Assembly: GCA_033297075.1 (NCBI GenBank)
Contig: MU858079.1
Coordinates: 124,001-188,000 of the forward strand
DNA from: Rhypophila decipiens
Lineage: Eukaryota; Ascomycota; Sordariomycetes; Sordariales; Naviculisporaceae
Direction of reading: 5' to 3'
Length of the DNA stretch: 64,000 nucleotides
Each line of letters begins with the position of its first letter. Position 1 is the first letter of the stretch. The notes beneath the pieces are model-generated. The model did no database searches, was not told the DNA's origin, and saw nothing but the letters and a program-made list of their open reading frames with translations. The position numbers and the translations under genes were made by a program. This document shows positions 1 through 64,000 of the stretch, piece by piece.

Positions 1-2621
1 GACACCCCGAGCTTCGTAAGGGCGGCGAGGGCGACATGGAGTTGAAAAGACTCACGGATCGAATCCACAAGGCGAGTATGACGGAGCGTGATAATCGCGA
101 CACCGCGACGCATCGCCGAAAGCTTTTTGCACTGTTGGCTTTGATGCAGATGGTGCCCTCTATTAAGGACTTTATCGAAGCTAAAATCTACGATCGCGAT
201 TTTCCCTTCATCATGGAAGAGAACGAGGAGTCGGACGGACCGTTTTACTGCATGTATAGCTGGCATGATCTGAGGAAAGGCGACAAACCCGGAGCCAGAA
301 AACCTATTCCATGCTTCTTCAAGTGGCCCGATCATCAAATCGAAGGCTTCAACACGAACCAGTGGCAGCTCTTGGCCCCTTACTTTGAGCTAGGCAGCCT
401 CAAACTATACAACTTCCAAGAGAATATCATTCTGCCATTCATTGAGGACACCAGTGACTCTCTGAAGGAACGTGAAAGCCTGGAAAGCGGATTCTCCGAT
501 GTCTGGAGGGTCAGGATTCATCGGGCTCATCACAATCATCGCCCAGTATCTGTAAGTGATTAGTGACCAGGGGCAGACGAAGACTGAGGGACCACAAGAT
601 ATCAAGACCTTTAACTAACCAAGATACTTTCAACGTCATCTGCAGGACGACGAAGCAGAGAATCCCTCATATGCCATCAAGCGACTGAAGCAAAATACGC
701 GCGAGGCGTTCGACAAGGAAGTTGAAGCCTTGAAGCGATTCTCCGACAAGGACAACCTTCATCTGATCGACCTCCTCTTGACCTATCACTATCGAGGCAA
801 GTACCATCTGGTATTTCCCTGGGCAGATGGAAACCTGAGCGACTTTTGGACCAAGCACCCTAGCCCGGACTTTCCGCGGCGAGACTGGAACTTTGTGAAA
901 TGGGCCGCCCGACAATGGCTGGCCATTGCTGAAGGGCTGCGGGCGATCCACAAGGCCCCCAAGAGGAACGAGACAAGAGACCCAAACGACCCCCGCATCC
1001 ATGGCCGCCACGGTGACCTCAAGCCCGAGAACATTCTCTGGTTCAGATACGGTCATCGGAAGCTCAAAGACCCTTGCGAATACGGCGTGTTTGTCATTTC
1101 CGACTTTGGTCTAACAAGCTTCCATCACAATGACACCAAAGACCAGGTCAGCCCGAGTCGTCTGGCAAGGTCTCCAACCTATCGCCCGCCCGAGTGCGAT
1201 GTATCCAAGACCATCTCCCAAAGCTACGATGTGTGGTCACTAGGCTGCATTCTGCTCGAGTTCGCCATCTGGTACATGCATGGGTGGAACGGTGTCGAGC
1301 AAGCATCGAAAAGACGTGCCAACGCCGAGCGCCCAGCTGCCAGTGCATCCGATACGAATTATGTGCGGGAGGACAAGTTCTTTGAGCTGACTGAGAAGGT
1401 CATTCGGATTGTGGAGGACGACGACACAATCGAGAGAGTGGCTCGGCTCAAGCAATGCGTGAAAGATGTGAGTGGCGTACTACTAGTATCCCATTGTGCC
1501 CATGAGTACTATGAATAAGTATTGACTATGGTATGCTTTAGGAGTTCACCAACTTGAGCAAGCAGGGAACTACTCGATTCTTCCATGACCTTCTCGAATT
1601 TGTGCACGACAAGCTCCTCCGAATGAGACCGGATATGAGAGCAATGTGTGACGAAATTGTGGCCAAGCTCGGCGAGATGCGGCAAAAGTGCGAGGCCGAC
1701 GAGGAATATTGTACTCGGATTGTTCCCAGATCCGACCGAACGGGAACCAACAACTCAGAGCTTCTATCCTCTTACATGACCACCATCCCAGAAGCAGCGT
1801 CTCTTGATGAGGACGAATCCGAAGTGCCAGAATCTTCGAGAAACTCGGCTGATATTCAGGATACATCGGACGTGACGATGAGGGGCAGTGTCAGAGATCG
1901 GCTGATCTCCCAGTCTCCTACACCCTATGATAGTACCGTGTCTTTGGAAGCCAGCAAGACGCATGTGGCTTCCAGGAGCAGTCTTAAACAACGACTGCCT
2001 GGCGACCAACAGCCCAAAAGTGCCGGAGAGATGATGCCCCCGCCGCCTTTACCAGGACGGAAACAGCCAAATAGGACTGACTCGAACGGAACAGGGGAGA
2101 GTTCCCCAAACAAGAGGGTCTCGTTTGCCGAGACACCAAATGTTGTTCACCAATACACTCAACAGTCCCCGGACATCTCTCAACAGCCTGATGGAATGGA
2201 CGACAGCCAGAAACTGTCAGAAAAGAACGCGGCCAAGGCCACAGCAATTGAAGATACGGGGAGCAATGCCACCGATATGCGCCTTCCAAGCCCGAAATCA
2301 AGCCCATCGACTGGGGTTGGACACGAAGACGGGCAACACAATCCCTCAGCCGATATCCGACCAGCCCCAATTGAGGCTCAAGGTATCCTATCCCGAGAAA
2401 GAAGCCCAAAGGTCAACCAGACAGAAGCCGATGGACAGCCAGGGCCCGGAGAATCATTAGCGCCTCCGCTCCAACAATCAACGCCTACATCTTCAACTAA
2501 TATGGAGCCAAGGCCTAGTGACACTGACCAGCAAGACGACAGACATGATGGACCGGCTCTGCGGACCGCCACAAGGGCTCAGCTGGTAGGAAGGCTTTGT
2601 AAGAGTCTATGGTGTTGTTAG
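1..2621 (+). CDS. Protein kinase K1 with long disordered tail (5' truncated by window edge)
   Basis: Three exons are visible: <3..551, 646..1467 and 1542..2621. The junctions are GT-AG and in phase, with a branch point near 613. The frame is open to the window edge upstream of the ATG at 36, and homology to K2 continues there, so the true start lies outside. Order: a helical pre-kinase module (HRRKLFALLALMQ, then FNTNQWQLLAPYFEL), kinase domain, then a disordered Ser/Pro-rich tail. Visible kinase motifs are a degenerate glycine loop (ESGFSDVW), YAIKRL with the ATP-binding Lys, RHGDLKPEN (HGD in place of HRD), DFG and SPTYRPPE. The protein ends KSLWCC, a terminal Cys pair that could be lipidated (inference). 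It is a paralogue of the kinases at 24862-27970 and 36273-38492. The substrate is unknown. The glycine-loop change may lower activity, but Lys, catalytic Asp and DFG are kept. Confidence 0.85.
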
Positions 2622-3208
2622 GATGATACGGGACTATGAGCAATGGGGTCATGGCCTGAGCATGTACAAGAGTGTATGACTTGATAAATAACGCGACAAG
2701 CTGGATATCTAAAGGCGCCTAATATACAGGGACCAGTCTTCTTATATAATGGCACCACTCTTGTAGAAGATATGCGTTGACTGGCTGGAATAAATGCCTT
2801 GGCTGGTTCGAATAAATGCCTACCTTAGAATGGAGGCCACACGGTGGTTTTAGCGGTGGCGCACAATTTGCCCCTTCCTCGAAAACATGTCATCTGGAGG
2901 AGGCAGGACATCTCATTGGTCTGTTTGACTCCCCGAGGTACCTCCCCTCCATTCGTCTAAAAGTTTAAGTTTTTGGGCTCCATGCTAAACCACGTTGCTT
3001 GTTCGAGAGGGTAGAAGCGGTGAAGCTGGTGCAAAGTGAATCAACTTGACTGCGGAGCGGAGCGGCTGCCCGATACTTTCCCACAACTTGCAAGCATCAT
3101 CTTTTCCATCTCTCTCCCCGCCTCACCGTATTTCTCGGCCATTCCTTAGTTACTCTCCTGGAACAAGAACACAACCATCGACAAGAATTATCGTGCCACC
3201 TGCGCAAT
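2622..3208. other. Intergenic; degenerate repeat copy 1
   Basis: No gene is seen. Positions about 2715-2870 hold a degenerate non-coding repeat related to about 4400-4640. Shared signatures are GCCTAATATACA, and a GGTGGTTnTAGC followed by CGCnnAATTTGC block. A GGAATAAATGCC-type unit occurs twice in tandem near 2785-2825. The remainder is the promoter and 5'UTR of the next gene. Confidence 0.5.
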
Positions 3209-4096
3209 ATGCCGCAGTCATCAGAAAACACCAGGCGCCGCGGACCAAACCGTGGACGTGCACCAGGTCCCGATTTGCCTTCCGTTCCTCAACGAGAATC
3301 TTCCACACATGGAGACAGAAACCAAGACGAGGATTTCAATGTTACCGATGCTCCCATTCAATCCAATACGATCCCGCCAGAAAGCACAACCCAGACACAA
3401 CCAAGGCAGCAACAGGAAGACAATGACAGAGGTTTTGGGGTTTATGGCGGAAGGCCGCGAGGCCCTGAACATGCCCGGTTCAATTTCGTCGCAGCCTACG
3501 CCGCTACCTTTGAAAAGAGATTGTGTTACAGGAACTCCCGCCGCAGCCAAATCTTTGACGGTATAGCAAAGCACGTCTTCTCGAAATTCGCGAGGCAGGG
3601 CTTGACCGAGGTCTCGGCTACATACGCAAACTACTATCTGGACAAGGAGATCTGGGACAGGTATTGTCGTGCCAAGTCCGGCGTCGCCTTCCCCTTTGAG
3701 TTCATGCGCGGTCAGGAGCCTGAGCTCGGTGGGGTGGATGATTGGCGGATACCAGAGAACGACGACGCCTCTTCTCTGGCATACAAGAACTACCTGGACA
3801 GACTATCCAGCAACAGCCACAGCCACAGCACAGACGGCGGTGATTTGCCGGCTGGTTTCTCTCAGTTGAATGTGGAGGAACAGCAACAAGCCAATGTGCC
3901 TCTGGATGCTACTACAGGACAGCATGGAGCCGAAACGATTGCCGACCCTGCTGCGGGTTCGGAGCTGGAGACAGATGGTGCCATGCCGGAAGACTCTAAC
4001 AAGCGCCGTCGTTTGTCAGAGTCTGCAGAGGAGGACAAGGATGCCAGCAACTCTGGGGATACGAGCTTTTCTTTACCTAAGCGAAGAAGACTCTAA
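3209..4096 (+). CDS. Hypothetical protein with basic C-terminal motifs
   Basis: This is a single-exon frame of 295 aa starting at an ATG. I do not recognise the family. Residues 1-75 are polar and probably disordered (Arg, Gln, Thr, Pro). The centre (about 85-180) looks folded, rich in aromatics and Arg (RFNFVAAYAATFEKRL, YANYYLDKEIWDRYC). The last third is acidic and Gln-rich. Two basic clusters, NKRRRLSES and a terminal LPKRRRL, resemble nuclear localisation signals, so a nuclear role is possible (inference). It follows kinase K1 on the same strand, separated by a repeat-bearing spacer. Coding appearance rests on length, codon texture and the well-formed ends; no catalytic motif is visible. 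Confidence 0.65.
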   Translation: MPQSSENTRRRGPNRGRAPGPDLPSVPQRESSTHGDRNQDEDFNVTDAPIQSNTIPPESTTQTQPRQQQEDNDRGFGVYGGRPRGPEHARFNFVAAYAATFEKRLCYRNSRRSQIFDGIAKHVFSKFARQGLTEVSATYANYYLDKEIWDRYCRAKSGVAFPFEFMRGQEPELGGVDDWRIPENDDASSLAYKNYLDRLSSNSHSHSTDGGDLPAGFSQLNVEEQQQANVPLDATTGQHGAETIADPAAGSELETDGAMPEDSNKRRRLSESAEEDKDASNSGDTSFSLPKRRRL

Positions 4097-4833
4097 CAAG
4101 AGCTGAAAGACAAGCATACTGACGGACCAAGGAGACATCATGTAAGCAAGAGGAAGGGGAGCGGTTTAAGGAGGGTCATGGAAGAAAGCTTGTCAAAGGG
4201 CTTTATTCTCCACCTTGGAGGTCTTGTTGTGAGACAGACCAAGGTCAAGCTGAGATCTGCTCTGGCTTGGACACATTTGTTTTGGTCAGCTCTGTTAATT
4301 GCTGCAGCGCTCCTCTAATACTTGCATTACCGAGCAGCGGCTACGGCTTTGTCGGGTACTGATTGAGAGATAGCGTTACTATTAGATTACTGTCTTTTAG
4401 ATGGCAGCCTAATATACACGCACCATACTCTCGTATTTAGAGACCAGTCCAATTTGACTTTCCAGACTAGAGGCATTTATTCCAACTAGTCCGGGCATCT
4501 ACTCTAATTAGGCATTTACCTGTAAATTTACTATTTTATTGTAATTGACCTTGGGACACCAGATTGAAGGCCAAAACAGTGGATTTAGCCAGGGAGACCC
4601 GGTGGTTCTAGCAGTCGCGAATTTGCTTGCCCAAAATCCACAAAAGGCGATCCATATTGCCGAATTTCATGGAATAAAGTGTATCTTTATTATTCTCGAA
4701 AGGGGTTACTTGTAAACGATGTGACTATTTATACCCTTGCAGTCCACTTTCACCATCGAGCTTCCCTCGCCTCTTGATCTGGCTGTGGGTTCTCAACCTT
4801 CACCAACATCTACCCCTTGGTCCCCTTCAGCCT
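4097..4833. other. Intergenic; degenerate repeat copy 2
   Basis: No gene is seen. About 4400-4640 resembles the repeat at 2715-2870 (GCCTAATATACA, CGGTGGTTCTAGC, GCGAATTTGC). It also carries GGCATTTATTCC, the inverted form of the GGAATAAATGCC unit seen in copy 1. This suggests a decayed mobile or dispersed repeat. Confidence 0.45.
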
Positions 4834-5385
4834 TCAGCGACGCATATCTCTCTTCACCACCGGGTACGGGTTCGCATTTGACCGATACATCATCGCCCTT
4901 GGCCCGGTAGGAGCGTTAGGTGGCACGCCATTACCCCCAACCTGAGCTGCAGGACCATCACCACCACGAATAGTACCCACGAAAAAGCTTCTTGGTCCTC
5001 TGGGAGCGTTGGGGGAAATACCACCCCGTCCCGCAACACCCCAACCAAAGCTCCTCGGCGCCGTTGGGGCGTTGGGTGGCGGCCCGGGCTGCGTGTCATT
5101 CACGGCGCCTTGTCTTCCACCGCTGGCATCGTCGGCTGTATGAGTGAGAGGCTGAGTGTTCTTGTCGTTCGAGGCTTGCTGCTGCTGAGCGGTTTCGTTC
5201 ACCCCACCACTGCGCAATGCCTCTCTAGCTTCTTCCTCCTTCACCGTGGCGTTGAATGTGACTGGTTCCTGGCCAGGGCTGGCTGCGGCCGATCGAATCC
5301 CTTGGTGTGGCTTTTCTTTGCTTGGTCCCTCAATCGCCTGGACAGAGACATCCCCACCATACCAGGATTTTGGCGTCGTTGCCAT
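4834..5385 (-). CDS. Hypothetical Pro/Gly/Asn-rich protein with PNAPxxPRS repeats
   Basis: Single exon, 183 aa, ATG at 5385 on the minus strand. I do not recognise a family. The N-terminal 80 residues are charged and Gln-rich (KEEEAREAL, QQQQ), without a signal peptide. The C-terminal half carries three copies of a short repeat, PPNAPTAPRSFGWG, SPNAPRGPRSFFVG and PPNAPTGPRAMMYR, spaced about 25 residues apart. These look like linear binding motifs in a disordered protein. The protein ends in a basic run (VVKRDMRR). It is tail-to-tail with the hypothetical gene ending at 4096. Confidence 0.55.
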   Translation of the reverse strand: MATTPKSWYGGDVSVQAIEGPSKEKPHQGIRSAAASPGQEPVTFNATVKEEEAREALRSGGVNETAQQQQASNDKNTQPLTHTADDASGGRQGAVNDTQPGPPPNAPTAPRSFGWGVAGRGGISPNAPRGPRSFFVGTIRGGDGPAAQVGGNGVPPNAPTGPRAMMYRSNANPYPVVKRDMRR

Positions 5386-7180
5386 GGTTGTTGCACAGTC
5401 TTTTCTTTCTGTCGTGTAGGCAGCCGGTCAATGACAAAGTGTCTGGTGCAGTACTGATGATCTTTGGTATGCTTTGATGTCGGAATGACACTGGGCCGGC
5501 TGGGCTTGATGAGCAGTCTAACGGTTTGGAAATGAAGTTAGTCGGCTCCTATTTGTACTCGGAGATGTCTCGGCTGGATTTACCTGATAGACGGGTAAAG
5601 ACGAGGTGTACTCAAGGCGCCTCTCCGGCGTGTCCCAAACTGGAAGAAAGAAAAACTTGAGCGGGAGTGAGACCGACGAACTGCAACGAAGTTGTAGGTG
5701 GACTTTTCCGGATTACTATCGCGGACGTTGCTGAAGGCTGCAATACTCCACCGAGGAAATATGTCTAGAGTATTGAAATAAAGTGGCTGCTGCGCACAAT
5801 TCTTTCGAATCAAATCGAGAGCAAAAGAATCTGCTGACTGTTGACTGCTGCGAGCTTTGACTGTGACAAGCTGTACCCCACCTCCCAGTCTGAACTCGCT
5901 CACCAGGAACTTCTATCCCAAGGCTGAAGGGTTCGAGTTTAGGAATGTTCTGGATCTTGGCCCGTCTCCACAACCAGGTGAGCGAGGTGGAGTCATGATC
6001 GAGATGGCCTTACAAGGCTTTTGCTTAAACTGTCTGCCTGCCTTATCACCACCAGACATGTTCCCGAGGTGTCTTGGACAACACATCTCACATTGTGAAA
6101 TACATAATCTTTGATTATATCTTTTAACTACTAGTAACCCGCAAGTCCTCTTGCAGTTTTGGTTATAATACCATCTACGTTCTCCAAGCATGGACCGTTC
6201 CCTTTCCTTAGGCCCAGATCTTCTACAGACTAGCCTAGTTGAATGTTTTTAGTTGGTGATAACGGTAGTGTGGGTTGTAGTAGAACTATTTGTTGAAGTA
6301 CTATTTTAACTGTTGGTTGCACTGGTGATCAATATCAACAGAGTCCTCTTGGGCTCTGGTGAATCTGATCGTTAGTAGTGCATGTGTGTTCTTCAATCTA
6401 GTGTGTCTATGGACCTGCTACCTACTGGCCTACATATAGTAGGCCATCGGTGCTGCACACTGCTGTTGACCAGCAGTGCAGCACCGATGTCATCATGACT
6501 GCAGTGGCTCCCCCACGCTGCATAGCCAAAGCAAGGAAAACAACCAACATCCCACTGTTGGTCCCTATGTGGTGTAGCGCAGGTCGTTGTGATAGGTAGA
6601 GTGTGGTGGGGGTTGTGGTGTTGCGTTTGTTCCCACATTAACTAAAGCTATTTAGTTCAGGGGCTTGGCCTCTAGGTTTAAGCCTATAGACTAAACAATC
6701 TAGCATTTTATAGTGTCATTCAGTACAAATAATAGATTTTAATTAGTTCAAAATTAGCAATTCAGGTCCTATGGAGTTACTCTATAAAGAGGTATAAAGG
6801 CTCTTAGTAACTATATTCAGTTCAGTATTTCTTACTCTACTCTACTCTAGTTTTAGCTGGAATTTCAACATTTGGCTGTATTTTTATAGTGGATTGGCCA
6901 AACTGGACGGTTAACTGAACATAGCCGCCTTGGTCAGTCTGTCGAAGATCTGGGCCTTAACCTCTATGTCTAGCCTCCAATCGTCTAAAAAGAACATCAA
7001 CAACTTGAAAATATAACACTTGGAAATCGAGGAACCACGGCGAGATTAAAGATGAATCCGAGGTGTATACATGTCCTTATGTGTCCATCGTTGGTGGTGA
7101 CGTTTGGTGTTTAGCCTTATTACTTATAGCTGTTGAACACTTGTCGGTAATTAGTCGACTGTTCTGAAATTATGGGAGAT

Positions 7181-7252
7181 TGTCACGATATGTATATAAC
7201 TGTCACGATATGTATATAACCCTTGATTTCAAGTCGGCGTTCGACTTGAAAT
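7181..7252. repeat. 20-bp tandem duplication followed by a perfect hairpin
   Basis: TGTCACGATATGTATATAAC occurs twice back to back (7181-7200 and 7201-7220). It is followed by an 11-bp perfect inverted repeat, ATTTCAAGTCG at 7226-7236 and CGACTTGAAAT at 7242-7252, with a 5-nt loop. The TG start and TATA-like content recall an LTR edge, but no partner LTR was found. Confidence 0.7.
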
Positions 7253-7267
7253 TCTACATCCTTTTGA

Positions 7268-7335
7268 AGAAAGGGGGTCCGTAGCCTAGTGGTAGGGTTC
7301 TAGACTAGTGGATTCGTCATATTCAGGTACCTTTA
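7268..7335 (+). other. Possible tRNA-derived (SINE-like) fragment
   Basis: TAGCCTAGTGG at about 7281 matches the Pol III A-box pattern TRGCNNAGYNGG. A B box is only weakly suggested downstream (GGATTCGTC), and no cloverleaf closes. It is best read as a decayed tRNA-derived element, not a functional tRNA. Confidence 0.25.
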
Positions 7336-7924
7336 TTGACCAACGTATACTGATTGTGCTGCTTTGTGAATGAAGGCTGTTTGCTATATCCTGTCAAACT
7401 TGGGGCCTGGGCAGTGCGGCAAAAGCAAGAGAATCTTGGAATTCATGCTAAAACGACGACAGATGTCTCTTTTGTCGCATTGTTGCGCTGTTGGTAGAAA
7501 CTGAATTTCACATCCTTGGCCATTCAGGAATTTCAGGTTTGTGTACGGATATCATGGTTGCGAATACATGTATATATAGACCCCGGACCTCAATTCGATA
7601 CAGCGTTAACTTGAATGGACAGTCAAGGAAGCGATGAAAGAATTGAGTCCATGCGAGAACTCAACGGCAGCAGGGCACGTTACAATACCACGAATACCCA
7701 GGTGTCGTCGACAGGTCACATTCAAAATCCTACCATGTCTGGGGGATTTCATCAAGGATGGGTGCAATCAGATCATGTCCCAGGAGACCCCTGAGCTCCT
7801 CACTCCAATCCCTGCTTCCCATTATACCCGTTGGTCATGCGAACGCACAGACCAACGGGTACCAATCAAAAAGATCAAACAAACATTTCACCATCGAGAT
7901 CGCCGTGGGCAGTTTCTTGTATCG

Positions 7925-8018
7925 GTACTCCGTACGGAGTACATACATTACCGGTAGTGTAGTGTACCCCGTAGTGTACAATGGCCCTGTCTTTACGGGG
8001 TAGTGTACGTACTCCGTA
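7925..8018. repeat. TACTCCGTA/TACGGAGTA palindrome cluster
   Basis: An 18-bp perfect palindrome, GTACTCCGTACGGAGTAC, lies at 7925-7942. A single TACTCCGTA is at 8010-8018, and between them a 9-bp inverted repeat TACCCCGTA / TACGGGGTA. The same 9-mer recurs at 36162 and 48222. Confidence 0.7.
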
Positions 8019-8063
8019 GAGCATCGACCACAAATCGAGTTGCCGTGACTCGCCGGGACCTCC

Positions 8064-8085
8064 AAAAAAAAAAAAAAAAAAAAAA
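8064..8085 (+). repeat. Poly(A) tract, 22 nt
   Basis: An uninterrupted run of 22 A. It could be a retroposed tail or a simple repeat. No identifiable retroelement body precedes it apart from the palindrome cluster. Confidence 0.7.
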
Positions 8086-8178
8086 TAACGACAGCCCAAG
8101 AAAACCAAAAAGGCAACTGCCGGGGCTGAGCATTAGCGCCGCCGGGGAAACCTCCCCGCTTGCCTGCTACCGGGATGT

Positions 8179-8799
8179 TTACTGGGCCACGCCGTGCTGA
8201 TGCAGAAGATTGGGGTTCCGAAACGGGCGATAGTCCGGGGTTGAATGTACCAGGACCCCGGAAACGTAATCAGGAGAATCTGCCGATGGGAAGTGAGCGA
8301 GAGACAGGAGGTGAGTGATGGAAGGCTTGGAAGTCGCACGGTGAGAGCGCCACCAGGGTTCTTGTGCAGATGTCCCCCTGTTGAGGCGCCTGCAGGTCAG
8401 GACGTAAAAGGTGCACCTGCATCCCGCAATAATGAGGGCGTCCATCCAGCATTTCTTGCGCAGTTCATCAGTGGTTGGGACGTATTGCTCGGCGCCTGCG
8501 ATCTGAAGTGTGGTGCGCCATGGGTTGGGCGAGGGAAATCTCTCGAGGTGTGCTTCCTCCCCTCCCCGGTGGCGTTCTCGCGGGTGCGTTCCCCGGATCG
8601 ACCACCCAGGTTGGTTGCTTCTTGAAAAGATCATCATCCCATCGCCCTCCAGATGAAGAGCTTCAAGTTCCCTGATTGTGTTGACTGCCTCTTCTGCGGG
8701 ACCGTCTTCTGATCCGGATGCTATCATTTCCTCCTGGGTCAAGGGTGTGACGACGGCGACGACGACATGCAAATATTTGTATAAACATCCTTTTCCCAT
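8179..8799 (-). CDS. Possible hypothetical protein divergent from rhodopsin-like gene
   Basis: An open frame of 206 codons beginning at ATG 8799 (alternative ATG at 8727), head-to-head with the rhodopsin-like gene and only 71 bp from its ATG. Composition is partly protein-like: an acidic segment SEDGPAEEAVNTIRELEALH, then TTDELRKKCWMDALIIAGC. No family is recognised. The last third is less convincing and could be intron or non-coding. It may instead be chance openness in a GC-rich promoter. Confidence 0.25.
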   Translation of the reverse strand: MGKGCLYKYLHVVVAVVTPLTQEEMIASGSEDGPAEEAVNTIRELEALHLEGDGMMIFSRSNQPGWSIRGTHPRERHRGGEEAHLERFPSPNPWRTTLQIAGAEQYVPTTDELRKKCWMDALIIAGCRCTFYVLTCRRLNRGTSAQEPWWRSHRATSKPSITHLLSLAHFPSADSPDYVSGVLVHSTPDYRPFRNPNLLHQHGVAQ

Positions 8800-8870
8800 C
8801 CTCCCACGTATCGGTACCAGCCGATTGCAACCACCGTCTGCACGGCGCGACCGGCGATAGCTCGCCCATC

Positions 8871-10215
8871 ATGTCGACATCGAATTCGGCCCCCGTGTCG
8901 GCAGACCGCCTGAACGAAACTCGAGCTCCCCAGGCCCTTGTTGCCATTGTTTTGTGTCCGACTCTTGCGCTCATCTGCGTGGGGTTACGTTTGTATACGA
9001 GGACGTTTCTGCTCAAGAAGGTGTTTTGGGAGGATTATACGATCGTTGTCGCAATGGTGGGTTGATGTCTGGTCCAGGAGGGTCTCAGGTACAGCTTTTG
9101 CTGACATGACGCCTGTCCTTGTAGGTCATATCTATCATGATGAGCGTCTTTATGGTCTTGGCCTTTACCACTGGATCAGGACGACATATCGAAGCAGTCA
9201 GCAGAGACCAGATGGTCTTCCAGTCCAAGGTACGTACCGACCACCAGCTACCCAGCCAAACCCTTTACGCAAATACAGCCGGTTAACTGGCCAGCTTCTC
9301 TAGATCTCGCCAGGCGTCCACATCAACTATGTCGCCACGCACATGTTCCTGAAACTCTCGATCGCGTTGCACTACACCCGGGTGAGCGTGATGCCCTTTG
9401 AGAAGCGCCTCTGCTACGCACTTGTCGCGCTGGTCTTGAGCGGATACACGGCCGTCCTCATCGTCCAGTTCATCCGCTGTATTCCCTTCTACGCCATCTG
9501 GACGCCCAATGTGCCAGGGGCCAAGTGTCTCGACACGACAGCCTCCTTCCTCGCTGTCCAGGCTCACACGCTGGCCATGGACTTTATCATCTTGCTCGTC
9601 CCGCTTGTTATCCTCAGGCATCTGAATATTCCCTGGCGGCAAAAGGTGGTTCTGGTCATTGTGCTGGGTTTTGGCGGAATGTAAGCAACTTAAGCTGTCC
9701 ATTGCAACCTCCTCCTACTTGATTCGACCGGCGTTGCTAACAGCGTCTCTCTTTTTCTTCCCAGGGCATGTGTCGTCTCGGTGATACGGCTGCAGTACCT
9801 CCGACTCTCGGCAACTTCACCCGATAGGACATGGGACTCGTACTTTAGTGCAGTCTACGGTGTGATCGAGCCCAACGTTGGCATCGTTTGCGCCTGTATC
9901 GTCACCCTGCGCCCCTTGTTCCGTCGCTGGAAATGGCTACAAAGCGGAGAAATCGAGTCATCCCATGTCGAGCTGCCCGGGCAGCCAAGGATGCGTCACG
10001 GCATCCACGGCAGCGGCCAGATTCTCACTACCCACGACGACGACGAGGATGGCCAAAGGACGAGACATAGCTTTAACCTTGCCACCGAGTCCAAAAAGGA
10101 TTTGATGTTGACGAGTTCTATGACGGTCGAGAAGGATGATGCGGCCGAGTCGACGGCGGCCGGTAGCAGGTCAAGCGAGGGTCGACATGAAATGGACATC
10201 AAGTCAGCGGTCTGA
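8871..10215 (+). CDS. Fungal rhodopsin-like (SAT4/PTH11-type) seven-helix membrane protein
   Basis: Four exons, 8871..9056, 9125..9229, 9304..9680 and 9765..10215, give 372 aa with all junctions in phase. The N-terminus holds a first hydrophobic helix (ALVAIVLCPTLALICVGLRL) followed by RTFLLKKVFWEDYTIVVAM. This [LF]xxxxxWDD/EDY pattern, and later FIRCIPFYAIW and LRHLNIPWRQK, are typical of the fungal rhodopsin-like domain family. Six to seven hydrophobic segments are visible. The cytoplasmic tail (about 110 aa) is hydrophilic, with an acidic DDDED stretch and Ser/Thr. The protein should sit in the plasma membrane. Members of the family include surface-sensing receptors, but ligand and function here are unknown. 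It is convergent with the carboxylesterase gene, 376 bp away. Confidence 0.9.
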
Positions 10216-10591
10216 AGCAAATGGGAAATTGCATGGTGGGAAGTTTGGATTGTGAATGGCATGGGAATATCGGATAAAGGGTAATGGAAATTCTGGCTGG
10301 CGCTTGGAAAAAGCATTGGTAAATGGGTATGCCGTTCATGTCAGTCATGATGGCTCTGGGATATATGGTAATGGGTTTCTGGTTAGGCTCGGAGTGAAGG
10401 AAACAGTTCAAGTTGCTCGGTATTCTATTTTGTGGCTTTTAACTTTTAATCCATGTCTTTCTACATTGGAAACATAAAGGAATCATGATAAAATGCCCTT
10501 TGTACATGACATGTCGCGGTTCAGCAAAGGAAGATTATGTCTTGCAATAACAACTAAGACTAAGAGACAAACCAACAGCATCAAGAATATA
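10216..10591. other. Convergent intergenic spacer
   Basis: This contains the 3' ends of two convergent genes. Nothing else is recognised. Confidence 0.6.
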
Positions 10592-12648
10592 CTAACTTCC
10601 CAGCGCCGAAAGCGAGTTCTCAATCATCCAGTTGATGCCCTCGGCCCGAAAGTCGTCCCACTCAATGTACGAGACCTTGTCAGCATCCCAGACCAGGTTC
10701 TTGCCAACACCTCCACCGGACGCGGCGTCGTAGAGGGGCCACTGAACGGGGCGTGAATCTGGCCGCCCCGTCGACCTTCCTCCGCTTGGATCCATGGTGA
10801 CGAAGAAGCGAATCCACGTGTTGGACATGACCTTGGCCAGCGTCTTGTACGACTTGGGAGCTCCCTCGAATGGATTGCGGGCGTAGCCAACGCCATCAAT
10901 GTTGTAAAAGACATAGGGGATTTCTTGGAAGTGGGCGGCCGACAGGTATCCTGAAAGGAATGTTAGCTCATGACATTCAGCTTTGCAAATGTGGGCGTGG
11001 CATCTCGATTACACGTACCAGGAACGCCGACGTTGGTCACGTCAAACCGGTAGTTCCAGACGGGCACACCGTACTTGGACCACGCAATCGCGCCCCGTCG
11101 AAGCTGGTAAGATTGCATCCTAATCATGTGTCAGCAAGATTTCAGTATCGCAGGTACAATGGTATCGGGGGCTCAGTCTTACCAGTCGCCATAAATGGCA
11201 GTGGTGCGCCTGTATTGCAGACCCAACATGGCGGCCTCGGGCAGTTCAGGGGTAATCACCGGGAACTTGTCCAGCGACGGAATGCCAACAGCCTGGATAT
11301 TGGGATACACAGCGAGAAGCTCGTCAATGAGTTTCGGAAGATTGGGGTGCGGACCAAAGATGATTCGCTCAAGCGACTCCTTCAGCTCCTCGTCAGTGTT
11401 GATTCCACGTCCTGTCGCGCTTCTGTTTGCGCCGAAGGATGCGCCTTCGTCTGTGTTCTGGCCCATGAGAACGGGGATGCGAGGAAACCTGCCATCCCGG
11501 ACCTGGTTCGACGGGTAATCGGCAATAAAGTCGCCATCCATGGCGGGCAGCCAGATGGCGACACCCAGAGCTTGGTTGCTCAGGACAGCCATGAGATCTT
11601 CAAGGGGAAGGGAGCGGAGGCAGTCAAGCGAGGCGGGAGTACCAAGCGTGTCGGCACAGGCAGTAGCAGCCACAAGCTTGTTGTAATTGGTTTGCGGGAT
11701 CACTGTGTTGTTCATGCCGCCCGGCCAGCGATGGAGAGCACCGCCAAAGCCAGATTGGGACACGGCAGCACGAAAGAGACCGTCATCTCGTCCTAGAGGA
11801 GAGTGCTTCTTGTCAGTCACAGAAAGAGGTTCCTTGACACAAGGCAGGTCTTACCGTTGTAAGCAAACAATTGCGCATTGATGCTGATGGCGCCGGCGCT
11901 CTCTCCCCAGAGAGTCACCTTGTCGGGAGCACCGCCAAAGGCAGCAATGTTCTCCTGGATCCATTGCAGAGCGAGTCTTTGGTCGCGGAAACCAAGATTG
12001 GTGGCGCCAGAGGCCTGCACCTCGTTGCCAGACAAGAATCCAAAGGCAGCCATGCGATAGTTGAAGCTGACGGCAATGATCGGGGTACCAAGCTCAACAC
12101 TGTTTTGGACAATGAAGGTGAGGTTGTACCGCTTGTCCGCCGAACCTCCCATGGTCAAACCACCGCCGTGGATCCAGACAGCCACGGGAAGCTGGGCCGA
12201 GGGACTGACTCCGGCCGGGCGGACAACGTTGATCTGCAGACAGTCCTCTGACATCTCATACCCAATCATGTCGGGCCCGAAGCCCATACAATGAGGAGGA
12301 TACTTGGTGGCACTGCGAGCACTAGTCCATGTGGTACTCAGAGGTTCAGCAACGGTAAAGCGAGCTGGCTTCTGAATGGTGCACGCATTTATTAGCGAAA
12401 AGTCCATGTGGATATGACACTCAGAGGGCAACATGTCAACTCACTTTTGCATACGGCATGCCGAGGAAAAAATCTTGCTTGTACTTGGAGTTGCACAAGC
12501 CGACATAGGTGCCGTTCTTGACGGCAGCCGTCGGCGCTGTTCTCTTGCATCCTGCCGATCGGTCCTCGTGTGCGGGTCGGAGCGAAGTGGCACTGACGGA
12601 GGATACAACGAGTAGCCACCCGGCCAGGAGGTTCTTGGAGAACTGCAT
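10592..12648 (-). CDS. Secreted type-B carboxylesterase/lipase
   Basis: Five exons on the minus strand, 12648..12445, 12371..11855, 11792..11183, 11119..11019 and 10950..10592, give 596 aa; phases agree at every junction. The start at 12648 was chosen because it begins a clear signal peptide (MQFSKNLLAGWLLVVSSVSA), so the product is probably secreted. The fold is the cholinesterase/type-B carboxylesterase alpha/beta hydrolase: oxyanion-hole HGGG (about 136-139), nucleophile in GESAG (Ser about 226), an acidic residue in QNTDEGASFG, and the His in AAHFQEIPYVF. Length matches the family's usual 540-600 aa. It would hydrolyse carboxylic esters extracellularly; the substrate cannot be told. The two neighbouring genes to the right are also serine hydrolases. 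Confidence 0.92.
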
Positions 12649-13864
12649 CTCGGCGAATCGAACCTCGGGGAAAGTACTGGACCCAAAGTGTGTAAAAGGG
12701 CGGTTCGGTTCGAGTGAGCCGGGCCGGGACAACTTGGACTGCAAAGCCCTTATATACTGTCGACTATCCAGGCCCCGAATCCCAAGGAGCTGGCACCGTA
12801 TTGCCGGGAACCAGCTCGTTCCCTTGCAGCAAGCAATTCGTCAAGGTGAAGCCCGGAGTCGCCCACATCTGCACTTTTCTCCACTCGTTGGCCCGGGGGA
12901 AACCATTAGTTTATGCAGGAAGATAGCAAAGGGGAAAGGCGAGAAGGAGGGCGAATGGTGGTGATGGATATGGATCCAACAAGCCGAGAGCGTCCATCGT
13001 AAAAGCCTGCAGATAACTGCATCAGTAGCCGTCCTTTTCCCCGCCCAAGACCCCTGACGATAGCTGAATGCGAGTTAACCACAGCATTGGGCGAAACGAG
13101 AAAAACAGGGACACTCGCCCTGAATCAGGAAAGGATGGAACATCAGCACTACCCCAGGTTCTTCAAAAAACAACCAACAGGCAATAATAGAGGTCTGAAC
13201 TGGCTTAGTAACGAATTAATCAACGACCATGTTGGCTGCAATGGACATGTCTTGGGTCCAAACCGGTAAATCCCAGGTAGGATTGCCGGCCGCGACTGCC
13301 CTGGGCGCGCTGCCCACGTGTCCGGCACCATCCGGTTTGGAACAAGATCCCTTGCCGGGACCCGAGCCGAGCGGCGGAAGATTGAAGCATTGCAGGGAAT
13401 GGACCAACGCCAACAAGCACAAAGACCAATTCTCTGTAATGACATTAATGTCTATAAACATTGGCGATACATCCGTCCGACATCACAGATTATTATTGCA
13501 GCCTCTGTACTCGTACGGAGTTTCCGTGGAATGGCCCAGGACCGTGACCTGGCCTGCAGCACTTGTACAACCTCGAACAGGCAATTAGTCAGCACTAGTT
13601 TTCGAGGGCTGAACTATTGATCTCTGTAATTCCCCTAACCCAAGCCCAGGATGCGACATCAAATTGCACAAGTCTCGTGGAATGTTTCGCATCCTACGGA
13701 TGTTCTTTATCGGCATTATCTGGATTCTGGTCAAGGATGGCATTCATGTTTTCCCTGCATGCGGCCCTGGAATTGGCCATGTCAATGAGGTAGGTACCTT
13801 GCTACGTGAGACGAGCGGCGGTGCTCTGAGAGTGATTGATCGCTTTCTTCACCGAGAAAAGCGC
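12649..13864. other. Intergenic, promoter side of carboxylesterase
   Basis: No gene is seen. It contains the carboxylesterase 5' region and the 3' flank of the beta-lactamase-like gene. A half-copy TACGGAGT lies at 13513-13520. Confidence 0.5.
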
Positions 13865-15747
13865 TCATGCTCTTTCTAGGCTTCTTCCCAAAACCGGCAC
13901 CTCCACTCGCTCGGCCCTCCCATCGCCTTCCGTCTCAAAGATGAGCAGATCAACGGGGTAATTCCCCCAGCGCAACCGATCCCCCTCCGCCCACGAGCCA
14001 CAATCCGCCGCCGCAGGACGTCCCACCAGCCCCAAGACCCCCCGAAAGGCCGTCCTATTACCCTCGGTCAAACCCACCGCCGGATACAGCCACATGCCCA
14101 ACTGGGTTCCTTTCTCCCCCCTCTGCTGATACTCTGCTATCAAGGCGAGCATGTCCGTGCCATTGCTGACCATCTTGGAGACAAACAGGCCCGGCTGGTT
14201 AGTCTCAATGGCCACTGTGACGAGGGAGGAGGAGTTGTCGATCGATGAAGTGTACATGTAGGTTCCTGCTAGATCTCTCCGGGCCTGCTCGCGGGCTGCT
14301 TGCTCGGCGGCGGGGAGCCAAATGTCCATGAACGCGTCTCTTATAATCTCCATGCCGGAGCTGAAGGATGATGGTCCTGCGGAAGTGATTGAGATTCCGA
14401 TGTTATGATCGGGGGAGAGCGCAATCAGACTGGTGTATGTGTCTCCGCCTCCTTGTTTGGTGTAGATGTCTGTGACTCTTGACGTGCTGGTGCTGGGGGA
14501 CGTTGAGATGGGGATCGTTTGCCGGAGGATTTCCCATGGTCGTCCAAGGGAGAACACCAAGCTTGAAGTGTGAGTGACGGGCTTGAGCCATTTGCGCGTC
14601 GATATTGCTGGCATGAGGGTCGAGCTGATGATGGACCGGCCGAGCGTGGTCAGGTCGCTGACAGACTGGTAGTACCCGGCGGTCCTGTTATTTCACCCGT
14701 TATCAGGACCATGAAAGACATATCGACGGGTCAGGAAGTAAGAATACACACGGTGCTTCATCTCCGAAATCAAGGTCCCAGCCGTTGTATATCACGGCAT
14801 TGGTGTCGTTGCCGGGGTTTGTTAAAAACGTGCGGGTGAGGTTCAGAGGTTGAATGAGTTGTGCTCTCACTAGGTCCGGGAACGGCGTTTGGGTAATCGT
14901 TTCGATGGCATAGGCGAGGATTTGAAAGGCCATATTGCTGTAGTTTGGGGTGCTGGATGCTGCCGAGACGGGATATGTTGATAGTATCAACTTGATCGCT
15001 TCTAGAAGGCATCATCAGACTGACTGCTATGGGATACTTTGAGTATCATTGACGCACCCTCCCTAGTACAGGGTTTGAACCCAGTGGAACCGCATCTGAC
15101 GAGTTCGGACTGATTTAGAGGTCGGGAAAAGGGCATCTCGGTGAAGGCCGTCGAAATGTCACCAAGAGCATCTGATGGTAGAGCCCTGGGGATTAGCAAC
15201 ACTCTGGCGTCAGACATGACGTTGTATTTCTCGTACAATCTCTTGAGATGCCACTCATCTGACTGGCGAGGCCGCCAAGAGTCACCTCGGACCAGTCCGG
15301 GCTGCCTATGCCGTCTCTTTGTGGACGGACGGCGAGCTCAGGAACGTACTTGGTGACCGGCTCATCCCAGTACTTATGACCCAGCTTCGAAATAATGGCG
15401 TAGACAGTCATGACCTTGGAGATGCTGTGGATTCGAAAGAGAGTGTCTGGTCCCACTTTGGATGTATTCAGAAACGGAGCCGTGCTGTAATGCGAATACA
15501 TGGGTGCAGTGGACGACGAGGAATAGACCTGGACTGCAAACGAGACCCTTTGACGGTCGATTCGGGAATCCAGCTTCAGCAGCCCGTCAAACGTCTCTGC
15601 TGCTGCGAGGAATGACGAGGACACCGGGTCCGTTGGCGGTGGGTAGGCTGGTCCCAGAAGGGGACAGTTTTGAGCGAGACATGGTCCAATGAGAACCCCA
15701 TAGGTCAGAAGTTGTAGACACAGAATCTTGGCCATTCTTGCGTTCAT
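13865..15747 (-). pseudogene. Beta-lactamase-like serine hydrolase with an apparent 1-nt frameshift
   Basis: Three coding blocks on the minus strand, 15747..15058, 15001..14752 and 14684..13865, would give about 586 aa. A signal peptide is seen (MAKILCLQLLTYGVLIGPC). The class-C beta-lactamase/transpeptidase-like fold is shown by the SxxK motif in RIHSISKVMT (nucleophile Ser, base Lys), the YxN motif in NYSNMAFQ, and a C-terminal extra domain usual in fungal homologues. Around 15238-15242 the frame shifts: GISRD is followed one base out of register by LYEKYNV, as if one T were lost, and reading straight on gives a stop at about 15193. No intron signals explain this. It is either a recent pseudogene or a sequencing error, since everything else is intact. 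A 320-bp retroelement lies 238 bp upstream. Confidence 0.8.
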
Positions 15748-15985
15748 GTTCTCTTGGGCTTCTTATTGATTCGAGTTGAATCTGGATTCCAGTGCTCTCA
15801 GAAGCCAGATTTTATAATGATAACGGCACTAATCCCCCGTCGTTGACTGTTTAGGAGAATTTCATCTTGTCAGTTTGATTGAGAAAACGGCTGGGAGATT
15901 ATCTGTCCAGAGTGCGACCCGAATTCAGCCGGTGAGATCTTTCCGGCTCTTCCAAATGTCCTGCAGGTTCGGACCTTCAAGTTTT
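15748..15985. promoter_or_regulatory. Presumed promoter of beta-lactamase-like gene
   Basis: This is the sequence between the ATG and the retroelement. No specific operator is recognised. Confidence 0.3.
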
Positions 15986-16305
15986 TGTCATCCGGTAAAA
16001 CGTTAATCGCACCAAGACTAGCTGAGTCTATATTGCAACACTCCCCCGGGCTCAATAGTCTTGGAGCTCTATAGGTTCTATGTGTATGAATACAACTTTG
16101 TAGTCTTAGTGGCCGGTTCTGGAGGTCTTTTTCTTTCGGTTGCGGATTGGATCGAACACACTACCTCTTGCGCTTCCGCTGGGCTTATAAGCTCTATAGC
16201 AGTTTGGAAGAGTGAAGCGGTTACCAAACGCGCCACCCGGGCTCATAACCTGTCATCCGGTAAAACGTTAATCGCACCAAGACTAGCTGAGTCTATATTG
16301 CAACA
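15986..16305 (-). mobile_element. TRIM-like miniature LTR retroelement (320 bp)
   Basis: Two identical 55-bp direct repeats (15986-16040 and 16251-16305), each with TG...CA ends, flank 210 bp of internal sequence. Both outer borders carry the same 5-bp target duplication, GTTTT (15981-15985 and 16306-16310). Read on the minus strand, the base after the 5' LTR begins GGTTATGAGCCCGGG (16250-16236). This is complementary to a tRNA-Met anticodon arm, as in the half-tRNA priming site of copia elements. The polypurine GGGGGAG (16047-16041) abuts the 3' LTR. The interior also has tRNA-like A- and B-box sequences (GTTCGATCC). No coding capacity is present, so it depends on another element. Identical LTRs point to a recent insertion. 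Confidence 0.85.
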
Positions 16306-16958
16306 GTTTTATCAGATGAAACTTAGACGGAGCTTCCTTATTCTCGGAAAAATGAGCTAGAACTTGAATTTATAACTCTGAGCTGAATATCTCCTTGTGT
16401 ATTTCTTATCTCCGGGAGCGAGCCGAGCGCGGTAACCACGATTTCACCGGCTTAGACCACGCATCGACCTGATTTCCAACTCGGAGAGTTTCTTCTTCGT
16501 CATGAAACAGCACTGAGCGGGCTTGAGACCGTGATTCCACATGTGTTCGGATGGATGCAGGTGGAAATTGCGGCCGAAGGAATCTGTAAGTTGCAGTGCT
16601 TACATCATGTTCATTTTCCACTTGCTGAGTAAATCCGGTACCATTGAAGGATTTAACTGATTCAAGTCGTCAGCTTGTCCGCTTCTCGTCCGCTCCACCC
16701 CTGCTATCCGAGAACGAGGTGGTGTGGTGAGATTTGTCATCCCTGTTGTCGAGATGTGTTGACACGGCAGGTATCGTAACATGAATATTGTGAGGTAGTC
16801 TGCACGAGCAGCTATATCAACTGGACACCCAGTCCCCAGACCATTGGTGCGACTCTCATTATTGAAACTCACAACTCTCACCATTCTTACCTGCTCTCTA
16901 TCTACCATTTTCCATAGTCTCTGGGCACCCTAAGCACTCGTCTTTATCAACACCAAGT
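16306..16958. other. Intergenic before alpha/beta hydrolase
   Basis: No gene is seen. It is the presumed promoter and 5'UTR of the hydrolase at 16959. Confidence 0.4.
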
Positions 16959-18064
16959 ATGGCTGACTGGGCTGAAAGAATTCCCGGGATCAAGGCCCTC
17001 CTGGAATCCAGGTTCGACCGCGTCGACGTGGCATACAAAACTGTCAACAATCAGCCAATCGAAACTGCGATTCTCATTCCCAAGTCTCTTGCCCCTGATT
17101 CCACGTCAGTCCCGGTCCTGGTCGACATCCACGGCGGGGCTCTGGTCATGGGAGCAAACCCCGAGCCAGGTTTTATTGCAAGATGGTGAGTTTTCCGGCA
17201 TGTGCCGCATGTCTGAGTAGTATTATGATGTTAACCACGACAACTTACAGGGCGATTGACTTGGTCGAGCAAGAGCAGGCAATCTGGGTTTGTCCATCTT
17301 ATCGTCTGCTTCCCGAGTCCACCAGCGGCGAGATCCTCGACGACATTGACGACTTTTGGAAATGGGTCCATCATCCTGCATCGGTATCTTCAGGTCTCCA
17401 AGCAGCAGTCAATACCGTCAGACCAGGCCTCACACTGAACCTCTACCGTGTCGCTCTCCGCGGAGAAAGCGCTGGAGGCTTCCTCTCTTTGCAGACGGCC
17501 TTTCTCTACCCCCACTCCAAGGTCAAGGTCGTCATTGCGCATTTTCCCATCATGTACACCGACCTCGAGCACGATCCGTTGCCCGCCAGATCCAAGGATG
17601 TTCCTCCCGGGTCCGACGCCGACAAGTTGATTGACAAATACCTTGAGGAGGTTGCAAAGAAGCCCGGTCAGATCCGGACGGTGAGCCCCTGGCCGGAAAT
17701 GGGCGAATTCCTGTTCGCCACATTTGGTACGGGCCGACTCAAGAGTTTGACTGGTGATGACGAGAGGATGACACTGCGTTATGCCATGTCCAGAGCAAAG
17801 AGTTTGCCGCCCTTGTGGGTTGCTCAGGGGATTCAGGACCCCATTGTGAGTCGTGCCTAGATGCTCGAGTAGATTCATAACTGACATGGTGCACAGGTTG
17901 CGAAAGAAGCTACCGATGAGGTTGTGGCCAAGATTCGAGAGGCATACCCGGACACGCCGCTCAAGTATACCGTCGAGGATGGGGAGCATGGCCTTGGGGC
18001 AGATTTGGCCATCACAGACTCGTGGGTAGCAGAGGGTGTCGCGTTTGTCAAGAAGTACTGGTGA
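16959..18064 (+). CDS. Alpha/beta-hydrolase (HSL-type esterase)
   Basis: Three exons, 16959..17185, 17251..17845 and 17897..18064, give 329 aa; phases match. No signal peptide, so probably cytosolic. Motifs of the alpha/beta-hydrolase-3 (hormone-sensitive-lipase) class are HGG in DIHGGALVMG (about 58-60, oxyanion hole), the nucleophile elbow RGESAGG (Ser about 149), Asp in QGIQDPIV and His in GEHGLG near the C-terminus. The catalytic triad is complete and the length is typical. It hydrolyses an ester or lactone of unknown identity. It is divergent from the beta-lactamase-like gene with a retroelement between, and the MITE sits 124 bp past its stop. Confidence 0.9.
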
Positions 18065-18188
18065 AGTGACGCCATAAGAGCATGGGGTATTTATCATGAC
18101 GAAAGAAAAGCTGGACTGCTAGAATAAAAATCACATCTCCACGAACTTGGTAATCATGAACTACTATGTCCCGCCAGACGCAGTCTAA

Positions 18189-18670
18189 GGGTAATTGTAG
18201 GGACACCCCTACTTTTTGGTAAAGAAACACACATATGCCGCCCTGCCAGCTGCGATGGGCACGGGCAATATAAATAACGTTTTCTGGCCGTAAAAACCAT
18301 AAATGCATGGGCACCGCCCATGCAAGCACATGCAAGCCCCCCCAAGCCAACCATGCCTTCTGGCGATGGCTTCATTTGACGATGGCTTCATTTGACGATG
18401 GCTTCATTTGACGATGGCTTCATTTGACGATGCCTTCTGACGATGGCTTCGTTTGACATTTGAGAACGATCAATCTACTGCATTCAACACTCAGTAGCTA
18501 GAGGTTTGATGTGGCTAGTAGTGGTGGGCATGTATGGTGTGATACCTGGGAAAACGGGGTTTTTGTAGTGTATGATTACAGGGCTAGTTTTCAGGCCAAC
18601 TGCCATGGCACTGCCAGGGTGGTATATGTGTGTTTTTTACCAAAAAGTAGGGGTGTCCCTACAATTACCC
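18189..18670. mobile_element. hAT-type MITE with perfect 8-bp target duplication
   Basis: Ends are inverted repeats of about 60 bp. The first 35 bp are identical, starting GGGTAATTGTAGGGACACCC at the left and its reverse complement at the right. CAGTCTAA flanks both sides (18181-18188 and 18671-18678), an 8-bp duplication typical of hAT transposons. The 482-bp body has no transposase frame, so it is non-autonomous. Internal tandem repeats are listed separately. Confidence 0.88.
18365..18457 (+). repeat. 16-bp tandem repeat inside the MITE
   Basis: GATGGCTTCATTTGAC is repeated four times perfectly (18365-18428). A shortened 13-bp copy (18429-18441) and a one-base variant (18442-18457) follow. 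Confidence 0.9.
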
Positions 18671-18800
18671 CAGTCTAATGCCGGCTGATAGTATGTCAAT
18701 GTAGTAACCCTTCCCGACGTCTGCCAGCTGAAGACATCAACTCATATGCTTCCCATATAGCTATCAATCTATCCAATCAGAAAGGTCCCGGTGACCCTGG

Positions 18801-19916
18801 TCATTCTTCGGGGTCTTCATCCCCCATCTTGGCCTTGTACCACTCTTCCAGACCAAACTTGGACCTCTTCTGCAACTGACGCGCACTAACCTCAGGGAAC
18901 ACGATTGGCGGGTGCGAGTGCGTCGAACTGGAGCCGGGGGTATTAAAGACCATTGCGAACGTCCCGTACCTCTCGGCAGTAGATACTGTAACCGAGTCTT
19001 CTCTGAGAAAGAAGAGGCGGTGTTTTTCGAAATCAGCTACAACCCAACCATGTCCCATGCACGGAATGAACCCAGTGTTCCAACCCTTCTCTTCTCCGCC
19101 CAACATGCCAACAAGCGAAAAGTGATTCCACAAAGCGTGTTTGCCTCTGTCCATTGCAGGTCCGAATTTGCTCCAGCAGCGGGTTTCCTCCAAAGCCTTG
19201 AAATCTTGGTGTTGTGTGATCTTCTTCACGAGTAGGCTGTACCAAGCGTTGGTCTCGCCAAAGCACGAGGCGGAATGGAGGACCTGGCGCATCGCAAAGG
19301 TCACCGCCCTGATATCGACACCGGGCCATTTGGTATTGGACATGCTATCCAGGATCTTGGTGAGGGTGAGGAGGACAGCGATGTCTATGAGCTCCAGGTT
19401 CAAGCGATCTGATGTTTGGATCAAGTTGGACAAGTGACCGAGCTTCTGGCAGAGGATTCGGAGGTCGCTGGTCTGGTCGTTTACCAAGGAAGCACAGGCG
19501 CCCTTGACTGTGGAGGACCTGCCTATTGTCGAATCCAGATATGACGGGACAATCTCCCAGTGCCCGGGGTACGGGACGAATTCTCTCGGGCGGCTATGCG
19601 GCCTTGCGGTTGATCTGCCCAGAAGGGCCAGAACTGAGACAAGTTTAAACCAGTATCGGTCGGTCTCGTCGATGCTCGTTGCGCCGTTGACCCTGGGGCT
19701 GGTGATGGTTTGGCGGTACTGGTAATCGCTGTCCGCCCATCCGTCCGTAGGGGCCATAGTCCTTCGCTTCTTCTGGAGGTGTCCAGTAGAGGGCAGTTCT
19801 GGGCGAAGTGCAGGCAAGACGGCTGACTGCGATGATCGTGTCCTGACCCCTGAATCATCGTCACGGCCGCGCTTCTTTGCGCAGGATCTGCTCGCAACGT
19901 CAAGATTGGCGGCCAT
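18801..19916 (-). CDS. Hypothetical protein, possibly nuclear
   Basis: Single exon, 371 aa, ATG at 19916. I do not recognise the family. The N-terminal 60 residues are basic and disordered with two NLS-like clusters (AKKRGRDDD, QKKRRTMAP). The remainder appears folded and helical (DRYWFKLVSVLALLGRS, LNLELIDIAVLLTLTKIL), with a C-terminal part rich in aromatics (GHGWVVADFEKHRLFFL). No catalytic motif or membrane segment is evident. The gene ends 123 bp past the MITE's right target duplication. Confidence 0.65.
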   Translation of the reverse strand: MAANLDVASRSCAKKRGRDDDSGVRTRSSQSAVLPALRPELPSTGHLQKKRRTMAPTDGWADSDYQYRQTITSPRVNGATSIDETDRYWFKLVSVLALLGRSTARPHSRPREFVPYPGHWEIVPSYLDSTIGRSSTVKGACASLVNDQTSDLRILCQKLGHLSNLIQTSDRLNLELIDIAVLLTLTKILDSMSNTKWPGVDIRAVTFAMRQVLHSASCFGETNAWYSLLVKKITQHQDFKALEETRCWSKFGPAMDRGKHALWNHFSLVGMLGGEEKGWNTGFIPCMGHGWVVADFEKHRLFFLREDSVTVSTAERYGTFAMVFNTPGSSSTHSHPPIVFPEVSARQLQKRSKFGLEEWYKAKMGDEDPEE

Positions 19917-21155
19917 GTTGATCGTGTACTGAGTGACGGAATCGGAGTGCTGAGGGAAGATGTACCGATAAAAGATAGTCTTGCGAATAAGGAATATAAA
20001 AGGAAGGATAGTATAATTGATGAGGAGACGCTGCTATTTGAAGAGAAGAGGGCTAGAGAACTACAGTGAAGTTCACTTGGGTAAGTGGGGAGATTCTGGT
20101 TGTTGAGGGAGAAAAGATGTTGAGAAAGGAGATGAACTGCTTTATAGGTAGTTGGGGAGGATCTTCCGTCTTAACGCTGGTGGGAAAGGTTATTAGTAGA
20201 CCTTATAGGGCTATTGATCATAGGTGTACTAGACCAGCCTGATGATCAATAGTTTGGGGCCATCTGACTTTAGACGAGATGGAATTCAACAATCGTAAGC
20301 GATAGTCGATAACAAGATCATCAGACGGGAGACCAGATAGTTACCATTGTACCTTGCCCCTATTAACTCACAGTATCACTCCAACCAAGTACTTTCCCCA
20401 CTAGACATCAAGTTTATAAGATCGAAGAGACAAGAGAAAAGATCAGATGATATATCTAACGAAAGTAGGTGATTGGGTTGGTAAGATGTGGACATCGCTG
20501 CCGTCATGACATGAGCTGTACAGAACTTTATCATTCTGCGATCCAATCTTTAGAGTTTACAACTGTAGGAAAGGTAAAGTGAGTCATCAGAAAGAGTGTC
20601 ATCGTCGTCATATATTTCCAAATAGAGATTAGATTCTTGATCACGAGGGTTTTCCATAGCATTATAAGCGAATTCAAGATGGTAACAGAAGTGACAGTTA
20701 TTGTACGGACGTCAATTGCCAGACCTATGGCATATTCCTGGGAACAAGCTGAGTAGTGAGTAAGGATGACTTGAAGCTGCCAGCTAGGCCCACGATGGCT
20801 TCAAGTGAGGATCAAGGGGCTTATTTTCTATTCCAAAGTCTATGTCTGTTTTTGGGACGAGTCTTACAAGTCTATCATAACCAGGAACCATACCCTCCAC
20901 AGGAGGAGCACAACACCGTGTTGACTGCCAGTGGCCTTGACCAATAACGGTGGCCAATTCCTCACCCCGTTGGGATGGCTGCTGCAGCCTTTAGATAGCG
21001 GGATGCACCTCAATCCTTGTGTCACCGAGGATTTTGTTCATGCCAAGTAAGACACCCATTATTACCTCTTCATTTCCCTCCCCGCCCGTTCACCTTCTCG
21101 ATCTTTTATCTGCCTTGGCGGGAACTTGAAAGCTTGATTCGACACCATCGCCAAG
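19917..21155. other. Intergenic, about 1.2 kb
   Basis: No gene is seen. A 10-bp inverted repeat CTATTGATCA / TGATCAATAG lies at 20211-20220 and 20243-20252. The rest is AT-richer upstream sequence shared by two divergent genes. Confidence 0.5.
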
Positions 21156-22826
21156 ATGACAGTTTGTTCCTACCGGTACTATGTTCTGGTCCTTCTCCGC
21201 CTCCTCACGTTATCTCCCAGCATCCGAGCAGGTGGCGTCCACGGAGGCCCCAAGTCCGAGGAATGGAGCGGATGGGGCGGCAATATCCACAACAACAGAT
21301 GGGCGTCTGAGAACAAGGTCATTAACTCATCCAACATCCTCGCCCTCGTCGACCATTGCGCTCTGGAGTTCCCGATCGGTGTGAGCGCCACGCCCGTGAT
21401 ATCCGACGGTGCTGTTTACTTCCCCACATGGGAGGGCTCCTTCGTGGCTCTAAACTACCAGTCATGCACTGTCCTCTGGACGATAAACGTCACCTCGGTT
21501 ATATACAGATTTGCCACTCCTACCCCCTTTCAAGCCCAGAATGTGCGGGCCGTGTCGCGGACCAGCCCCCAGGTTGACGGGGACGTACTCTTCTTTGGCA
21601 CCCTGATGCATGCCCTCGTCGTGGCGGTCAACAAGCACACGGGCAAGATTCTCGGCGTTGTGCAGATAAACAAACACCCTCTGTCCATCATCACCATGTC
21701 GCCCACCTTTTTCGACGGCAAGTTATTCGTGGGCACGTCCAGCGTGGAGGAGAACGTCACCCTGCTTCCGGGGTATCAATGCTGCTCTTTTGTGGGAAAT
21801 ATGGCAGCCTTGGTGTTCAAAGCTTCAACGGGCAAGTTCAGGATGTTGTGGAGCGTCTCGTCCATGTCCAAGCGTCGACAGCGGGAAGGATGGGCCGGAG
21901 CGGCGATATGGGGGAGCCAACCTTCCATCGACCAGGCGAGAGGTGTGGTTTTCATTGGAACGGGAAATGCCTACTCTGCATCCAAGGCCACGACCAGGTG
22001 TCAGCTGTCCGTTGTGCCGCCAGAAGTACCCTACGAGTTCAATGTGGATGATTGCCTGCCACGGGATGTATGGCAGGACTCGGTGGTTGCTATCAGGGTT
22101 GACACTGGACAGGTGTTGTGGGTCCAACAGAGACCCGGGGTCGACATTTTCACCGCGGCGTGTGGGTATCCTGGGTTCGGTCCGCAGAGCCCGGAGCTCT
22201 GCCCTGGAATTCCCGGACCAGATTCGGACTTTGGGATGGCACCTACTTTTGTACCTGGTCAGAATGACAAGCTGGTAATTGGCAGGAAGAATGGTGACAT
22301 CTATGCCTTGTCGCCCCGTGATGGCCGTGTCCTGTGGGCGACTTCGACGGGGCCGAAAGGGATCACGGGAGGCCTGAGCTGGGGAATTGCGGCAGATGAT
22401 AGTCGGGCGTACTTTACCGCCATCAACTCGGATTACAAGACTTGGAAACTGCAGCCGTCGGGGCGAGCAGTAAACAGGAGCGCGTATGGGGCAGTGTCCC
22501 TGGTAAACGGCAGGATTTTGTGGGAGACGTCTGTTCCGAGGAACGGCATCTCGCTGGGTCCTCCTACCGTGGTGGGAGATGTGGTCCTGGTCGCGAGAAC
22601 AGGTCAGGATCCAAATGGCACCGCGAGTTATGACCAGTCCCAGGGTGGTCTGGTTGCCCTGAACAAGATGACTGGTCAGGTCATCATGGACAGGGGACTT
22701 GGCACCAACTTCCACGGTGGCATTGCTATTTTGGGCAGATATGCAATGTTTGGGACTGGGTACAGTGGTTTTGGCGCACCTGCCTTGGTACCTGGTGTGT
22801 TCCATGTCATGAGGGCCGGTTCATAA
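21156..22826 (+). CDS. Secreted PQQ-like beta-propeller protein
   Basis: Single exon, 556 aa, beginning with a signal peptide (YYVLVLLRLLTLSPSIRAG), so probably secreted. The body is built of repeated beta-propeller blades of the quinoprotein alcohol-dehydrogenase type: GVSATPVISDGAVYFPTWEG, KLFVGTSS, GGLVALNKMTGQVI and DIYALSPRDGRVLW all show the V-[VY]-[VFA]-x-[ST]-x-[DN]-G-x-[LV]-[YV]-A-L-[DN] blade pattern. Paired cysteines (YQCCSF, AACGYPGFGP, ELCPG) suit an extracellular protein. Family members bind PQQ and oxidise alcohols or polyvinyl alcohol. Whether PQQ binding residues are complete here is not clear, so activity is unproven. Confidence 0.82.
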   Translation: MTVCSYRYYVLVLLRLLTLSPSIRAGGVHGGPKSEEWSGWGGNIHNNRWASENKVINSSNILALVDHCALEFPIGVSATPVISDGAVYFPTWEGSFVALNYQSCTVLWTINVTSVIYRFATPTPFQAQNVRAVSRTSPQVDGDVLFFGTLMHALVVAVNKHTGKILGVVQINKHPLSIITMSPTFFDGKLFVGTSSVEENVTLLPGYQCCSFVGNMAALVFKASTGKFRMLWSVSSMSKRRQREGWAGAAIWGSQPSIDQARGVVFIGTGNAYSASKATTRCQLSVVPPEVPYEFNVDDCLPRDVWQDSVVAIRVDTGQVLWVQQRPGVDIFTAACGYPGFGPQSPELCPGIPGPDSDFGMAPTFVPGQNDKLVIGRKNGDIYALSPRDGRVLWATSTGPKGITGGLSWGIAADDSRAYFTAINSDYKTWKLQPSGRAVNRSAYGAVSLVNGRILWETSVPRNGISLGPPTVVGDVVLVARTGQDPNGTASYDQSQGGLVALNKMTGQVIMDRGLGTNFHGGIAILGRYAMFGTGYSGFGAPALVPGVFHVMRAGS

Positions 22827-23440
22827 GATATTGGGCAACTAGCCCTAACCATCTTCCAATACAAGACATATCTTAATAGTCAACATCACAGAGCCCAGTT
22901 CCTAGCAAGACAGGCAAAGTGCCTGACCATTACCTAAAACACTGGGCGAGCTTTGATGCCCAACGAAAAGATCGGGCTTATGATCACAGTGCTCTTGATT
23001 ACTTGATAGGACAATTATTCGCCCTGGTGGCGGCAGCTAGATGCAGCTAACCTTCCTTACATGTAGCTATCGTTTGTCCAACCTACACAGCCTGCATGGT
23101 CAGATTCCTTTGTTGAACACCTTCAAAGCGCATCCCAAGGATCGGATATGATCCTGGTCAACTTGGACCCTTGGAGGAAGAGACGGCTCAGGTTGATACC
23201 ATGTGCTACCTACAGTACAGATCGTTTCTAAGATAACCCACAAACTGAATATGGAGGACATGATTCATTTTCCCTTGTTTCCCGCAAACACCATAATAAC
23301 CCATCTATACCTATTCTTGTAGCATTATCCTGTTGTTTGAATAAACCACCATATGTTAAACCCAGAAATACGATCAAGGAAATAAATCTCCAACAACTAA
23401 AAGCCCGAATACTACTCCTTCAAACTCCAAGCAAAGTTAT
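22827..23440. other. Intergenic
   Basis: No gene is seen between the convergent propeller gene and small gene D. Confidence 0.5.
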
Positions 23441-23790
23441 CTAGAAGGACTGCATGTCAGATTCACCGGGTACTATTCACTTATTCAAGACAGTTGAACT
23501 CACCAAATCCAACTCGGGCCCATGAAACCTAGACACAGAGTATACGTTATGTCTCATCTGTACATATCGTCATGTTAGACTCCTCTGCATGGACTAGTAG
23601 TGATGCAACATACGAAAGATGTAGTTTGCGGGACGGGACCAACCTCGACATAGAACCCATCATCCCCATACTGTCCCTTCAAGATCCTCAGCAAGTCCCG
23701 AGGCGAGAAAAGCTTGGTGTGGATTCTCTGTATGGTGCCTCCCCTTGCCTCGATCGGCAGTCCTGGTCTCAAGATAGCCGCTGTTACCAT
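23441..23790 (-). CDS. Small family protein D (YG-VEMRHN-Y motif)
   Basis: Three exons on the minus strand, 23790..23644, 23557..23504 and 23449..23441, predict 69 aa. The first intron uses a weak donor (GTTGGT); exon 2 starts exactly at the ATG of MRHNVY. The conserved core is SPRDLLRILKGQYG (predicted helix), then YGDDGFYVE|MRHNVYSV (two strands around an RHN turn), where the bar marks the intron. A short tail ELDL|SF follows. It matches small proteins A, B and C in the core and in the phase-0 intron between E and M. No signal peptide or membrane segment is visible. Function is unknown. It lies downstream of, and on the same strand as, kinase K2. Confidence 0.7.
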
Positions 23791-24861
23791 GGTTGAAAAT
23801 AAGTCGTGTAGCTGGTTTTGAGTTGAGAATAAGGGTCTGGAGGGAGCAGGAATGAAGTAAGTAGCTCTAAAGAAAGCGGTCTTGTTGTTTAGGAAATTGC
23901 AAGATATCACCAGCGGAGCGGAAGAGAGAATGGGTGAGGGTCGAGATGCAGGTATCCAGATGCAGGTACCTTCCTCGTGGATATAAGAAAGTCACCCTGT
24001 CCCTTTGGTAGGTGTTGCCTGAGAGCAACAAACATAGTTGGTTGGTGGAGGCCGACGCATGCGGCCGCCTTGACGTGGAATGTTTCGACCCGACATCAAC
24101 AAACATTGACGCGCAGAACGGCCAAAATAAAGCTGGCTGAAAAGCACAGTTTTATCAGCCTTATTCCCTTTTTATATTAGGGCGGGGAGCAATCAAATCG
24201 GACCAGTTGGCGTAGCTTCATCTTGTTGGTTCTTTCTGTTCAAGGCGTTCATGTGAGGGTGTTTGAGTTTGATGTTAGCCGGGAGAATGCATCGGGCAAG
24301 ACTTGATAGACGGCCAATCGTAGCAGGCCAAGCTTGCTACGATTGGATTTCGTATCTCCCAAGTAATGGCGGTCCTAATATACTATATATAACATTTACC
24401 AACTGGTTGTGTCCAAGTATACTACTAGTAGTAACTTGTACAAATATTCGAGGTAGATAACGTTTACGCATCAAGGTTCCAGCTTTTGGGGTTTTCAGAG
24501 CTTCATGTTCAAGTTCCCAGTCTTGGGGACGGCTTTCGAATAACAAAGAGGTTCAATATTATGTTCCCGCAGCTAAAGGAGGCTATGCAATGCAATTATG
24601 ATAGAGCAAAGAAAGAGAAATGCTGCCAGCACGAGCTAACGTTATGCAAGCCAGGGGTATCCAAATAAAAACAAATCCATTCCCGCCGCCCAATTAAAAT
24701 CCAGCCATTACTTGATCCCCAAGTGCTGTTCCGACATCTAGCCAAAAATGTTTTTATCCCCAGTGCCAGCCAACCAAACGCCTTTTCCATATGATGCGAA
24801 TACCTAACAACCAAAATCACCTCTCACATGCGGCTTAACCGCCCTTGCCGCTCTTTTCGTC
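23791..24861. other. Intergenic between small gene D and kinase K2
   Basis: No gene is seen. It holds D's promoter and the K2 3' flank. CCTAATATAC at about 24372 recalls the repeats at 2.7 and 4.4 kb. Confidence 0.4.
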
Positions 24862-27800
24862 CTATTTTTCCACGTCTCGATCAGTGGATGTATACAATGG
24901 CGAGACCGACTCTGAATGTTCTGCCCGTCGAGGAGACGAGAAGCAACAGCGAAAGAGCGGAACCAGCGAGCTGCGTTTACTTGACTTCTTGAGCTCCTGT
25001 TGGCGTGAAGAAGCTATCGGGCCACGGCGTTCGGTGACAAGCCCAGTGGAGTTCACATGATGCTGCTCAGTTTGAGGGACACTAGGGTTGTCTCCTGTCA
25101 TCATAGGCGTATCCTGGTCTGTAGACTCCCCATCGGTTTCCTGGGCGGGCTTTAGTGTGCCGGTTTGCGTAGGCACCGGTCCTCTAGCCGGAGAGGTCGA
25201 GTCGGTCTCCAAATTCAAGTTGGTTGGTGGGGGCGCAGTGACGATCGTTAGTATCTTGGGTTGGCCATCGTTCGCCTGCGAGATGGGACTTGTTGTGTCC
25301 TCAGCTGCTGGGGAGTTCTGTGGAGGGGGTGATACTGTAAGAATGGGTATTGACGCTGCTGACGGCATGGCGATGTGCTCGTCCTTTCTATGAGTATCCG
25401 CAGTCGACCTAATATCCGTAAATAGGTGGTTTATACCCTCCTTGAATCTTTCAGTGCGCGAGGTAGAACGAGACAGAGCCGCTGCGGCGAGCTGGGATGC
25501 TACGCTTGGAAAGTTATCCTCTGGACGGATTTTCGGTACGGTGTTCTGATGGATCCGCTTCTTCTGCTTGTCGGAATACGGCAGTGCGGAAGCGGCCAGC
25601 ATAGACAGGTCGGTTCGCGCACGGGGGCAGTCTGGATTCTGCCGCTCTGTGCAGTATCTGCTATTCTCTTCGCATGTCTTATGTAGGGCAGTCAACTTGT
25701 CCACAATCTTGCCGCACTTGGCCCTCTTCATTGGTCTGACTCGCAGAAGTTCGTTCTCGATAAAGTCGAGGAGGTCAAGAACAAAGTCCGAGCAGCGTTC
25801 GTGTTTATATAGCAGTTGAAATTCCTATATCCCAGCGTCATTAGTTCATGTTGTTGAAGGTCGTCAGGCACGCATGTATCCACTCACATCATAAACTGCT
25901 CGTTTTGCCTGTGCGCCCGTCTCGGTCCACGTCTCCTTCTTCTCGTCCTCTTCATGGATGATGTCAACATTGTTGAAGAACACATCCTCCTTGATTTCTC
26001 GGTAATCGTCCTCCACTCGACTCCTAGAGAACCGCTCAACTTCGTCCCAGCCGAGGACATACCAGGCAACGAACTCGAGCAGCACACAGCCCAGCGTCCA
26101 TATGTCGTAGCTCTGGTCAAAGCCTTGATCGATATCGAACTCCGGAGCACGATAAGTGGGCGACACTGGTGTGCTCTTACCGTTGTTCTGTCCAGAAAGC
26201 ATTGAGCCAGTGCGGTGGAACTTGCTCAGTCCAAAGTCGGAAATCTTTAGCACGCCCATGTTGTTTGTCTCGGTCTCGTGCGGGCGATAGGCACCAACAG
26301 GGCGGAACCATAATATGTTCTCGGGTTTGAGGTCCCCATGTCGACCGTGAGTCTTTTGTTGCTCATGCTGGGGGATGCCGAGGAACTCGCCCTTGTGGAC
26401 TTCAAAGTCGTGGATCGACTGCAGACCTTTGACAATACCCAGACATTGGGATGAGAACCACAGGGCAAGACCATGATTCCTCGGAAGCTCGGTTACGGTC
26501 GGATAGAGTTTCCAGAAGTCGAGAAGATTGCCGTCGGCACAGGGGAAAAGGAGATAAAATTCCTTGCGCCACTCGAATGTCACGAGCAGCTTGATGAGAT
26601 GGAGATGGTCCTTGGTGCTAAATCTCTTCAGGTTGGACACTTCCGCCTTGAAGGCTTCTCGATTGCTATGCCGGAGACGCTTCACGGCATAAAATGGGTT
26701 ATCCTTGTCCGAGGAGGCGTCATGAGAACAATTGTGATGGGCCGGATGTATCTTGACCTTCCATACGTCACCAAAGCCGCCCCTATTGCCCGAAGCAATT
26801 TCCTCGTCCTCAATCAGCGGCAGGACGGTTCCATACTCGAAGCTGTAGTGGGGGACCTCTGGCCTTGTTGTGGTACTCAGCACAAAGTATGGAGGGAGCA
26901 GCTTCCATTGGTAGTCGTTGAACACTTCGAGCATGAAGGCTGGCCATGTGGACACAATTGTGATGGGGGACAGGTTACCGTCCCTGCCCCTTCGTTGCAG
27001 CTGGCGAGTTCCTGGGTTTGGTCCGTCAGATAGGAGGAAAGGGAGGTCATTATCATGCAGGTTCTCGTCCGAGTCATCGATGAAACGGACGATGTCGGGG
27101 ACCCTTTGGATCAGCGCGAGAATAGCAAAGATCTTTCTCCGAGTGGTAGGGCGTGGGTCATGCGATCTCGAACTCGAACTCGCTGGCGGCGGAGTGGTGT
27201 GCCAGACCTGGTCGGTATACCAATCCAACCTGTCTGCAGCAATCGTTCTGGGTACCAAGCGTGCGAGCTCCTGGCGAACGCGGTCGCGTGTGACAATCCG
27301 GTTGAAGGCGTCATTGGGGAGATATTGGCCCTTGTCCCTGCTTGCCGAGACCTTGAAAGCCGCTCTGATGGCCGTCTCAAAGTCGACAGTCTTGGCTGCC
27401 CGGGGTGATGACGATAGCGATGGCGATGGCGAGTCATCAACAGTGAGCGACACCTGCGGGTTTGCCGTGCCATCATCTGTTTCCGAAAATGCGCCCGTCT
27501 GTGCTACCAGCTCGGCGGTCGACTTGCGAGATTCGCTGGGTGACCGCGTGTGAGCCGAGGTTTGAGGCGACCGGCGCGATGCAGAATCATCCTCCTCTGC
27601 CTGCTGCTTCAACCAGTCTCCGTACCCCTGGTCGTGGATGGTGCTGGGTGTCTGACCGCTATGGGACCCGCCTCCTTCCGTCGCCGGCCGGGACCTCCCA
27701 GCCGCTTGAGCGCTGAGGTATTCATTCCCCGGCTCGCCTGGGGAGAACTGCGTGTCCGAGCCCCACGCAACAGGGGCGTTGTTGATGGACGAGTTGCGCC

Positions 27801-27970
27801 TGGTGATCTAATGCATCGGAAGAGGTCACGAAAGAAGTCAGTCATGTTCTCAATTTTTGACGCAAAAAAGATGGACATACCGGGACCTCAAAGTCTGGTG
27901 TTTGTGGTATGGAACCTGGCGTTTCTGACTTGTCGCGTGGGGCCAACGCCTTTGTCCCGGGATCGGCCAT
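24862..27970 (-). CDS. Protein kinase K2 with long N- and C-terminal extensions
   Basis: Three exons on the minus strand, 27970..27881, 27807..25888 and 25824..24862, give 990 aa. The start at 27970 is the only ATG that reaches the long exon through a good intron (GTATGT...TAG). Residues 1-190 are disordered. A helical module (RDRVRQELARL, TRRKIFAILALIQRVP, then FNDYQWKLLPPYFVL) is shared with K1. Kinase motifs are GGFGDVW (about 372-378), YAVKRL (Lys about 406), RHGDLKPEN (Asp about 522), DFG (about 554-556), YRAPE (about 584) and YDIWTLGC. HRD is replaced by HGD; all other catalytic residues are present, so it is probably active on Ser/Thr. The tail is Pro/Ser/Thr-rich and carries VPLFRCCFSS, echoing the CC end of K1. 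Small family genes flank it on both sides. Confidence 0.88.
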
Positions 27971-29120
27971 GGCCGTGGGGTCTTTGGGCTTTACTCTCCA
28001 GTGACCGGCTAATCCGCGCGGAGTACCGGTACCCAGTGTGTAAGTGCTGCTCAGCTCGTGTCAATGTTTGCTGCTGGCTGGGTCGAAAAAAGGGGTTCAA
28101 TTCCACCTCACGACAAACATTGAATTGTCAATTGATTGCGGAACAAAAAATAGCGCGACACTTTACTTAAAGTAGAATCTCCTCTTCTGATTCTCAGAGC
28201 CTCGCGACAAAATTCCACCAGAAGAGGGGTTCATGGCTGATGGCGCAGCAAGGCTCGAGATTGTCGAGCTGGAGAGTGGGACGAGTGGTGAGGGAACCTC
28301 TGGGAGCCCGTAAGAGGCACAGGGGACGCCACAGCAGACCGAAACGGGTCGCGGGGTGACATTTGGGGGCATAAAGCCAGCATGGGCGTCAGTTGAAGGA
28401 GGGTTGGAAACTCCTGTGAGTCCTGTCAACTTCAACAGTCTGGAAAGTGTGAAGAGTTTGGCGGCAAGCAACGCCAGGGCTGATTTACCGGCGCACACCG
28501 GGGACGGGAATACGGGCAGCCTGAATTTTACGGTGTCGATTACGTATTGACCACCAGGAGGGTGCGAGTGTGGCACACCAAGGACTTCAGCTCTCTCTCC
28601 AAAGTGAGAAACTTCGTGTTTGCGCCCTCGTCACCTGCACCTCTCACACACCTTTTGCAGCTTTGGTGGCAAAAGAATATCAATCGATTGCCCAATTACC
28701 AGGCAAGCGCAAATATGATGCCCCTGATCCCAAATCCTGTTTGATGATATGACGATGGTCTCCTAAGGAGAGGTTCAAGACTTGTATTGATTGCTTTGGT
28801 TTCTTACCAGTCATTTGTCACGACCCATAGTCTCGGTTTCGAAGCAAGGAACATGGCACGAGCGGCCCTGTGTTTATACAACTTGCAGGGTTGGGTTTCC
28901 TTTTGGGGGTTCTTCGGCGTTCCCTAAAGTTGCTGTGGGATGACATACTTGTCCACTTCGGTTCAAGTGAAAATATTTTACCACAAGTCTCAGTTTACCG
29001 AAATAGAACCACAGCATAATACCACTGGCATCTGCCCCCTCCCGACTTTTGTCGTGTCCTTTTAGCATGTTGTCCCAAAAGCTTGATTGAATTACCTTTT
29101 GTCAAGTTAAGAAGATAGCA
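27971..29120. other. Spacer between K2 and small gene B, with a broken frame
   Basis: No intact gene is seen. About 28200-28550 contains a coding-like but interrupted frame, listed separately. The rest is promoter sequence for the divergent K2 and B genes. Confidence 0.4.
28200..28550 (+). pseudogene. Possible gene relic with an in-frame TAA
   Basis: One frame reads as protein-like sequence (DKIPPEEGFMADGAARLEIV), meets a TAA at about 28310, then continues in the same frame (TGRGVTFGGIKPAW, then SLESVKSLAASNARADL) to a stop at 28550. There is no good intron to remove the TAA. A CAA-to-TAA change, as RIP would make, is one explanation. The family is not recognised. It could also be chance. 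Confidence 0.3.
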
Positions 29121-29599
29121 ATGGATATCCGCAGAGCGTGAGTCTTAGCCTGCTATTTGTAATTGTTGGCTGTTGCCCATGCTGACATCGTCGACGTGAC
29201 TTCTAGCGCCGTTGCGCGACCGAACGGTCTCTCGAGAGCGTCTCGCCAGCCCCAGGTCATTGATGGCCGCATCGTGGATCCTCTCAAACTTGCTGCAGTC
29301 TTGGATCGCAAGTTTGGAAAAGGCGCCTACGACGTAGAAGTAGGTTAAAAAAATAAAAAAAGAAATCTTTTTCCTTCTCCTTTTCTCCCCCTTGTTTTCG
29401 GTCTTTGTCCATAGGGCGCTTAGAGGACTGACTGTTGTTGTGTAGATGCGTCATAACAAGTTTCTGGTTCGCGCAAGAGCACAATTGACGCAGGTATGTA
29501 CATACGTCTTGACGCCCTTACAGGGCGACTCCCAAATGCTGCGGACAGCCCTAACTAAAGTCTCTCCAGGATGAGATCCAAGAGTGCTCATATTGCTGA
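29121..29599 (+). CDS. Small family protein B
   Basis: Four exons, 29121..29137, 29207..29339, 29446..29493 and 29570..29599, predict 75 aa; every intron is GT-AG and in phase, and the last has a CTAAC branch point. The core is DPLKLAAVLDRKFG (helix), FGKGAYDVE|MRHNKFLV, then QLTQ|DEIQEC at the C-terminus (bars mark introns). Both intron positions recur elsewhere in the family: E|MRHN in C and D, and before [DR]EI in A and E. Six codons before the first intron make a tiny first exon, a reason automated annotation may miss it. No signal peptide or membrane segment. Function unknown. It is divergent from K2. Confidence 0.72.
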
Positions 29600-31172
29600 G
29601 ATCAATACGTTTTTGTTCCCTATCAACTAGATGGGAGGCTTCCTGTACTATTCACCACATGTTTTGTTCCATTTCCGGCGTGGAAAAGGTGTCCCTTTAC
29701 AACTTTTGTAAGATTGGCGAAGGACTGTTTACTACTTCCAAAACCGGTGTTTTGAGAGAAAAGCGGCAACGGCGACGTTAACTATAGACTGTGCAATTAC
29801 AACATCTCTTTTGTTACCTAATTATTTGTGTACATTGGATATCTTTTTAATTCTAATTCAGCTCGGTATTCTAGAGATGATCAAGTTTGCAAAACTTCGG
29901 AGGCTGAGTTTCTCATCGGCAACGGATTCTCCCGTTGCACCGACGCGCTGGAGATCATCCCACAGCGGAAAGTCCCCTAAACCCCTGCCGTTGTGGGAGC
30001 CTCTGACGCTGCCGCCGCCTCTGAGGAAGCAGGGGGGCTGCGCCTCAGCTGTGTTTCTGACAAGGGTCAAAATGGATTATGGGGCTGCCTCCGAGTTCCG
30101 ACTCCTGTATAAAATTAAGAACTGCACAGGATATTCGAAGTTTGCTCATGATCCAAGGGAACCGGTGATGGAAATACATAACTGAGGCTCACCGAGGTCA
30201 AGAGGCTTGGCACCGGCCTCATCCCCTGATATTTGAAGAGGCAATTATCCGCATTCAGTTCCTGCACATTTCCCAGGAAGTTGGATGCCTTTAGTTCGCC
30301 CAGTCTTATACACGTGCAAGTCTAATGACTGGTCTGCGTTATTCAAGTAACAGGAGGCATCAACTTCCCATCTGCCCAATGTTAATCCATCGTTGGAATT
30401 TTGTGAAATTACTTCCCAACATTGCAGCGCAGTGCCGCAGGTGTAAATTGCCCGGCCGGTGACATTCACCGAGAGTTTGATGACTCTCCTGTTACATATC
30501 CAACTCTGCTGTGCCCGCCTGAGCTTCACAACACGCGCACTGGCTGGTCTTGGTCAGACCGTAACGTTCCCCAAAAGATGTGGTTGCTGGGGCCGGCAAT
30601 CGGCATGACCTCCAAGCTGAGAATATCTTGTTTGAGTTGATATCATTGGCTGCCTATCAGATAGCAGGATAACACCCATTCACGTTTGGGGCCCCAACAA
30701 AGTGCTGTTTTTCCAATGCTTTGGTGACAGTATTTTGGAAGTTAACATGAACAGTTTCAAATAGTGTACCCCAAGGCAGATTCCACACGAAAATTCCATG
30801 GGAACGGGTTGCCTCCAGCCAATGAAATCATGCTCGGACGTGCACCAGATGAGCCATAAACAGCCCAGGCAGCTCGTGGCACAGCCGGTATCCTAGGCAA
30901 AGAACATCATCCGGTGTATATGCAAGGCTTCCAAGTAACCGGACATCCATCACCCCATACGCCTCCTAGTGCTCTTTGAAAATGGATATCATCAAGCCGG
31001 GCGACGGGAGCACCCTCCCGTCATGTATCCCATCTTCAAACCTGCCAGGGTCTTATTCTGATACCAATCATCATACCGGCATCATATTGTTACATGATTG
31101 AAAGACTGGCTTTACGTTGCAAATTCAAAGAACACTCAGCCTAGCATCATCATCATTCTCACCCTTATTGCC
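29600..31172. other. Intergenic, about 1.6 kb
   Basis: No convincing gene. A frame at 29878-30185 is open but does not look like protein. A 38-codon frame at 30982-31098 (MDIIKPGDGS...) starts with the same MDI as gene B and could be an upstream frame or unrecognised exon of gene C. Confidence 0.35.
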
Positions 31173-31767
31173 ATGCTCAGCAATCCTGTCGTTGAGGACG
31201 GCCATTACACGTACAAGCTGCACACGCGGGATGTGCCTCCCAGAGTGCTTCGGCGAGAGCTTGAGAGGCTTCTAGGGTCCTCCCAGTGGCATGTGGAGGT
31301 GAGTTGGACTCCATAGTGCTGTGGATTACACAATTCATCGGGAACAGCAGTGAAACGACAATGGGACTGGAACCTCAGGGCCAGGCTAACAGCTTGTCCA
31401 CATACAGATGCGCCACAACGTGTACAACATTCAGTCCTGCACGGATTTCGATCTCGTACGTATCACCAAAACAGACAAACGAACAAATCGATCTGACAAA
31501 GTGGCCCAACAACAGAAAGACCTCCTCTCCAACTGCCAGAACGGGTCCGCAACTCCGCGAACCTTTAGTGCCCAAAATCTTCGAGAACGAGCCTTGAAGG
31601 CGAGCACACCTCGACGGCTACCCGACACTCCCAAGACCCACTTCGTGACGCTGAAGTCTGAAAAGGTCAACGACAGTCACGACGTGACAGTGACAGACAC
31701 TGACACAGAAGGGTCATCAAACAGTCAAGACCGACATACGGCCGAGCCACCCATTCAGCTACATTGA
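31173..31767 (+). CDS. Small family protein C with longer C-terminus
   Basis: Two exons, 31173..31298 and 31408..31767, predict 161 aa. The intron has a GTGAGT donor, GCTAAC branch point and CAG acceptor, and lies between E and M of VE|MRHNVYNI as in B and D. The core is VPPRVLRRELERLLG (helix) and LGSSQWHVE|MRHNVYNI. Unlike its relatives it continues for about 105 polar, Ser/Thr/Asp-rich residues. A strong donor (GTACGT, 31456) follows TDFDL, at the place where D has an intron. Removing 31456..31515 (60 nt, frame-preserving) would give a shorter form, so alternative splicing or intron retention is possible. Function unknown. Confidence 0.65.
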
Positions 31768-32127
31768 AAACAAAGAGAGAAAATAGGATATGTTTATGGT
31801 TCATGGTTCATGGCAAACGACAAAGGGGCTCTATCTTGAGGATTTCATAGACTTTTGGTGCAAAAGGTGTTTGTTTTCTTTGCTAATTTTGTCTTTGGCC
31901 ATCCTGGAGGCTGTTGGAATTCAAGTTATACCCGTTAGATACCACTCGTCTGAAATTATCGATTTCTGTAAGCAACATCAGTCTTGATGTCTTTTTTTCA
32001 ATGCAACCCGGGCAGTTTGCTACGAAAGCCACATTAAGGTTCATCTCGTGGCACGGTCAAATTTCACCTGTGAATAGAACTACATGTAGTTTCAGTCCAG
32101 ATGAGGCATTTCCAGACTCAGTACGGG
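31768..32127. other. Convergent spacer
   Basis: Nothing is recognised between gene C and the CorA-like gene. Confidence 0.4.
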
Positions 32128-34150
32128 TCATACGAGTGGAATGCTCTCTTCCCCCAGCAGCCCGTCATTCCTTGCCTTCCTCAACTTCCAAGCCTTCGAG
32201 TGCCGATAAACAACAAAATACCACCACGAGAGCATCGTTGCAGATGTGGCAAATACCGTGAAGAGCACGTATATCCATAGCCACGAGGAAACAACCTCGT
32301 CAGACGTGTTATTAGGTCCGTCACTGGATCCGCCTGGCGACCAGTTGAAGAATGTCATTGAAAATATTGACTGGTATCAGTGTCAGGGTTAGTCAAAGTG
32401 TTCAAAGACCACGCACGCATGGGGACAGGAGTGGGATTGGGGACTAACAGCGAAAAATGTTCCCGGAAGAAAGACCATGGTGACCACGGCGATGGACCGC
32501 ATGTGTCTCGAGTCTCGTCTCATTTCCAGCGCAATCTGGACGTTTGATTCTCCGTCGGCCTTGTTATCGTATCGTTCCTTGTCAGCTCTCATTTTTCAAG
32601 ACTACTCGGAAACAAATCAAGATGCAACATCTAAACACTTACCCATTGCGTCGCCATGGCCATCCCGTCTACGCGCATCGTACAGTCCCGAATCTTGTCA
32701 TCATACTCGTCCACAATAGCCTGAATCCGGTCCTTGATCTTTCCACCTGCTCTCCGCATATTCTCCCTGAAAGCCTCCGGATCACCGCTAAACGACGGCT
32801 TTCCACCCGCCGCCGGTGAATCTTCTATGCCTTGCTGCTGCCTTGACGGAGTCCTGCTATCCTGAATGATTTCAACCTTTGGAGGGGGTGGGACATGCAT
32901 TACCGAGCTAGTCGACTTGCGTCTAGGATTCATACTTGAACCGGCCAGCGAGGCAGGGCTCAGCTCGACACGTCTCCTGTCAACCCTGTCCCTGGACCTC
33001 TGCCGCCGACGTCTCTGCTCCTCCATCTGCACGGGGTTCAAATTCTCCACGTCCAGGTACCTACTCCTGCCGCCCTGGAATCCGACCTCCTCTCTGAATC
33101 TCTGGATTGACAAGGAGTCAACTTCGGATCTCGGCCGTCTCGACGTGTCACTTCTCGAGTCCTCATCCTCCTGAGACCTGCTGCTATTCCTCCTCCTCCT
33201 CCTCCTCCTCGGCGCTTTGTTGTCGGTGCTCTTGATGTAGAGGACTTTCTCAAGCTCGTCCGCGTGGGCAGCCATCTTGGCGAGCTGGGTGTTCCAGCTG
33301 ATGAGCTGGTTCCTCAGGTAGGCCGTGTCCAGCCACGAGTTGCGCTTCTCAAAGTTCTTGCGTTCCGAGTCATCTTCGTCGCCGGTCCCATCCATGTCCG
33401 AATTCTTGAAGTCGAGTTCGAAGATTTTGGTCTCGATCTCGTCGATGGTGTTTTCCACCAGGTGGACGTGCCTCGACCTCTCCAGCTCGGCCACGATGCC
33501 CGGCATCAAGAGCGGGTGGGCTGCTTCATGCGTGGCGAAGGACAGGCGCTTGAGAATCTCCTCCTCTACTGCAAGACTGCACCCAAACGCAATGGCAAAG
33601 GTGAGTCCGCAGTGGGGGAAATAAGTGCAGGTTAGACCGAGATCCATGTTCCAGGCGTTGGTGGTGCGGCAGTTGGTAACGTAGGCCGGATATCCACCCA
33701 TCCTGACCTCTGCGCTCGAGAAGACTGGTATGTCGGCTCGGCTTACCGCCCGGGCAATCGATCCGTGCGTGTAGAACTTGTCGGTTATCAGGCGGAAGGT
33801 AGGCTGAGAGAAGGGGAGTCTGCGGAGTGTCTGTCGACCGCCAGCCATGATATGTGCTGCAGGGGGACCTCCATCACCCGCTTTTTCATCCATTGATGGA
33901 AAGGTCATTGCCCTCTCTGGCTTGGTCCGGCCGGGTAGGGACCTCTCGATCCGTTCGAGCCATTCGTCTGTTTTGGCCTTCTTCAGCCCACCCAACGAGG
34001 GCTCACCTGAACGACGTGCAAGACTAGATTTGCTGTCAGTTCCGAGTTTGGGTTTGGAGGAATTATCTGATATTCACATCAAGATGAGACCAGATGGGGT
34101 CGCGTCGTCGATGGGCGGATACTCCTGGAATTCAAGTCAGTTTCCTTCAT
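32128..34150 (-). CDS. CorA-like membrane protein with two C-terminal helices
   Basis: Proposed exons on the minus strand are 34150..34123, 34066..32643, 32577..32449 and 32370..32128, giving 607 aa. The first tiny exon is tentative (donor GTATCC); the first internal ATG is at 33908. The large soluble part has an N-terminal alpha/beta domain (TNAWNMDLGLTCTYFPHCGL, HPLLMPGIVAELERSRHVHLV), a coiled coil, and a very basic Arg-rich stretch near the middle. The end has the fungal CorA-like signature: MRRDSRHMRSIAVVTMVFLP, PGTFFA then SIFSMTFFNW, and a second hydrophobic helix (WLWIYVLFTVFATSATMLSW). The exact GxN magnesium-channel motif is not visible, so transport is unproven. It sits inside the kinase/small-protein block, convergent with C. 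Confidence 0.78.
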
Positions 34151-35820
34151 GACGGGGATCCGAGATCTGACATGTATACCACTTCAAACCAATCCTTCCA
34201 ATCGTTCTCGGTCTCGAGTGTCCATATTAACGGTTTCTGGAATGCAACAACGAGATGAGATGTCAGTCATGGGATAGAGGACCGGGGCTCTCTCATGGGC
34301 TTGTTTACCGCGTCATGCTCCAATATCCGGACAATAGTGGTGAACTTTTCCTCGTATTTGAAAACTGTGTCCATGTCCTTCTCATTGATACCCGTGTTAT
34401 CACGTGCCCAGTCCATTTCCAGGATACTATATTCTTCTTAAGGAGATTTTCATGTCAATCGTTTGCCTTGAATGTCCACGACGGCACTTTTGAGTTGATG
34501 TTGGTGGTGAAACATTACATGCGCGAAACACGCTTCCCGATCATACCCGATGGAGGCTCAAATGGCCCAATGATGGATGTTCTAGTTGATAAGTAGCGCT
34601 GTTGGGACTCAGCCACCGTTCAGGGGTGCCTGGGCGAGAGCCCTGCCACCAATGGTAACATTGGATCTAGGGCAGTTGTGCCCGGTTTATATGTGCTTGA
34701 GCGCTCTGGGAAGACAATGGAAATACGAACTTGTAACTTGAGCATGACAGAAAAGAGCGAACAAACAAACGACGTTGTTGTGCACTTCAAATAATCTCCG
34801 TCATGTTGTCTCTTTGCAATTTTATTGACGTTTACCTCCTGGGCCTGGCCTTAAATCTACATCGCTCAGTACCCCGTACTCGGGTTCTTACCTGACCCTG
34901 CTGGAATTACCCCGCCATGCCATAGGACACAGCTCACAGCAGCAGCCCTGATCCTTCGTGGTGATGGACGTGCTAAGTGTCAGGGACCAGCTACCATCTG
35001 CCTTCAGGGGCCCTCTCACATAATTTACATTCGAGATATCCACCTTTTATATGCTGGCTACCCGCCAAGTAGTATGGCAGTCCATAGCTGTCTACGTGAC
35101 ATAAGTTTCCCCATCGTTCTTTAACTTGCAACTATGACGAGAGGCTCGCGGCAGAAACGCGACGTCGGTGATTTACAGTATAACCGATCAACGGGAAATT
35201 CACTCTGCACAGCCCCGTCACAAATGAGGCAGACCACCAGCAGTTTCATGGTTTCTATGCGGGGCAAAAGACGAAGAAACCGCCTCGAAGTCAGCCCAAA
35301 CTACTACCTGGTACCTATACGACGCCACTGACACTTGAGCGCTGATAAATCTCAGGCTCACACGTACAACATGAAGTCTCTTTGGTGCAACTTGGGCGCA
35401 CCTTATTTCTGTCGGGCCTACCATAGGTTGTAGGGGCGCTGACTACTTGGTTCACTGCCAATTGGCGGTCAGTTCGACAGGTGGCGGGACAGGGGATTGA
35501 ACACAAATGATGTGTCTCGCGACTGGACGACTTTTCTTCTTTGGGCTTCAAGCAGGCGTTATCAGATATATAAGTAAGAGATAGGTCCGAGGTCAAAAGA
35601 AGCCATTCTCCCAATCTCCCTTGGCTATAAAGCTTGGTCTTTTTGCGCATTTTATCTCACTTGGTGATGATATATTGGCTGACCGACGTCGACCTTGTTC
35701 CGTTTCCTAGTACCATAGTACAACAGGCCCCCGAGTCGCCAGCTTGAACGTTTCGCGCGCAACCCCCAGCCCAACAAACGCCGGGGCATTTTGCAACCTG
35801 AACACGTTCAGTCGGTCAAG
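34151..35820. other. Intergenic, about 1.7 kb
   Basis: No gene is seen. Short frames are present but none with family resemblance or good splice structure. Confidence 0.45.
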
Positions 35821-36106
35821 ATGGCCGCCACCGTCTCAGTCAGGGCGACATATGGGGAGGACAACGCCATTGCTACCTATTTGGCTAATATCTTTGGATA
35901 TGGACAATGCTCCGTCATATGGAGGCGAGCCCGGTACATCTGTAGGATTCCCCGGTATTTGACTGCTGTGAGTGCTCTCCGCATATCGTTGTGAAGGGAA
36001 ATGCATATGGTCATGTCCGCTAACCATCATATGGCATGGACTCGGACAGCGCGAGATTCAGGGACTGCAAGACGCCGTCCGCGGCTCCCACTACAGCACC
36101 GACTAG
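35821..36106 (+). CDS. Small family protein E (divergent member)
   Basis: Two exons, 35821..35967 and 36050..36106, predict 67 aa. The intron has GTGAGT, a GCTAAC branch point and CAG, phase 0. The MRHN tetrapeptide is replaced but the pattern is kept: FGYGQCSVIWRRARYICRI aligns with YGDDGFYVEMRHNVYSV at Tyr/Phe-Gly, Val, Arg and Tyr. The intron falls in YLTA|REIQGL, the same place as QLTQ|DEIQEC in B and KLSE|DEIRDC in A, which supports common ancestry. It lacks the E|M intron, as does A. Cys- and Arg-rich for its size. Function unknown. It converges on kinase K3. Confidence 0.62.
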
Positions 36107-36272
36107 GGATACCGAAGGACTTGCGCACTTGGCTTGATGTTCAGTTGGTTCATGTTATGGGTACGGAGTATTCATGTCACGGTTTCCACGAATACCTTGC
36201 ATTTCCATGTATGTATAAACCCGAGGCTATTGGGACATTAAGGATTGTATTTTTTTGGAGCCATGACTTGCA

Positions 36273-38492
36273 TCAAACATGCAACTTTCCGACCTGGGCT
36301 GCCAACTCGTCCATCTTCTCCAGGTCCTCGACCGTCATCGAGGGCTGTCTGGGACCGTTGTACGTAGGCAACTTCCTTGACCCGAGATACCTCCTAATCG
36401 TGTCCTTGGTCACGGGGTTCAGCTCGGCCTCCACCGCCACGCCTCTTATCAACGTCCTCGTCTGAGGTGCGGCCTTGATGGCATAGTCGGTGTTAGAACT
36501 CATGCATTTCCTGTACATGTCTTGAAAGTCCTTCCGCAGTGGAGAGGACAGTGTTCGCTTGCCCGTTTCGTCGTCTTGGGAGAGCACGATGAGCATCTCC
36601 TGCTCGACCTTGTCCAGCACATCGTGGACGAACTGCGTGCAGTGGGGCAAGCCATGAAGTTTGACGAACCACTGTTTGTGCACATGTCAGGTCTTGGTGT
36701 CATGCCATCATTGTGCGCGTCATGTGGTCAAACGTACCTTGGAGACCTCCTCCTTCACCTGGGCCACATTTCCCGTCCCGCCCCCAGCCATGTCAAACTC
36801 CTTGAGGTCGAAAAACACATTACTCCGTGCTCCCGTGATGTACGGCGTCAGCCTTTCTTCCTCAAACTCTTCTACCAGCTTCCAGCCACCCAGCAGCCAG
36901 GTCGTCAACTCGAGAAACAGGCATCCCAAAGTCCAGATGTCAAAGGCACGCGACACCTTTCCCCCTTTGACCTCGCATTCGGGCGGTCTGTACCCTGGCG
37001 CGCCTGGTATCTTCTGGCCGGGAATGTTGGACCTGCTCACGTCTCTATTGAACGACGTGAGCCCCATGTCGGAGATGACCAACAAGCCCCGTGCATCCTC
37101 GCCGCCGACGTCCGTGGGCGACCGGAACCAGAGAATGTTGTCCGGCTTGATGTCCCCGTGTCGCCCATATCTCTTATCGTCCGGCGTCTCGAGGTGGGTG
37201 TGCTTCGGCTCGTGTATGGTATCGACCGCCGTCATGATGCCCGACATCTGCTTGCTCACCCACCGCACCGTCTCCAGGTTGAACGGCGGCCGAGGCTCCT
37301 TGTCCTCCCAGTACTCGTCTAGTGCGCACTCGGCGCACGGAAACAAGAAGTAATAGCTGCCCTCGAGCGTAAACGTGGACAGCAGCGTCACGAGGTGATC
37401 GTGCACCAGCCCGCTGAATCGTTTGAGGTTGTCCAGCTCGTTCCTGAACGTCTGCTGGTTGTCCTTGGTCGCCGAGACTTTGAGCTTCTTGAGTGCAAAG
37501 AGCTCGTTGTTGAGGTGGATGGTCTGCAGCACGCTCCGGAAACCGTGGCTCGTGGGGTGCATCTTGACCTTGCTCACATAGCCATAGCCACCTTCCCGGG
37601 TAGACTCCTCGCTCGGCCGCATTTCCCGGCTGTCCTCGTGCCACCAAGGAAGGAGGGTGCCGGCCGGGAGGTCTCTATGCCGGGCGCGGCCATCTTTGTC
37701 CAGGTCAAAGTATGGCGTGAGCATACGTCTTTGCTCGTTGTACATGTAGTTCTTGAGCGTTTCCTTCATGCTGTTGAAAGAGACGAGAGGATTGGACAAT
37801 GTCCGGGACTGTACTTCACTGCGCCAGCTTTGGTTGAGGGTCAGGTTGATGGGTAGGGCCATGTCTGACTCTCCCTTTTCCACAAACTGTGGGATTCTAT
37901 GGCTTTCCTCGCAGAGGATCAGCAGCGCATAGATGCGCATGTAGTGGCTCTGATCATCCGGCGAGGATATCTTGGGCGGGTGTATTGCATCGACCAAATG
38001 ATCAATCGTGATGGAGTTTCCGAGCTTGAGATCCCCCGCGTCGAGATCCCTTTGTAGTTGGGCCCTCACTCGCTCACGGGACAGGATGTGCCGGAGGACC
38101 TTGAGGGTCCAGAACCCTATCACGCCGCCGTCTGTTGTCTTGATGACGCAATGTCGGAGTAAAGTGTCTAGGGGCCGGTCGCAGTCGAGGATGATGGGAA
38201 GACCTTCTGCGTCGAAACGGATGGGCGATGTTGGTCGACTTGGAGGTTGTGAGCCCAAGCTTGCATCGTCGGCATGGCTCGGGTCGAAATACTCGCTGGC
38301 AGCATCGTTTGTGATTGCGTCGAGGCCATATTCCTTTTCTACTATAGTGATGTTCTTTTCTGATGTCCTTTCCAAAGTGCCGGTGGGGGCTCGGACCAAG
38401 ATTTGGATTTCAGGGGGAGATGGAGGAGGGGTTTTAGGGCGGCCAAGCGGCTGAGTTCCATCATGTCGAGGACTGGAGAGGCGGGGAGCCAT
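36273..38492 (-). CDS. Protein kinase K3 (HGD, DMG variant)
   Basis: Two exons on the minus strand, 38492..36738 and 36671..36273, give 717 aa. The start is the ATG at 38492; the frame is open slightly further upstream but without an ATG. It shares the pre-kinase module with K1/K2 (SRERVRAQLQRDL, then NEQRRMLTPYFDL). Kinase motifs are GGYGYV (about 301-306), LFALKKL (Lys about 335), RHGDIKPDN (Asp about 446), DMG in place of DFG (about 475-477) and GYRPPE. It is more divergent than K1 and K2 and has no long disordered tail, ending soon after the kinase domain with a helical segment. The DMG change does not remove the metal-binding Asp. Small genes E and A flank it. Confidence 0.87.
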
Positions 38493-40550
38493 GTTGCTTC
38501 GGAAAACAGTGAGATGTTTCGACAAGTCTGCTTTTGGTGACGATTATCATTGGGAGCAAGAGAACCGAGCAGACAACAGTCAGAACAACCACGGGAAGCC
38601 TCGGGGATTATAACAAGCAAGGCCATCACGAATGCAAACAAATGTTTCAGCAACGCATCTTCATGATAAAACAATGAGAGCCCTATCGCCAAATCCCAGG
38701 CATTTCCGGACCAAGAAAGGCGGCTCAGTCTTTGGAGCGGCTACTGCCTGCGTCGTTGCAATCTCTCACGTCTGAGTGTCGCCGTGTCGGTGTGGCACAG
38801 AACGGCCGCTGATTGGCCATAAATCCAAAAGCTTGCCTACATAACCAGGCAGGAGGGTGTTTTGGGGGGTGATGGTTTGTTGGGAACAACTTATTACACG
38901 CTGGACAACACCTTCTCCCGCCTTTTGTGTAGTTGAGCCTCAAACTTGGGGGTCTGGTGTCCCGCTTCAGGGTCAATGGACCCCCCCCCCCCCCGGGCAG
39001 TGGAAGTCGCCCCCCAATGCAGTGCAGTCGCGTGTCTGTCGCTACTCGGTGAGCCTTCTGGCTTTGCTTTCATGATGCCGCTCTCCCGACCGACAAGTCC
39101 TTCCGCCATCCCCGGCCAACAGCCAGCGTCCCCGGCAGAGTGGGTGATTGCAGCAGGTCTTTCGGCCGAGGAAAGGGTCAAGAATTCGTTACCAGCCATA
39201 ATAATGCGCTGTTTAGCAATGTGGCTACTCGCATTCTCGGGAAAGTCGACGAAATGCTCGCAGCTCGCAGCGGATAGACGCAGATTGCATGAACCACTGG
39301 TGATCCCGTGAAGCTCATGAGATTTGTCATCAGAATGAGCTCCAAGTTGACGACTTGCAAGTGATTGGGGCCCTGCTGCCTAACTAGATATCTCTCTCAT
39401 GTATTCCATCAGCAACGGTTTTCTCGGCACTTGAGGCGAAGAGATGATGTGGGTGTGGGACGCGGAGGCTATCGCAAGACGGTGTGGCGGAGTGCAGATT
39501 GTCGGCAAGTTGGACAAGAAACCTAGAAGATGTCGGTCGGTCATGTGGCAGGGCACTGCAGCTCTGCTGAGGCTGAGCTCTGCCTGAGGCACGGGCATAC
39601 TTGGTTCCTTCGTCATTGATGAGTCGCGTGGGATTTCCAGGCAAATTGCAAGAGGAGGAAGTGATTTGACCGTAGTAGATATTGCATGTCTCAAGAGCCG
39701 TCTGGTATCGTCACTATCGTGGGGGAGGCAGGTAAAATCTGAGGACCGCCTGTTACCTAGGCTGCCTCTGCTAGAAGCCTAGAAGTTCGGGGAAAGCTAA
39801 CCACATGCCGCGAAACAAATGCACTGTAACGAACATGCAAGAAAATGCCTCTCAGCAGCGCAACTGAGACCCAAAACGAGTGCATAGCTGAGACTATTGT
39901 TTAAATCGTCAAGAGATCAGCTTGGGTCATATATATGGGTCTCGATAGCTCTGCATGCCGTATAAAGGTCTAATCGGATGTTGAGAGGCCGGATCCGCCG
40001 ATTTCCACCGGCCTGGGCCCCCGAATTCGGCAAATTCAGGTCCCAACTTCCGGGCCAGCAGCCGAAAAAGGATATACCAAGGGACCGCATACCAGTACAA
40101 CCGCCACGCCACCTCACAACTGACATGTCCTGTGGCGAGTAGTCGTACTTTACTCCTAAGAAGCTTTTTATTTGCTGATGTGCACTTTTTTCAGGGAATC
40201 TTCCAGCCACAATGACAAAGTCCCTGCAGGCTGCCTCGTGACATGTAATTACTGTACGCCGATCGGGAAATCTCGGCCCTGTGGATGACTCGAAACGATA
40301 CGTCACCTGTTCCGGTGTTAGTACCGCCTCTCACTCCATGCCAGTAGAGTACCAGGCAGCATCAGCCATATACCGTACTCTATGAAGTAAACGGTATTCC
40401 CTCGATATCGTGCAGACGTGCCTATATAAAGCTATGGAGCTTCTTCTTCTGTGTCCTCATCACAAAGTCATTCATCATGCCTTAAAAACCCCACCCCAGC
40501 CCAGTTCGCGGCCCCTTTCTTTCGGTCGGTAGCCCATCGTTCAGCGGGAT
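38493..40550. other. Intergenic, about 2 kb
   Basis: No convincing gene. A 14-nt poly(C) lies at 38981-38994. An open minus-strand frame at about 39917-40306 lacks an ATG. Confidence 0.4.
38981..38994 (+). repeat. Poly(C) tract, 14 nt
   Basis: A homopolymer run whose length is likely to be unreliable in assembly. Confidence 0.8.
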
Positions 40551-41033
40551 ATGACTGCCCAGTCGGAGCCTTCCACCACGAACCGAGGACCTGCTAACGG
40601 CAGCCTGGGCCAGGCCGAGCCAGAGGAAGCAGTTCTCAATCTGATACCTACAAGTACTACTTCGGACCCCTGTTCCCGAGAGCTCGAACAGCTCGAAGCC
40701 GATTCTAAGGAGGGTCAAAATAGGCCTAGAATCATCCCGCCAGCAAGCATAATGTCTGGTACCACGCAGACCATCCCAACACGATGTATTCGCAGTCCAA
40801 GGCGTCTCTTGGAGGTGCTCAAGACCAAATATGGAGAAGGCGGGTATACTGTTGAGATGCGTCACAACGTGTACACCGTCGTCACGCGGGATGGCAAAGG
40901 GAAACTCTCAGAGGCAAGTCTTGCCGAGCTGGGATGGCCGTGACTATACCATCTCAACCATGAAACCGTTGTGAGCATCAAAATGACAAAGCTAACATTC
41001 ACAAATGGTCAGGACGAGATACGAGATTGTTAA
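40551..41033 (+). CDS. Small family protein A, GC-AG intron
   Basis: Exons 40551..40913 and 41013..41033 predict 127 aa. The first 70 residues are a disordered, acidic leader (QAEPEEAVLNL). The core is SPRRLLEVLKTKYG (helix), YGEGGYTVEMRHNVYTV without the E|M intron found in B, C and D, and KLSE|DEIRDC at the end. The intron has a GC donor (GCAAGT), a GCTAAC branch point at about 40991 and CAG. I prefer it because its product matches the last exon of B in sequence and intron phase. If the GC donor is not used, the frame ends at 40943 with KLSEASLAELGWP (130 aa). Function unknown. Confidence 0.68.
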
Positions 41034-42411
41034 GATACCATGATGCTCTACTTTCAACTTATAATATACTCCCAAAATATCTACTATATCTTATAATACC
41101 ATCCATGGACACACCGATCAGCATGATAGAATTCGGCATTTTCACGATATCCAGATAACTCTTTCATCGAAGCAGGAGAGAAACGAATGGATAAATCGAT
41201 ATACTGTTCTATAGGGCCATCGGCATTTCATTCACCATTTATCATAAACGGCATTGTTTTCACATCTTTCCTTGAATTAAAAACATTACATAATCATAGA
41301 CTCACGCTGTTTTAAGCGCGAGGAACTTTTTTCATTCTTTGTCGGGTCTGGGAACCAGAATGAGCCAACGGAGTCCAACTTAAGCTAGCTATTACCTTGC
41401 AAATAAATATATCAAGCCCACAACCTCTTATACGACGCAATGCGAGACACTCTTATGAGAATACGTATTGCCTTTAGATTACAATGAATCAAGAAGGTGA
41501 CGGCATTATGTCACACAACTCAAAGTGGCCTATGAAATCCACTGCAGTAATCTGTTGACTAACATCATACACAACACTGCCACAGCAAGGCCAGAGGCCT
41601 CCCATCACGAGCTCATGTGACTCGTATAAAGTTGATTCCGCCTTGGTACCTCGAGTCATCAAGATGTCAACCACTTGGATACTTGTGTTCATTACAGAAT
41701 CACACAAGAGTCATGACCTAGAAAGGGACGCGTACCAGCTGGTTCCTCGGAATGATTCATGTTGTACATTTCTCACAGGGTTCCGAACAAGCCAAGTGCT
41801 AGAAAGCTAAGGCAAATCAACTGAATACAATCTAACTCAAAGAGGCCGAAAATGCTGTCAAACCAACTCAATCTAGCCATCACTTGCACTACTTGGACTA
41901 CTTGACCTAGTAGAATCCCCATACATAACCCTAACCCTATACTAAGGTAACTTTTACCCCCTTAAACTGGGAATAGCTTCATCTTCTAAGTTACCGGTTT
42001 TCTAGCTTTTCAAATACGTCAAGTGGGTCAAATAGTCAGTTGAATTGAACTATCTCTCAGGTCGATTTGGCCTGTATTAGTTCAATCGAAGCCAAAAGGG
42101 GGCTCAAATTGAATTGACTTGGCTTTTTCGGATTTTCGGAAATCTGATTTCTCACCACATCTAAACATACGACAATACCAAGTAACGCATGTCCCGTTTA
42201 TACAAGGTCTCGCATGATGGCAAAACGTGAAATTTGAAAATAGTAACAACTGCATGCCTGTCTAGATAAGATACGAAAGTCCCGTACTGACGTTGCGTAT
42301 ATTCGCCCCGCTCGCAGAATAGTGGTGTACAACCAGAGATATGGCAGAGATGCTAGGCCTGTAACAACAAGGTTAAAGAACCTCCAGGCTCGAGTCTTTC
42401 TTGCCATCAGC
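41034..42411. other. Intergenic, AT-rich
   Basis: No gene is seen. A two-unit telomere-like CCCTAACCCTA lies near 41930-41942, too short to mean a telomere. Confidence 0.45.
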
Positions 42412-44364
42412 CTAAGGCGGTGGATTTGCCTTGCGGAACTTCTTGGAGGGCCTTCTTCGCCCTTTGCCGCCTGCTTTCCCATCTTCGCCCCCCTGCCCCT
42501 CCACGGGCGGCACCACTGGCACTTCTTGAGCGGGCTGTACTAGAGGCTCTGGCTCCTGTCCAGCGAGTCTTCGACTCTTCCTTCGGGGAATAGAATCATC
42601 ATAGACCCTGCGCTTCTTGTTGCTGGGCTCCGGTCTTGGTGGACGACCGCGATAATACTGGGGCACCATCGGCGGGGGATTCCACGGCTCCGGGTAAGGA
42701 CTTTCGCGCACGACTTTCTTCAGGTCAAGGAGGCCCTTCCGGCCCTTATTGGCCATTTCGAACATCTCGTTAAAGGCCCAGTCGCGCCGCGATTCCTGCC
42801 GCTCCAAAGCCTGCGTCAGGGCCCGGAAACGCTCCCCGGAAACACCGTGCTTGCGTAAGTATTCGGTAAGCTTGTCTTGGTATTTCTTTAAGGCTTCGAG
42901 GTCCTTCTCTGCCTCCTCGATAGCCTTTCGACGCGTCGCTATAGCGTATGGGTCATTTCTGCTTCTAGATTCCTTCAAGTTCTCGTACTCTTGTTTGACG
43001 TGTTTAAGGTATAAAGTTTGGTTATAGAGCCTAGACTTCCGAATTCGCTGAGCATTGGGTGCGAAGACATGCCCAATGCTATCGCCGTCATGCCAAGTTT
43101 TGATGCCAGCCCGAGGGAGACTAGGCTGCATTAGGAGGATCCTCGCAAGCTCATCTGTCCCGTCTGCCACTTCTGACACGAAGCGCGACTCGAGCAGATC
43201 GAGCTGACGACACTCCCAGTAGACGTACTCGACCCACGTGGAGAAGTGGTCTTGCTTCCACGTGTCCATCTTGAAGTCGACAAGGTCAACCGGAAGCAGC
43301 CGAGAGCCCCATGGGGGTTGCGTGTGATGGCGGTCCAGCGTCTCCTCCAGGTCGACAAGCAAGTAATTGAAACCCCAGGGGCGGAAACCGTGACCTTGCA
43401 AGACTTCGTCTGGGCCCGGGGGGCTCGGGGGCCGCTCCTCGAACATGAAGCCGACAGTATTTGGGTCGAGCCCCGCGAGGCTGAGCAGCTCACGGTAATG
43501 GGGCTCTTCGACCTCCTCTTCAAAGATTTTCTCGGCACATCTTGTCCATTCGTCGGCGTAGGGAGGCAAGTAGCCATGCGCGACTATGAAGGCGAGACCC
43601 TGTTCCCGGATGGCCTTGAGCGTCCATGGCCTGTTCGTTTTGGGGTCTTTCAGGCCTCTAGCCCGACGGTCCCCCCACTCTCTCCTAACGTCGTCCTTCC
43701 CCATGGGAGTGTTGTAAGGTCGGAACGGATCGGCTGATGGCCCGTTGGCGCCGTCTGCCTTTTTCACCAAGCAGTGCACAACATTGGTGTGTCGCATGTC
43801 CCTGGCCATCTTGTAGCCTCGGTTGCTCTCCTGCCACATTCGGAACTGCAGCCATCTCTTGAGTTGGTTCCGGAATATGCTCATTTCGCCCTGGGGCTTG
43901 TAGTCTCTTCCCTTGACGTAGAGCTGAGGAGCCTTACCCGGCAGCCGCTCCTCTAGCCATGCCTCGATTAGTCGCCTCTGAGACCTGACAGATATTCTCG
44001 GACCCTTGTAAACGTTCTCATCACTGGCATCCGAGTCAGAATCACTGGAATCAGTACTAGTATCAGAAGCAGGAGGCTCGGGCTCAAGACCCATAAGCTC
44101 CCTCAAGGCCTTGACATTGTAGGCCGGTCTACAGCCGTCGGCGAGCAGCAGGCCATGGGCTTCTCCCTCAAAAAACGCTTCGGCCTCTTCCGAGTCGAAT
44201 TCCTCCTCGGAAAACGTCCTCGGGTCGTTCCACGCCGACCAAGGACCCAGAGGCATTCGGTAGAAGGCGGCTGGCCAGTAGTAGTTTGGAAAAGAATCGA
44301 CAAGAGGAAGGTCAGGGTCGATCCAGTCCATGTCGGACGAGTCGGAACGGGGAGATGTTGACAT
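42412..44364 (-). CDS. Large hypothetical protein, acidic N-terminus and basic C-terminus
   Basis: Single exon, 650 aa, ATG at 44364. I do not recognise the family. Residues 1-130 are acidic with an SD-rich stretch (SDTSTDSSDSDSDASDENV). The centre (130-400) looks folded and is rich in Trp, Arg and Tyr (RRLIEAWLEERLPGKAPQLY, LKRWLQFRMWQESNRGYKMA). About 420-540 is a long charged helix, probably coiled coil (ATRRKAIEEAEKDLEALKKY). The tail is Pro-rich with NLS-like clusters (SNKKRRVYDD, PRRKSRRLAG, GRRRPSKKFRK). A nuclear role is plausible (inference). It lies on the right edge of the kinase/small-protein block, but nothing ties it to them. Confidence 0.7.
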   Translation of the reverse strand: MSTSPRSDSSDMDWIDPDLPLVDSFPNYYWPAAFYRMPLGPWSAWNDPRTFSEEEFDSEEAEAFFEGEAHGLLLADGCRPAYNVKALRELMGLEPEPPASDTSTDSSDSDSDASDENVYKGPRISVRSQRRLIEAWLEERLPGKAPQLYVKGRDYKPQGEMSIFRNQLKRWLQFRMWQESNRGYKMARDMRHTNVVHCLVKKADGANGPSADPFRPYNTPMGKDDVRREWGDRRARGLKDPKTNRPWTLKAIREQGLAFIVAHGYLPPYADEWTRCAEKIFEEEVEEPHYRELLSLAGLDPNTVGFMFEERPPSPPGPDEVLQGHGFRPWGFNYLLVDLEETLDRHHTQPPWGSRLLPVDLVDFKMDTWKQDHFSTWVEYVYWECRQLDLLESRFVSEVADGTDELARILLMQPSLPRAGIKTWHDGDSIGHVFAPNAQRIRKSRLYNQTLYLKHVKQEYENLKESRSRNDPYAIATRRKAIEEAEKDLEALKKYQDKLTEYLRKHGVSGERFRALTQALERQESRRDWAFNEMFEMANKGRKGLLDLKKVVRESPYPEPWNPPPMVPQYYRGRPPRPEPSNKKRRVYDDSIPRRKSRRLAGQEPEPLVQPAQEVPVVPPVEGQGGEDGKAGGKGRRRPSKKFRKANPPP

Positions 44365-45952
44365 TTTGCAGGTTCTGTTTTGTTCTTACGGGGAGCCGAG
44401 TCGCTTGATTGGGGAACTGGGTGATGAAGCTTGGGGAACGAGGTGAGCGGTAGGTGGGCAGTAAGTAGCCATTCCTCGAGTCACGGTCCTTTTGTCTTTA
44501 TACAAGAGCATCGACAAAGCATGCAAACCTTGCAACGACCGGTTTTGGAAATCGAGCTGCGGTTGGACACAAAGGAACAAGGAGATGACAGCACAAAGCG
44601 CTTTCAATCATAGACAGAAGAAGAAGCTCATCTGAAAGACAGCTGCCCAGTCTCAGCTGGCGAATTGAACAATGTAAAATATGCGCTTCTTTGGGGCGCT
44701 AGGTTTTCTCCCATGGACTACACGATGCCCAGCCCACGGATGCACCTTGGGGTCATGCAGCTGTCTCCGGAGCCTCGGAGGTGAGCAATATACACCTGAA
44801 CCTCGTCGGGGGACCAGCCCATGACGGCAATCCACATGTAGAGAACGAATCCTAGCCACAACATCAGGTACAGCGGACGGTAAATCTTATCACCAAACTC
44901 TAACACCCTTGATTGTGATATGTCTCGGGCGAGGATCAAATACTCTGTAGGGTTGGGATATGCAGCCGCTTATACTAGTATTGATGTCAAAGTTAAAACT
45001 GTTTCCCTTTGATCAAGAGTTGGGTTCTAGGTGTAAATCGTAAATGTAGGTACAATAGTAATGCAACTAATTTGACGTTCCTAAACGGTTGCCTAGGAGA
45101 GAACTTGAAATAGTACAACAAGTTCAACATCAGTACGGGATACCCACTAGACCTAGGTCGTCAACTCCGCCGACCTGCATCAAGCCATGCACGAGGTCAA
45201 GAACGAGCAGCTTGTTGCTTCGGCAACCCCAGCGAATGCCGTGCCAGCAAAGCCAGCCTTGATTTTCGAACCCATGACGCCACGACATCTGGTGTGGTAC
45301 CAAACTGCCTCAGAAAGCCATTTCATTGTTAGGCATCTATTCTAGTTTATTTGAAAGAAATGTGGCTTGGGGCAAGCAATAAATGCGCCGAGCAATACTA
45401 GGAGTATTCACAAGACGGCATCCTAGAACAGCCAGCCATGAATGTGGTTGCGTGACTAAGGTTACCAAAATACCTTCCGGTATATCACACCTGGCAGTGA
45501 GGCGTCGAATCAACGACTTGTGCCCATACCATACCATGCAGATGCTAGTGATGCAGACATGGATGCCGTTTCACCTTTGACATGAGGATGGCCCAGGCAT
45601 CATTCCCCAGCTTCTCCCACGTGGTTATATCCCTCTCCAGCATGCATCGTCAGCCCACACACCCTCAGTTAGCATGCAGCCCTCTTGGAATACCAGGCCT
45701 CTGGGTCCAAAGACATCTTGGCAACGTCCATCAGGACATGGAGTCAGTGCCAGTATGCTCTGCTCTGGTCCTTACATTGGCGCAAAAGGCGTGTTCATCG
45801 TCGGCTGCGAAGTGGACATTCTTAAGTAAATGGGTTTTCCAAGTATATATATATGTCCAGGACTGGGCCTTCCGAGCCAATTCTCCATCTTCGACAAGTG
45901 CCGCTACCTAATTCCCAAGTAAATTCTGGAACTCGGTCCCTCATCTTTCATC
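44365..45952. other. Intergenic, about 1.6 kb
   Basis: No secure gene. A minus-strand open stretch at about 44790-44945 encodes a plausible membrane segment (YLMLWLGFVLYMWIAVMGW) preceded by a possible acceptor (CTACAG) and followed by a GTGTAT donor. It could be one exon of an unrecognised small gene, but no start was found. Confidence 0.35.
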
Positions 45953-47686
45953 ATGACGTTGATTTCTCTTCTTGCGGAAACCCAGACCGCATCTGGCTAT
46001 CTCTTCCTCGGGGTAGGAATATGTCTAGTGAGTCTTTATATCCCCTTCGACTGACACCTCAGCAGTTGGGTACCAGTGGCTAACGTGTCTCAGGTTTCCC
46101 TCGTTTACCTTTCCGCAAACCTCATCTACAACATCTTCTTGCACCCCCTGGCATCCTTTCCGGGCCCAATACACTACCGGGCCTTTCCATTGCCACACCT
46201 CATTCAGGAATGGAGCGGCAACACGGTCCACAAGTGGGTAGAGCTACACCGAAAGTACGGCGACGTGGTCCGCATCTCTCCCAACCAGCTCTCTTACATC
46301 AGTGTCAACGCCTGGCGAGACATTTACGGGGCTAGAGGCTCCAGCACCAGCAGCTTGAAGGGTGCCTCGTCTGAGACGATGCTCAAAGAGCAACTCGAAT
46401 TCCCAGGCGACGACTTTGAGTTTTTCGCCCCGGAGAAGCCCATGATCTCGTGCGATGCCACCAACCACACGCGGCATCGACGTGCTGTTGGTCCGGCCTT
46501 TTCCGACAGGGCAGTCCGCAGCTACGAGTCTGTCCTGATCAGATATACCGATGATATGCTCAACAGATTACAGCTTGAAGACCAAGAGGGCACCACCACA
46601 ATCGGGGTCAACATGATGGATTGGTTCCACTTTGTCATGTTCGACATGACCTCGGCCTTGGTCTTTGGCAAGTCCTTTGGCAACATGACCAAGAAGGAGT
46701 ACCATCCCTGGGTGGCGCGCATCTTTCCCGGCATGAAGCTCATAGCCTGGAGTCTGGTCATCACCGCGATTCCCGGGCTGGGACGGCTCGTCTCGTGGTT
46801 TATCCCCAAGAAGATGGTGGACGAAGCTCGGCGCCACATGCAGAGCATTGTTGACATGACGGATTCCAGAGCAGCCGAGCCTCTAGCCCAGCAGCCAGAC
46901 TTTATGACTTATATCCATCCCCAAGTCAACCACCACCAACCCGGTTTCAAACCTTTTTCCTCTTCAAGCACTGGCAGCACACTCTCCACCCCAGAGCTGT
47001 ACCTAAACAGCCAACTCCTCTGCATCGCCGGCTCCGAGACCACCGCCTCCCTCCTCGCCGGCGCAGTCTACTTTCTCTCGCAGCCCGAGAACAAGCCCCA
47101 TCTAGCCCGTCTTCTGGCCGAGCTGCAGTCTAATTTCGCTTCAGAGGAGGAAATCACGCCGTCGAGACTCAATCCCAACACGACACCGTTTCTCTGCGCC
47201 GTTTTAAGCGAATGTCTCCGGCTGTATCCGCCGGGGGCCATCAACATGCCAAGAACTGTTGCTCCGGCAGGGGCTCTCATTGACGGGAAATATGTACCCG
47301 GCGGAACAGTCGTGGGAATCGCACAGTACGCTGCTTACCGGTCCCCGCGGCACTGGGTTGATTCCACTAAGTTTGCCCCTGAGCGATGGCTTTCTCTGGA
47401 ATCGTCCCGCTCGGTAGTCGACACATGCCGCCAGGGACTGGAGAGGGAGGTGAAGAGATACAAGGACGACAGGAATGAGGTCTTTAAACCGTTTAGCTAT
47501 GGCCCACGAAACTGTGTCGGACAAAACCTCGCGCTGGCCGAGTGCAGGCTCATCACTGCGAGACTGTTTTGGAGGTTCGAGGTGGACATGTTGCCCGGCC
47601 AGGAAGGGTGGATCGATGGCCAGAGGACGTTTCTGAGCTGGGAGAAGCCCGCGTTGATGGTCAAGCTGTCTCCCCGGGAGCACTGA
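45953..47686 (+). CDS. Cytochrome P450 monooxygenase
   Basis: Two exons, 45953..46027 and 46094..47686, give 555 aa. An N-terminal membrane anchor spans the junction (GYLFLGVGICL|VSLVYLSANL) and is followed by the Pro-rich hinge HPLASFPGP. P450 landmarks are the I-helix AGSETT (about 337-342), K-helix ECLR (ExxR, about 398-401), FAPERW (about 452) and the heme loop FSYGPRNCVG with the axial Cys at about 499. It is complete and probably active at the ER with a cytochrome P450 reductase, giving oxygen insertion into an unknown substrate. The pattern resembles fungal secondary-metabolism P450s such as the isotrichodermin-hydroxylase-like (CYP65-type) group, but no biosynthetic core enzyme lies in the window, so a cluster role is not supported. 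Confidence 0.93.
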
Positions 47687-50600
47687 CGCAGTTTCTTACA
47701 TGTTAGCTTTCTTTGGCTCACATCTTTTATCAGTACTACACGTAATTGTCAACTTGCATTCGCAGACTGTGTTTGAACACATGGGGCGTCCTACGGTAAC
47801 CCGCGGTCAGTTGATGTTAATTTGGCAGATATTAATTTAATGATTCATTGCCACGGCTGTCCCGCCAATCCGGACGCGAATATCTTGTGGCGTTGATGTC
47901 CGCTGGTGCATATAGCCTAGGTATTCTTTGCTTGGGGTTAATTTATGCACATCATCAATGTTCGGACGCTGGGTATTCTGCCTCTGTAGTCAGCTAAATG
48001 CACAGATCAATGGGGCCCTGTTGAAGACTTGCCAAGTTGGGCTCGGCAGAGGATGAACTGGTGGACCGACCTCGACCAAAGTATCCAAGAATCCAAGAGG
48101 CCATGTGAGATGGTGCCTCACTTTTGTCTCTTGTGCCGAGAGGCGTGCGAAAGACCCATTGCAGTTGCTGAGTCATTCCTCGGGATCCGTACCTTATACG
48201 CCTGGTAGAAGACAGCGGCAATACGGAGTACGGGTGTGATATTCTATCACACATACAGTGAGATCTTACTACCTACGCTTACAGCAACAAAAGTGAAACA
48301 CTCGTTCATCGTATTGTATGCCGTCTTTCTCAGCGACCGTTGACCCCAAACGAGCAGACTACGGGCGGGGCGCGGGCATTTGTCGCGATTTGACCCATAC
48401 ATCGAAGAGACGAAGAATTTTCGGGGGGCAGGGCCAGCAGCGGCACCAGGATCTGCAGCAACCGGCTGTATCCCGATTCCCGAGTTTCCAAGACCGTTGA
48501 TGGATCAGCAGGCCCGGTGAGCTCCCCAAAACTCGGCCTAGATCGGGCCAGTGCCGGAGTTTTGATCCTCTTGAATGAGCAGACGAGTTCCAAATAAGGC
48601 AGTCGGGGCCCACTCCGCTCCCGGTCTTTCTTAAGGAGACCCTTGAATCCTGATTACTTGCAGCGGGCCATAGTGGAGTCAGGATGCTGACTGAGGTCCC
48701 CTTTTGAAGTTTTGACATTTTGAGAATCGGACCCTTGCTGGTGCGGAGTGTTTTTCCAAGTCACGACAACAATACTTCGGTACGACGGTCGTCTTTTTTT
48801 TGTCATAACTAACAATCAAAGACCTCATGCTGATCCTCACAGAACAATTGGCGACAGCAACAGGTCATGACCCGTCGACTGCTATAGGACACCTGATTGG
48901 CGAATGGAGATATCGGCGTCGCATCAATTCTTGCTCAGTTCCTCGCTGGAGGAGTGCCCCGCGATGACGTAGGATCGGAGCAACCCTCGACGCCAAGCCG
49001 TCTGCCGAGATTGCCGAGCTCGGTCCGCGATGGATCATGGATCATGAAGAGCATGTCCATCATGAAGGTAACGATTGCTAATGGGAATAGGCTCGGATAT
49101 AACTGGTGATCAAGATTCACCATCCTGTTTTTGACCCGTCGACTGTTGCACGCAGTGATCTAGCTTCATATCAGTCCGGGAGCGGGGGAACGACCTCGGA
49201 GCTATACAGAGCCCTTTGTCATGCGATGTGGCAAGTCCCTCCTGCTATTCCAAAGGGATTTTATGCAATGTAATGGACGGAACTACCGGCCGCCTCTCAG
49301 GCTCTCACCGCCGCCGCCCCAAGAGAAAGCCAAGAGGACCTGGCAGGTACGTTTAATCGTTGTTCGTGAGGATGGCGCTTCGGGCTTTTGCTATTTTCAT
49401 AGCACCCCATGTGTGCTATGGCCGCTGAGATGAGACGTTGGTGGACGAAAAATAGTCTCTATAATTGCGGCGGATGAGCCCCAACGGGATTCGTTGCTGC
49501 AACTGAAACACTGCGGGACTTCGACAAAGCGAACGTGGGTCAGACCGACTTGCTGTGCCTGAAAAAGTACCATTAGATTGTTGGTAGCTGACGGCGCGCC
49601 AATCGAAACACTGGACAATCAACAAGACGATTTAGGACGAAAACAATTCCGGCTCATGTTGTTTGGTTCCTGTCAAGTTTGTTGATGTGCAGTTGTGTTT
49701 GGGTTGCCAAGATCTCGAGTGGAAGCCGTTTCCGGTTAGTCGCTCTCATTCGCATGCCCTGTTTGGCGTCCCAGAGCCCAGATTTCAGATTTGTTGTAAC
49801 ACACCTGCTTGTCGAAATCGTCAGTCGTCATCCCTCCCATCTTTTGGTGTGCACACGGTTTTTCCAGACCTTTATTCTTTTCTTGTTTGACAGGTCCAGT
49901 CTCAGGCCCCTGAGCCATGTCCCAGGAGAATGGTTTGATTTTGGCTGCAAACAAAGAGCGGATGGGTTTTAACGTTGGTTTTAGCTACTTACCGGTAGCA
50001 ACATGTACATGTACATACCACACGTGAGAGAAGCTTCATGGGCTTCTGGTGGTGGCTGACTGGACTCCAGATGAACCGGCGGTGGTATAATTACGGATAA
50101 GCCGCGTCGCATTCTGAGTCGCCTCCGACTTGAGTTATCTAAAGTAGTTTCTTGAGTGTGAAAAAAAAGAAAAAGAATAAAAAGAAAGTCGCGATGTTGA
50201 CTCATGACTTCCCCCCCAGGATCGGGCAACCATGGCTGATCAGTGGGCGGGATTCGTGGCATGGCAAAGACGGCCCCGGCCAAGAGCTGGATGGCGTGAA
50301 TGGAAACATAACGGTCGCAGAATAGGGCCTCAGGGGCCTGGATTCACCCCACCTCCCCACCATCTCTCCACCCAGAACTGCTACCCTCCAGGGCCACAAT
50401 GGGTCCCTTCCAACTGCTCCCAGCAACTTTTCCTTGCTGGAATCCCGATATTGGCATGCAGGGATTCGGCGTCTCAAATACATCATAAGCCAGCATCTCG
50501 CAGATCATGGTGCCCCATCTGCACATTTCTAGGCCTGACTTAGTTCTTTCCGATTCAGTCCCGGCGTGCTCGACTCTATTTTCGTCATGGGCTAGAGGAC

Positions 50601-52084
50601 GGTTCAATACTTGGTTTTATTTGGTTTTTACTTGGACTACAACTACTTGGACTACAAAGACTCTTAGCCGGTGGCCCATTGACTCTTTCCACTGTCCTTC
50701 CCTCCGTTTCCCTTCCCGTCTCCAAGACAGTGTCTCATCAGGAAGCAACAACCCTTTTCCGATTGCGGGAAACCAGCAAGTCTCACAGACCACGGGCTAC
50801 CTGGATCCAAGACACCGGTCCGTCAGAACCTGTTCATCCGCCAACAGCACACCACCACCAGACGTATCTTCCCGCCGCCTGAGTCGGGTCTTGTGACCGT
50901 TTGAGACAGGCTCAACTCCAAAATACCACTGGACTTTTTTCCCGCCATTGATCACAATTGAGGATCCGAGCTGAAAGCAGCGAGGTCCCTTTTTGCGTTG
51001 TCCCTCCAGCCAGCTGTTTAGGACCCTTTTCCAATATCTCCAGGTTCCCCTGCTCTCGCGCATAACTGGAAGTGATAGCAGTGCAAGACCTTGACCTGAC
51101 GGCAAAGGCATATTGTTGGACATCTGGGCCGCAACCGTATTATACCGACAAATCAGCAGCAGCAAACCAACAGTTGTCTCAGCTGTCTCGCCTGAAGGCG
51201 TCAAATCTTCGAAATCTCGAACAAGCAGTCCACAAGAGGAAAAGAAGCAGAAGCAGAAGGGGGGCAAACGCTGATCAGTACACGGTCCAAATAACAGCCA
51301 GCAGTTGATTCTCACAGGAGGACAAGGTAGATTTCTTTGCCAAAACTGCGGTGTGACCCGACACGAACCCATCTCTTATTTCCCTTCTATTGCTTTAAGG
51401 GACACAGAAACGTACACCAAATTGAAAGGGCGATAGTAATAACGATGGTGTTATGATTCAGGTGCTGGTACGTGCTTTTTCTCTCTGCCTTCCATGTCTC
51501 TTTCCTCGTCCCCCGTTCTCCGCAACCATCAAACTCATCTTGTCCCTTTTCCCCCTTGTCTCCATTCCTGCCCTTTGGTCCCGTCTTCTCCTTTTTTTTC
51601 TTGCTTGCCTCAGACAAGCGAGGGCCAAGGTGTGGTTTGTCACTGCCGCTTTCACCGTTCAAGAGCGTCAGACACTTGCAGCTTCTTTCTTTATATTCTC
51701 TTGTTGCAAGTGAACACAGAGCACACGTTGGCCGCTTCCATCCACATCCCCCATCCGGGCGGGCACCACCATGCCTGTCACCGTCCAGCATGGCACTGCA
51801 TCGACGGTCTCGTTACTCTGCTCCACCGGGTCACTTGGACCTATGGACACCCTCTCCCTCTCCGGTCACAGCATTGGACGTTATCTCAAGTCAGCACCGT
51901 GCAGTGGCTGGCCATACGCTCCATCCTCTGGCTGCGTATAGTGTCACCTCGGCCGCCGGCTTCAACGAATTTCTCACGCCCGAGTTCAATGCTCTGCCGT
52001 TTATGCCAGGCTGCTGTGTGTTGAAACCGTCATTCTTTTCATCATCTTTTTTCCTTACAAGTTCCTTATGCTCTACTAGTCTTG
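47687..52084. other. Gene-free stretch of 4.4 kb before the arrestin-like gene
   Basis: I find no gene. It includes a TACGGAGTA at 48222, purine/pyrimidine-biased tracts (about 51470-51620, CT-rich) and several short frames. The CT-rich part just upstream suggests a long promoter and 5'UTR for the arrestin-like gene, as seen for regulated fungal genes (inference). Confidence 0.5.
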
Positions 52085-55000
52085 ATGTCCTCTCTGTTTG
52101 GGGCCGCCCCTAGTCCTTCCTTTCCTCCCGCCCCTTCCCCGTCCTCCAGCTCGCTTCGTCCTGCAGTCATGACTTCCTCCCGGTCGAGGACGCTCTCTAA
52201 CTGGGGCATGGTGCCTTTTGTAGGTTCGGAGCACGATCGATTACGACCCCAGCCATATTTCTCGTCGGCACACGGCTCCGTCTACTACACCCCGGACCAC
52301 CGCCGCCGAGGGGCAGCCACGCCAAGCTTCCCGACGCCTTTGATCCAACCCCGCCAACGCCGGCCCCACTCCATTCACATCGTCTCCTACCCGTCCGGCT
52401 ACATACCGCCCGATCTCCGCCCAGATATTTCGGCAGGCCACATTACTCCGCCACCCGGACTTGAACCTTCACGTGCACAACGATCGCAGCTGAAGAGAGA
52501 AGCCAAGCAGCAGAAGAAGAGGGAAAAGGCCAAGAGGAAAGCCGACGAGAAGGCGGCTCGCGAAAGGGGCGAGAAGAGGAGGTCAATCAGATCCCTGCCT
52601 CCAGCAGCAGGCGAACGAGTGAGCAGGGTCTTTGAGGTGATCGACAAGATCTTGTCTGCCTTGTCAGTCACTGCAAAGCCTTCCGTCTCGGTTTCGACGA
52701 CGCCGAAAAGGAGTTCAAGGCCGCGTCCGTCGAGTTTTGCTGGTTTTGCGCGACGGTTATCCCGGGTCGAGCCGAGTGTCTTGAACGACGAATCGATTGT
52801 TTCGCCGCCGGAACAGCAGCAACAGCCGTCCCAGCCGCGAGACGAGCAATTGGTCGCTGAAAGTCCCGCACGGCAGTCAGAATCGACAATGGCGGCAGTT
52901 ATCCGACCCCCTTTGGTCGCCTCGGCGACAAACGCGCCCAACAGGAACAGCATGATGTCGATGCGGTCTGCCAAGAGCCTGGTCAACTCTTCAGTAACAG
53001 AGCTGGCCAAACCTGTGGCGTCTGGGAGCGGCTTGACATGCTCCATCATACTGGCTGAGCCCAATGTCTTTTTGACGGGCTTCGAACACGACGGCCATGC
53101 CCGACAGGAGTCACAGAACTCCAGTGCATTGCTGCGTGGAAAACTCCAATTGAATGTGTCCAAGAATGTCAAGATCAAGTCGGTGACACTCAAGTTGGTG
53201 GGAAAGGCACGCACGGAATGGCCCGAGGGGATACCGCCCCTTAAGACGGAGCTATTCGAGGAGCAGACGCTACGCACGCAGTCCCTGGTCTTCTTCCACG
53301 CCATGCATGAAGGCATGTGGGAGACAGAGTACGGAAGCCAGTGCAACTATACCATCAAAGCAGCGCCGCAGAGTCACTCGACCAACATCCGCAACTCGTT
53401 TTATTCGACCCACTCCAACGGCTCGTTTCTTCATAGCAGGAGCCGAAATTCGAGCAATCTGACGGCCAAAGAGCTTAAGCGTCTCTCCCTCCAGTCGGTC
53501 AACTCGCGAAGTTTCGGAAAGGGTGACTCGCCCCTACCGCACCAAGTTCAAGCCAAGGGCTACAAGGTGTTTGTCCCCGGGACATACGAGTACACATTCG
53601 AGCTCCCCATCGACCACAACCAGCTAGAAACGACAAAGCTGCAGTACGGCTCCATAAAATGGGAGCTCGAGACGACGGTGGAACGAGCAGGCGCTTTCAA
53701 GCCCAATCTGCACGGCACCAAGGAGGTTCCCGTCGTGCGCCTCCCCGACCAAATGTCACTCGAGATGACAGAACCCATTTCTATCAGCAGGCAGTGGGAA
53801 GATCAGTTGCATTACGATATTATGATATCGGGCAAGAGCTTTCCCATTGGTACCAAAATACCCATCGCGTTCAAGCTGACGCCTCTGGCCAAGGTTCAGG
53901 TGCACAAGCTTAAAGTGTTTGTCACGGAGAGCATCGAGTACTGGACCAACGACCGCCGAGTTACACGAAAGGACAATGGAAGGAAGATCCTTTTGCTCGA
54001 GAAGACAGCGGGGAAGCCGCTGGACAGGCAATACTCGGGCAGTGACATCCGTATTCTGAGTGGCGGGGAGCTTAGCCGAGAACAGCGCGAGGAGGCCAGG
54101 GCATCGGCGATGGCGAGGAGAGTGATGCAGGCATCGAGGGAGAATAGAAGCCCGGAGCCACTGCCATCCCCAACTGACAACCTCCTAGGAGATCTTGACC
54201 TTGGCCTCGAGACATTCTGGGGCAGTACCGAGATCGAGATGAATGTGCAGATACCCACATGCGAGACAATGGCTCGCGACAAGGCATTGCGGTTGCATCC
54301 CGACTGTAGTTGGAAGAATGTGAACGTCTACCACTGGATCAAGGTATGTGTATTGCGTGGCCATGTGTTGGATGTCGTGTGAATAAGCGCGCTAACGACG
54401 TGGATCAGATCGTGATGCGCATCTCACGTGCCGACCCGGACGATCCGACAGGCAGACGGCGGCGCCACTTTGAGATCAGCATCGATAGCCCCTTTACTGT
54501 TCTCAACTGCCGTGCCACGCAGGCCAACACGTTGTTGCCGCAATACTGTGGCCGCGAGGGTCCACAAATGGCTGAGCAACGCCATCAGATGTCTTGTGGC
54601 TGTCCGGACGCTGCGGTTCTAGACAGGAGTCCCTCTAGTTCGACGGCCCACCTCGCCCTGGTCGAGCAAGATCCTGTTAGCGCCAACGGGAGCCGTTTGC
54701 GGCTCGACCGAGTCAGCGGCTCCAACCTTCCCACCACGCCCCAAGCTGCTCACCTCCAAGGTCCGCCACGACTCAGCGGACCGTCTAGGTCGAGCACTCT
54801 TGCAAGCATCGCTCGAGACCAGCAACTCCCCAGTCCTGTCGAGCCCCGTCCCATCCACCTCCTCCGGCATCCGTCCTTCAATCCGCCAGCATTCGATGCT
54901 GATGATCCACCACCACCCCTGCCACTCGATGTTATGACGCCACCGCCGAACTACGACATCATCGTCGGGACACCTAGTGTGGACGGCTTGGCCGATTACT

Positions 55001-55338
55001 TTGCTCGGCTCGCAGACTATGAAGATCCCTCGGGCCTCAGTCGACTGCACGAGACTAGTGGAGAGAGCACTCCTCTCGCCAGCGCAACTGGGTCCGCTGG
55101 CTTCTTCTCCAACACGGATCCGTTTGCTTCCGATGCCCGGACTCGTGGAGAGCATCCTGCAGACGATGGCGATTCGTCCGACAGTGCTGATGAAGACCCT
55201 GCCCGGCCGCATCGTCGGGGACGCGTTAATGTCGCCAACCCGAGGACACCAGGAGGAAGACTCGTCCCGAGCCGCAGTCTGGAGATTGAGCGGCCTGTAA
55301 TCAGGCTGGACATGACCCACGTGGCTAGGAGATCATGA
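52085..55338 (+). CDS. Arrestin-related trafficking adaptor (ART)
   Basis: Two exons, 52085..54343 and 54409..55338, give 1062 aa. The first 300 residues are Ser/Pro-rich with a basic coiled segment (AKQQKKREKAKRKADEKAA). The arrestin N domain begins near LTCSIILAEPNVFLTGFEHD and includes KSVTLKLVGKARTEW. The arrestin C domain follows (GKSFPIGTKIPIAFKLTPL, KVQVHKLKVFVTESIEYW) and runs across the intron to HFEISIDSPF. The disordered tail has PPPNYD, a PPxY motif that would recruit a Rsp5/Nedd4-type ubiquitin ligase. Family members link that ligase to plasma-membrane transporters to trigger endocytosis. The cargo is unknown. Confidence 0.88.
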
Positions 55339-56395
55339 GCCATTATAGGAGGACATTTCTTGGATTTTCTGCATGCTGCATGGAATGGGATAATGTCACT
55401 GAGGTTATGAAAACAAGGAACTTGGACCGTTGCAGCGGCACGGGGGAAGGTGTATGATGGGTATTGACAAACGACAACGATGAATGACTGATTGCATGAC
55501 CTTGAAACAGCGCATCAGACTTGGATGGACAGCTACACATACGGCATGACGACTCTCGAGTTTTATATATGGAACTGAATCTGGATGTAGTCTAGCATGG
55601 CATGGCGTCGGCTTTCTCTCTCTTTCTCTCGTTTTTCTTTCCTTTCCTTTTTCTCGGTTGAGTCATTGCATTGTTGGGCTGGTTGGGGGAATTCCATTCG
55701 TCACCATGAGAATGATACCAAACAAACTTGGGTGGGCATACGGCACCACTGCCCGGAGCTCCAGGCAGGGTTGTCTATCTTGTTGGTTGGCCAGTATTGT
55801 TGAAATGTAACTTTATTGAGAATGCTACCAGTATTTATCGATTCTGGTGGGTGCTGGTTAATAGGCTCGTGGTCCTAATAGGTAGATACCTAGAATGATA
55901 TTCTCCTTGTCCATAAGTTTGTTCGAGCCTTCAACTTGGCTTGAATACATGACTCATATCGTTACAAGATGCCTCTCCAAATGGCTTCAAATGGTCAAAC
56001 CCTCCATCATACATTATTTACGCTCTTTACCGCTGAAGAAGCCATATCAAAAAATCTCGCACATAACTCACCATCTCATGATCAATAATGGAATAGAGTT
56101 AGCAATCCAACAGAAGCTAATGGTACAGCAGCTCCCTGCCATCCCAAGTCTTGATGGCCAGGTGATCAGCCACCACTTGGGATGAAATGGCACAAGGCAA
56201 GCACAAAAAGTCATTGCGACGCGTCGCTTGAAGCACCTCTAGGAGTATTCGACGCCTGCTTAGCTCACATACCTACCAGACCCTACAGCCACCTCGCTGC
56301 GCATGGCTGATTCAAGGGTTTTCCAGTTGCTAGCGCACATCGCCGGTATCCGAAGCTCTACTCTACTCTAGGCTATACCTACCAGGTCTCTCGAG
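55339..56395. other. Intergenic, about 1 kb
   Basis: No gene is seen. A CT-rich microsatellite-like tract lies near 55615-55650. Confidence 0.5.
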
Positions 56396-57087
56396 ATGGC
56401 GTCGTCGGCGGGAACCAAGTCGCAAGCTGCTTGGCCAAGCCTCGGACCCGAGGACATGGAGGAACTCAGGAGCTTTTCAGAAGAAGAATCAGGACGTCAC
56501 GGTTTGCAAGAAGAATCAGGAACCACCGCTAAAGAAAAAGAATCCGGAAGCTCGGCGCAAGATGAGCCAACCCACCGTGACGTGGGAGAAGCTGAGGGAG
56601 GCGGCGGCGGGCTCGACGACGACGTCGGTCAAGATCTGCAGGAGGAGAGTCTGGAGCAATTTCTGGCCAAGCTTCCCGAGCACATCATGTTCTGCAGGAT
56701 ACTGGGGTACTTTCAGCGCGTCAGTAGGGCGTATCCTGTCGAGTCGGAGAGGTTTGGTCGGTTTGCGGATATTGCTGATGATTGGCAGGAGGAGCGGTAG
56801 GTTTTTTCTTTTTTCTTTTCTTTTTTTTTCTTTTTGGTTCTTTCGTGGTCGTTGTTCAGCACCATCCTTGATCCCCATTTTTCACTTGATTATAGCAAGT
56901 AGCTAACATCTTTGCCCTCCTCAACATGAGGTGGGATGGTGAGCACTACAGGATCGATCTTTCCGAGATGATGAAGAGGTTCACCAACCTTTTCCGCGAT
57001 GAGCCTGAGATCGTGCTCGGCCTCAACGAGTTTCTCCCCCCCGAGAGATATCACATCAACTCGGACCTCAGTCTTGAATTGCCTTAG
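56396..57087 (+). CDS. Stand-alone PAH-domain protein (Sin3-like)
   Basis: Two exons, 56396..56796 and 56931..57087, give 185 aa. The donor is GTAGGT; a CTAAC branch at about 56903 is followed by its first AG at 56930, which keeps the frame. The first 85 residues are acidic and disordered (EEESGRHGLQEESG, a run of Gly and Asp). The rest is one paired amphipathic helix (PAH) domain: FCRILGYFQRVSRAYPVESE, RFADIADDWQEER, then MKRFTNLFRDEPEIVLGLNE followed by FLPP. The last part is the hallmark of Sin3 PAH domains. Sin3 itself is far larger with several PAHs and an HDAC-binding region, absent here, so this is a free PAH that might compete with Sin3 for repressor peptides (inference). Without splicing the frame would stop at 56800 before the FLPP half. 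Confidence 0.72.
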
Positions 57088-57743
57088 GAAAAACAAGCAG
57101 CTAGCTGACTCCCACACACACGCCTGGTTTTCAGAGTGCGCAAAGTCACACCGGACACCGCAGAAAGACTCCAATAGGTATATCGTGAACAGTCGCGATA
57201 ATGGAGACATAAATTAGGCAAACAGCACGATTCAATTGAGGTAGCCCGGTGAAAAACCTTGATGGTTTTTTTTCTTTTGCCACGCCGTGGTCTCTTGAAC
57301 CACTGAAGGTTTACCAACATGAACATGACTATGTGTGTTGGATGATTCTACGTTGATTGTGTCGCGTCACCAAGCCCTGCTGCTCACTAGGTACATGTAC
57401 CAGCCACCATATCCGGACAGCTATACCCTCCCACAACAGTCTAATTACAAACATGAACACACGCCACAATATTTTCAGCTTGAGCAAAGAGAGGAGAGCC
57501 CGTTCGTTGCAACTCCTCAAAACTTCCTAGTACGCCACCCTCCGTGTTGTGCGTCGTAATAGCAAGAGCCGGCCGGCACCGCGGGTACAGACGAGGCGCA
57601 GCTGCTATTCAAGTACTCCCGTCATACCCGATGTCTGTTGTCACGATCATCAACGGAAATTGCTGTCCAGACAGAGTTCGTCCTCGCTGGCGGAGGCGGC
57701 TTGGTGCTGATGAGTGGTTACTCGGTATCCTGATGTAGTAGTA
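57088..57743. other. Convergent intergenic spacer
   Basis: No gene is recognised. Confidence 0.5.
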
Positions 57744-59098
57744 CTAGCAGCTGGCCAGTCTGGCTGGTTGATCATGTTGTTGCTGTTGTTGTTGCTTGTA
57801 GTGGTGTTGGGGGGCATCACGGTGGTGGTTCCTGTCAATGATGATAATGCTCTTGGTGCTTATTACGCTGTCACTTCTGATTACGCTCTTGGTCGGGATT
57901 GTGTTGCGGACCGGACCGTGACGGTATGTATGTTCATCACTGTCCTCTCCAATGGGAGATTCCTGGCCAAGACCTCCTGTCCAGTCCGTCTTGTCGCTAT
58001 CGTAACGCTTGCCAACAAGATTGACACGGCTTGCTCCGCTCCCACCAATGGTGACAAGGCCTTCGTTTCGTCCTCGTGGGAGTCTCTCAAGATCCGGCTT
58101 GGGGTGGTTCACACCAGTCCAACCAAGGAACATGATGAGCACCGGCCTGAGTGATGGGATGTTGGCGCAGATGATACTCAGGGCATGCTCGGTAACGATC
58201 CATATGATGAGATCTTGGAATTTGTCTGTACCCAAGGAAGAAACAGCCCGGTGCTGATCATCTTGATTCTCATACCCATCATATATCTCGACCAAGACGA
58301 CCAGCTTAAAGACATCGGCCACAATCACCACAGCCCCGAGGAGAAAAGTAGATACGATAGCAACTTTCTGCGCCCTCGGGATCTGAAGCTTCCACACTTC
58401 ATACATGGGCAGACAGAGAAGCACGAGGTCGATGGCCACGTTTGGCAGCCCCGTCGCGCCGAAATACAGAGGGAAGGCGCTGATGCAAGTCCCGCTGCTG
58501 GCGCTGGATCCAAAGTCCCATGCCTCCTCGATGGGTCTGCACTGGAATATGCAGACTGGCAGGGCGACGGCTGCCCAGACGACGATGATGGTCCCGAGGA
58601 TGATGTAGCTCCATCTCATGAACCGCGTGGGGAAGATGCGGTGGTACATGGCTATTATGCTGAGTTTGACCAGGGAGATGTTGGTAACGATGGTTATCAG
58701 GGAGACGTAGACTATCTGGCAGGTAGCGGGTGATCAGTTCAAGTATATGGTTGGTCTCAAAGATGGGTGGTCTGGAATCTAGGTACCTTGAGTTGTGTAG
58801 TCGGCCTGGAAGGATCCTCTAGGACATTGACCTGGTAGTGTTTCCCTACGCCTGCAAGAAAGACGGAACAATATGCGCAAATGATGAGTCCCAGGAACGG
58901 TACCATGGAGGCTCCAATTAGCCAGTCGTCTAGTAAGAGTTCCATCCCTCGATGTCGTCGGATCCAGAAACGAAGGACCACTGAGACGATAGCGAGCACC
59001 ATGAGAGTCGTGACTCCGCCGAGGAGGGCCGGCCCATCATTGTGTGCCATGAACTCGGGGGCGAGTGCAGGACCTGGGGACGGAAGGGCCATTATCAT
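57744..59098 (-). CDS. Fungal rhodopsin-like membrane protein, second copy
   Basis: Two exons on the minus strand, 59098..58787 and 58715..57744, give 427 aa. Seven hydrophobic helices are seen, the first GGVTTLMVLAIVSVVLRFWI. The family signatures are clear: MELLLDDWLIGASM (the DDW/EDY motif), SLVKLSIIAMYHRIFP, PVCIFQCRPIEEAWDF, DLVLLCLPMYEVWKLQI and a conserved Asp/Pro region before the tail. The cytoplasmic tail of about 110 aa is basic and ends in a His/Gln-rich stretch (QQQQQQH). It should be a plasma-membrane protein of unknown ligand. It is closer to the family consensus than the copy at 8871-10215 (DDW instead of EDY, and an intact CRP motif). Confidence 0.92.
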
Positions 59099-59424
59099 TT
59101 ATGGGTGGCAGGCAGTATAAAGTCAAGACGATAGCTGACGAGAGCAGCAAGGATGGAGCCATGTTTCGAATGCCGGATTACTCTTCTTATTATCAAGTAA
59201 GTCTTCAAACTCCTTTCTTCATTCACAGCCCCGGGTCTGGATACGTGTGTGCTACCTCGGATTCCAACCCAGGTCACACCAGATACGGTGTACCTGCCTG
59301 CCCTGCTAACGGCAAACTCGGATCTCTGTACGTTGGCAACCACAGCCTCCATGTCGGGCAAACGTCAGCCTCTCCCGTGCAATACGGCGAGCCTGAAGAT
59401 AGATCCAACTGGCGTTACAACAAA
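59099..59424. other. Short spacer
   Basis: Promoter of the rhodopsin-like gene and 3' end of the DUF6536-like gene. Nothing else is recognised. Confidence 0.4.
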
Positions 59425-61999
59425 CTATCGGGGGCTGTAGAGGGGCCATTCCACCGAAGAGGAGACGTACGTCCTTCCCGGGACTGGCTTCCCTACGACC
59501 TCGTCTTGTGTGCCGAGTCCGAGATAGCCCGGCCGTCCAATGAGTTCATCCCCGGGGTCTAGAACTCCCCACATGAGCGGCTGGATATGTCTTGGTGGAC
59601 TGCCGCCCTCCGTCTCTCTTTGTGTCCGGCTCCAGATCTTGGCGTCTGATCCAGCCTTTGTTTTGCCCGACATGGAGCTTGTGCATGTTGTGGATCCGGT
59701 CGAGCAGGATGTGATTTTGCTGGCCAGGGGTGACTGGACGGAGCTGACTGAGCTGAACGTTCCCGAGTGAGCACTGGAAAACTTTCGTTCCTTGGTATCC
59801 TGCTCTTTGGCATTCCGCAGGGTCACGGTGTGCTTGCCAGTGCTGCCTGCACCGACACGCATGCACTGGGCGGCAATAACCAAAGAGTTCGTTCCGACAA
59901 TGACGCTGTCGTCTGGCAGCCGTCTAAAGGAGATAGCAAGGGGAAGCAGGAAGAAGACGACCACACAGAGAAGGATGCTCAGCACGAGGGCCTGGGCCGA
60001 GTAGCCTATTAAAACGCCCACTTGGGTAATGTCTATTTCGGTTTGGTTGCTCGAGTATTCTAGTCGTCCACGAGGCAACATGAACAGACTCTGCGTAAAC
60101 ATCCAGCCCAGCGCCGTGCGAAGAGCGGCAAACAGTAACCCCCAGACCAGGGGATAGCCAAACGCATAGTCCCCCAGCTGTTGATGATCAGCATCGTTCT
60201 GTGGAAAACTAACCCGTAAACGTTTGGCTCGCAGGGCAAACTTGGCCCACGATGCAGCCTGGAACATGATTTTGTTGCTGGCGTTGAGGAGGAAATAGAT
60301 TGGGGCGATGACCAGCTGAGACAAATTAGATAGCAGGGCGATGAGGATGAGCGGCACGATGGTGTCGCTTATGCTTGGGTCGTAGTCGCCGTTGTAGAAG
60401 TTGAGGTAGTGGCTGTTCATGTCCTCGCCAAATGCGTAGTCGTGCCTTTTCATATCCATGCATGTCAGTAAGTGCTGTTCAGGGATGGATGGCACAGGAA
60501 GAGGAGCTGACGTACCAGCCCAGGTGAAAGACGCTGAGATGAAGGTATAAAATCGTAGCAACCACACATGCGACAAAGGCCACGCAAGGGGTCGCTGTCC
60601 AGAGACAGACTGACTTCCTCACAGCCATGTACCAGTATTTCCGCGTGGGCATCCATGGCCGACCTGCTGAAAGCGGCACTATCGAACTAATTGCCGGCAC
60701 TGGAGCTGTGTCAACCGAGTCGTCTTGGAGACGACTGAACTGGGGAGTCTCGTCAACGGATGCGTCCTGCTGCATAAAGTACTGTATGGCATCTCCGAGT
60801 GTTTGGATCGAACCTAGCCCCCAGGACTTGTAAAAGACAAAAGCGCTGACGAGGCACTTGAGAAACACGACCATCACGACACTCAGCAGGATGGGATTCG
60901 CGACAAAGACTTTGCAACGGCTGACGAAAGGCTCGGCGTAGCAGTACTTGATGGTGATGCTGTTGAAATCTGGGTTTAGTGTACCGAATGGCTGCTCTTG
61001 ATACCATTCATTGTCGAGGGGATGCGAGGTCGGAGAAAACCATGGAAAAGACCAAGGCTCGGGCACTTGCTGTAATGTAGTCGAGTTGCTGCCATCCCAG
61101 CCCCAGTCTGGATTTAGGTAGGCGGCGTGCTGGCCGTAGTCGTCGGCACAATTGTTGAGCAGTCCTGTGTAGTAGATATCGGCCTGACACCACTCGTTGA
61201 CTGCCCAGACCGAGTTGACCTGATCAGGGTCAAAATCCGGGTAGCCGAGCTCGTCGGCCTCGTCTGTGCTACTGTTGCTCCAGATTTCTGATCCTTTCCA
61301 TCCTATGGTGCCTGTACTGGGTTGGTTTGTCGTCTCCACAACCAGAGCCAGGTGCCGGTAGTACTGGAGACCAGCAGGATCCTTCATATAAGTGGACCAA
61401 CACTCGGAAGGCTCCATCCTGACCCAGCGCTCTCTTGCGTTGCCGAAGTCGTAGTGAGACTGGTTGGCTTGGGTGAGGTCGAAGGCCCAACTCGCCAAGA
61501 TGGGGTTGGCAACGCCAGGATACCAAGCTGGGGCGCCGTCGAAGAAGGACTCGCTGACCATGGCGTGCGCATACCATGTGTAGACACTGGTTGCGAACAC
61601 GGAAGCATGAGAGAAGAGCTGAAGGGGGGCAGATGACACGATGAGGAGCAACCAGGTCAGGGTTCGCCATGGAGAGACGAAGCGCATATTCCGAGCAGAA
61701 TGGGTGCCGATATCAAGCCAGGTGCCTTGGGAATGCGCCCTGGAGACATCTTGAGGCGTTGGTGAGACGGCCAACCGAAGAAAGAAGTCGGATGCCACGC
61801 TGATCAGGACCGAGAGAACAGCAACAAGGAACTGCAGACCCGAGTTCACCTTGGAGGTGCTGTCACATCTGCCGTGGTAGACGGCAGTGAAGCCATTGAT
61901 GCCAGTCGAGTGGAGGGAGAGGGAGAGAACAACGACCAGAATGACGAGGATGCTGACTGACAGGAAGAGGAAAAGGAAGGCTGTTCGATGCCAGTTCAT
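59425..61999 (-). CDS. DUF6536-like polytopic membrane protein
   Basis: Two exons on the minus strand, 61999..60516 and 60445..59425, give 834 aa; the intron has GTACGT, a CTGAC branch and an AAG acceptor. The N-terminal domain fits the fungal DUF6536 pattern: a hydrophobic helix (AFLFLFLSVSILVILVVVLS), FTAVYHGRCDSTSKVNSGLQ, and RFVSPWRTLTWLLLIVSSAP. A large Trp/Asn-rich, glycosylatable extracellular domain follows (ANQSHYDF, WSNSSTDE), then four or five more helices (LSVVMVVFLKCLVSAFVFY, PLILIALLSNLSQLVIAPIY). The cytosolic tail is Ser/Thr-rich. Such proteins are common in filamentous ascomycetes and have no assigned biochemical role. It is on the same strand as the rhodopsin-like gene just downstream. 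Confidence 0.8.
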
Positions 62000-62844
62000 G
62001 GTGTCTCTGGAGGTCTCTCTTACATGGTCAAAGGCTGCTTTCTGACACTGATATGTCGTCCCAAAATGGAGACCCGGCCATGGACCAAGACTGACAGTGA
62101 CATTCCATGGTCCATTTTCTGGGCCAAGAGGGTAGATATAAATGTATAAAAGTCCTCTTTGGTCCTTGTCCCGTCTCCAAGCCGAATAGCGATATCAATG
62201 GGGTGTGAAAGATGCATCTATCTGGAAAAGATACGCACTAGTCCAGGCACCGGAAACGCAGCCATTGGGTGTGACTTCTGTCCTACCACGGCACACATGG
62301 CTATCAATAGGGATGCTGCCATAGGGCGAGGCAAAGTTGGGGAGGTTCCTCCCGCTCCTGCCGCAGCAGCGCAACATCGTGCTGTTACTTTGGGGCTCAG
62401 CATCCGTGCAGCAGGCAAGGCGGCTAATGTTGTGTATTCTGTATGGCAGACACGTGGCAGAGTCTGTATGATATAATGGCAAATACCACCCACAAGATGC
62501 CAAAGAATGGAAGTGATTGTCCCTGGCTTGTCGATAGCTTCCATCAGCCGCTGCGTGTTTGTGGCTAGGTAGTCCGTGCATGGTTGATGAGTTTAGGAGA
62601 CATGTCAATTAGAACAGCGCTGGACAATGCTGAATTACAGTGGATCAGCTGAATCCGAGGCTTCCAGCTCAATGGCTTGGCCCGCCAGCTGGACGCTTAC
62701 TCATCAGCCAAGGATTACAAGCAAGCGCACGGACCAGCTGCAGCGCCGAGCCGGGACCCAGCGAATTTCCATCGCGAAACATTTTGACGTTTGCTGTCGC
62801 CGTCAAGGTTGAACCACCCAAATTCTCCGCCCCAGACCGCCACC
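62000..62844. other. Divergent promoter region
   Basis: No gene is seen between the DUF6536-like gene and mitochondrial uL15. Confidence 0.5.
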
Positions 62845-63808
62845 ATGCCTCCCAGATTACCGCTCGCGCAGGCGGCCCAGGCTGCGCGATGCTTCAGCTT
62901 GTCAATTGCCGCTCCTTCCCAGACAACCTCTCTCGTCTCGCTCTTTGCCGGTCTCTCGATCCAGACTCGCAACGCCCATATCCTCGCCAGCATCTCGGAT
63001 AACAAAGGAGCCTATCACAAGCGCATTCGCAAAGGTCGCGGTGCTTCTTCAGGCTATGGCAAGACGTCTGGTCGCGGTCAAAAGGGTACAAAGGCCCGCG
63101 GAACTATCAATCCCTGGTTCCAGGGTGGTCAGACACCCTTGATCGTCTCTCACGGCCAGTTGGGCTTCATCAACCAGTAGGTGCAGGAACTATCATCAAT
63201 GCGATTCGCTCTGACCAGTTTGAAGCCGCGCCCCAGAGATGTCCATCGTCAACCTCGACAAGCTCCAGCAGTGGATCGACGCCGGCCGACTCGACGCAAC
63301 GAAGCAGATAACAGTCAAGGAGTTGATCGAATCGGGCATTGTCGGGAGGACGTACAAGGATGGCATCAAGCTTCTTGCCCGAGACAAGGGGGGGCTCAAA
63401 ACACCAGTGGACATTGTTGTGTCCCGAGCCTCTGCTTCGGCCATCGAGGCCGTCGAGGCTGTTGGCGGAAAGATTTTGACGAGATTCTACACCAAGCAAG
63501 CCATCCAGAGGCTAGTGAAGGGAAAGAGCAAGCACACGACCGAGCCGCTGCCCGTTGGCGCCGAGCACGTCGAGCCCGTTCTCGAACAAAGCCGCACAAC
63601 CAAGAAACACATGTACCGCTTACCAGACCCGACGAGCAGATGGGAGATCGAGTATTACAGAGACCCGGCGCACCGAGGATATCTCAGCCACATGATCCAG
63701 CCCGGCGAATCGCCCAGCTTGTACTTTAAGGTACCGAGCGAGAAGCCTATCAGGGCGACCAAGAGCAAGGCCAAGGCAGAAGCAGCGGCAGAAGACACGC
63801 TGTTTTAG
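62845..63808 (+). CDS. Mitochondrial ribosomal protein uL15m (large subunit)
   Basis: Two exons, 62845..63176 and 63226..63808, give 304 aa. A basic, Ser-rich presequence of about 45 residues suggests mitochondrial import. The L15 signature follows: KRIRKGRGASSGYGKTSGRG, QKGTKARG and FQGGQTPL. Exon 2 continues the L15/L18e domain (MSIVNLDKLQQWIDAGRLD, then GGKILTRFYTKQAIQRL), with an Ala/Lys tail as in fungal homologues of yeast Mrpl10. The intron is only 49 nt; the acceptor GAAG at 63222-63225 was chosen because it alone keeps the frame. A housekeeping component of the mitoribosome, it marks the right end as core genome. Confidence 0.93.
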
Positions 63809-64000
63809 AGGGTGGGCCGTTTTTCTGTATCTATAGAGGCGGAGAGTGTACAATATTGAACAATTATCCAACAACATGCCCAAGCCCGCCTTGAAGGGTT
63901 CGCTGCGAGGGCAGCAGCGACATGTAACATTTACTTAAGAAATAGAGAATATCAATACCGGCAGTACGAAGCCAATTGATTTGTAGTATTTTTGTCAACC

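What the first reader, a model, noticed from the sequence alone, without database searches (positions are those of the whole stretch)
23441..41033. A family of five tiny genes interleaved with HGD-type kinases
Small genes D, B, C, E and A (about 67-161 aa) all fit [YFL]-G-x3-[YFWC]-x-V-x2-R-x3-[YF] right after an amphipathic helix; four of the five contain MRHN. They also share phase-0 introns: E|MRHN in B, C and D, and before [DR]EI in A, B and E. The order is D-K2-B-C-CorA-E-K3-A, so each kinase is flanked by small genes. I know of no described family with this motif. Repeated pairing with paralogous kinases suggests a regulator/kinase or self-recognition (allorecognition) module. The functional link is inference from co-location.
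Basis: partly seen in the sequence, partly recalled or inferred. Interest (0 to 1): 0.88.

Follow-up and report, generated by a model that had tools for sequence, protein, structure and literature searches.

The report
Tiny partner genes beside fungal kinases
In a filamentous fungus, a previously unnamed family of tiny genes sits beside an unusual class of protein kinases at many places in the genome and in related fungi, which suggests that the two proteins work as matched pairs.

Summary
The window is Rhypophila decipiens. The five small genes are real: A and E equal annotated proteins, and the shared phase-0 introns are confirmed. A sixth gene, F, lies 2.3 kb before the window, near kinase K1. 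Relatives occur in three classes of Pezizomycotina (44 proteins at E<=1e-3, A and E included), without a convincing Pfam or PDB match or a paper found. The kinase link survives three tests. (1) In all 10 other named species present in both my lists, small gene and kinase share a contig. (2) Seven divergent small genes of similar exon plan lie near seven other kinases of this genome; three came from a whole-genome search. (3) Two kinase subclades match two small-gene subclades. MRHN marks only one subgroup. Eighteen of 28 kinase loci have no detected partner. The kinases are non-RD and mostly keep catalytic residues. Best reading: dedicated small regulatory partners of non-RD kinases. Binding, regulation and allorecognition are untested.

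The parts
23441..23790 (-). small gene D: exons 23790-23644, 23557-23504, 23449-23441; 69 aa, MRHN; same strand, about 1.1 kb downstream of the last K2 ORF
   Evidence: homologs P0005 and P0006; the last 9-bp exon is the least certain
24865..27807 (-). kinase K2 (HGDLKPEN, DFG): ORFs 27807-25867 and 25824-24865; exact exon ends not determined
   Evidence: Pfam Pkinase 1.9e-18; K3-family HMM 1.2e-100; catalytic motifs
29121..29599 (+). small gene B: exons 29121-29137, 29207-29339, 29446-29493, 29570-29599; 75 aa, MRHNKF
   Evidence: homolog P0002, and P0018 and P0035 whose models read into the intron before MRHN
31173..31767 (+). small gene C: exons 31173-31298, 31408-31455, 31516-31767; 141 aa, MRHNVY
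   Evidence: third exon chosen by homology to the FDL-x-x-LL-x-x-C ending of relatives
32131..34073 (-).
   Evidence: no Pfam family reached its cut-off for three ORFs
35821..36106 (+). small gene E: exons 35821-35967, 36050-36106; 67 aa, divergent, no MRHN; convergent with K3, 0.17 kb apart
   Evidence: equals annotated protein P0004; leave-one-out 14.3 bits against 10.5 in 483 kb of shuffled DNA, but only 3.7 bits with the MRHN-only profile
36276..38492 (-). kinase K3 (HGDIKPDN, DMG): ORF 38492-36723 plus last-exon ORF 36686-36276
   Evidence: Pfam Pkinase 1.2e-18; 112 homologs at E<=1e-10
40551..41033 (+). small gene A: exons 40551-40913, 41013-41033 (GC-AG intron); 127 aa, MRHNVY
   Evidence: equals annotated protein P0001, QBC37DRAFT_419070
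1..2618 (+). kinase K1 (HGDLKPEN, DFG), 3' part; starts before the window; its small neighbour F is at C35:121411-121729 (-), outside the window

Best explanation
The small genes encode a family of single-domain proteins (predicted beta-alpha-beta-beta-alpha) that are dedicated partners of a fungal family of non-RD protein kinases. Partner genes stay near their kinase genes and diversify with them, so the most likely mechanism is that the small protein binds its own kinase, or the kinase's substrate complex, and regulates it in trans as a regulatory subunit, inhibitor or adaptor. Because the kinases lack the HRD arginine that normally couples activity to activation-loop phosphorylation, a separate switch protein is a plausible need. 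In the C35 cluster three kinases and six small partners have accumulated, presumably by duplication. Shown: the family, the gene structure, the proximity and the matching subclades. Inferred: binding, regulation and the direction of the effect.
For: Shared phase-0 intron positions; A and E equal annotated proteins. All 5 strict MRHN-pattern hits of the genome lie in the kinase cluster, 0 for the reversed pattern. K3 homologs and small homologs share a contig in 10 of 10 non-Rhypophila named species present in both lists; tags are two apart in Venustampulla (06832/06834) and Cudoniella (g3743/g3741); naive product of contig/genome ratios about 10^-16.5 at an assumed 30 Mb. Small genes beside four further kinases, leave-one-out 24.8-33.7 bits, best control 7.4. 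A whole-genome search with one of them found three more loci at E<=0.15, each 2-6 kb from a listed kinase segment; the C6 protein hit C128 and C62 back. Leave-one-out for all seven: 23.9-47.9 bits against at most 10.8 in 483 kb of shuffled DNA. Kinase clades {C128,C6,C62} and {C298,C388,C24a} are mirrored by small-gene clades. A related K3 gene model (P0054) ends in an E-like stretch. Small protein predicted as b-a-b-b-a.
Against: No physical, expression or genetic evidence. Only 10 of 28 kinase loci have a detected partner; flanks of the others were read only partly, and two loci (C152, C21) were not read. Most named species have no small hit. With the MRHN-only profile C62, C388 and C24a score just 10.6-12.3 bits (shuffled maximum 10.2) and E 3.7. 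Small-protein and kinase distances correlate in some sets (10 species pairs r=0.57, p=0.003; 7 own pairs outside the cluster r=0.65, p=0.024) but only marginally when cluster pairs are added (r=0.22-0.29, p=0.05-0.09). No kinase fusion was found in the database search; the one fused gene model may be an annotation merge. The small-protein model has moderate confidence (pLDDT 74) and no convincing structural relative.
Confidence: 0.7

Rival explanations
1. The pairs are allorecognition or self-protection modules: the kinase is a cell-death or immune effector and the small protein is its recognised ligand or antidote, as in gene-pair systems such as het-B.
For: Tight gene pairs, a multi-copy cluster and an apparent local rearrangement of E relative to K3 in a sister species. 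[quoted passage not shown] het-B pairs a small PII-like protein with a HET effector (PMC10890737, passages).
Against: F is 99% identical and E apparently identical in another R. decipiens assembly. The MRHNVY core is strongly conserved across classes, although that is partly a search bias. Pfam found only kinase domains in the main ORFs of K2 and K3.
Confidence: 0.2
2. Block duplication with hitch-hiking: an ancestral kinase plus small-gene block was duplicated and the genes stayed neighbours without a functional tie.
For: K1 and K2 are close relatives, three kinases lie in one cluster, and matching subclades would also arise from block duplication.
Against: Contig sharing holds in Sordariomycetes, Leotiomycetes and Dothideomycetes; within this genome orientations differ (convergent, divergent, tandem) and E seems inverted in a relative, while other neighbours in the window look ordinary.
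Confidence: 0.15
3. The small ORFs are misread terminal exons of the kinase genes rather than separate genes.
For: In C128 and C38 the small gene is on the kinase's strand and upstream; P0054 reads into an E-like segment.
Against: E/K3 and the C298, C24a and C388 pairs are convergent on opposite strands; A and E are annotated as separate proteins; A to F each have their own start, stop and introns.
Confidence: 0.04

Closest known systems
het-B of Podospora anserina (Bh HET-domain effector with adjacent small PII-like Bp; PMC10890737, passages read)
   Same: a small protein gene kept next to a larger effector gene in Pezizomycotina, with the pairing recurring in distant species and relative orientation varying
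   Different: the effector here is a kinase, not a HET protein; the small proteins are mostly shorter; the only hint of a PII-like relation is a sub-threshold Pfam match of A to DUF2179 (E=0.008), which I recall as a GlnB-like family; no incompatibility is known here
Trans-acting small kinase subunits such as Cks or Mob proteins (recalled, not tested)
   Same: a small protein proposed to regulate a kinase in trans
   Different: no sequence or structural match to any such protein appeared in the searches; I recall no gene pairing with their kinases
Non-RD immune kinases of plants and animals (IRAK, XA21, EFR type; PMC8463890, passages read)
   Same: arginine of HRD replaced; IRAK4 is among the top fold matches of the kinase model
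   Different: the Foldseek matches are generic kinase matches (CDK2 ranks first); Pfam recognises no receptor domain in 60 relatives
Unclassified kinases expanded in Fusarium (PMC6001611, passages read)
   Same: lineage-restricted filamentous-fungal kinases outside the standard groups; Fusarium relatives of K3 exist
   Different: whether those are the same family was not tested, and no small partner is mentioned in the passages read

Membership tests
Protein kinase superfamily (K2, K3 and the K3-like set) | Pfam Pkinase domain | tested here: met
   K2 1.9e-18, K3 1.2e-18; 60 of 60 aligned relatives match PF00069 (60 of the 112 were given)
Protein kinase superfamily (K2, K3 and the K3-like set) | catalytic residues (VAIK lysine, HxD aspartate, DxG) | tested here: met
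   present in K1-K3; 111 of 112 relatives keep HxD (one HGN) and 111 of 112 keep DxG (one DMW); the VAIK lysine is at least 90% conserved in 60 aligned relatives. Seven of 26 own-genome loci have another residue at the catalytic-loop lysine
Non-RD kinases | no arginine before the catalytic aspartate | tested here: met
   108 HGD, 2 HSD, 1 HTD, 1 HGN of 112; 26 of 26 own-genome loci without arginine
Non-RD immune kinases | role in innate immunity | not testable with these tools
   sequence alone cannot show it
KA1 / AMPK C-terminal kinase-associated domain (small proteins) | sequence similarity to KA1 or AdenylateSensor | tested here: not met
   neither is among the 20 Pfam families listed for 43 members at E<=1; hhalign with the own-genome KIN1 and SNF1 domains (single sequences) scored 9.2 and 8.0, below the best of 60 random kinase windows (17.2) and 60 shuffles (14.0); positive control P0053 98.5%
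KA1 / AMPK C-terminal kinase-associated domain (small proteins) | KA1 fold | tested here: inconclusive
het-B type gene pair | HET-domain effector | tested here: not met
   only kinase domains in the main ORFs of K2 and K3
het-B type gene pair | small protein gene adjacent to its effector gene | tested here: met
   small genes about 0.1-4 kb from the nearest kinase ORF read
het-B type gene pair | incompatibility between haplotypes | not testable with these tools
   needs population data and crosses
MRHN small-protein family (defined here) | profile match plus phase-0 introns at two homologous positions | tested here: met
   not every gene has both introns: A, E and C38 lack the first and F lacks the second

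The most novel reading that the evidence does not exclude
An undescribed two-gene signalling system of filamentous fungi: a family of non-RD kinases, each with its own matched small b-a-b-b-a partner encoded next door, co-diversified into several specificity classes, multiplied in clusters, and acting as intracellular immune-type or self/non-self sensing switches.
Probability: 0.3. Interest if true: 0.95.

Novelty: categorically new. Interest (0 to 1): 0.84.

Why it matters
Some filamentous fungi carry dozens of unclassified kinases (about 41 per Fusarium genome; PMC6001611, passages). A small partner encoded beside kinases of this kind gives an immediate handle: which protein to pull down, delete or co-fold. 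It also yields a family that gene prediction may easily miss (one proposed exon is 9 bp) and that the 2025 Pfam copy does not recognise. Matching kinase and partner subclades make specificity testable by swapping pairs. If the role is immune or allorecognition signalling, it would add a kinase-based branch to the HET, NLR and gasdermin systems.

Tried and rejected
KA1 idea: the b-a-b-b order and a P..L..E....L pattern recalled KA1/AMPK C-terminal domains. Profile comparison against the genome's own KIN1 and SNF1 domains scored below random and shuffled controls, so it was dropped.

Fusion (Rosetta) search: a query of P0010 followed by part of K3, scored on the P0010 part, gave 20 candidates and none at E<=10; lengths outside about 320-1015 aa were not covered. 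The small HMM over the 112 kinases gave no match above noise (best E 0.046, P0062; no MRHN or RHNVY in any), but reading P0054's tail showed an E-like segment.

Distant loci: viral contigs and GTDB genome contigs gave 6 and 5 pattern matches, none confirmed. No collection of fungal genomes was on hand, so neighbours in other species rest on contig lengths and locus tags.

Kinase loci without a detected partner: C363, C110, C42, C86a-e, C108a-b, C115, C24b-c, C195, C79, C63; no hit above 10 bits with the wider profiles, 11.4 at C86d and 11.2 at C63 with the MRHN-only profile (shuffled maximum 10.2). C152 and C21 were not read. The whole-genome search with the C388 protein also gave C43:13876 at E=1.05; no kinase lies on C43, so I treat it as noise. 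The kinase HMM found nothing in the 3.1-kb loci L059, L062, L063, L064, so that check does not separate C43 from C62, C6 and C38.

Literature: 'MRHNVY/EMRHN/RHNVYN' gave one unrelated paper, seen only in the listing; the listings and the passages read (abstract only) hold no description of the pair. That speaks only for the held open-access library.
Full report
Identity. The window is C35:124001-188000 of a 45.7-Mb assembly in 408 contigs. A protein search returned gene A exactly as 'hypothetical protein QBC37DRAFT_419070 [Rhypophila decipiens]' and E exactly as QBC37DRAFT_419066. R. decipiens is in Sordariales, Naviculisporaceae.

The five genes. D, B, C, E and A are real genes at the given coordinates. 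Every intron of the models has GT-AG sites except one GC-AG intron in A, which the annotated protein implies too. Introns directly before MRHN (B, C, D) and before [DR]EI (A, B, E) are all phase 0. C ends best with a third exon KDLLSNC..., matching the FDL-x-x-LL-x-x-C ending of relatives, which gives 141 aa. A sixth gene, F (84 aa, MRHN, same first intron), lies at C35:121411-121729 (-), 1.7 kb upstream of the first K1 ORF and outside the window. The DNA pattern AG-M-[RS]-H-N-x-[YF] occurs five times in the whole genome, all in this cluster, and never in the reversed control.

A real family. A profile of the five genes found 53 proteins at E<=10 among 125 candidates, 44 of them at E<=1e-3, including the window's own A and E. 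The named sources comprise 18 species besides Rhypophila (16 of them at E<=1e-3), among them Leotiomycetes (Venustampulla, Acephala), Dothideomycetes (Lentithecium) and Sordariomycetes; four lineages were looked up, the others are recalled. In 43 aligned members M-R-H-N is invariant and the core reads HxKxVxSPxxLxxxLxxxxGxxxFxVEMRHNVYxI. The search needs exact five-letter words, so that invariance is partly an ascertainment effect. A Pfam scan of the 43 listed no family for more than 2 members, best E 0.0049 (EnY2). Three relatives read into the intron before MRHN (P0018, P0035, P0048), which supports that intron position in other genomes.

Link to kinases in other species. A search with K3 gave 112 proteins at E<=1e-10 out of 7,993 scored candidates, a capped set. 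Ten named non-Rhypophila species occur in both lists, and in all ten a small gene and a kinase are on contigs of identical length: Apodospora peruviana, Naviculisporaceae sp. PSN 640, Venustampulla, Cudoniella, Lachnellula hyalina, Dactylonectria macrodidyma, Ilyonectria robusta, Lentithecium, Madurella mycetomatis and Acephala (one of its three small hits). The contigs of Cudoniella and Lachnellula are only 54 and 56 kb. Locus tags put the genes two apart in Venustampulla (BP5553_06832 and _06834) and Cudoniella (G7Y89_g3743 and _g3741). The other 8 of the 18 species have no kinase row, so they cannot be tested. A naive product of contig-to-genome ratios at an assumed 30 Mb is about 10^-16.5; it assumes independence and is only a guide.

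Link within the genome. K3 finds 30 segments at E<=1e-5 (a lower bound), which I group into 28 kinase loci, 26 of them read. Scanning 19 stretches that hold the 23 read kinases outside C35 gave small genes near four: C128, C298, C24a and C388, with introns at the two family positions. Each scored 24.8-33.7 bits when left out of the model; the best control, with F's own hits set aside, was 7.4. These four were sought only near kinases, so whole-genome searches followed. The C128 protein hit three new places at E=0.005, 0.04 and 0.14 (C62, C6, C38), lying 2.1-5.6 kb from a listed kinase segment. If about 0.8% of the genome lies that near, the chance is about 5e-7. The C6 protein hit C128 and C62 back, the C298 protein hit C24a, the C38 protein hit only itself, and the C388 protein gave itself plus C43 at E=1.05, taken as noise. 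Leave-one-out scores of all seven are 23.9-47.9 bits; 483 kb of shuffled kinase-locus DNA never exceeded 10.8; E scores 14.3. With the profile trained only on MRHN proteins C128, C38 and C6 still score 23-27 and C298 15.4, but C62, C388 and C24a only 10.6-12.3, next to a shuffled maximum of 10.2, and E 3.7. So C62, C388, C24a and E rest on similarity to the other divergent members, on gene structure and on position. In total 13 small genes lie near 10 of 28 kinase loci. Controls of 82-91 kb (window outside the cluster, its flanks and a few other held loci; not random regions) gave nothing above 8.0 bits with the same profiles.

Co-diversification. In the kinase tree C128, C6 and C62 form a clade (0.83), and C298, C388 and C24a form another (1.0, with two proteins of other species). 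The small proteins form the same two groups (0.89 and 0.87, kinase tree). A random assignment would reproduce that 3/3/1 partition with probability 1/70. Distance correlations agree for 10 species pairs (r=0.57, p=0.003) and for the seven own pairs outside the cluster (r=0.65, p=0.024), but weaken to r=0.22-0.29, p=0.05-0.09, when C35 pairs are included, where it is not clear which small gene belongs to which kinase.

The kinases. K1-K3 have HGDLKPEN or HGDIKPDN, a VAIK-type lysine and DFG or DMG, so they look active. Of 112 relatives, 108 read HGD, 2 HSD, 1 HTD and 1 HGN; none of the 26 own loci has the HRD arginine. Seven own paralogs (C363, C110, C298, C388, C86b, C63, C128) have another residue at the catalytic-loop lysine, three of them being paired kinases. 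A model of P0054 (pLDDT 82.5) matches kinases in general. P0054 itself, from Rhypophila sp. PSN 637, ends in an E-like stretch that follows E's frame into its intron. In the window E is on the strand opposite to K3, so E has apparently been inverted between the two relatives while staying next to K3; whether P0054 is a true fusion or a merged gene model cannot be said.

The small protein. P0010 is predicted as b-a-b-b-a with pLDDT 74 overall and 81-88 over residues 11-70. The conserved E-R-H-N-Y residues sit on and around the hairpin between strands two and three, which suggests a binding site there (inference). No solved structure matches convincingly. A KA1-like origin was tested by sequence and failed.

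Arrangement. E/K3, C298, C24a and C388 are convergent, about 0.2-0.6 kb apart; C128 and C38 are on the kinase's strand, upstream; F/K1, B/K2 and A/K3 are divergent, about 1.3-2.1 kb apart; D follows K2 by about 1.1 kb; C62 and C6 lie about 4 kb from the nearest kinase ORF read. Changed orientations with kept proximity argue against simple hitch-hiking.

Interpretation. The evidence shows a conserved gene pairing. That the small protein binds and regulates its kinase is the most economical explanation but is inferred. Allorecognition remains possible; het-B is the closest work-alike (passages of PMC10890737), and non-RD kinases are tied to innate immunity elsewhere (passages of PMC8463890). Against a hypervariable locus, F is 99% identical and E apparently identical in another R. 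decipiens assembly. I call it categorically new because neither the small family nor its pairing with these kinases turned up in Pfam, the PDB or the held papers; the general idea of a small protein regulating a kinase is of course known.

Noticed in passing
P0054 (Rhypophila sp. PSN 637) C-terminus versus window 35821-36106: The K3 relative's gene model runs into an E-like domain on the same strand, whereas E and K3 are convergent here: an apparent local inversion, and possibly a kinase-small protein fusion.
   Followed up: partly
window 40914-41012: GC-AG intron in gene A that the annotated protein P0001 also implies, which hints at transcript support.
   Followed up: no
gene A, window 40779-40880: Sub-threshold Pfam match to DUF2179 (E=0.008, cut-off not reached), which I recall as a GlnB/PII-like family; interesting because het-B's small partner is PII-like, but far from proof.
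   Followed up: no
C42:58797-59024 (L072) and C42:62965-63193 (L019): Two weak two-exon candidates (7.3 and 9.1 bits, within noise) flank the C42 kinase; one carries RDHYEIWPPRPL, resembling exon 2 of the C24a partner.
   Followed up: partly
C86:156318-156509 (L026:319-510): Open frame with FRHTVYTIKS upstream of the C86d kinase, 7-11 bits only; perhaps a decayed or unusual member.
   Followed up: partly
C363 (12.7-kb contig): A kinase closely related to K1 and K2 on a tiny contig, with the catalytic-loop lysine changed (HGDLIPEN) and DFA in place of DFG: a possible decaying copy.
   Followed up: partly
L012 and L013 (C35:104001-123000): F lies among ordinary genes: an aldo-keto reductase by Pfam and, by eye only, a Zn2-Cys6-like factor and a transporter-like ORF; no second small gene above 8 bits between 104.0 and 121.3 kb.
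   Followed up: partly
window 32131-34073: The ORFs called CorA-like contain LPGTFFA and hydrophobic stretches but gave no accepted Pfam match when read ORF by ORF.
   Followed up: partly
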